IMG/VR virus record: IMGVR_UViG_3300021335_000045
Location: 1-35,920 of that record
Reading direction: 5' to 3' (one strand)
Length of the DNA: 35,920 nucleotides
Source: a virus
Positions within the stretch are counted from its first letter, which is position 1. Each line of letters opens with the position of its first letter. Below, piece by piece: positions 1 through 35,920 of the stretch. The translations under genes and the position numbers were made by a program. The notes under the pieces are model-generated. The model was given only the letters and a program-made list of their open reading frames with translations. It did not search any database and had not been told where the DNA came from.

Positions 1-3000
1 TTACTTCAACTCCGCTATAATCTACTCCTTCCATTAATTGTGCTAAATCATTTCCAAATTGTCCAACATTAGGCAAATAAAATAACTGAATCCTGTCTTG
101 AGCAGTTAATAAACTTTGATTTTTTTCGTAATTAATAATGATATTAGCAAAATTTTCTGCAGGTAAAGTTAAAATTACTCTTCCAAAATATCTATCATAA
201 CCTTTGCTTGAATCTAAAACATTTTCATATGTATACTCAGAAAATAATAAAATATTACTGTTTATTGAAACTTGTATTTTTCTTCTATCATATGTAATAG
301 GCCAGGTTAAATCAAACACATATTTAGATCCTGATCCAACAAACTGTTCTTCTGTTGCTAATACAGATATAACAGATTCGCTTGTTATTCTATCTATTTT
401 TATTGCTGTTTTTAAACTTCTACTTTTACTATTACCAACTATTACACTTAACCTTGCATCATACCCATCTTCATTTAAAGATCCATTAATAAAAATGTTT
501 GGCGTAGAGATATAACCTTTTCCACCATTTGTAACATTTACCGAAACAATACTGCCATCATCTCCAATTTGACAAATAGCACTTGCACCCGATCCACCTC
601 CTCCTTCAAATTTTAAGACTGGAGGCCAGGTATAACCTTTTCCGCCATCTGCTATCTCTACACCAATTATTTCATAACTAAAATTATCTAACCAAAATTT
701 ATAAGGATATTCTTGTAAATTTTCTTCTCCAATTAATTGATCTCCTAAAGCTATAACTTGTTGCGGTAATATTTTGTTATATATTGTATTATAACTAGGA
801 GGCAAATCAAAATCACTTGTTAAAGATCTAGATTCTTCAATTTTTTCGTAAGCACTTAAATATTCTCTAATTTTAACTTTGAAAGGTTTCACTTCTTTTA
901 CATAAGCTTCGTAACTAGGCAAATTATCATTGTTAAATGTTACATCTTGCCGTAAAGTACCTACATTGTGTTTTATCTTAAGAAAATTAGTTTTAAATAC
1001 CCAATCAATATTTTTTTGCTCCTGCAAAACATATTTTAATGTGCTTATAAACAATTGATTATATTCATAGGCTAGATCTCCTGTAAATATATCATTCTTA
1101 ATCGCATTGGCAATAATCCTTATTTCTTCACTAGGTATACTATCATAAAAATTACTATCATAACTTATAAGATCAAAATTTACAAAAGCTGCATATGGAT
1201 CATATAAATTTGGTAAGAAATATATTGTGCCATTTTGCCTACCAATTGTTTTATAATTAATAGTGTAATCTACGTTTTCTAAATTATTAATTTTTTCTAA
1301 TAATAACCACCCACTGTTACCAATATTTTGTATTTTTACTATTTCTCCTATGCTATCATTAATATCAAAAATTTGGTATGAATAATCTACAATATGATCG
1401 ATCTTAGTATTAACGTTATAACCTTCCATATACCAATCAATAAAATCCCAGTAAAGAGAGCAATTAAAGCCTTGACTTTGTATTCTAGACCAAGAATTAG
1501 CTGTGTAATCTCTTTCATATAATGACCATTTACCAAATATTGTTTCATCTGATAACACAAGGGCAGTAAATTTCCTAATTATTACATACGAAGACTTATT
1601 ATAATTTTTACCTGGATTAAGTATTACTACACTAGATATACTTCCAGTTGAAGAAAGTACAAATTCTAATTCAAGTCCTGTACCTTTTCCTATAACAGTA
1701 TAAGTTGGTGTTTTTAGATAACCTCTGCCAGGATTTATAACAACAACACCTGTAACTTTACCGTTTTCAATTTCTAAAACAATTTCTGCTTGTGCGGCCT
1801 TTGCTATGCCATAATTGTCAAGTTCAACTTTATTATCAACTACTAAATCATAATAATTAAGAATTTCAGAAGGATAGTTATCTTGGGAATATAATGCGTC
1901 AAGGTTTTTGTTTCCTACAATTAATTGTTTTAACAATACTCTATTAACACGCTCTATGTATTGTTTTAACGCTTCTTGTTTATTAACAAACCAACCTTGT
2001 CGTGGTTCATTTAAATTTCCATATTTGTATTTTTCACTTAAACTAGGATCTGGTACTGTCCTACCATAGGCATCGTAACCTACTAAACTATCGACCCATT
2101 TAGTCTCAATCGCCGATGTAGGTAAACTTGTTTCAAGACCATCAGTTATAATCTTATATTGATAATGAACATTATTAACTTCGCTATTATCATCATTATA
2201 ATACTGTATTGAAATTACAGTATCATCATTTTTAAGATATTTTTCACAATTAAACAAAGAAAATTCATTTTCATTTATAAATGCTACAAACGGATAGCCT
2301 TCATTTCTTGGATCTCTAATTAAGTTTGAAACTTTTAATGAATTTAAATTTCTGTTATCTAAATTTGGTATGCTCGTAATACCTTTTACCCAATAATAAT
2401 AAACAGTAGATAATTTTCCTGTAAAACTATTATACACTTTTTTCTTCACATATGCATTATCGCCATATTTTGACAACCCTGTTATACCTTGACTAAATCC
2501 TTCACTAGTTGACGACAAAGCATCCCATTGACTAGGTAACAAATCTGAAGCTACCCATTCATAAACATCTACACTGCTAGTTGGCCATAACTTTGTCCAG
2601 ACGTTAGTTGAAAAGCTAATATCACTTTGATAAGGATAGTAATATTTTATTTTACTAATATCCCACCAAAGTTTTCCTACATTTTCTTTTCCCCATGCTG
2701 AATTTTCGTTTACTATTACTTCTACACTGCTTGATCCAACTGTGTATATTGCAGGATCATACTTTAATTTATATGACAAATTTTGTTCTGCTATTCCTGC
2801 AATTTTTCCTTGTAATGGATCTATGTAATCTAAATTTTCTATAAGATTTTTTGATTTTTTATCATACAGAAATACTTTTTTAATTTTATTTAGATCAACA
2901 ACATTTTTATTTTCTCTTTCTACATTCCATAATGGAGTATTTCCTTTTCCATATTCTACAATTTGACCATAATCCATATAACTAGGAATGCCCATATATA

Positions 3001-6000
3001 TATTATTTTTCTTTAATCTAAGTATCATATTGTTATGTAATTTTTTACCAAGCTCTGTATAGGCTATTTTATGTCTATATATAAAATACCCATCTAGCAA
3101 ATGGAAAATGTTTACAGACCCTACATTTTCGTTAGTAAATTTAAATGTAGTAAAATTTTCGTCAAATATGGTATCTGATTTATCAAATGTAGTTTTAGTT
3201 GTAGTTTCTCCATTTTTAGATGTTACAACTAAAATATTGTCATCGATTAATACTTTCTCGCCAAACATCCCTAATGGATGAGCAAATGGAGATTCTAAAA
3301 TAGCCTTTAATTCAAAATTTCCGTTGATTTGGTTATAAATGTAAACTACTCCTTCCTCTTTATTTTGTATTGTTTCTTTAGGACTACCAACAACCAAAAT
3401 TGTTCCGTCGTTATTCAAACTAATACTTTTACCAAAATCTATATTTGGTTTGGGAGCATTTATATTTTGCATCCAACGATAAAACCCATCTTGTTTTCTA
3501 TATATAGCAATTGCATCAAAACTGTCATAATACACTTTAATTGCTATTACCTCTCCATCATTACTAGTAGTAAATGTAGTTGCAAAATCATATAAATTTT
3601 CATTAGGCAATGTGCTTATTTCTGCAGAATCAGAAATCATACTTAAATTATTTGAATTAGGCAAAATACCAGTATAATCAATTAATTCAGTCACTGGCGA
3701 CCATAACTCTTGATTCCAGGATCCTGGAATTATACTTGTTCTTGCCACCCAGAATGTATGTGCTAGATCATAAAAATAAACTATATTTCCTGTAAAGTAG
3801 TATGATTGATCATTAAATAACCCTTTATATTGTTTACTCTTTGCTAAATTCCAATAATATTCACCATCTTCTGTATACTTTAATAAATGTAAATTACCCG
3901 GATAACTTATATCATTGTCACTGTCTGCAGAAACAACATAACCTCTGTATTCATTTTGCAATTTTAAACATTTTACTTGTATACCAAATCGGTGATTGTC
4001 TTTCCGCAATGTGGACAACATTTGTTTTATTTGTACAAAATTTGTTCCAAATCTTTCATAAATGTAAACGCTACCTTCTTTAGAGTACTCGCTCGGCGAA
4101 CCACCTATATTGTCTATAGGTAAATCGTTAACTTCTTGCCAAACCCTACTTACACTAGACGGAATTTCTGCAATTCGAGGCAATCCTTCTACTATTTCTT
4201 TCTTGTAAACGATATATTCCTGTCCAACTAATTCGTTTATTTGTATACCAGTTTCTTGATCAACAATTATAGGTAAAGTTAAAGAATGTTTAAAGACTGC
4301 AAGTTTTCCTATATCGCCATATCCTATTGATGTAGTGTTAGTGATTCCAATTTCTCTTACCACTGTATATATATTAGGCCTGCCAAACAAATCTATTCCA
4401 CCGGCATAGGGTAACATTTCTATTTGTGATTCTTGTGTTTCACCATCAACAATAAAATTCAATCCTTGCGACCAATTTCCTAAAACATTATCTACGTATA
4501 TAGTTAAATTAGTCGGTGTGTTCCGTTGCACATACATAACTTCTGCAGTATTTAATGTACCTTTTTCACGTATAATTTGACCAGTCCTACCTGGATCTGT
4601 TTTTAATAATGTAGGTGATAGAGGATCTTCATAATATTTTCCAATTGGCACATAAGGATAACCTTCGTCGCTGTATCTGTTTTCTGAGTAATTTATATAT
4701 CCGTCCCATAAGTTCCAAATTTCTGTTCCATTATTATTGTCGTTAATTGCAGATTGAGATTCAAAACCTATTTTTTCTATAGAAGTGTAAATATCTTGAA
4801 TTATTCCTACCGGCCGAGCAAATATTTCTCCGCTAATTGAGCCGAATATTTCATCAACAAAATTAAAAGCAGCACCATCATAATTCGCACTGTAAAATTG
4901 TATTTCAATTATGTAAATTGGTCTTGTTGGATCAATATTATTTTCTTCTATTACAACAGATGAACTGTAAACTGTTGCAGTTGCATCTGTATTTCTTTGT
5001 TTGATAATTTCTCCTGCAACAACTTCCGGAGGCAATACAAATCTTGTATTTCTTACCCTTAATTTAGAAACTGTCTTTTTTAATTGATTAGTATAAAGAG
5101 ATACTTCAGTTCCAGCAACTAAGTTATCACTTGCAATTTTAGGCAATCGTAAAGCATAATAAGACATAGATCTATATACTTCTGCAGTAGCATCTAAATT
5201 TAAACCATTATAACTAAATGCTCTAATTAAGCTAGGTACAGTATCATTTTCTGAAATTGTATAATCTAATATATTATAATAAAACATATTTGAAACAGAG
5301 CTATCTGTTATAACTTCCTGAATAACTAAGCCTGCACCAAAATCTGTTGTATTATACGGTAAATAGTATGGTTCAATTTGAATCATTAGCATACCATCAA
5401 AATAAGTATCAACAGGCGATACTATAGTATAATCTCCTACCAAAATTTCGCTTATATAAAGATCTGCTGTTTCTTGTAATTCTCCTTTGACATTATTAAT
5501 ATAAATTATGTAATTATTAACTGCACTATCTTCTCTATAAATGTAAACAATTTGTCCTACAGCGGTTGCAGTTAAAACAGTATCTCCTAATTTAGGAGTA
5601 ACTTGTGCATTATTAATTGTGATTATATGCTCTACTTTGTTTTGAATGACATGTTTTCGCGTTAAAACATCACTCATTTTTAAATTAGGATCATTTACAA
5701 ATCTTATATTTCCATCAAACGGTTCGGTTTCTATTAAATTTAGTTGCGTTTGATTAGCATTTGTAAATTTATTCCATTTGAGTATAATTTCATCGTTTTC
5801 TGCAACTCCATTATACAATTCTAAACCAACTCTTAGCAAAATATGATCAGTAGTAATTGACGCACTACCTGTTCTTACAAGAGTAGGATAATCACCTGTA
5901 AGCATCCTAGGTATCAAATTTGCATTTTCATCATTTAGATTATTTTGTAACAAAAATTCTGACGGGTTGAAAAAAGCTTCAAATATCTGTGCATCAGCTG

Positions 6001-9000
6001 CAGGTAGTATTGTTATTAATGCTTGGTAGTACAATCCATTATATTTTACAATGTCTCCAGCAGTATATTGATTATTTTCACTAAAATCTCCTTGAATTTT
6101 TGTTTTTAGATTAGAACTATTTGGTGCTCCTACAAACAAAAATCTACCATCATCTGTAATATCTATGCTATAACCAAATTTAGAATTTATATCTGTATCA
6201 TGGGGTTCTAATATTTTTAAAATTTTCCATTCTTTATCTATCGAAGCTCTGCTATAAACATAAACTTTTCCGTTGCCATCGTCAGGCGATCCAACTGCCA
6301 AGTATGTGTTCCTGCTATCTACTGCAAAACTCTGCCCATAATTTGTATCAAGAGCAGTAGGATTTAGTATTTGATATTTTTTATTAAATAAAGATCCAGT
6401 TTTCATTACTTTCCAATTATTTTCTTCATCTCCATCTAACCATATCGTAGCGTTTTCGTCTGGATCTTTATCAACAATTATTTTCAAATCTTGAACATCA
6501 TTTGCTCTTGCCTTTACAAAATATGTTAATGTTCCTTTACATTCTAATAAATCTATATTTTGTAGTGTAGAAAACAACGCAGGTTCTGCTATACAGAAAA
6601 TTTTATTTTGAATTATTCTAGATACTACAAAAAATCCTTTAACATCATTTATATTATTAAACACTGTTTGAACGCTAGAATCTCCCTCTTGTGACTGTAA
6701 TAGGATAACATCTTTTATACCAATTATGTCATTTACTTGGATTGTATTGTCAATTTTATCTAACTTTACAAAAAATTCTTGAGCATTCTCTCCTATATCA
6801 ATTGAAACAATCTTAGAGAAATAATTTTTATATCTAAAAACGTTCCAACTTTTGTTAACATCTCCTACCCATACATAATCATTATAATTATAATTTTCTA
6901 TATCTTGGGTAAGTATATCATCAAACTTTGTAATAATTTTTTCTACTTCTGTAGGAATAACATTACCTGCAGTAGGAAAATAATTTATTAATTGTTCTTT
7001 TATTGGAAAAGGTTTATGAGTATAATTATTTGGCTTGACGTAAGTTTCGTAACTTTTTATTCTATATATTAAGTCAGTTTCATTGGCTGCTATACTATCA
7101 GTTAATAAAATAGGTTGTGGATTTAACTTAAAAACTTTATCTTCTAATACATAATCAACTTCGTCAAATGCTGTTACTCCGCCGTAAACACCTGTTCTTA
7201 CTGCCCATTCTTCATAAAATTCTAAGCTATCTTTTTCTGCGCTTGCTAATACATCAAATAATTTTGTAAGTGAATTTTTTGTACCTTTTTCCTGAATATA
7301 TCCTTGATAAAATTTGTATTGGCTTACATCATTATTAATGATATTTTCTAAAAAGTTTCTCTTTTGATATCCTATTAAATGCTGCGCTAATTTTTGTTGC
7401 TCTATGTCTAAATTATCACTGTCTAAATCATAAAAATCTTTAAATTGTTCTGCCTTATAATCAAAATTAGGATACAAATTTATTTCTGGAGCTTTATCTA
7501 ATTGCCTCCATTCTTTGTAATCAAAAAATTCTTTACCATTTATTTTATTCGTAGCTATATAATAAAATTCTTTATATTTAATTAAATCTCCAGCAGTATA
7601 ATCTTCCCATTGCATCCATTCTTTTGCTACAGCATCATCGTAAAAAAATCCAGGAATATTTAATCCTCCTGCCCAATTTGCAGTTCTATATCCTAAAACT
7701 TTTATCCGCTCTTGCCTATATCCAGGAGTTTTGTCAAAAATTGTATCATTAAACACTGTTTCATCGTCAATTAAAACAACGTGTTCTTTAGTAATCAGTG
7801 GTAATCTTATTAAATATATCCCTGCATCAACGTTTGCTGGCTGCACACTAAAATTATTGCTATTATCTCTAAAGAATCTTAAGTTATTCTTATTGATTAT
7901 AGTTCCGTCTGCTTGTAATATACTATACCCTTGTGACGAATTTAATGTATCGCCAACAATTGCAAAAGGATTTGTATAGTTTATTTTTTCAGCTCCGGGA
8001 CTTAAAGTTAAAATTGCGCCAGCTTTCCAACTCTGCGTTACCCAAAAACAAAATTGTTTTGCAGAAAATAACCAATCTGCTACTTCATATTGGTTTTCAA
8101 CAAATCTATCAAAAGTAAAACCAATGCTTTCTAAATATTGTCCATAACCTAATAAAAAATCTACAACATTTTGATAATTTTTAAATAAAGTACCATAATC
8201 TAAATAACTAATAACTTTTTCAAACGTTACTCTATTTTTTAAATCAACACCCCCTGTTAATGGCAAGCTAGGAAGCGAGACAAATTTACTATTATCAAAC
8301 GAGTTTTCACTTACATGCGTTACTTTAGTCCTATAAAATTTATCTACTACTCTTACAATAGAATCTTGACTATATGTTTTATTAGCTTCCCACGTTAAGA
8401 AAGATTCGCTTACACCTCCTATATTAATAACTGTGTCGGAATCTTTAGGTATTGCTTTATAATATGGAAATTTGTTTAATAATCTATCATAACCTCTAAC
8501 GTAAAAACCTTCTGGTTGTTTTTCTATTATTACACCACTATAAATAATTTCTTCAATATTAAAACTTGAGTTTAGGAAGATTTGATAATTTTCTTCAGGA
8601 ATAAACACATTACCCTGATTTAGCGGTGTCCTACTATCTAAAATTAATTTAAATTTAGATTTGTCTGTGAACCCGCCTACTTTAAAACTTAACTGATTGT
8701 TAATTTTTGCAACATTTTCTTTGTATTCTTTATAAAAATTTAAAAAAGCAGTATTTTGATATTCTACTATGTAATTTAATAATCCTGCGGTAATAACATC
8801 CTCTGTATCATTAAACGTGCTAGGAAAAACTAATCTATTAATTTGTATATGATTGTTAGTATCTTTATAAATTATTTGTCCAGAATTACTCCTAATTTGC
8901 CTTATCCTATCAAATCCAGTTGCAAAACTATACGCAGGCTTGTTAACAACAATTGCTGCAATCAAACTAAACCTATAGAGACTTGTTTTTTTCCAAGCAC

Positions 9001-12000
9001 TTTCAACAGGTCCCCCATCACCAAATTTAAAACTGTCTTCTATATAATTTGGATTATACACAGATACAGCATTACTAAACGTAGGACTTAATAATTCTCC
9101 ATGATCATCCACGGGTATCATTTTGTTTAAATAAGGCCTAACATATTTTTTATCAATTTTAAAATTAGGTTGTCGTATAATTCCATTTTCTAAATCTGAC
9201 CATAAATGTAAATTGTTTTTTGTGTAAGGTCCTTTTCCATATTCATCATCCCACCAATTAGGTTTTACGCTAAATCCTAGCATTTCCCAAGGATGAGTGT
9301 GCGGTCTATCGGTATCATACAAATATTTGTATATTTCTCTCCACCAACCTGGAGATTTTGAACCATCAGTTAATATACTTTTAGAAAAATTATATGTAAA
9401 AGAATTTAATCTATCAAAATATCTATGCGGTGCATATTCGACATTTACAAACGTGGTCCAATCGATAAAATCTTTAATTAACACATTGTTTAAAAATTCT
9501 ATAGGAGTATCTGTTTTCCTATATGCACCACTTATAATATCATGAATATTAAAAAGACTATTATCATACTCAACTTTTAAATTATTATAAATTCTTTTTT
9601 CTAATTCTAAAATTAAATTATCTCTATAGTCCTTAAATACCGGTTGCAAACTGCCGTCATGTCCTTGAATAACAGCTTGTCCTTGCAACCATTCATCATA
9701 AATTGTTGTATCTTGAGCTGCAATATTCCTATCATTAATTGGCATATAAAAAACTGTTTCTAGACCGTTAAATTTGTGTATAGTAAATTCTCCAGTACCT
9801 CCCAAACTAATATCGTAATCTCTTGCTTCTTCGTATGTTTTAAACAATGGATAAAACCATCCTAATTTGTTATCGGAAATCGGCTCAAGTACTTCTAATC
9901 CATAAATTTTAAATGGTCCATTATCTATAGATGGTGTCACTTGGGTAGTAGTATCAATATAGAACTCTGGTTCATATTTAGGAAATAGTCCTAATTTTGT
10001 CGGAGTAGGAGGAATAAAGTTTGCCTTAGTACTTTCAAATTCATATATGTCAATTACATCATCTACATTTTTAAAACCAAAAATTCTTACAAATCCTTCG
10101 TCATTAAAATCATAATCTTTTTTGTAAATCAACTGCTTATTGTTTCTGTAAACATTTACAGCTCTATAACTAGGTGTATTAATATCAAAAACTTTACTTA
10201 AAGCAAAATACTGTTCATCTGTATCAATAATTTTATAAGAATTTGTAAGTTGACCTCCATTTGGAACCATATCAGAAAAATAAAATGGCATAGATTCGTT
10301 CGCATCTTTGTTTATTTCTGATATTATTCTATCTACATGCTGTTTATCATATCCGGAAAACCCACTATTTGTAGCATAATCTATAAACTTCCGTTTAAAC
10401 TTACTATATTCTTTACCAGCAAACGAAATTGAATTTTGTATATTTGCCTTTTCATCTAATAAATGATAACTATATAGATTATATAAAGAAGAATGTTTCA
10501 AAAACTTTTTACCAAAACTGGATACATTTCCTACATCTCTTAAATTACTGTTTCCTGGAAATGATCCTATTATATCAGATGTTTCTTCTACAATTGTAAA
10601 GACATGATCTAAAACTTCTCCAAACGTAAATTCATTCAAATTTTCATTTAAAGGATTTTTTTCTAAACTAGCAGGAATTTCATAAAATCCTTTTTCATTT
10701 TTTTCTTTTTTTGACCGAGTTTTTATTGTTATTGAAGAGTTTTTTTCAATTGTATCAAAAAACTCTATATAATGTTTGCCATTTACATCCATAATTAATT
10801 TATAATGAATATCTACCTTTTTAAGCTGATTTTCTACATAAACTCTTAACCATAAATCATTTATAAATGTATTATCATCATACATATCCAAAGCAAAAAC
10901 TTTTTCTAAACCATTACTAACATATAATCTAATTACAGTTTGTTTACCTTTTCCTGCTGCTGTCCAACCATTTATATTACTATATGTTTCTCTATCGATA
11001 TATTTCCGTAAAAAAGCTATATCAGTTTTATATTGCGTTACTGTATTATCTAAATTGTAAGTAAATATATCGTTTAACAAATTAAATTCAAATATTATAT
11101 CTCCACTATTAATAATATTTTTGTACTCTAATGCAAATCCTAATTCGTCATCAACAATACCCTCACCTATTTTATATGAGAAAATTTTAGTACCATTAAA
11201 TTGACTAAAGGAATATGTATTATTATCTTTTAACCATATATCGTTATTATCAAACATGTCAAAAAGTGGAGGCTGATTGACATTTACTTTATCTTGTGCT
11301 ATTACCCAATCTATTCCATTATAAAATAAATATTTTCCTTTATAAACATTACCGTTAGTTACTAAAACATTTTGATTTATTAACGGCAATGAATCTTCTT
11401 CTTCAACTAAGCTTATTTGCCGAGTATTTTGGAATGTAATAAATTTAACCTTAAATATGCGTCCATTTACTAAAACATCCGGATCTGCTAAAAATAAGAT
11501 ACGCATACCTTCTGTCAAATCAACCCCATCTATATTATATCCTATACTGCCTTCTATAATGCTAAATGCATCCTTTGTAAAATTATCTACTAAATCAACA
11601 TTATCTTTTATTTCTGTACCAAAGTTATACAATTTAATATTTGATTCAAATTCTATAATAGGTCTACTTGCCCGCAAGTTTACATCTATAGACGAATTTT
11701 GTCCATTTAATTCTAAAGATTTTTCAATAACATCAATATGAAACCAACGGTTATATTTACTCCATAAATTTCCGTCATTACTTGCTCTGTTTATAGTAAT
11801 ATAATCTTTTTGTAAAGGATAACCAAGCGCCTCACTAAATGGTAATTGATCAAATCCATTATCATCAAATTCTACCTCAATATCATTAACAAATAAACTA
11901 GATAGGCTTAAATTATCACTGCTAATTAATTTAATTTGCTCTCCAACTCCTTCAACATACCATTCTCCTTGGCTATATTTTTCAGGAAAAACGGTGCCAG

Positions 12001-12994
12001 CAAAGTTAATTTTCATACCATTAGACAAAGCAAAATTTGCACTTGTTGTATATGTAGCTTTTCCTATTATTTCATTTTCTACGTTTATTTCAGTATTTTC
12101 TAAAATATCAAAAATTTTAATTATTCCTGACAAATTAGGATCGTCTTTAGATATGTAAAAAAGAGTATCCGGCGCTGTTTCTGGAACTACAAATTCTATT
12201 ACACCTTCTTCTAAAAATACATCTTCAATAATATTTCCATCTGTATCAAATTTTGTAATACCATTATCAAATACTAACGAAGTATTTGTTACAGGATCAC
12301 CATACTCTCTACCTGGTGTAAATGTTATTCTTGTTGCGAATGTAATAGGATAACTAGGTACATTAACTTTAAACTGATAAGTTTGACCTCTATATAAAGT
12401 AATAGTTGGATTATTTGATAATCCGTCTGGTGTAAATAGATACGTAACATTATCTATATTGTCTTTAAGTTGAATACTGTAAGTGCTTTGTACTTCTTTA
12501 CTTTGCCCAACAACTGTAACGGTTTGAGGTCCATTAGATAACCAATAATATTCTCTAAAATTGATGAATTTGTCCCAATCTATATGCGGATCCCACGCAT
12601 AAGTTTCACTAGAATTAATAGAATTATGATTTTTATAATTTCCTTTCCTTATTTTAATATTATTAATAAAATCATTATAATCAGCATAATAAGAAACATT
12701 ACCTAAATTATCTTTAATTAATGTTGCAGGTTCTAATTGATAATTTTCTCTATCTACATTGTTTTCTTCTATGTAAATATCTTTTGCATAATCAAATGCT
12801 TTTGCATTTTTTCGGCCTACAAATCCATTTACATTTTCAACTACACCAGGTTGTATCATTTGATCTAATGTAGAACTTAAAAATTTTTTATTAAAATTTG
12901 TTCTAAAATATTTAGGTAAATGGTTTACAGATTCTCTTTTATCATTGTCTCCAATAGGCAAATTTGGTTCAGTTTGGTTATTTTCAAAAGCCAT
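1..12994 (-). CDS. Giant virion (baseplate-region) structural protein, 3' end outside window
   Basis: The minus-strand frame from the ATG at 12994 was read in several long stretches down to the left edge without a stop. That gives 4331 codons in the window and no stop reached. The start (MAFENN...) lies 12 bases after the gp6 stop, with AGGA just upstream. An alternative ATG six bases earlier is followed at once by TAA. The protein is a mosaic. Residues about 140-155 hold an aromatic FREYYWLSNG-type motif. A helical QKRNFLENIIN motif lies near 1880. Propeller/FG-GAP-like repeats of the form VGSPxxGxVYVY occur around 2225-2290 and 2960-3250. Glycine-rich GGxGYxxxP modules occur near 3735-3790 and 4115-4165. 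It occupies the gene 7 slot after gp6, but T4 gp7 is only about 1030 residues. A baseplate wedge or peripheral fibre scaffold role is inferred from position. No enzymatic motif was recognised. Its GC content (about 30% in a sampled line) is lower than that of the rightward genes. Confidence 0.85.
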   Translation of the reverse strand, partial: MAFENNQTEPNLPIGDNDKRESVNHLPKYFRTNFNKKFLSSTLDQMIQPGVVENVNGFVGRKNAKAFDYAKDIYIEENNVDRENYQLEPATLIKDNLGNVSYYADYNDFINNIKIRKGNYKNHNSINSSETYAWDPHIDWDKFINFREYYWLSNGPQTVTVVGQSKEVQSTYSIQLKDNIDNVTYLFTPDGLSNNPTITLYRGQTYQFKVNVPSYPITFATRITFTPGREYGDPVTNTSLVFDNGITKFDTDGNIIEDVFLEEGVIEFVVPETAPDTLFYISKDDPNLSGIIKIFDILENTEINVENEIIGKATYTTSANFALSNGMKINFAGTVFPEKYSQGEWYVEGVGEQIKLISSDNLSLSSLFVNDIEVEFDDNGFDQLPFSEALGYPLQKDYITINRASNDGNLWSKYNRWFHIDVIEKSLELNGQNSSIDVNLRASRPIIEFESNIKLYNFGTEIKDNVDLVDNFTKDAFSIIEGSIGYNIDGVDLTEGMRILFLADPDVLVNGRIFKVKFITFQNTRQISLVEEEDSLPLINQNVLVTNGNVYKGKYLFYNGIDWVIAQDKVNVNQPPLFDMFDNNDIWLKDNNTYSFSQFNGTKIFSYKIGEGIVDDELGFALEYKNIINSGDIIFEFNLLNDIFTYNLDNTVTQYKTDIAFLRKYIDRETYSNINGWTAAGKGKQTVIRLYVSNGLEKVFALDMYDDNTFINDLWLRVYVENQLKKVDIHYKLIMDVNGKHYIEFFDTIEKNSSITIKTRSKKEKNEKGFYEIPASLEKNPLNENLNEFTFGEVLDHVFTIVEETSDIIGSFPGNSNLRDVGNVSSFGKKFLKHSSLYNLYSYHLLDEKANIQNSISFAGKEYSKFKRKFIDYATNSGFSGYDKQHVDRIISEINKDANESMPFYFSDMVPNGGQLTNSYKIIDTDEQYFALSKVFDINTPSYRAVNVYRNNKQLIYKKDYDFNDEGFVRIFGFKNVDDVIDIYEFESTKANFIPPTPTKLGLFPKYEPEFYIDTTTQVTPSIDNGPFKIYGLEVLEPISDNKLGWFYPLFKTYEEARDYDISLGGTGEFTIHKFNGLETVFYMPINDRNIAAQDTTIYDEWLQGQAVIQGHDGSLQPVFKDYRDNLILELEKRIYNNLKVEYDNSLFNIHDIISGAYRKTDTPIEFLNNVLIKDFIDWTTFVNVEYAPHRYFDRLNSFTYNFSKSILTDGSKSPGWWREIYKYLYDTDRPHTHPWEMLGFSVKPNWWDDEYGKGPYTKNNLHLWSDLENGIIRQPNFKIDKKYVRPYLNKMIPVDDHGELLSPTFSNAVSVYNPNYIEDSFKFGDGGPVESAWKKTSLYRFSLIAAIVVNKPAYSFATGFDRIRQIRSNSGQIIYKDTNNHIQINRLVFPSTFNDTEDVITAGLLNYIVEYQNTAFLNFYKEYKENVAKINNQLSFKVGGFTDKSKFKLILDSRTPLNQGNVFIPEENYQIFLNSSFNIEEIIYSGVIIEKQPEGFYVRGYDRLLNKFPYYKAIPKDSDTVINIGGVSESFLTWEANKTYSQDSIVRVVDKFYRTKVTHVSENSFDNSKFVSLPSLPLTGGVDLKNRVTFEKVISYLDYGTLFKNYQNVVDFLLGYGQYLESIGFTFDRFVENQYEVADWLFSAKQFCFWVTQSWKAGAILTLSPGAEKINYTNPFAIVGDTLNSSQGYSILQADGTIINKNNLRFFRDNSNNFSVQPANVDAGIYLIRLPLITKEHVVLIDDETVFNDTIFDKTPGYRQERIKVLGYRTANWAGGLNIPGFFYDDAVAKEWMQWEDYTAGDLIKYKEFYYIATNKINGKEFFDYKEWRQLDKAPEINLYPNFDYKAEQFKDFYDLDSDNLDIEQQKLAQHLIGYQKRNFLENIINNDVSQYKFYQGYIQEKGTKNSLTKLFDVLASAEKDSLEFYEEWAVRTGVYGGVTAFDEVDYVLEDKVFKLNPQPILLTDSIAANETDLIYRIKSYETYVKPNNYTHKPFPIKEQLINYFPTAGNVIPTEVEKIITKFDDILTQDIENYNYNDYVWVGDVNKSWNVFRYKNYFSKIVSIDIGENAQEFFVKLDKIDNTIQVNDIIGIKDVILLQSQEGDSSVQTVFNNINDVKGFFVVSRIIQNKIFCIAEPALFSTLQNIDLLECKGTLTYFVKARANDVQDLKIIVDKDPDENATIWLDGDEENNWKVMKTGSLFNKKYQILNPTALDTNYGQSFAVDSRNTYLAVGSPDDGNGKVYVYSRASIDKEWKILKILEPHDTDINSKFGYSIDITDDGRFLFVGAPNSSNLKTKIQGDFSENNQYTAGDIVKYNGLYYQALITILPAADAQIFEAFFNPSEFLLQNNLNDENANLIPRMLTGDYPTLVRTGSASITTDHILLRVGLELYNGVAENDEIILKWNKFTNANQTQLNLIETEPFDGNIRFVNDPNLKMSDVLTRKHVIQNKVEHIITINNAQVTPKLGDTVLTATAVGQIVYIYREDSAVNNYIIYINNVKGELQETADLYISEILVGDYTIVSPVDTYFDGMLMIQIEPYYLPYNTTDFGAGLVIQEVITDSSVSNMFYYNILDYTISENDTVPSLIRAFSYNGLNLDATAEVYRSMSYYALRLPKIASDNLVAGTEVSLYTNQLKKTVSKLRVRNTRFVLPPEVVAGEIIKQRNTDATATVYSSSVVIEENNIDPTRPIYIIEIQFYSANYDGAAFNFVDEIFGSISGEIFARPVGIIQDIYTSIEKIGFESQSAINDNNNGTEIWNLWDGYINYSENRYSDEGYPYVPIGKYYEDPLSPTLLKTDPGRTGQIIREKGTLNTAEVMYVQRNTPTNLTIYVDNVLGNWSQGLNFIVDGETQESQIEMLPYAGGIDLFGRPNIYTVVREIGITNTTSIGYGDIGKLAVFKHSLTLPIIVDQETGIQINELVGQEYIVYKKEIVEGLPRIAEIPSSVSRVWQEVNDLPIDNIGGSPSEYSKEGSVYIYERFGTNFVQIKQMLSTLRKDNHRFGIQVKCLKLQNEYRGYVVSADSDNDISYPGNLHLLKYTEDGEYYWNLAKSKQYKGLFNDQSYYFTGNIVYFYDLAHTFWVARTSIIPGSWNQELWSPVTELIDYTGILPNSNNLSMISDSAEISTLPNENLYDFATTFTTSNDGEVIAIKVYYDSFDAIAIYRKQDGFYRWMQNINAPKPNIDFGKSISLNNDGTILVVGSPKETIQNKEEGVVYIYNQINGNFELKAILESPFAHPLGMFGEKVLIDDNILVVTSKNGETTTKTTFDKSDTIFDENFTTFKFTNENVGSVNIFHLLDGYFIYRHKIAYTELGKKLHNNMILRLKKNNIYMGIPSYMDYGQIVEYGKGNTPLWNVERENKNVVDLNKIKKVFLYDKKSKNLIENLDYIDPLQGKIAGIAEQNLSYKLKYDPAIYTVGSSSVEVIVNENSAWGKENVGKLWWDISKIKYYYPYQSDISFSTNVWTKLWPTSSVDVYEWVASDLLPSQWDALSSTSEGFSQGITGLSKYGDNAYVKKKVYNSFTGKLSTVYYYWVKGITSIPNLDNRNLNSLKVSNLIRDPRNEGYPFVAFINENEFSLFNCEKYLKNDDTVISIQYYNDDNSEVNNVHYQYKIITDGLETSLPTSAIETKWVDSLVGYDAYGRTVPDPSLSEKYKYGNLNEPRQGWFVNKQEALKQYIERVNRVLLKQLIVGNKNLDALYSQDNYPSEILNYYDLVVDNKVELDNYGIAKAAQAEIVLEIENGKVTGVVVINPGRGYLKTPTYTVIGKGTGLELEFVLSSTGSISSVVILNPGKNYNKSSYVIIRKFTALVLSDETIFGKWSLYERDYTANSWSRIQSQGFNCSLYWDFIDWYMEGYNVNTKIDHIVDYSYQIFDINDSIGEIVKIQNIGNSGWLLLEKINNLENVDYTINYKTIGRQNGTIYFLPNLYDPYAAFVNFDLISYDSNFYDSIPSEEIRIIANAIKNDIFTGDLAYEYNQLFISTLKYVLQEQKNIDWVFKTNFLKIKHNVGTLRQDVTFNNDNLPSYEAYVKEVKPFKVKIREYLSAYEKIEESRSLTSDFDLPPSYNTIYNKILPQQVIALGDQLIGEENLQEYPYKFWLDNFSYEIIGVEIADGGKGYTWPPVLKFEGGGGSGASAICQIGDDGSIVSVNVTNGGKGYISTPNIFINGSLNEDGYDARLSVIVGNSKSRSLKTAIKIDRITSESVISVLATEEQFVGSGSKYVFDLTWPITYDRRKIQVSINSNILLFSEYTYENVLDSSKGYDRYFGRVILTLPAENFANIIINYEKNQSLLTAQDRIQLFYLPNVGQFGNDLAQLMEGVDYSGVEV

Positions 12995-13006
12995 TTACAT
13001 TTTCCT

Positions 13007-16000
13007 TTATGTTGATTGTATACCAGTTGTGCTAGATGTAACAGATGTTAATACGGCACCTGTTGATTTTATTTCTTCTGCAGTAATTTCGTCTATTATT
13101 TCTATATCGTTAACTGTTGCACCACTGACTAAAATTTCGTCATCTTCTGCTCGTATTTCGTATAAACTTCCAAAACTTTGATTTGCTTGTAATGGTACTA
13201 ACAAAATGCTAACTATATTTGGAGACATTTCCTGCATTATATATGCAGCCATTTCAGACATATAAAAAGTATCTCCAAAATCCCAATTATTTAAACTAAA
13301 AAATTGATTAATATATTGTATCACAGATGCTTTTATATCATTATCATTTGTGTATATATCAGCATTTTTAATAATTTTTATCTTTGCTTGCAAAGCTGCA
13401 TCAGCTTTTTCACCAAATATAATTCTATACTTTGCAGGATGATAGATTATTTCATCAGTCAATGATTTTATTTTTTCTAATGGTCCGCCATAATTTAAAA
13501 ATAATGTATCAGATGATAAAGGCAATGGTTTAGTAGATTTAACATTATTTAAATATTCTCTAAAAGCTAAATCATATTCTCTTGTTAAAACGTAAACATC
13601 AATAATATTAGAAATACTTGGGTCAATCCTATTATCTTCGTCTGCTGCGTGAATATATCTAAATTGTAATTTATCTCTACCTAAAGCAGCCTTATAATCT
13701 GTTGTTATAGTTAATAAATTATTAGATTTATTGAAAATTTGAAAAATATCTTCTGCAACAAAGTATAAAATTTGATTATTTTGGTATTGACTTAGCGGTC
13801 CTATATCAGTTAAACTAGTACGAACAATAATATTTAAGTCATTATTTGAGGTATAAACAAATGTTTCTACACCATTTATTGATAATGTTTTTTTAAAAAA
13901 AACATACTTAGTGAGAGATAAATTATTGGGTTTTACAATTTCTTCAAACAACTCTTCATCATCAGAAATACCATCGTCGTCGCTATCAAAAAAATCAACT
14001 TCAACTTTTTTACTTGTGATATATCCTAATGGGTCTCTATATGTATTTGTAATAGCCCAATCAAAATCTTTTGTAAAATTTTCTAGGCCTGCATCCTGTT
14101 CTGTTGCAGGTTTTTGGTTAATAGATAATATCGAAATTTTATCTTTTACTATTTTTCCAGTCACTGCATCATATATTTTATCGCTTTCGTCAAAATAAAA
14201 TTTAACTTCATTTGCGCTTTCAAAAACATATCTCAAAGCCCTATATTCAATAATGTAAGATTCTTTGTTTGTTGTAAATTTTAAAAGCCAACTTGCATCT
14301 AATTGTTGAGCTGTTGTGTCTCCTTCTTTACCAATACCAAAAGGACTAGTTACATCTAAATTTTCTTCTAAAATTATATCCCACCTTTCTACATTACGAT
14401 TATAGCGTAGTCCAAATTGTTTATATGAAAAAATTAAATCAATTAAATTTACTTTTACATCATCTGATATTGTTTTAGATAAAAAAGGTCTAATTTCTGC
14501 TAATAATGCACCAGTAGGTATTTTATCTGCAAAAACTACAGGTCCCCTACCATCTTCTAAAATTTGTGTTCCGTCATTATATGTAGTTACAACCTTAACC
14601 CAATAATATAGTACCGATCCTTTTTCTATAGCTGGTCCAGCTGCTAGCTCTCTATCGGCTGTAAAATGATAACCTTCAGGTGCAGAAAATTTTATCATTG
14701 TGTTAGTTGTAATAAATTTTAATATTGATGTAGTTGCAGTTCCTAACACTTGTATAATTCCATTTTCATTTTGCAAATATCCGGTATTATAATTAGTATC
14801 ATCTGTAATACTTACCCACCTAATACCCTGATCTACATATGGAATTCTAGTTACATTAGAATAATAATAATTTTTAACAGCAGTGCTTTGCACAATAGGA
14901 TCTACTACATTAAATAAAACTGTTTCAATGTCAGTCAAAGTTTCGAAATCAAAACTTAACTTTTTTGTATATTGTTCTAGGAACAAAACCCCGTCTGTTC
15001 CATATAAATTTGTTTTACTGTATCTTCCAGATGCATCATTTAAATCAAAATACCTAGATATTCCACTAGAAATTCTATTTACGCTCTTACTTTTTATAAT
15101 TTCATTACTCGATAACAATGGTCCGATTTGATAATCTTCAGCATTAACTAATCTATTTTGCGTATAGTAGCTCATAGGTGCTAATTTTCTTATAGTTTCA
15201 TTATCTTCTGTACTACTTGCATTATCTACTGTGTATTGTAATTCTAATACTAAAGATAACGTTTCTATTTTATTTTGAGCACTTATATATTCAAGATCTA
15301 AGCTTATTCCTAACATATCTCTTGGTGTTATTGTAGAGCTTACATTTCTACTTGTACGATAATAAACTCTAAAATTTCCTTTTGGTAACTCGCCAAAAAC
15401 ACCATCTGAAAATATCAAAGTAATTCTATCATTTATACGAGTTAGTACGCTATATATTGTTTTAATATTTTTATCTACAGTATTATAGATAACATTATTA
15501 CCTTCTACCGCTTCGACTTTCGTCCATAATTCACTTGGATTTCCGTTATCATCTAATTTATATAACCATACATCGTCGTTGTTTATATTAATTGCATCAA
15601 TTGTTACTAGTTGATTTGCACTAGGATTTGTAATTTCAAAATCTCCGTAATCAATTGATCCTTGCTTAAACAAAACAAAAAATCCTGTATTGTTGCTTGC
15701 AGGTCCTATTCCGTCTTCTCTATAGATTAATGAAAATGCCTGGCCTGGCAACGGAACTTCTTCTTTAATTACACTATCAAAGTCAGTTGGTACGATTTCA
15801 AAACCTACAGATGCTCCGTCAACGGTTTTAGTAAAATTTAAAATAGGTAAATTGTCAGCGTTATTTGTTTGGATTCTATATTTAGATGTTGAAATATTAC
15901 TTATAGTTTCTTTTTTTACAGGTTTTCCAAATTTTTCAGTAGATAACAATGCTACATTCATTACAGTTATAAATTGCTCATACCAATTAGGATTACTAGG

Positions 16001-16438
16001 ATCGTTCCATAAAATATTTTGATTTTGTAATGCTAAATTGTTACTATCAGTTGTAGACTGTGAAGTTCTTACACTTACAACTTTTAATAAACCAGTTGCA
16101 GCTAAATTTCTTTTTGGACTGTAGCTTAGTAGTCGTGCTAATCTAAGAACACTTTCTCTACGTTCAGCTAATTCAAGAAAATTTTCTCTAGAATTTAAAT
16201 CTATTCTAAAAGATAAATTTTGACCTAAGTATGCAATCAAATCAATCAAAGCAATATATTCTGAACTTTCTATATAATCATTAAAATCTTCAGGATAATT
16301 TTCTCTTAAATAATTTACCATTACCCGTCTGAGATTTTCAAAATCATAACTTTGGAAATCAGCTTTTTGATAAGATTGATAAATTCGTTTCCAATCTTCT
16401 GCTACTAATAATCTATTTTGCCTATCTGTAGAAGACAT
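13007..16438 (-). CDS. 6: Baseplate wedge protein gp6-like
   Basis: This 1143-residue protein matches the T4 gp6 / baseplate J-like type, which forms the inner wedge ring around the hub. Residues about 55-115 (an ESSEYIALIDLIAYLGQN segment followed by an arginine/leucine-rich RRESVLRLARLL helix) are the characteristic N-terminal part. The central and C-terminal parts are beta-rich. It is much longer than T4 gp6 (about 660 residues), as expected for enlarged marine T4-like versions. It follows gp25 after 48 bases and precedes the giant gene, the same 25-6-7 type order as other T4-like baseplate clusters. The start ATG at 16438 has AAAGGA eight bases upstream, and a late-type octamer lies just before that. 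The family call is from recognisable motifs plus order. The boundary of the conserved domain is approximate. Confidence 0.85.
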   Translation of the reverse strand: MSSTDRQNRLLVAEDWKRIYQSYQKADFQSYDFENLRRVMVNYLRENYPEDFNDYIESSEYIALIDLIAYLGQNLSFRIDLNSRENFLELAERRESVLRLARLLSYSPKRNLAATGLLKVVSVRTSQSTTDSNNLALQNQNILWNDPSNPNWYEQFITVMNVALLSTEKFGKPVKKETISNISTSKYRIQTNNADNLPILNFTKTVDGASVGFEIVPTDFDSVIKEEVPLPGQAFSLIYREDGIGPASNNTGFFVLFKQGSIDYGDFEITNPSANQLVTIDAININNDDVWLYKLDDNGNPSELWTKVEAVEGNNVIYNTVDKNIKTIYSVLTRINDRITLIFSDGVFGELPKGNFRVYYRTSRNVSSTITPRDMLGISLDLEYISAQNKIETLSLVLELQYTVDNASSTEDNETIRKLAPMSYYTQNRLVNAEDYQIGPLLSSNEIIKSKSVNRISSGISRYFDLNDASGRYSKTNLYGTDGVLFLEQYTKKLSFDFETLTDIETVLFNVVDPIVQSTAVKNYYYSNVTRIPYVDQGIRWVSITDDTNYNTGYLQNENGIIQVLGTATTSILKFITTNTMIKFSAPEGYHFTADRELAAGPAIEKGSVLYYWVKVVTTYNDGTQILEDGRGPVVFADKIPTGALLAEIRPFLSKTISDDVKVNLIDLIFSYKQFGLRYNRNVERWDIILEENLDVTSPFGIGKEGDTTAQQLDASWLLKFTTNKESYIIEYRALRYVFESANEVKFYFDESDKIYDAVTGKIVKDKISILSINQKPATEQDAGLENFTKDFDWAITNTYRDPLGYITSKKVEVDFFDSDDDGISDDEELFEEIVKPNNLSLTKYVFFKKTLSINGVETFVYTSNNDLNIIVRTSLTDIGPLSQYQNNQILYFVAEDIFQIFNKSNNLLTITTDYKAALGRDKLQFRYIHAADEDNRIDPSISNIIDVYVLTREYDLAFREYLNNVKSTKPLPLSSDTLFLNYGGPLEKIKSLTDEIIYHPAKYRIIFGEKADAALQAKIKIIKNADIYTNDNDIKASVIQYINQFFSLNNWDFGDTFYMSEMAAYIMQEMSPNIVSILLVPLQANQSFGSLYEIRAEDDEILVSGATVNDIEIIDEITAEEIKSTGAVLTSVTSSTTGIQST

Positions 16439-16455
16439 TTTTTTTCCTTTTTACA

Positions 16456-16463
16456 TATTTATT
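16456..16463 (-). promoter_or_regulatory. Candidate late promoter octamer AATAAATA upstream of gp6
   Basis: On the minus strand AATAAATA (7 of 8 matches to the T4 late consensus TATAAATA) sits in the 48-base gap between gp25 and gp6. With the octamer at -13 to -6, transcription would start near 16450. That would give a leader of about 12 bases that still contains AAAGGA. It may boost gp6 and the giant gene independently of the upstream operon. The genome is AT-rich, so chance occurrence is possible. Confidence 0.35.
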
Positions 16464-16486
16464 TGTATATAAAATACATATATTTC

Positions 16487-16936
16487 TCATAAAGATAAAA
16501 ATCCTGCATTTTTATCAAAATTTAATTGCATAGATTCTTGTATATTGTAAGGTAAATATATTAGATTACATTCAATCTGTATACCACTTTCATACTCATC
16601 AATAATTATACTGTCTACTTTGACTCGAGGATCACTTTGTATAATATCATTTACATTCTGCACAATTAAATCTCGCAAAGCAGGTGTTAAAGGATCAAAA
16701 AGTAAATCCCATACAATAGTACCAAATGTAGGATCTGATAATTTTTCTCCTTGTCTAATATGAAAATGATTAATAATATCTTGTTTTATTAACGCAAGAT
16801 CATATATAGTTGTTGTTTCATTTTCAACATTAACAGAACTTATGCCTTTATAAACTTTCATACCATCGACAAAACGCCTATTAATGTTTTTGCCTCTGAC
16901 AACAAGTTCTTTATATAATGCAGTTTTTTTATACAT
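16487..16936 (-). CDS. 25: Baseplate wedge protein gp25
   Basis: This 149-residue protein is of the GPW/gp25 family, which forms the wedge core with gp6 and gp53 and contacts the sheath. T4 gp25 is 132 residues. The C-terminal two thirds show the family pattern: a DLALIKQDIINHF helix, a GEKLSDPTFGTIVWDLLFDPL stretch, then helix RDLIVQNVNDIIQSDPRV and a final beta pair. The start codon overlaps the stop of the gp5-like gene as TAATG (16934-16938), indicating translational coupling. Nothing odd was seen. Confidence 0.92.
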   Translation of the reverse strand: MYKKTALYKELVVRGKNINRRFVDGMKVYKGISSVNVENETTTIYDLALIKQDIINHFHIRQGEKLSDPTFGTIVWDLLFDPLTPALRDLIVQNVNDIIQSDPRVKVDSIIIDEYESGIQIECNLIYLPYNIQESMQLNFDKNAGFLSL

Positions 16937-18933
16937 TATTTTCCTTTCTTAAATGTGTCTTCTTGTGCCCCACCCTGATATGTAATAGGCGGTTTTATTT
17001 CTTCTTGCTTATAATTTTCAACAAACACACAATCATCTTTTATAGAAATTGTACTGTCAGTCTTATCAGGATAGAAAGTTTTTGGCTCTAAATTTTCATG
17101 ACTATAGTAAGGTTCGTGTGTAGGAATTCTAATCGGAATATACGTATGATGAGCACATTCTGGCAACAAAGCATCTATTGCATCTGTTGCCTTATCTGCT
17201 GTTGCACCATTTGATCCTTTTGCAGATCCGCTTCCAAAAAATTGCAATTTACTCATATTATTTACAGGTGCATTATATTCATTTGCCGCTCCTGCAGTTA
17301 AAAAATTGATATTTGCTGCCTTAAAATGATTAGCATTCATTGCAGTTATAAAATTTGTTTTACTTTTAACAATAGCATTTACATCTGCATAACAGCGCAG
17401 ATCTTTATCACTTCTAATGTGCATATTAGCTCCGGATAATTGATAAAATTCTTTGCCTGATTTTTGATCAAAAGTTGTATCTGCTTGGTGAAATGTAGCT
17501 TTATTAGAATGCTGATGAATATTCTTTTTTGCTAACAAAAAGAAATCTCTATCAAATGTTGCATGTCCGTCTTGAGATACTTCTAATTTAAAATCTCCTA
17601 ATTTAGGATGTGTTCCAACTTTCCAATATACATCTCTGCTTACATCAATGTACAAATTATCTCCTGGTTGTTCAACAGTAGGCAAATCTTCGAAACTATC
17701 CCACTTCCACGTTCCGTCCTCATTCTTAATACCTAATTCCGGTCTTAATGCAGGATCTTTTTTAACTTCTGCTGTTCCTACTTTCCAATGCGTAGCATTA
17801 CCAGATTCTAAACGCATTTGCTCTCTAGCTTTAATATTAACATTACCAGAAGCTTCTAAATTTATATCACGATTTGCTTTTAAATTAAAATCAGTTTCAG
17901 AATGTATACTTACACTATCGTCTGTGTAAATATCAATTTTTCCATTACTTGTTAATTCTATCCACGCATTGCCTTGAGCATTTATAATATAAATTAAATC
18001 TTCTGTATTATGCATAACAATCTGATGACCAGTACGAGTTCTCCATCTTGTTAATTCATTATGCGGTAATGTAACATCACCATCTGTTTCTCTTTTTTCA
18101 ACATAAGCATATTCTGGCGGATCTGTATTTGCAGGTTTTTTCCTAAGAATTTTTTCATCACCGTCATCCATTACAAAGCTGGTACCTCCTAATCTACTAA
18201 AAGGCACATTTGTTTGCCCAAATTTTTCACCATAAGGAACCATTGGTCCTCTACGATCAGGATGTCCTGGACTACTTAACCCAACAACCATACTAGGCAC
18301 TTCTCTTCTCGCACTAGACGTAGTTGTGCCTCTAGTTTGATCTACTATATTCTCATCCCATTTTGTTAAACCTTGCTTTTCTAAAACATCAGCATGATCT
18401 ATATCTACTGGTTTATAGTATTGAGTAGGATCATTACCGCTTCCACTTTCTATTGTTTTATTATATTCTCCTACTGGAACAATTTTATTATCATATTTTC
18501 CACCATCTGTGCTGTAGCCGGTAGTAGCATTACCAGGCATCATAAAATTCATAAATTTGTCTTGAATACAACCTATCCAATATCCAAAACCAAAATTATT
18601 CTCTGCCATTAATACTAAAACTTTCGTATCTATATCTGGCGGAATACCCCAAAAGCCATAACTTTTTTGTGTATAATCAAATCCATACCTCTCAGCAACT
18701 CCTCTTCTTGGAGTTTGCCCAGCAAAAGGACTTACATAAGTACAAGGAATGTAATAACCGCTACTGTTCGTTGGATTTCCGCCCTCCGTTGTTTTTAATA
18801 TTTCTACTTCTATTGCCCCCATAAATTCAGTATCAAGATGATTCACTACACGCCCTACATATGGTCCAACACCTGTCATCCATGTAGGTTTTTGTCCTCT
18901 TCCTGTTTGATTTCTAGCTGATGTAGATGCCAT
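16936..18933 (-). CDS. 5: gp5-like baseplate central spike (OB fold plus beta-helix, no lysozyme)
   Basis: This 665-residue protein combines two T4 gp5 parts. Residues about 20-140 form an OB-fold domain (GPYVGRVVNHLDTEFMGAIEVE, then a PRRG and GFWGIPPDIDTKVLVL segment). From about 300 to 550 there are short beta repeats rich in alternating polar and hydrophobic residues (INLEASGNVNIKA type), as in gp5/VgrG triple-stranded beta-helices. The lysozyme domain that splits these two parts in T4 gp5 is absent, and no lysozyme catalytic motif was found. It follows the gp27-like hub with one base between stop and start, and it overlaps gp25 by TAATG. An AGGAGG lies 14 bases upstream with a small hairpin in between. 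The spike role is family knowledge. Loss of lysozyme is seen directly. Confidence 0.85.
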   Translation of the reverse strand: MASTSARNQTGRGQKPTWMTGVGPYVGRVVNHLDTEFMGAIEVEILKTTEGGNPTNSSGYYIPCTYVSPFAGQTPRRGVAERYGFDYTQKSYGFWGIPPDIDTKVLVLMAENNFGFGYWIGCIQDKFMNFMMPGNATTGYSTDGGKYDNKIVPVGEYNKTIESGSGNDPTQYYKPVDIDHADVLEKQGLTKWDENIVDQTRGTTTSSARREVPSMVVGLSSPGHPDRRGPMVPYGEKFGQTNVPFSRLGGTSFVMDDGDEKILRKKPANTDPPEYAYVEKRETDGDVTLPHNELTRWRTRTGHQIVMHNTEDLIYIINAQGNAWIELTSNGKIDIYTDDSVSIHSETDFNLKANRDINLEASGNVNIKAREQMRLESGNATHWKVGTAEVKKDPALRPELGIKNEDGTWKWDSFEDLPTVEQPGDNLYIDVSRDVYWKVGTHPKLGDFKLEVSQDGHATFDRDFFLLAKKNIHQHSNKATFHQADTTFDQKSGKEFYQLSGANMHIRSDKDLRCYADVNAIVKSKTNFITAMNANHFKAANINFLTAGAANEYNAPVNNMSKLQFFGSGSAKGSNGATADKATDAIDALLPECAHHTYIPIRIPTHEPYYSHENLEPKTFYPDKTDSTISIKDDCVFVENYKQEEIKPPITYQGGAQEDTFKKGK

Positions 18934-18955
18934 ATTATGCGCTTGCGCCTCCTGC
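18934..18955 (-). promoter_or_regulatory. Distant Shine-Dalgarno with bridging mini-hairpin before the spike gene
   Basis: On the minus strand a perfect AGGAGG lies 14 bases before the spike ATG, normally too far. The bases between can form a hairpin with stem GCG/CGC and loop CAAG. Folding would bring the effective distance to about five bases. The same bases encode the last residues of the preceding hub protein. Confidence 0.4.
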
Positions 18956-21259
18956 TCTGCCTCTTATTGCGGTTTGTTTTTGTTGGAATTCAGATGTAGA
19001 TTCTAGAGACCTAGCTAATGCTGCTTCTGTTGTCCCTGATTTCTTCGTATCTGTCTTTTCTTGATTCCTTATTCTAATCATACTCAATCTTTGCGTAAAT
19101 TGTCCTTGAGAAAAACTATTCATAACTTGTGTTACTTGATACACTCCGCTAAATGCCTGTGGACTATAAGTTCCATCCTGATAAAAATCCATAAATCCTG
19201 CAGGATCTAGTTTATTATTGGTCATATTATGAGGATAATCAAACGGAGTTCTAAAATTTAACAAAATATGAACTTCGCTATCATGATGATTTAAACTGCC
19301 ATCTGCATTTAGATTTATAAATTCTTCACTAGGAACACTTAAATAATTTCCAAATCCACTATCTATTATATAATATGGGTCACCCCAAATTGTTAAACTT
19401 GTTGTTACAAGATCTACAGTACTATTCAAAATTGCATCATTAAAATCTCTTGCTACAGATGTAGTAACTTTATCAAGTCCACCACCACCAACTAATCCAG
19501 AGCCTTGCTTGTAACTTTCTTCCCATACTGTATTTCCTGTTTTTGAATCACTGTCTCCGCCAGAAGCAGGAAGTGCCTTAGGAATTTCTTCCGTGCCCGA
19601 CCTTCTACTAGCATTTGCATCTAAACTAGTTCCTTTATTTGCTCCAGCAAAAGGAGTATTTGCTAAAAAATATGCTCTATTAAAATTTATATCAAAATCT
19701 AAAATATTATCATTTTTTCCAGTGTAAATGTAATTGTATTCTTTTACACATTGTGCTTTTAATGCTTCAGTCAAGCTAGGTTGGGTGACTGGTGAATATC
19801 TACTGACATGCGTCTTATAAGTTAATACTTTATAAACATATAATCTTGGCGGTCTACCTTGTTTTATCTCTTGTGCTTCATCTTTCAAATTATAAACTTC
19901 TAAATCTATCTTGAACCAATCAATCATACCATTTTGATCAGGTGTCCTTGATCCTACCGTTCTACCAAAATGACTACTTAAAATTACTTCTTCTATAATT
20001 TCCTGAATTGTAGTTCCTGCTTTAAAAGTCAATGATGTTACATTGTCATCAACTTGTATTTGGTTTCTTTCAAAAATACCATCTTTATCATCTAGTTCAA
20101 CAAATCTAGGCCTACTAAAAGGTCGCTTTACACCATCTAAAATATTATCAACAATATTTGCTCTACCAATTATGTTATTTGCACGCCTTTCGTCTGCTTT
20201 GAATCTTGCAAATTCTCCCAGGTTGCTTCTCTTAATCATTACACCTAAAATAGTTTTGTCTTTATCATCTAACTCTGTATCAAACCAACCAGGTTTTGTA
20301 GCCACTCCACTAATAGATTGTTTCCATAATTTAGGTTTTGTCACTGCTAAATTAGATCTAATACTTGCGGCTACACTTTTTGTACCTTCATTAGAAAAAC
20401 TACCTGTAAAAATTTTATCTTTTGATTCTTTAGGAAAATAAATTACGTATTCATCTGCTGTAGTAACTTCTCCTTTTAATCTTTTTTCTTGCTCTCGCGA
20501 ATTTAATATAGTAGATAAACTGTACAATCCTGTTTGCAGCATTTCTTTAACTGTTGACCCTATCAACTTTACGTCAGTTTTCAACCCTTGTACAGTATCA
20601 GTTGCTGCTTGCTCTACCCAAGGAATTGCATCTATGTCATAAACACTGCCACCTTCTGTAACATTAAAATTTATGTTTACAATTTTAAAAGGAAACTGTC
20701 TTTTTAAATTTTTTTTCTCTAAATAATTTCCTTTATCATCCCAACCCTTAAATTCTACTGTTAGCAAATAAGCATTTTCTAAATAATTTGCTTGTGGACC
20801 CCTTGAAAGTTTACTTGCCAATTTTAATTCTTGTAAGAAAATACCCATACTATAAGGCTCAACAACTTGAAATTTTATTCTAGTTGCATTTGTGTGTCTC
20901 GATTTCCTATTTGGAGCAATAATACTATCTACTTCTACATTATCTATAAAATATTCAACACTTCCTTCACTTTCAGGTTCTGTAACAACTCCATCAACGC
21001 CTCCGCCCGACCTTAACAAAATAATTTTAGGACCATTTTTCCTATATGTGTCATGAGGAGCAGCGATCTCCTCATCATCCAAACAACTTAAAGTAAAAAC
21101 GTAATTGTAACTTGTATAATCTTCTAATTCATTTAAAAAAGGTATTGCTAAATTTGTCTGCCCATTAGATTTTTTTTCAGGACTTGCTGTTGCTTTATCA
21201 CTTGTACCGGATGCTGCTCCAGAATCAGATTGAGTTGTAACAGTAGGTTTTGAGGGCAT
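18935..21259 (-). CDS. gp27-like baseplate hub structural protein
   Basis: This 774-residue protein lies directly before the spike gene, where T4-type phages need a gp27-type hub connecting spike and tail tube. Residues about 1-35 are low-complexity (Ser, Thr, Ala, Lys). The next part has beta segments such as YNYVFTLSCL, then ATRIKFQVVEPYSMGIFLQEL and a YLLTVEFKGWDDKGNY strand pair typical of hub/tube-like folds. T4 gp27 is 391 residues, so this is about twice as long. The start at 21259 has AGGAA upstream, overlapping the gp53 stop. The structural assignment is good, but the specific gp27 equivalence is inferred from position and fold-like pattern. Confidence 0.6.
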   Translation of the reverse strand: MPSKPTVTTQSDSGAASGTSDKATASPEKKSNGQTNLAIPFLNELEDYTSYNYVFTLSCLDDEEIAAPHDTYRKNGPKIILLRSGGGVDGVVTEPESEGSVEYFIDNVEVDSIIAPNRKSRHTNATRIKFQVVEPYSMGIFLQELKLASKLSRGPQANYLENAYLLTVEFKGWDDKGNYLEKKNLKRQFPFKIVNINFNVTEGGSVYDIDAIPWVEQAATDTVQGLKTDVKLIGSTVKEMLQTGLYSLSTILNSREQEKRLKGEVTTADEYVIYFPKESKDKIFTGSFSNEGTKSVAASIRSNLAVTKPKLWKQSISGVATKPGWFDTELDDKDKTILGVMIKRSNLGEFARFKADERRANNIIGRANIVDNILDGVKRPFSRPRFVELDDKDGIFERNQIQVDDNVTSLTFKAGTTIQEIIEEVILSSHFGRTVGSRTPDQNGMIDWFKIDLEVYNLKDEAQEIKQGRPPRLYVYKVLTYKTHVSRYSPVTQPSLTEALKAQCVKEYNYIYTGKNDNILDFDINFNRAYFLANTPFAGANKGTSLDANASRRSGTEEIPKALPASGGDSDSKTGNTVWEESYKQGSGLVGGGGLDKVTTSVARDFNDAILNSTVDLVTTSLTIWGDPYYIIDSGFGNYLSVPSEEFINLNADGSLNHHDSEVHILLNFRTPFDYPHNMTNNKLDPAGFMDFYQDGTYSPQAFSGVYQVTQVMNSFSQGQFTQRLSMIRIRNQEKTDTKKSGTTEAALARSLESTSEFQQKQTAIRGRAGGASA

Positions 21260-21263
21260 ATTT

Positions 21264-21566
21264 TTAAGTTCCTAACATTCTTTTCAATGCAGATCCTTTA
21301 GGTAATTTAATTTCTAAACCTGCTACAAGATCATAAATTGGATCTTGTATTATATCCATATTACGTTGAGCAAATACCCACCATAAATTTGTATCATTAT
21401 ATAAATCATAAGCTAACAAATCTGGTCTATGGGTATATTGTGGTTGTACTGTATAAGTTACATCGTCATCTTCTGCTGGAACTGAACGTATAGATAATAA
21501 ACCTAAATAAAAATTATTTTCTATTTCTGTATTTGCCCAAGGGCTATTATTATTATATGTTGCCAT
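21264..21566 (-). CDS. 53: Baseplate wedge protein gp53
   Basis: This 100-residue protein carries the hallmark gp53 segment: YTVQPQYTHRPDLLAYDLYN followed by NLWWVFAQRN and QDPIYDLVAG. These belong to a LysM-like fold that clamps the wedge. T4 gp53 is 196 residues; compact versions of about 100 residues are usual in marine T4-like phages as far as I know. The start overlaps the previous stop (TAATG), so it is translationally coupled to the gp48-like gene. Confidence 0.9.
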   Translation of the reverse strand: MATYNNNSPWANTEIENNFYLGLLSIRSVPAEDDDVTYTVQPQYTHRPDLLAYDLYNDTNLWWVFAQRNMDIIQDPIYDLVAGLEIKLPKGSALKRMLGT

Positions 21567-22423
21567 TATAACATACCTTTCATATTGCCGCCTATATAAT
21601 ATCCTTTTACAAAATCTTGTAATGAGAATTTTTTTACTTGTCGTCTACTATACATAGGTATCAAAGTTACTGAAATTGTACTATTAGTCGGTACATAAGT
21701 ACCTTTAAAACCACCGACAACACCTTTTACTAAAATATAATCTATATCTGCAGGTAACTCTACATTAAAATTTGTAACTACAACAGGAACGTCTTTGAAT
21801 ACGTAATCACCATATCCATTTAATTTAATTACAGGAGGAGGAGCGCCTACATTTTCAGTTTCTCCATATGCCATTTTTGTTACAGAACGCAAATAATGAG
21901 TAGCAGCAATCCAATATTCTCCATCTGTTTCGTTTTCTACTGGAAATTCTCCTGTAATGGTTATATTTTCAAGGGCAGAATTTTGATATGCATAAAAAGG
22001 ATAATTACTATGTATAGGTTTTATCGGAGTATAAGAAGCAGTATGATTCAACATTACAGAAGGCGTTAAAGGAAACACCAATGCACTGTCAGAATTCACT
22101 AAAGGTTCTGTCTGTGAATTATCATAACCTGGAGCTAAACTTAATTTAACTCTCCAGTCTGGAATTTCATTCTCATTTGCTCCCCAAGTAGCTGAATCAT
22201 TATTGCTAGGTTGTTCAGGTTCTCCGCCAATTGGTAATCCAAATTTTCTAATTTCGGCTGCAAATCCAGAGCTACTTATGCCAGCACTTATTGATTTGCC
22301 AGCATTAGAAATAGTACCACCAATTGCTGCAGCACCGTCGCCTACATATGCTGAAAAAGATTTTGTTGGTTCTTTTCCGGCAGCATTTGTAACGCTACTT
22401 GTATCTATTTTTGGAAAAGTCAT
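21566..22423 (-). CDS. 48: Baseplate tail-tube cap protein gp48-like
   Basis: This 285-residue protein is the first gene of the leftward structural operon. The N-terminal about 75 residues are Ser/Gly/Ala-rich. The rest is beta-rich, with LTPSVMLNHTASY, a YPFYAYQNSALENITITGEF segment, GEYWIAATHYLRSVTKMAYG, and a GAPPPVIKLNGYGDYVF motif followed by an ELPADIDYI strand. This pattern is that of the T4 gp48/gp54 tube-initiator family (T4 gp48 364 residues, gp54 320). Which of the two paralogues it represents cannot be settled by eye. The start at 22423 has AGGAG ten bases upstream, and two late octamers lie just beyond. Confidence 0.75.
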   Translation of the reverse strand: MTFPKIDTSSVTNAAGKEPTKSFSAYVGDGAAAIGGTISNAGKSISAGISSSGFAAEIRKFGLPIGGEPEQPSNNDSATWGANENEIPDWRVKLSLAPGYDNSQTEPLVNSDSALVFPLTPSVMLNHTASYTPIKPIHSNYPFYAYQNSALENITITGEFPVENETDGEYWIAATHYLRSVTKMAYGETENVGAPPPVIKLNGYGDYVFKDVPVVVTNFNVELPADIDYILVKGVVGGFKGTYVPTNSTISVTLIPMYSRRQVKKFSLQDFVKGYYIGGNMKGML

Positions 22424-22438
22424 TGTCTATGAACTCCT

Positions 22439-22446
22439 TATTTATA
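22439..22446 (-). promoter_or_regulatory. Late promoter octamer TATAAATA (leftward)
   Basis: On the minus strand this is an exact match to the T4 late consensus TATAAATA, 15 bases before the gp48-like start. If it sits at -13 to -6, transcription starts near 22433. The AGGAG ribosome site would then lie just outside the message. The second octamer upstream would keep it. Confidence 0.6.
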
Positions 22447-22449
22447 AAG

Positions 22450-22457
22450 TATTTATT
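22450..22457 (-). promoter_or_regulatory. Second late-type octamer AATAAATA (leftward)
   Basis: A 7-of-8 match to TATAAATA lies three bases upstream of the exact octamer. A start near 22444 would give a 21-base leader that contains AGGAG, so this copy may be the one that makes translatable message. It overlaps the -35 hexamer of the rightward promoter by two bases. Confidence 0.45.
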
Positions 22458-22484
22458 GACTTTTTAAACTACGTATATTATAAT
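22456..22484 (+). promoter_or_regulatory. Sigma70-type early promoter for gp55-47-46 operon
   Basis: TTGACT (22456-22461) and TATAAT (22479-22484) are separated by exactly 17 bases. That is one mismatch from the bacterial housekeeping consensus. A start near 22491 would give a leader of about 15 bases with GGAG (22498-22501) before the gp55 ATG at 22506. Confidence 0.8.
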
Positions 22485-22505
22485 TATAACTCATATTGGA
22501 GAATT

Positions 22506-23288
22506 ATGAAAAAAACAAACTATCTAAATAACAAAGATATCCTTAGAGAAATTCACAAAAGTAAAAGTACTTTTTGCAGTTTTACTAGTCCATCATTTAA
22601 TCAATTTGACATTATCATACACTCGTTAAATGACATTAATCAAGAAATAATTATTGATGCTAAAAAAAATTATATTAAAAGAAATTCGTTAGATAAAGAT
22701 TTTAACGATATAGAAAAAAATGAGCTTGTGTTTAGAATTATGACATACGATCATATTCCAGACCAACCTGGAAGGAAAAAAAATCCTAAAACAATTGCAG
22801 ATCGAAAAGTAAAATTAAACTTTCCTCCATTTCAACATTGGAAATTTAATGATAAAGATGAATTATTTTGTGTCGGTAAAAGCCATTGGAAAGGAGACCT
22901 TACAGATGGTTGTTTTTCTTTAAATCACGGAATTCCTACAGATAAATTAGCTCTAATGTGGATGAAACTTTGTGAAAGATATGCTACACGTGGTAATGTA
23001 AGAGGATATACTTACAATGACGAAATGAGAGGTCAGGCAATCTTACAATTAGCACAAATTGGTCTTCAATTTGACGAATCTAAAAGCCAAAATCCATTTG
23101 CATATTACACAGCAGCAGTTACAAATAGTTTTGTTAGAGTAATTAATCTAGAAAAACGAAATCAAAACATTCGCGACGATATTTTGGAAATGAACAATAT
23201 GAATCCTAGTTATACTAGACAAGCAAATGACGAATGGGCGGTTGCATTAAAACGAGAAGCTGAATTCCAAGAAAACAATACATTCTAA
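22506..23288 (+). CDS. 55: Late-transcription sigma factor gp55-like
   Basis: gp55 replaces host sigma on RNA polymerase and recognises TATAAATA late promoters. The 260-residue product begins MKKTNYLNNKDILREI, matching the NYVNNKELLQAI start of T4 gp55. The sigma-like core is near residues 160-225: RYATRGNVRGYTYNDEMRGQ, then FDESKSQNPFAYYTAAVTNSFVR. Between them is an insertion of about 115 residues (KSTFCSF through LNHGIPT) that T4 gp55 (185 residues) lacks. From memory, similar insertions occur in other marine T4-like phages. The frame is open upstream to 22203, but the ATG at 22506 is chosen because GGAG lies four bases before it and the upstream part overlaps the promoter and the opposite gene. 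It precedes gp47 and gp46, as in related phages. Confidence 0.88.
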   Translation: MKKTNYLNNKDILREIHKSKSTFCSFTSPSFNQFDIIIHSLNDINQEIIIDAKKNYIKRNSLDKDFNDIEKNELVFRIMTYDHIPDQPGRKKNPKTIADRKVKLNFPPFQHWKFNDKDELFCVGKSHWKGDLTDGCFSLNHGIPTDKLALMWMKLCERYATRGNVRGYTYNDEMRGQAILQLAQIGLQFDESKSQNPFAYYTAAVTNSFVRVINLEKRNQNIRDDILEMNNMNPSYTRQANDEWAVALKREAEFQENNTF

Positions 23289-23294
23289 ATTTTT

Positions 23295-24305
23295 ATGTTT
23301 AAAAAAGCAGCAGTCTTTACAGACATACATTTTGGTCTTAAAGGCAATAGTAAAATACACAATGACGATTGTGAAAATTTCGTTGACTGGTTTATCGAAA
23401 CTGCACAAGAAAATAACTGCGAAACTGGAATATTTTGCGGAGACTGGCATCATAATCGTAATAGTTTAAATCTTACAACAATGCAGGCTACCCTCCGTAG
23501 TTTAGAAAAATTAGGTGCAGCATTTGATACTTTTTTTATTTTTACAGGTAATCACGATTTATATTACAAGGACAAGCGTGATGTAAGCTCTACTGACTTT
23601 GCTAGACATATAGAAGGTATAGAATTTGTTAATTCGTTTACAGAAATTGACGATGTTGCACTTGTACCTTGGTTAGTAGGTGATGAATGGAAACTAATCG
23701 AGCAATGTAAAGCCAAATACATGTTTGGACATTTCGAATTACCTCATTTTTATATGAATGCTATGGTAAAAATGCCTGAACATGGTGATTTACGTCCTGA
23801 GCATTTTAAAAATCAAGACCTTGTGTTCAGTGGTCACTTCCATAAACGTCAAAAACAAGGTAAGATACAGTACATTGGTAATGCATTTCCTCACAACTAC
23901 GCAGATGCAGGCGACGACGAACGTGGTATGATGATATTTGATCGTGAAAATAACCTTGCACCTCAATATATTAATTGGTCAAATGCACCTAAGTATCGTA
24001 CCACAACACTAAGTAAGCTACTAGATCCACAAGCAAACATAATTAAACCAAATATGTATCTTAGGGTTACACTAGACTTACCAATATCATATGAAGAAGC
24101 ACAATTTATCAAAGAAACATATATATCGCAATACAATTGTAGAGAAATTGTGCTTATTCCACAGAAACAGATTGAAGAAATATCAACAGAACTAGATATT
24201 AGCCAGTTTGAAACAGTAGATGAGATTGTTTCTAAAGAAATTAATGCAATCGACAGCGAAAACTTCAACAAAAACACACTGTTAGACATTTATAACGAAC
24301 TATAA
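23295..24305 (+). CDS. 47: Recombination endonuclease subunit gp47 (Mre11/SbcD-like)
   Basis: This 336-residue metallophosphoesterase acts with gp46 in DNA end resection for recombination-dependent replication. The motifs in order are DIH (10-12), GDWHH (49-53), GNHD (85-88), GHFE (145-148) and GHFH (180-183). All metal-binding histidines and aspartates are present, and the length is close to T4 gp47 (339). It starts six bases after the gp55 stop. No clear Shine-Dalgarno is visible, so it may be coupled to gp55 translation. Its stop overlaps the gp46 start (TAATG). Confidence 0.95.
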   Translation: MFKKAAVFTDIHFGLKGNSKIHNDDCENFVDWFIETAQENNCETGIFCGDWHHNRNSLNLTTMQATLRSLEKLGAAFDTFFIFTGNHDLYYKDKRDVSSTDFARHIEGIEFVNSFTEIDDVALVPWLVGDEWKLIEQCKAKYMFGHFELPHFYMNAMVKMPEHGDLRPEHFKNQDLVFSGHFHKRQKQGKIQYIGNAFPHNYADAGDDERGMMIFDRENNLAPQYINWSNAPKYRTTTLSKLLDPQANIIKPNMYLRVTLDLPISYEEAQFIKETYISQYNCREIVLIPQKQIEEISTELDISQFETVDEIVSKEINAIDSENFNKNTLLDIYNEL

Positions 24306-26080
24306 TGCCAATTAAAATAAAAGACCTTACGGTTAAAAACTTTATGAGCGTTGGTAATCAAACGCAAGCAATAGATTTTAGCAAAGAACAATTAACACTA
24401 GTTTTAGGCGAAAATTTAGATCAAGGCGGTGACGATACTGGATCTCGTAACGGTACTGGAAAAACTACCATTATAAATGCACTATCATACGCATTATACG
24501 GACAGGCACTTACTAATATTAAGAGAAACAACTTAATTAACAAGACAAACAGTAAAGGAATGTTGGTTACATTACATTTTGAGAAGAATAATACCGACTA
24601 CAGGATAGAAAGAGGTAGATCTCCAAATGTAATGAAGTTTTATATTAATAATCAAGAACAGGAAATAGTAGACGAGAGCCAAGGAGACAGTAGGAAGACA
24701 CAAGAGGCTATAAATGAGCTACTTGGTATGAGTCATGACATGTTTAAACATGTTGTTGCACTTAATACCTATACGGAACCGTTCCTTAACATGCGACAGA
24801 ATGATCAAAGGATGATTATTGAACAACTGCTAGGTATTACACTGTTATCTGAAAAGGCAGAACGGCTTAAAGAACAGGTACGGAGTACCAAAGAAGCTAT
24901 ATCTGAAGAAGAAGCACGGATTAGAGCAGTGCAAACCAGTAACGAACACATACAAGAAAGTATTGATAGCTTAAAACTAAAACAATCTGCCTGGAAAGCA
25001 CAAAAGGAAAAAGGAATCGGTAAATTACAACGTAGTATAACCGAATTAGAAGAGTTAGACATAGATAACGAGCTAAACTTACACACAAAACTCGCCGATT
25101 GGAATGAACACAACAACGCAATTACAGCACTAAACAAGGAACGTGCTACATTAGAAAGCGCTCTATCTCGTGCAGATAAAACAGTTGATAAAGTCAAAAA
25201 GGATATCGAAGAATTAGAAACTGCTATATGTTACGCATGTAATCAACCATTGCATGCTGATAAAAAACAGGAAATGGTTAATAAAAAGTCCAAAGAACTG
25301 GAAGATGCTGTTACATATCAAACAGAAATCACAAGAAAATTAACAGATGTTGAACAAGGATTAATAGAAATTGGTGATATTAATGGCAGGCCTAATACTT
25401 TTTATGACACAGTTAAGGAAGCATACGAGCATAAAGAAAATGTAGGTCAATTACGTAGTTTACTTGAACGTACCTTAGCAGAAACAGATCCATACCAAGA
25501 ACAGATTGATGAATTGTCACAAACTGCACTACAGGACATTGTTTGGGATACTGTAAACACGCTTACAGACTATAAAGAGCATCAAGAATTCCTATTAAAA
25601 TTGTTAACCAACAAAGATTCGTTCATTAGGAAGAAGATAATTGATCAAAATCTTGCATATCTTAACAATAGGCTTACTTATTACCTAGATAAGCTAGGTT
25701 TACCACATCAAGTTACATTCCAAAACGATCTAGCAGTAGAAATTACCCAGCTTGGACAGGATTTAGACTTTGATAACCTTAGCAGAGGCGAAAGGAACAG
25801 GCTAATACTCGGTATGAGCTTTGCATTCCGTGATGTATGGGAGAGTTTATATCAAAATATTAATTTATTGTTTATTGACGAGCTAATTGACAGCGGAATG
25901 GATACTGCAGGAGTAGAAGGTTCACTTGCAGTAATTAAAAAAATGGGTCGAGAACGAGAAAAAAATGTTTTCCTTATCAGTCACAAGGATGAATTAATTG
26001 GAAGGGTTAATCATGTGTTAAAAGTTATTAAGGAAAATGGATTTACATCTTACAGTAATGATTTAGAGGTTACAATATGA
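24305..26080 (+). CDS. 46: Recombination endonuclease subunit gp46 (Rad50/SbcC-like)
   Basis: This 591-residue ABC-type ATPase is the partner of gp47. The Walker A motif is NGTGKTT (49-55). A long coiled coil (about 180-430) is interrupted by a zinc-hook CYAC (309-312). Then come the ABC signature LSRGERNRL (492-500), Walker B NLLFIDE (about 519-525) and the LISHKDE switch segment. All expected parts are present, so it should be active. Its length is close to T4 gp46 (560). It overlaps gp47 (TAATG) and the next gene (ATGA), so the block is translationally linked. Confidence 0.95.
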   Translation: MPIKIKDLTVKNFMSVGNQTQAIDFSKEQLTLVLGENLDQGGDDTGSRNGTGKTTIINALSYALYGQALTNIKRNNLINKTNSKGMLVTLHFEKNNTDYRIERGRSPNVMKFYINNQEQEIVDESQGDSRKTQEAINELLGMSHDMFKHVVALNTYTEPFLNMRQNDQRMIIEQLLGITLLSEKAERLKEQVRSTKEAISEEEARIRAVQTSNEHIQESIDSLKLKQSAWKAQKEKGIGKLQRSITELEELDIDNELNLHTKLADWNEHNNAITALNKERATLESALSRADKTVDKVKKDIEELETAICYACNQPLHADKKQEMVNKKSKELEDAVTYQTEITRKLTDVEQGLIEIGDINGRPNTFYDTVKEAYEHKENVGQLRSLLERTLAETDPYQEQIDELSQTALQDIVWDTVNTLTDYKEHQEFLLKLLTNKDSFIRKKIIDQNLAYLNNRLTYYLDKLGLPHQVTFQNDLAVEITQLGQDLDFDNLSRGERNRLILGMSFAFRDVWESLYQNINLLFIDELIDSGMDTAGVEGSLAVIKKMGREREKNVFLISHKDELIGRVNHVLKVIKENGFTSYSNDLEVTI

Positions 26081-26313
26081 TAATAGACGACACACACGAC
26101 TTACTTACGAAAGCATACTTAGAATATTTTATTGAAAATGAAAAGTTTGAACGTAAATTATCATGTAGAACTCACGCTTCGAGCCGGAGATCTTTAAGAA
26201 GGATAATTACTTTAGCTAGACAAAGACAAAAAGAAATCCACGAGAAGTATGCCATCGAAAAGCAAATCAAAAGGCAAAGGGTTCGAGAGAGAAATAGCAA
26301 AACATCTCTCTGA
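26077..26313 (+). CDS. Small conserved-type protein following gp46, unknown function
   Basis: This 78-residue, strongly basic, probably helical protein has the pattern LTKAYLEYFIENEKFERK, a Ser/Arg-rich turn, then LRRIITLARQRQKEIHEK. Small proteins of this pattern directly after gp46 are familiar from marine T4-like phages, but no function is known to me. It starts in an ATGA overlap with gp46. Its last 65 bases overlap the following nuclease gene in another frame. The two readings share this DNA, so its C-terminal RQRVRERNSKTSL is probably not strongly constrained. Confidence 0.7.
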   Translation: MIIDDTHDLLTKAYLEYFIENEKFERKLSCRTHASSRRSLRRIITLARQRQKEIHEKYAIEKQIKRQRVRERNSKTSL

Positions 26314-26764
26314 AATGTACAAAGATTCATTTACTAGAGTTCCAGACAGTGGTGCTTTTACTGGAGGTAAGAATAATTATCGCAGAGAAACACTAACAGA
26401 AGGACAAGTTAGAGCCCATAAAGGAGATATTATACCTCCTGACGATTGGAAATACTTTAATGCAGAATGTAAAAATTATGCAGGATTCCCCTTCCATCAA
26501 TTACTCAACAAAGGCCCCATACCACAACTTGAAAATTGGCTACAACAAACACTTGAGGCAGCTGACCAAGGCGATGTAAACATCCTCTTTATGAAATTTG
26601 ACCGCATAGGCAAATATATCGCATACCAATTACCACAAAATTTCAAAACCAATAGGCACTTAGACTACACGGACAAGGCTAACAACACTTGGAGACTTAC
26701 AGGTTACAATGACTTCTTTGAATTGAACAAAGAAGCGTTTGAATCCTGTTGTACAGGCGCTTAA
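26249..26764 (+). CDS. PD-(D/E)XK-type nuclease (Holliday-junction-resolvase-like)
   Basis: The 171-residue product begins with a basic Lys/Ser tail and then KGKGFEREIAKHLSE (Glu13 and Glu15). These are followed by KGDII (Asp60) and AECKNY (Glu73-Cys-Lys75). This E...D...ExK spacing is that of PD-(D/E)XK nucleases such as archaeal Hjc-type resolvases. A VPDSGAFTGGKN loop precedes the catalytic core. In context (after gp46/47) it may process recombination intermediates or branched DNA before packaging. That role is inference. The ATG at 26249 lies inside the preceding gene with only a weak GAG upstream. The catalytic residues are visible; the exact subfamily is not certain. Confidence 0.7.
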   Translation: MPSKSKSKGKGFEREIAKHLSEMYKDSFTRVPDSGAFTGGKNNYRRETLTEGQVRAHKGDIIPPDDWKYFNAECKNYAGFPFHQLLNKGPIPQLENWLQQTLEAADQGDVNILFMKFDRIGKYIAYQLPQNFKTNRHLDYTDKANNTWRLTGYNDFFELNKEAFESCCTGA

Positions 26765-26769
26765 GGCTA

Positions 26770-27055
26770 TATACGAGACACTGTTTGATTAGGGTTGCCT
26801 AATCCATCTTGAGGTGTTGTTTGTACACAACACCGGATACTGGTGCGTCTCACTCACGATAACCCCTAAAAACCTCTAGCACTAGGAACGAAGCAGAGGA
26901 TAGTGTAAGTTTTACTTACATGATGTCGGTGTAGGTAAGGGAAAGGCAGGAGCCCTTGGGGTCGTACAAAACACCTACTTCATAGTCACGGCAAATGCAA
27001 CTCACATGAAACATTTCCTAAAAGACTTGGAACCTTTGTACAGGTTCCGTCTGAC
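26770..27055 (+). ncRNA. Candidate structured non-coding RNA in GC-rich island
   Basis: No ORF is seen here. A hand count gives 125 G/C in 280 bases (about 45%) for 26781-27060, against 14 of 60 just downstream. Visible pairings are listed next. GAGAC 26775-26779 with GTCTC 26847-26851 encloses two hairpins: stem GATTAGG/CCTAATC with loop GTTG (26787-26804), and stem GGTGTTGT/ACAACACC with loop TTGTAC (26813-26834). CCTCT 26873-26877 with AGAGG 26895-26899 interlocks with CACTA 26880-26884 and TAGTG 26901-26905, an H-type pseudoknot layout. TGTAAGT/ACTTACA with loop TTT spans 26904-26920. GTAGGT/ACCTAC plus AAGGG/CCCTT lie in 26931-26978. AGAC-GGAACCT/AGGTTCC-GTCT with loop TTGTAC spans 27023-27052. 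It matches no RNA family I recognise. Strand is assumed from the flanking operon, because hairpins look alike on both strands. Confidence 0.5.
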
Positions 27056-27135
27056 CAAAACAATCTACATGAACCATTAATTGATTCTAATTTATATAAG
27101 CTTAAAAAAATGTGTTAGAGCGTAAGCGAAAACAC
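27056..27135. other. AT-rich spacer between candidate RNA and next gene
   Basis: About 80 bases with low GC and no coding signal. The only visible element is a weak imperfect hairpin (GTGTT near 27111 with AACAC near 27131). No T-run terminator follows it. Confidence 0.4.
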
Positions 27136-27154
27136 TAATGAGCGTAGCTCATTA
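27136..27154. other. Perfect 8-bp hairpin upstream of the 274-aa gene
   Basis: Arms TAATGAGC and GCTCATTA flank the three-base loop GTA. No T-run follows, so it is not a typical intrinsic terminator on the plus strand. It ends two bases before a late-type octamer, so it could be an operator-like site, a processing site for the upstream RNA, or a transcription block. Confidence 0.4.
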
Positions 27155-27156
27155 TG

Positions 27157-27164
27157 AATAAATA
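27157..27164 (+). promoter_or_regulatory. Late-type octamer AATAAATA, start predicted at the ATG
   Basis: A 7-of-8 match to the T4 late consensus is followed by CAATT and then the ATG at 27170. With the octamer at -13 to -6, the first transcribed base is exactly the A of the ATG. No Shine-Dalgarno is present, so the message would be leaderless. Confidence 0.45.
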
Positions 27165-27169
27165 CAATT

Positions 27170-27994
27170 ATGCTAGTATCTGAAATATTATTTGAAAAAG
27201 ACATTGTAAAAAAAAGCAGTAACAGTGATAGTGATTCTACTACTCCTCCTGAAATTGGTAAGATAGGTACAGGCAGTAAAGTAGTAGGTAATGTAGGTCC
27301 TGATCCTGTTGAACCTGATGCAAAACCGACTGTTTGGTCTAATGCAAAGTCTAAATTTAAAGCTGTCTTTAGTGCGTTACGCAGGGTAGCAACTTTTAAA
27401 TTTAATGTGCTATTAGGTTTAGTCCTTGGTGCTAATAATCTTTATCGCAGTGCAAAAGAATACGGTATTATCCTGCAGATGAACAACTGCAGTAGGCGAG
27501 TACAACCCGGACATTCGGCAGAGTTTAATGGCAACATTTTTTCAAGTGAGGATCTAGTAAAAAGATTAAATCACAGGGCGTACAAAATTAAATCAGGTGT
27601 AGTTATGGAATTAGTAACTGCTTTTGGTGCAGCAGCAGGTGCAGACCAACTAATGAAATACATGCCTAGTTTAGTAAAGGTGCCTGGACTAGCTGGTTTA
27701 TTTGCAGTAGGATCAGCTGCAGCAGGTAGGGAAGGTATAGAAAAAATACAAGAAGCAATTGGACCAAGGGCTCGAAAACTTGCATGGTTAGCAAGCGATT
27801 ACATAGTTGGAGATTGGTTATCAAATTACACACTACAGATTGCTAGCGACTGCGGCAAAGTTTCTGAATCACAATTTACATTTAGTAAAGGCAGTTTAGG
27901 TTCAAAAGACGCAAGTCAAAGTCAAAAAGCCAAAAAGATAAAAGCTCTAGTAGATGAAATTTTACGAGATAACCCACAACTTGCTATCAAATAA
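27170..27994 (+). CDS. Unrecognised 274-aa late-type protein with hydrophobic helices
   Basis: I do not recognise this protein. The first about 60 residues are polar and disordered-looking (Ser/Asp/Thr/Pro-rich, with EPDAKPT). Then come a basic segment, a hydrophobic stretch FKFNVLLGLVLGANNLY (about 77-93), and two Gly/Ala-rich hydrophobic stretches around VVMELVTAFGAAAGA and GLAGLFAVGSAAAG. The C-terminus is Ser/Lys-rich and ends in a helix. It could be a membrane-interacting virion or injected protein, but that is a guess. It has no ribosome site and is preceded by an octamer that predicts a leaderless late message. Its N-terminus (MLVSEILFEKD) resembles that of the 85-aa protein at 33572. 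Its 3' end overlaps the opposite-strand frameshift extension of gp26 by eight bases. Confidence 0.75.
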   Translation: MLVSEILFEKDIVKKSSNSDSDSTTPPEIGKIGTGSKVVGNVGPDPVEPDAKPTVWSNAKSKFKAVFSALRRVATFKFNVLLGLVLGANNLYRSAKEYGIILQMNNCSRRVQPGHSAEFNGNIFSSEDLVKRLNHRAYKIKSGVVMELVTAFGAAAGADQLMKYMPSLVKVPGLAGLFAVGSAAAGREGIEKIQEAIGPRARKLAWLASDYIVGDWLSNYTLQIASDCGKVSESQFTFSKGSLGSKDASQSQKAKKIKALVDEILRDNPQLAIK

Positions 27995-28220
27995 AAGGCA
28001 AATGGGTATTTTTTGTAGTTTCTAAATTTTCTTCAATAATATTTGAAATTATCTTTTTATCTTCACTTGTGATTTTAAACATTACATCATCATATGAGAA
28101 AGATCCTCTCATATACCAAGCTAACTTGTATGTATTATGTTTAATTTCTTTTGTGATGTTTTCGTAGTGTTTACCGAGGTCTATAAGGTCAGATTCCGAG
28201 AGCTTAACGATTTGTTGCCG
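27987..28220 (-). CDS. Candidate -1 frameshift extension of gp26 (77 codons plus stop)
   Basis: The -1 frame downstream of the slippery heptamer is open for 77 codons. It begins RQQIVKLSESDLIDLGKH and contains AWYMRGSFSYDDV and KKIISNIIEENLETTKNT, ending at TGA 27987-27989. The frame has no ATG, GTG or TTG between the preceding in-frame stop and its well-formed helical part. Internal ATGs would remove nearly half of it. The pattern (aromatic YMRGSFSYDD segment, then a two-helix end) resembles small proteins encoded after gp26-type genes in T4-like phages. A frameshift product would have 275 gp26 residues plus 77. Alternatives are a separate gene with a non-standard start, or a one-base homopolymer assembly error. 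Confidence 0.65.
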   Translation of the reverse strand, partial: RQQIVKLSESDLIDLGKHYENITKEIKHNTYKLAWYMRGSFSYDDVMFKITSEDKKIISNIIEENLETTKNTHLPFI

Positions 28221-29044
28221 AAAAAACTTGAGTAATCTACATTAATTTTTGTTTTAAAATCTTTTCCGCATTCTTCGTTTATACATGTAACAGTAATTTC
28301 AGGAAGGGACCAACTGTCATTCATTTCTTTTACCCTATCTTGGACAGCATTAAAGAACATGCTGTCGTTAGTAACTAAGAAATGTTTGATTTCTAAGAAA
28401 TTAAATTCTACGTCATTACCGTTTGAGATATTGTGTACATGGGTTAATCCAATTTCTGCTGCCAACTGGGTCATTTCATTAAAGATATCTTGTCTAAGTT
28501 TATCTTTATCTTTATTATCATCTGGTAATTTTTCAATTTGAACTAATTTTTTCTGTAGTGTAAAGTTTTGTTTGGAAAAATCAGTTTGCTCTTTGTAAGT
28601 CAATGGTCTAAGCTCTATCTTTAAACCTTCTAACATCACAGGCGCAGGTAACTGATTATTTGATAATTGGCCTAATACATTTGGAAGATTAATATCATGT
28701 TCTGCACTGTTTGAGCAATGGGGACAGGTTGTTGTAATAGGCATTAGATCGCCATATGTTGCAATCCTTATAGCTATTAATAGGTAATCAATATCAAAAC
28801 TTACAATCTTCCATGGATCTAATATATGTGGTATACAACTTTTGATAATGTGTGCAGTAGCCTCTCCTGAAAACAAAGCATCCGGTGTTTTAATTATCAG
28901 TTCATCCATAGTATTCATACCGAACACTGGTATCTCAGAAATCGTATTTTCTGTGACTATCTTGTCATTGTAATAAGTTCCTTGGCTAGGAAGGTCAACA
29001 TAAATTTTAGGTTGCCTACTGTAACTTTGCAAAAAACTTGCCAT
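28181..29044 (-). CDS. 26: Baseplate hub protein gp26-like, with zinc ribbon
   Basis: This 287-residue protein is of the T4 gp26 type, needed for baseplate hub assembly. The N-terminal part (LPSQGTYYNDK, then VFGMNTMDELIIKTPDALFSGEA) and the paired cysteines CPHC (107-110) and CINEEC (254-259) form a zinc-ribbon-like arrangement. The central region is helical and charged. It is longer than T4 gp26 (208). It is the only leftward gene among rightward ones here. GGAG lies five bases before its ATG. A slippery T_TTT_TTC in its own reading frame at codons 273-275 leads into a 77-codon extension, which makes it resemble tail-assembly chaperone pairs. The zero-frame product ends 12 residues later. 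Confidence 0.8.
   Translation of the reverse strand: MASFLQSYSRQPKIYVDLPSQGTYYNDKIVTENTISEIPVFGMNTMDELIIKTPDALFSGEATAHIIKSCIPHILDPWKIVSFDIDYLLIAIRIATYGDLMPITTTCPHCSNSAEHDINLPNVLGQLSNNQLPAPVMLEGLKIELRPLTYKEQTDFSKQNFTLQKKLVQIEKLPDDNKDKDKLRQDIFNEMTQLAAEIGLTHVHNISNGNDVEFNFLEIKHFLVTNDSMFFNAVQDRVKEMNDSWSLPEITVTCINEECGKDFKTKINVDYSSFFGNKSLSSRNLTL
28220..28226 (-). promoter_or_regulatory. Candidate -1 frameshift slippery heptamer T_TTT_TTC
   Basis: On the minus strand six T followed by C lie in the gp26 frame as AGT TTT TTC, exactly the X_XXY_YYZ arrangement. Slipping back one base reads TTT TTT then CGG, entering the open extension. No strong downstream stem was found by eye. Confidence 0.6.
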
Positions 29045-29054
29045 ATATTCTCCA

Positions 29055-29062
29055 CATAAATA
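29055..29062 (+). promoter_or_regulatory. Candidate late octamer CATAAATA for the tape-measure/portal operon
   Basis: A 7-of-8 match to TATAAATA lies in the 69-base divergent gap between gp26 and the tape-measure gene. Predicted start near 29068 gives a leader of about 45 bases containing AAGGA (29103-29107) before the ATG at 29114. No equally good leftward promoter for gp26 was found. Confidence 0.45.
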
Positions 29063-29113
29063 ATAATATACTTATCATTGATAGATCATCCAGATTTAGA
29101 TTAAGGATTTTAA

Positions 29114-31798
29114 ATGGACCCACAAGATTTACAAGAACTAAAAAAAGCAATACAAGATTCAATTGCTGCAGGCTTTAAGAATGCTAGACCATCCGGAGGC
29201 GGAGGCAATACAAACACACCATCTGCACCTGACGGAATAGGCGGATTAGCTCGCATGGGTAACGTACTCAAAGATACGGGTAGTGGTTTGGCAAGTTCTG
29301 TAGGTTCATTTATCACTATCTTAGAAAGAGGTAATGGAAATTTAGCGGATTTTGGTAAAGCAGTTAACAGTTTAGGTAGTGAACTAGACAAATCGTTTAC
29401 AAAAAATATTCCTATAATAGGAGATTTTTTAGGTGACACGTTTAAAGTTTTAGGCATGGGTGTTGAAGTTGTATCAGGAATGCTACAAGACCAAGCTAAC
29501 ATGTACCGGTATCTATCAAAGGTAGGAGGCGGCTTTGGCGGAGATTTATCGCAGCTACGTTTACAGGCAGGCGAGGCAAGGTTAAGTTTAAGAGACTACG
29601 CTGAAATTGTAGCTAACAATAGTCAAACTTTGTCTATGTTTGAAGGTGGAGTAGACGGAGGAGCAGCGGCTGTAGCAAAATTAGGTCGCACAATGTTTGA
29701 TAGTGGAGTAATTGATAGACTACAAAATTTAGGTATGTCTATTGCTGAAGCTAATGAATTTGTTGTTCAAAACATAGCTCTTACTAGGCGGCAAGATATT
29801 TTATCACAACGATCAGAAGAAGAACAACTGTTAGCAGCCGCAGAACTTGCACAATCAATGACAGTGATGTCTAAATTAACTGGAAAGCAAGCAAAAGCTA
29901 TCCAGGATGATCTAGAGCGCAGGCAGCGAGATGGAGCACAAATTGGTGCATTAAGGATGCTTGAAGCAAATGGTATAGAAAATGCACAAGAAGCATATAA
30001 TCAAATGCAAACTGGGTTAGCTGGTGCACCAACTGTGCTAAAAGACCTAATGGATGATATAATCCGACTTGGTGTTCCTGTGGGCGAAGCTACAAAGAAT
30101 TTTGCCGCAACAAACCACGAAGCATATGCACTTGCCCAACAAGCAGCCGCAGCACTGAAAGCTGGAGATGTAGAACAAGCTGAGAGATTAAGCCAAGAAG
30201 CAACCGCTGCAGCTTTAAAATTTGCAAAAAGTAGACAGGGCGCATATCTAGCAAGCATGGCAGGAGTTTCAGAAGTAGGACAAACACAAGCAGATGCATT
30301 GGCTGAAATGGATCCATTAATTACTGCGATTGAATCAAAGATAGGCGCTACAGGCGATATCATAGAAGGATTTAATACTGTTGTAGCCGAAATGACAGAA
30401 AAAGTAAGGAATACCATGTATGATCAAACTGAAAACATGGGTTCTTACATGGCAGTAAGAGAATTTGAACAACAATTTGCAGAGCTTAGTGGTGAATTCC
30501 AAAAAGTCTTGGGCGGAGCACAGTCTTCTGCAGCAATTAATGATAAGTTAGTTGAGCTTTCACAAGACATTCAGAGATTTGATTCACCTGCTCTTGTTAA
30601 AGGTTTACAAGACAAGATAAACGGATTATTGGAAAAGAATAATGTCTTGCAGGAAAAAGGTCCAGCTGCAGTAGGTATGGCAGATTTGGAAACATTTATA
30701 GGTCGAGGATTAAAGATAGATCTACAGGCAGTTGAAGGTGATCCAGAGTCAGACAGCGGAATGAAAATTGAAGAAATACATAATCTGTTAAAACAGTTTA
30801 ATGAAACTCAAAACGAAGGAGAAAAACAAAAATTACTTAAAGATTTAATTAGTAAAAACATATTAGATAAAGAAGGTAATTTATCACAGCAATTACAAGA
30901 AGGGTTACATAAACTACAACAGGATGATTATGCTGCAGTTGAAGGAGAAAGAGCTGCAGGTAAAAGGATAGATGCTACTACTATTATTGACGATGCATTG
31001 AAATCTGTAACCGAAAAATGGGACAGTATTACACAATACATATCAGATTCATTAGATACATGGGGTAATAAATTTCAAACATTTATAAATGAAGAAATGG
31101 GTTTATCTACATTAATGGATAAATTATCTGGATTTAAAAATGATTTCCAATCATGGTACGATGATCAGTTTGCTACATTAACAAAATTTTATGACGACAT
31201 TAAAGCTAAGAAAAATGCATTTGATACATGGTGGGATGAATTAGATTTAAATCCATTTAGTCAAAATATCAAACCAAATGATCCACAATTAGTACCAGCA
31301 ATGTATCAACCAACCCAAAATTTCCAACCAAACGCATCAATGTCTAATGACATGGCTCAGCAGTCCCAAAATTTCCAACCAAACGCATCAATGTCTAATG
31401 ACATGACTCAGCAGTTGTTCCAAGAATTACTAACTATGGGACCTATGAGCCAAGATAAACAAATGTTTGCGGCAGAAAATGCAGCCCTTTTATCGCAATT
31501 AAAGGAAATGGTAAAATCAGGTGTAACTGATATTAAAAAATATAACGGTGATCCAGCTAGTGGAGATTTAAATAAATTAACAGAGACTTGGTCTAGTAGT
31601 GTTAATGAAATATTAGTAAAAATAGAAAAGTTAATGGAAAATTACCCAGCTAAAAATAATGTAGACATGTCACAAGTAGTACAAAAATTAACTGATCTTA
31701 ACAATAATGTGAGAGAAGTAGTAGAGCTAAATACTAAAAGTAATAACATGTCAAAAAAGAATCTTGATTACAATCGAGAATCATCTATGTATGCGTAA
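29114..31798 (+). CDS. Tail tape-measure-like protein
   Basis: This 894-residue, mostly helical protein likely sets tail length and sits inside the tail tube. The N-terminal 60 residues are Gly/Asn/Pro-rich. Residues about 95-200 are Gly-rich and hydrophobic (PIIGDFLGDTFKVLGMGVEVV). Next come long Ala/Gln-rich helices containing the MSKLTGKQAKAIQDDLERRQ type of segment, familiar to me from marine T4-like tape measures. The C-terminal part is charged and coiled. T4 gp29 is 590 residues, so this is longer, which would predict a longer tail. A 51-base tandem duplication (31314-31415) lies near residues 734-767. It is followed 11 bases later by portal gp20. T4 gp29 equivalence is inferred. Confidence 0.65.
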   Translation: MDPQDLQELKKAIQDSIAAGFKNARPSGGGGNTNTPSAPDGIGGLARMGNVLKDTGSGLASSVGSFITILERGNGNLADFGKAVNSLGSELDKSFTKNIPIIGDFLGDTFKVLGMGVEVVSGMLQDQANMYRYLSKVGGGFGGDLSQLRLQAGEARLSLRDYAEIVANNSQTLSMFEGGVDGGAAAVAKLGRTMFDSGVIDRLQNLGMSIAEANEFVVQNIALTRRQDILSQRSEEEQLLAAAELAQSMTVMSKLTGKQAKAIQDDLERRQRDGAQIGALRMLEANGIENAQEAYNQMQTGLAGAPTVLKDLMDDIIRLGVPVGEATKNFAATNHEAYALAQQAAAALKAGDVEQAERLSQEATAAALKFAKSRQGAYLASMAGVSEVGQTQADALAEMDPLITAIESKIGATGDIIEGFNTVVAEMTEKVRNTMYDQTENMGSYMAVREFEQQFAELSGEFQKVLGGAQSSAAINDKLVELSQDIQRFDSPALVKGLQDKINGLLEKNNVLQEKGPAAVGMADLETFIGRGLKIDLQAVEGDPESDSGMKIEEIHNLLKQFNETQNEGEKQKLLKDLISKNILDKEGNLSQQLQEGLHKLQQDDYAAVEGERAAGKRIDATTIIDDALKSVTEKWDSITQYISDSLDTWGNKFQTFINEEMGLSTLMDKLSGFKNDFQSWYDDQFATLTKFYDDIKAKKNAFDTWWDELDLNPFSQNIKPNDPQLVPAMYQPTQNFQPNASMSNDMAQQSQNFQPNASMSNDMTQQLFQELLTMGPMSQDKQMFAAENAALLSQLKEMVKSGVTDIKKYNGDPASGDLNKLTETWSSSVNEILVKIEKLMENYPAKNNVDMSQVVQKLTDLNNNVREVVELNTKSNNMSKKNLDYNRESSMYA
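31314..31415 (+). repeat. 51-bp tandem duplication inside the tape-measure-like gene
   Basis: Two head-to-tail copies, 31314-31364 and 31365-31415, differ at one base (GCT versus ACT). Each encodes 17 residues containing NFQPNASMSNDM. The near identity suggests a recent duplication that lengthens the protein in frame. Confidence 0.9.
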
Positions 31799-31809
31799 AA
31801 AGGAAAAGA

Positions 31810-33564
31810 ATGAGTTGGAAGAAGTTTTTTACAACAGTTGATCAGCAAGGAAAACCTGGATCAGGGTTTGGTCCAATCAGCGGACGGGAATTTTCTAACA
31901 AGCCAGGACCGGCAAGATCCAATTATAATTCATTCTTACCAGATATCTATACTGGAGCACCTAATCGTGTAGAAAGATATGGCCAGTATAACACTATGGA
32001 TATGGATTCTGAAGTAAATGCCGCACTTGATATCCTTGCTGAATTTTGTACGCAAAAAAATAAAAAGAATGATACACATTTTGAATTTAAATTTTATAAG
32101 AATGCTACAAACACCGAAGTACAAATCCTAAGCGAATACTTAAAACAATGGTATAAATTACAAGAATTTGAAACAAGAATGTTTCGCATTTTACGGAATA
32201 CATTTAAATATGGTGACACATTTTTCCTAAGAGATCCAGAAACAAAAAAATTATTTTATGTTGATCCGGCTAAAGTAAATCGAATTATTGTAAATGAAAG
32301 TGAAGGCAAAGAACCTGAACAATACATTGTGCAAGATGTTGCGTTAAATTTTAAAGATTTAATTGCCACTCAGCCTTTGCAAACAAATGGTAGTACTACT
32401 GGAGGAGGAACCGGGTACATTACAGGTGGTGTTAGAGGAATGACCGGACCAACAAATCCAGGACAAGTAGGTTCTAGATTTCAAATTGAACAAGAAGAAG
32501 TTGCAGTTAATGCAGAACATATTGTTCATGTAAGCCTTAGCGAAGGATTAGATGAGAATTTTCCTTTCGGTAACAGTTTATTAGAAAGTATTTTCAAAGT
32601 TTACAAACAAAAAGAATTATTAGAAGATGCAATTATAATTTACAGGGTGCAAAGAGCACCTGAGAGAAGAGTTTTTTACGTTGATGTGGGTAACATGCCT
32701 AGCCATCTTGCAATGCAGTTTGTTGAGCGTGTAAAAACGGAAATCCATCAGCGGAGAATACCATCCAAGACAGGAGGAGGAACAAACGTCATAGACAGTA
32801 GCTATAATCCTCTGTCAATCAATGAAGATTACTTTTTCCCTCAAACTGCAGAAGGTAGAGGCAGTAAAGTTGAAACACTGCCTGGCGGAACTAACCTAGG
32901 TGAAATAGACGATTTACGATATTTTACAAATAAATTAGTAAGAGGACTACGAATACCTAGTAGTTATTTGCCTACTGGTGCAGATGACAGTAATGCAACA
33001 TATAATGACGGCAGAGTTGGTACTGCGTATATACAAGAACTAAGGTTTAACACCTATTGCGAACGATTACAAAATTTGCTAATAGAAGAATTTGATCAAG
33101 AATTTAAAAGATACTTACTTGAAAAAGGTGTTAATATTGATACTGCAATGTTTGATATTAAGTTTTGCCCTCCGCAAAATTTCGCTGCTTACCGGCAAAG
33201 TGAGTTAGACACTACACGCATTGCAAGTTTTGGATCTGTACAAGCAATACCTTTTATTGCTAATAGATTTGCTTTAAAAAGATATCTAGGATTAAGTGAA
33301 GAGGAAATTGCAGAAAATGAACAGCTATGGAGAGAGGAAAATGATGAAGAATTACAAACTTCAGGAGGAGATGCTGCTGCAGAAATGCGTGGTGTAGGAA
33401 TTAGCGGAGCAGGAATATCTGCAGATATTGGCGGTGCTGAGGACATAGCAGATATTGAAGGAATGGAAGATGGAGGAGAAGGAGAACCTCCGACAAGTGC
33501 AACTGTACCAGAACCTGGAGCAGAAGCCGCACCAGCAGATACAGGAGCCGCACCAACGGTATAA
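31810..33564 (+). CDS. 20: Portal vertex protein gp20
   Basis: The 584-residue product is the portal through which DNA enters and leaves the capsid. T4 gp20 is 524 residues. Recognisable T4-like segments include MDMDSEVNAALDILAEFCTQ (about 64-83), RILRNTFKYGDTFFLRDPE, VNAEHIVHVSLSEGLDENFPFG, the VQRAPERRVFYVDVGNMP strand and LRIPSSYLPTG. The last about 65 residues form a Gly/Ala/Pro-rich acidic tail, probably disordered. AAGGA precedes the ATG. The TAA stop (33562-33564) lies inside a perfect late octamer that serves the next gene. Confidence 0.95.
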   Translation: MSWKKFFTTVDQQGKPGSGFGPISGREFSNKPGPARSNYNSFLPDIYTGAPNRVERYGQYNTMDMDSEVNAALDILAEFCTQKNKKNDTHFEFKFYKNATNTEVQILSEYLKQWYKLQEFETRMFRILRNTFKYGDTFFLRDPETKKLFYVDPAKVNRIIVNESEGKEPEQYIVQDVALNFKDLIATQPLQTNGSTTGGGTGYITGGVRGMTGPTNPGQVGSRFQIEQEEVAVNAEHIVHVSLSEGLDENFPFGNSLLESIFKVYKQKELLEDAIIIYRVQRAPERRVFYVDVGNMPSHLAMQFVERVKTEIHQRRIPSKTGGGTNVIDSSYNPLSINEDYFFPQTAEGRGSKVETLPGGTNLGEIDDLRYFTNKLVRGLRIPSSYLPTGADDSNATYNDGRVGTAYIQELRFNTYCERLQNLLIEEFDQEFKRYLLEKGVNIDTAMFDIKFCPPQNFAAYRQSELDTTRIASFGSVQAIPFIANRFALKRYLGLSEEEIAENEQLWREENDEELQTSGGDAAAEMRGVGISGAGISADIGGAEDIADIEGMEDGGEGEPPTSATVPEPGAEAAPADTGAAPTV

Positions 33565-33567
33565 ATA
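33560..33567 (+). promoter_or_regulatory. Late promoter octamer TATAAATA spanning the gp20 stop codon
   Basis: An exact T4 late consensus match contains the portal TAA stop and is followed by CAGT and the ATG of the next gene. The predicted start (33573) falls on the ATG at 33572-33574. A leaderless or nearly leaderless message is expected. Confidence 0.6.
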
Positions 33568-33571
33568 CAGT

Positions 33572-33829
33572 ATGATACTACGTGAATTATTTTATTATGA
33601 TAAAGAAACCATGGAGCCTGCTGAAGACGATAGGTATGAGCCACAGTATGACAAATCTGTTGTTGATCTAGATGACACTAGGAAAACAAGATTAACGCTT
33701 AAACAGATAAATCGTGCAAGAAAAGCAGCAGAACTTCATGATAAAGAAAAAGCAAATGAGATTGAATTTGTTCGGCAAATGTATGGCATGGCTGCTCAGG
33801 CCGCTGCAGCAGGTGAAGGGCTAGTGTGA
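33572..33829 (+). CDS. Small 85-aa protein between portal and prohead genes
   Basis: The product begins MILRELFYYDK. It then has an acidic, aspartate-rich segment (EPAEDDRYEPQYDKSVVDLDD), a basic TRKTRLTLKQINRARKAAEL helix and an Ala/Gly-rich end. Small proteins of this pattern between gp20 and the prohead genes are familiar from marine T4-like phages, but I know no function. The frame is open upstream into gp20 (to 33455). The ATG at 33572 is preferred because it follows the octamer and because the upstream codons lie wholly inside gp20. No Shine-Dalgarno is visible. Its stop overlaps the next gene (GTGA). Confidence 0.7.
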   Translation: MILRELFYYDKETMEPAEDDRYEPQYDKSVVDLDDTRKTRLTLKQINRARKAAELHDKEKANEIEFVRQMYGMAAQAAAAGEGLV

Positions 33830-34557
33830 AGCTTGATAAATCTTTATACACTAAAGAAGAATTCAAAAGATTAAAAGCATACAACAATCATTTAAAAAAT
33901 AAAAAAAAAGCAGAAAAACAGTTAGCTAAAATTCGTGAACAAGTCACTGACTTTTCTCATATTGAAAAAAGTCATCGTCTTGCTTTTGTTTTAGGTAATG
34001 GTACATCGAGGGTAGGCATTGACTTAGATAAACTAAAGGCAACTGGTACAATTTATGGATGTAATGCTCTCTACAGAGAATTTTCTCCAGACTATCTTGT
34101 TGCTGTTGATGTTAAAATGATCCTTGAAATTAATAAATCTGGTTATCAAAATAAAAATATAGTTTGGACAAATCCTAACAGATCATATGAGAGGATGAAT
34201 AATTTTAATTTTTTTCAACCAAGTAAAGGATGGAGCAGTGGGCCTACAGCTTTATGGCTTGCATGCCAACATAAATGGCAACAAATATATATTTTAGGAT
34301 TTGATTATAAAGGTTTAGACGGCGGTAAAAAATTTAATAATGTTTACGCAAATACGCCAAATTATAAAAAAAGCTCAGACGGGGCGACATTTTTTGGTAA
34401 TTGGTCAAGGCAAACAAAAATGGTGATACAAGATAATAAAAATATTGAGTTTATTAGGGTTGTAGAATCTCATACATACAATCCAGAAGATTTTGAAAAA
34501 TTGCCTAATTATAAAACTATGAATAAAGAATTTTTTTTAAAGTTTTTTAATCTATAA
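33826..34557 (+). CDS. DUF115/CST-I-like Rossmann-type protein (possible sugar or nucleotide enzyme)
   Basis: The 243-residue product starts with GTG at 33826, overlapping the previous TGA (GTGA), with GAAGGG just upstream. Residues 1-50 are Lys-rich and helical. Then come a glycine-rich turn LGNGTSR (56-62), GCNALYREF (78-86), PDYLVAVD (88-95), and later SGPTALWLACQHKWQQIYILGFD. The pair of motifs (GNGxSR near the start; SG..A...A......IY.LGfD later) is the pattern of DUF115/MptE-like proteins and CST-I-type sialyltransferases. Proteins like this occur in marine T4-like phages as I recall. Enzymatic activity and substrate are unknown. In this head-gene block, modification of a virion or host glycan is speculation. 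Confidence 0.6.
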   Translation: MKLDKSLYTKEEFKRLKAYNNHLKNKKKAEKQLAKIREQVTDFSHIEKSHRLAFVLGNGTSRVGIDLDKLKATGTIYGCNALYREFSPDYLVAVDVKMILEINKSGYQNKNIVWTNPNRSYERMNNFNFFQPSKGWSSGPTALWLACQHKWQQIYILGFDYKGLDGGKKFNNVYANTPNYKKSSDGATFFGNWSRQTKMVIQDNKNIEFIRVVESHTYNPEDFEKLPNYKTMNKEFFLKFFNL

Positions 34558-34572
34558 AAAACCTTGTTTTTC
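34556..34572 (+). terminator. Weak intrinsic-terminator-like hairpin
   Basis: AAAAAC and GTTTTT pair around the loop CTT immediately after the DUF115-like gene, and the T-run is within the stem. The stem is almost entirely A-T, so termination would be weak at best. Confidence 0.2.
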
Positions 34573-34602
34573 CTCTATTTATGCACTATTTCTTACAATT
34601 AA

Positions 34603-34610
34603 TGTAAATA
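34603..34610 (+). promoter_or_regulatory. Late-type octamer TGTAAATA before the prohead core gene
   Basis: A 7-of-8 match to TATAAATA lies in the 98-base gap. Predicted start is 34616, the A of an ATG that opens a 19-codon ORF and lies 40 bases before the prohead core ATG. TAGGAG (34643-34648) serves that gene. A small hairpin, TTACC/GGTAA with loop ATTT (34625-34638), lies between. Confidence 0.4.
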
Positions 34611-34615
34611 ATATT

Positions 34616-34675
34616 ATGACAGCCTTACCATTTGGTAAATTTATAGGAGTAATCAATGGCACAAAAAAGAATTAA
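34616..34675 (+). CDS. Possible 19-codon leader ORF
   Basis: ATG at 34616 begins MTALPFGKFIGVING and ends at TAA 34673-34675, overlapping the start of the prohead core gene in another frame. Its ATG coincides with the predicted start of the octamer promoter. Being so short, it may be chance; a leader role (translation of the leader exposing the TAGGAG site) is speculative. Confidence 0.2.
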   Translation: MTALPFGKFIGVINGTKKN

Positions 34676-35825
34676 AAAGCAGGTAAAAGAAAGCGTCAAC
34701 AAAAAAGTTGCGCCTAAAAAAGTAAATGAAAGCCGAGATAAATTCCAGCAAATGCTAGAATATCTTGTAAATGAAGATACTGCTAAAGCAGAAGATCTTT
34801 TCCATGAAATTGTAGTAGAAAAATCAAGACAAATTTATGAAAACTTACTACAAGAAGAGCAAGACGAAGAAGTTGATGAATCAGATGACGAAGAAGTTGA
34901 TGAATCAGATGACGAAGAAGTTGATGAATCAGATGACGAAGAAGTTGATGAATCAGATGACGAATTAGATGAATCAAAAGATGAAGAGGTTGACGAGGCA
35001 GATGACGAAGAAGTCGATGAATCAGATGACGAAGAAGTCGATGAAAACTTTAATTTAGATGAATTTGAAGTTGAAGGCGAACCAGAAATGGACATGGACA
35101 TGATGGGCGGAGACGCTGCTGATGATATGGAAATGGACATGGGTGACGAAGAAGGTGACATGGACATGGATGCTGATATGGGAGGAGACGAACCTGTAAC
35201 ACAAGATGATATTAAAGATCTTGAAGCAGAATTAGCTGACCTTAAAGCAGAATTTGAAGAGATGTTAGCCGGCGAAGAAGGCGACATGGACATGGGTGAC
35301 GAAGAAGAAGGTGACATGGACATGGGCGACGAAGAAGAAGGTGACATGGACATGGGCGACGAAGAAGAAGGTGACATGGACATGGGCGACGAAGAAGAAA
35401 TGCCTGAAGAAAATTTTAGCTATGAGTCAAGAAAAAATCTTACCCAAGCAGAACTTATGCGCGAATATGTAAACAAAGTAGGTGGCGAGCAATATCATCA
35501 ATTTGGCAAAATGGGCGACAATGGTACAAACACAAAGTCACCAGTAGCTGGAAAAAATGATATGGGTGGTACTACAGCAAACATATTAAAAGGCGGAACA
35601 GAGTCGGGAGTTGAAGCTAACAAAGGTAATCTACACGGTAACCCAGTAAGTGATCAAAATCCAAAAGACATGAGCACAGGTAATGTAAATGTACCAGGTA
35701 ATAAAAAGGCCCCAGCAATGAAAGCACAATCTGCAGGGCATGGTGCTGAAAGAAAAGGCAAGCCTGAGTCAGCAGACAAAGGTGCTGGAAGCCCATTAAA
35801 TGGTGCTCCAAAGAGAGCAAAATAA
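34656..35825 (+). CDS. 67: gp67-like acidic prohead core (scaffold) protein
   Basis: This 389-residue, extremely acidic protein lies between the portal block and prohead protease, where T4 encodes the core protein gp67. The N-terminal domain (about residues 28-67: FQQMLEYLVNEDTAKAEDLF then a helix ending NLLQEE) resembles the start of T4 gp67, which is also followed by an acidic tail. T4 gp67 is only 80 residues. Here the tail is expanded by tandem repeats: DEEVDESD units (about residues 70-130) and GDMDMGDEEE units (209-248). A helical segment (DIKDLEAELADLKAEFEEML) separates the two blocks. The last about 130 residues are Gly/Asn/Lys-rich. Removal by the gp21 protease during head maturation is expected from T4. 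TAGGAG precedes the ATG. Confidence 0.6.
   Translation: MAQKRIKKQVKESVNKKVAPKKVNESRDKFQQMLEYLVNEDTAKAEDLFHEIVVEKSRQIYENLLQEEQDEEVDESDDEEVDESDDEEVDESDDEEVDESDDELDESKDEEVDEADDEEVDESDDEEVDENFNLDEFEVEGEPEMDMDMMGGDAADDMEMDMGDEEGDMDMDADMGGDEPVTQDDIKDLEAELADLKAEFEEMLAGEEGDMDMGDEEEGDMDMGDEEEGDMDMGDEEEGDMDMGDEEEMPEENFSYESRKNLTQAELMREYVNKVGGEQYHQFGKMGDNGTNTKSPVAGKNDMGGTTANILKGGTESGVEANKGNLHGNPVSDQNPKDMSTGNVNVPGNKKAPAMKAQSAGHGAERKGKPESADKGAGSPLNGAPKRAK
34863..35045 (+). repeat. 24-bp tandem repeat encoding DEEVDESD
   Basis: Four contiguous units begin at 34863, 34887, 34911 and 34935 and are identical at the protein level. Diverged copies continue to about 35045. A strong open frame on the opposite strand across this tract (Ser-rich) is only its complement. 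Confidence 0.9.
35280..35399 (+). repeat. 30-bp tandem repeat encoding GDMDMGDEEE
   Basis: Four contiguous units of 30 bases (35280-35309, -35339, -35369, -35399) differ only at a few synonymous positions. A related degenerate stretch lies upstream around 35080-35190. Such tracts change copy number easily. Confidence 0.92.
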
Positions 35826-35838
35826 TAAGGACTTATAG

Positions 35839-35920
35839 ATGAATTTACTACGAGAGCATTTGACCTTTGACCAAGCAGGAGTTATCGTTGAGAATGCCAA
35901 CGAAGGGAAGACTTGTTTAT
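35839..35920 (+). CDS. 21: Probable prohead protease gp21, 5' part only
   Basis: An ATG at 35839 with AAGGA eight bases before it opens a frame that runs off the right edge after 27 codons (MNLLREHLTFDQAGVIVENA...KTCLY). Position after the acidic core protein matches the T4 order 20-67-68-21. The start resembles gp21-type proteins from marine phages (a short helix, then a K-x-x-x-Y strand before the conserved core). Catalytic residues lie outside the window, so the identity rests on order and start pattern. Confidence 0.5.
   Translation, partial: MNLLREHLTFDQAGVIVENANEGKTCL

Follow-up and report, generated by a model that had tools for sequence, protein, structure and literature searches.

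The window (the whole stretch of viral DNA analyzed here, 35,920 nucleotides) almost certainly encodes, in a gene-free island on its plus strand, a structured noncoding RNA whose locus is conserved across a broad clade of jumbo T4-like phages. Taken as a whole, sequence comparison moderately favors a discrete, trans-acting structured phage RNA bearing two identical motifs for one phage-specific partner. Homology over the island places the whole RNA at 26770–27078 of the plus strand (∼310 nt, ends approximate; it is longer than that in most relatives), with the 5′ end lying just past the stop codon of the upstream nuclease gene (26764). The core model (R1) matches the window at 26840–27078 and the model of the 5′ domain (R3) at 26774–26855, the window sequence being part of both models by construction. 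The preliminary description, made from the window alone, had the structure begin at 26770, in agreement with the homology, and end at 27055, which is too short. It had also pointed to elevated GC and to four hairpins, and both are present: the GC content of 26770–27055 is 44.8%, compared with 32.0% for the whole window and 28.3% for the spacer that follows, and the island contains exactly four perfect stems that are 7 bp or longer and have loops of 3–6 nt (26787–26804, 26813–26834, 26904–26920, and 27029–27048). In 1,000 dinucleotide shuffles, the mean number of such stems was 0.08 and four was never reached. The folding energy, proposed there as a check, was better than that of shuffled sequence, but only weakly so (z = −1.5 for the plus strand and −2.5 for the minus strand). 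Because these z-scores are modest, energy alone leaves the case open, and it is the comparative evidence that decides. A simple scan of the plus strand of the window found no promoter-like or strong terminator-like signal.

To collect relatives, IMG/VR was searched with the upstream nuclease, the downstream ORF, and gp46, and then with two DNA patterns taken from the most conserved stretches. At least 252 of the 306 loci fetched carry homologues of the island; those from the IMG/VR searches match it at the DNA level and lie downstream of gp46 wherever the contig includes this gene. Group I, to which the window belongs, comprises at least 199 distinct RNA sequences. One RNA is found per carrying phage record (core model, 16 loci in 15 records), and a MAG record has two, one per contig. 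Genome contigs gave two matches (L307 and L308), both in one Neomarinimicrobiota MAG and both with phage genes beside the RNA; this binning, either a host signal or misbinning, says little about the host. A nucleotide search among cultured phages returned no relatives of substance. In phages with a gp46 ∼50–56% identical, a GC-rich gene-free island occupies the equivalent spot (group II), and its core, which differs from that of group I but is parallel to it, is supported by covariation as well. As an unbiased check, 80 loci were picked solely by the distant gp46 of phage PA5oct, none of them included in the R2 model; R2 detected the RNA in 46, always on the gp46 strand (the third group, III), and several of the other 34 are truncated, so that silence of R2 there does not establish absence. 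Compensatory pairing went far beyond shuffled and slid controls in three alignments. The proposal of a structured RNA was thus borne out by homologous islands with extensive compensatory changes, together with the lack of a match in Rfam 15 and of a coding gene. The latter was rejected as a candidate, as stop codons occur in nearly every frame and the length modulo 3 varies.

A first covariation scan (158 rows, effective number ∼127) singled out long helices, and the core was scored in alignment A1 (65 sequences) for seven helices, a to g, with 39 pairs, pseudoknots included. In this alignment, 94.6% of the cells are paired compared with 83.6% after shuffling, 286 cells are changed on both sides (87 when shuffled, at most 68 in slid registers), and the covariation score is 0.330 (0.138 and at most 0.078, respectively). 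Four of the seven scored helices are interlocked, helix e crossing a and d, and helix d crossing f. Helix a (26862–26867 pairing with 26957–26962), with compensation at all six pairs in A1, encloses the core, that is, hairpin b, the variable hairpin c, and strands d, e, and f. Hairpin b (26873–26899; CCUCU-GC/GC-AGAGG) shows compensatory changes in five of seven pairs and has a near-invariant loop containing GGAACGA; hairpin c (26903–26921) differs in length and sequence among phages, all four of its scored pairs covarying. The pseudoknot core (26928–26978), itself with compensatory changes, consists of helix d (26928–26930/26946–26948; 99.5% of cells paired, the window having only two of its pairs), helix e (26931–26936/26973–26978; 99.7%), and helix f (26938–26941/26953–26956; 97.7%). 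Toward the 3′ end follows the terminal hairpin g (27026–27051; UGGAACC/GGUUCCG and outer pairs), with 98.3% of cells paired and changes that are mostly one-sided. Helix h (AGUC at 26984–26987 with GACU at 27024–27027), weaker than the others and unscored, is drawn from covariation seen by eye, its strands reading UCUCG/CGAGA or UCUUG/CAAGA in relatives. A pseudoknot layout had already been read from the window, made of CCTCT/AGAGG and CACTA/TAGTG. The former is the conserved helix b, whereas the latter is not conserved: it can be drawn in the window, but its 3′ strand is part of another, variable hairpin, and the actual pseudoknot helices (a, d, e, and f) differ from those proposed.

The kind of mismatch tolerated in these helices gives the strand. 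G-U pairs outnumber A-C pairs 162 to 20, which indicates that the RNA is read from the plus strand. The same ratio bears on whether the island could instead act as DNA, for example, as an origin or a recombination hot spot with hairpins and direct repeats working in the genome. The adjoining recombination genes and the hairpin flanked by direct repeats would suit such an element; nevertheless, it is extremely improbable, as the G-U excess is explicable only by a plus-strand RNA, and interlocked long-range helices covary between distant strands.

Ahead of the core, the 5′ domain (26774–26855) folds into a three-way junction consisting, according to covariation in alignment A3, of P1 (26775–26779/26847–26851), P2 (26787–26793/26798–26804), P3 (26805–26808/26842–26845), and P4 (26813–26819/26828–26834). 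Among the 18 sequences of A3, 19 of 23 pairs show double-sided changes compared with 10.5 in shuffles, and the covariation score is 0.490 compared with 0.238. P1 is the very closing helix that had been recognized in the window, and it covaries among relatives. R3 finds the 5′ domain in five loci outside the model (L418, L342, L345, L374, and L386; E 7e-12 to 6e-16), in each of which a group II core lies directly 3′ of it. Two loci with a gp46 72–73% identical to that of the window (L008 and L012, both members of A3) combine a window-type 5′ domain with a group II core, which R2 recognizes at E 1e-4 to 3e-4, the core being cut by the contig end. Group II-type cores with the shared 5′ junction also occur in other jumbo phages, on contigs of up to 344 kb. 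Since one 5′ domain is joined to two core types at one locus, the groups are treated here as a single modular superfamily, a view suggested by their synteny and by the domain and the 3′ architecture that they have in common.

In another subgroup, the 5′ domain has been catalogued before. RF01718 (Polynucleobacter-1; cut-off 37 bits) matches, with 45 to 95 bits, a 141-nt segment that immediately precedes the group II core in six loci (L349, L363, L321, L393, L394, and L329), which identifies this orphan motif as the 5′ domain of a larger RNA in that subgroup; in L363, the match lies at the same locus as the group I RNA. The matches span, for example, 7498–7639 in L363 and 1837–1976 in L349. The Rfam entry probably needs extending, its model leaving out both the pseudoknot core and the duplicated motif, and a possible origin may have been found for a motif that the 2010 catalogue listed from Burkholderiales and fresh water (PMC2864571). 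The model matches neither the window nor the rest of group I; for the window, this holds up to E = 10 in 26700–27200.

Rfam 15 contains no match at gathering threshold to the window or to members of groups I and III, and with relaxed thresholds, the window and L119 yielded chance matches only. A purine riboswitch match at 27072–27174 stays below threshold (20 bits, E = 2.5, cut-off 37 bits). ARAGORN was negative for tRNA and tmRNA in the window and 35 relatives, group I and II introns and known ribozymes were rejected because Rfam intron and ribozyme models did not match, and the covariance models of GOLLD, ROOL, and OLE (Rfam 15) matched neither the window nor relatives. Large pseudoknotted phage and prophage RNAs of unknown function do exist (GOLLD and ROOL [PMC12286853]; see also PMC7567579), and a known class (GOLLD, ROOL, tmRNA, tRNA, or a group I intron remnant) might have diverged past recognition. 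In view of the negative ARAGORN result and the silence of Rfam, for the window and L119 even at relaxed thresholds, this is highly improbable. Compared with GOLLD and ROOL, the island RNA is smaller and fixed beside recombination genes, and, unlike them, it lacks neighboring tRNA genes in the window and the 35 relatives scanned. In Vibrio phage ICP1, a long island likewise devoid of ORFs gives rise to an RNA of ∼800 nt, the most abundant phage transcript (PMC7567579), showing that an island of this type can yield a major RNA; it occupies a different place, the lysis cluster. Orphan structured phage RNAs as such are already known, whereas the literature searched (most subscription papers and bioRxiv lie outside it) describes neither this RNA family nor its modular build nor its pair of concerted motifs.

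In group I, the gene order is the late-sigma/47/46 operon, a nuclease, the RNA, and then, encoded on the opposite strand, a baseplate gene, in line with the preliminary description, which put the island at the 3′ terminus of the 55-47-46-nuclease operon. gp46 is upstream in 131 of 132 group I loci with sufficient flank (a figure favored by the fact that the set was partly fetched via gp46), the baseplate gene runs opposite to the RNA in 75 of 76, and a nuclease is directly upstream in 158 of 159 (149 GIY-YIG of the SegE type, 9 PDDEXK). The corresponding numbers for group II are 34 of 36 for gp46, 29 of 29 for the baseplate gene, and 50 of 53 for the nuclease. In the window, the nuclease gene (26249–26764, plus strand), immediately upstream of the RNA, encodes a PDDEXK endonuclease (PHROG “RusA-like Holliday junction resolvase”). 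The two nuclease types, which have unrelated folds, are found in exchange for one another at this position (compare the window with L119, 5988–6437, and L363, 7037–7465). Downstream, at 27118–27160, two short hairpins (GAGCGTAAGCGAAAAC and TAATGAGCGTAGCTCATTA) and an ATAAATA separate the RNA from the next ORF, and similar hairpins are present in most relatives. This ORF (27170–27994, 274 aa) has no Pfam or PHROG match and has close homologues in only two of the fetched loci; relatives carry other unnamed ORFs there.

Such a position invites the view that the RNA is a cis-acting 3′ UTR or leader, which would stabilize the 46/nuclease mRNA or take part in its processing or, like a riboswitch or attenuator, regulate the late gene downstream. 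It lies directly 3′ of the nuclease gene in most loci, a covarying helix of the main group reaches back to the nuclease stop codon, and Polynucleobacter-1 was judged probably cis-regulatory in the 2010 catalogue (PMC2864571). However, the RNA outlasts the nuclease, being retained where this gene has been swapped for one of unrelated fold. None of the downstream ORFs tested matches Pfam, and they vary from one relative to the next; AT-rich hairpins with a late-promoter-like sequence intervene between them and the RNA. Furthermore, one group II RNA is located elsewhere, outside the usual gp46 neighborhood (L325; 330-kb contig G016, 311.6 kb). A cis element is thus rather unlikely, and the RNA probably acts in trans.

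What it may act on is suggested by a short motif that flanks the terminal hairpin g, with one copy on each side. Copy 1 (27004–27010; ACUC-ACAUGAA), enclosed by helix h, and copy 2 (27067–27073; AAUCU-ACAUGAA) correspond in group I to ACTCAC[ATGAA] and AATCTAC[ATGAA], respectively, of which five variants occur; yet, the two copies are identical to each other in 139 of 139 distinct loci. L113 and L173 are near-identical in the RNA 5′ of copy 1, outside the variable hairpin, and in L113, both copies have changed from A to G. In group II, the motif is different in nearly every phage, and yet it is repeated around the terminal hairpin: identity within own pairs is 0.673 compared with 0.466 (0 of 10,000 permutations), even with roughly one row in four out of register in that alignment. 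Most group III RNAs carry either GGATAATG twice or AGATAATG twice (GG/GG and AA/AA types), with one clear mismatch at that position and several RNAs not parsed by the pattern; in a small number of RNAs, the two copies do not match perfectly. Matched copies that vary freely between phages were also seen in L033, L349, L331, L366, L430, L338, and others. Translational bypass, a SegE homing target, and homo-pairing of the copies were considered as explanations for the motif and dropped for want of positive evidence. Extra copies of the motif or its complement were not enriched elsewhere in three phage contigs (330, 186, and 136 kb).

Identical motifs could be equivalent cleavage or splice sites for one internal guide, as in a ribozyme or self-processing RNA; a single guide would require duplicated sites, and interlocked pseudoknots with invariant core nucleotides look ribozyme-like. 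This is nonetheless quite unlikely: no strand complementary to the motif was found within the RNA above control, even allowing G-U pairs, the motif changes without another matching change in the RNA (L113 compared with L173), and Rfam intron and ribozyme models do not match. Concerted copies are the pattern that two sites for one trans partner would produce, and we give binding of one trans partner by both sites about an even chance. Such a trans-acting RNA would be transcribed together with the early 55-47-46-nuclease operon or immediately after it and would accumulate as RNA or as an RNA–protein particle, and its two unpaired motifs would bind the same phage-specific partner, be it a cognate RNA-binding protein or the target of antisense pairing; the copies would change together because both bind it. 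More speculatively, and very doubtfully, the RNA could be the guide or scaffold of a phage-recombination RNP, a conserved scaffold with two short recognition sequences that are identical to each other and phage-specific, paired with the interchangeable adjacent nuclease (GIY-YIG or PDDEXK). If true, such an RNP beside the Rad50/Mre11-like 46/47 pair would be an addressed RNP of a kind not known before.

That hundreds of uncultured large-phage sequences keep the RNA beside recombination genes suggests that it is important to them. It is rare in evolution for a motif to vary and yet remain the same at both of its sites, and such a signature points to a partner that is specific and itself changes; identifying this partner would reveal a new role for phage RNA.

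A lead among cultured phages comes from the PA5oct type of Pseudomonas jumbo phages, which have a GC-rich island of 1 kb after 55-47-46 and a Holliday junction resolvase, and before the baseplate hub, with a terminal hairpin at its 3′ end flanked by ATGTCGTA/ATGTCATA. R1, R2, and R3 gave no significant match in PA5oct, Sinorhizobium phage Phosso, Atu_ph07, or Vibrio 2.275.O, nor did unfiltered R2 searches of the islands in PA5oct and Phosso. As no model recognizes the PA5oct island, its kinship with this RNA remains only a lead. The island corresponds to L310, 8200–9240 (∼75.8–76.9 kb of PA5oct), is shared by near-identical relatives, and is annotated with tiny ORFs in some records and with none in others. 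In Phosso, a gene-free island of ∼0.8–1 kb (L311, 7500–8300) likewise adjoins a Holliday junction resolvase gene.
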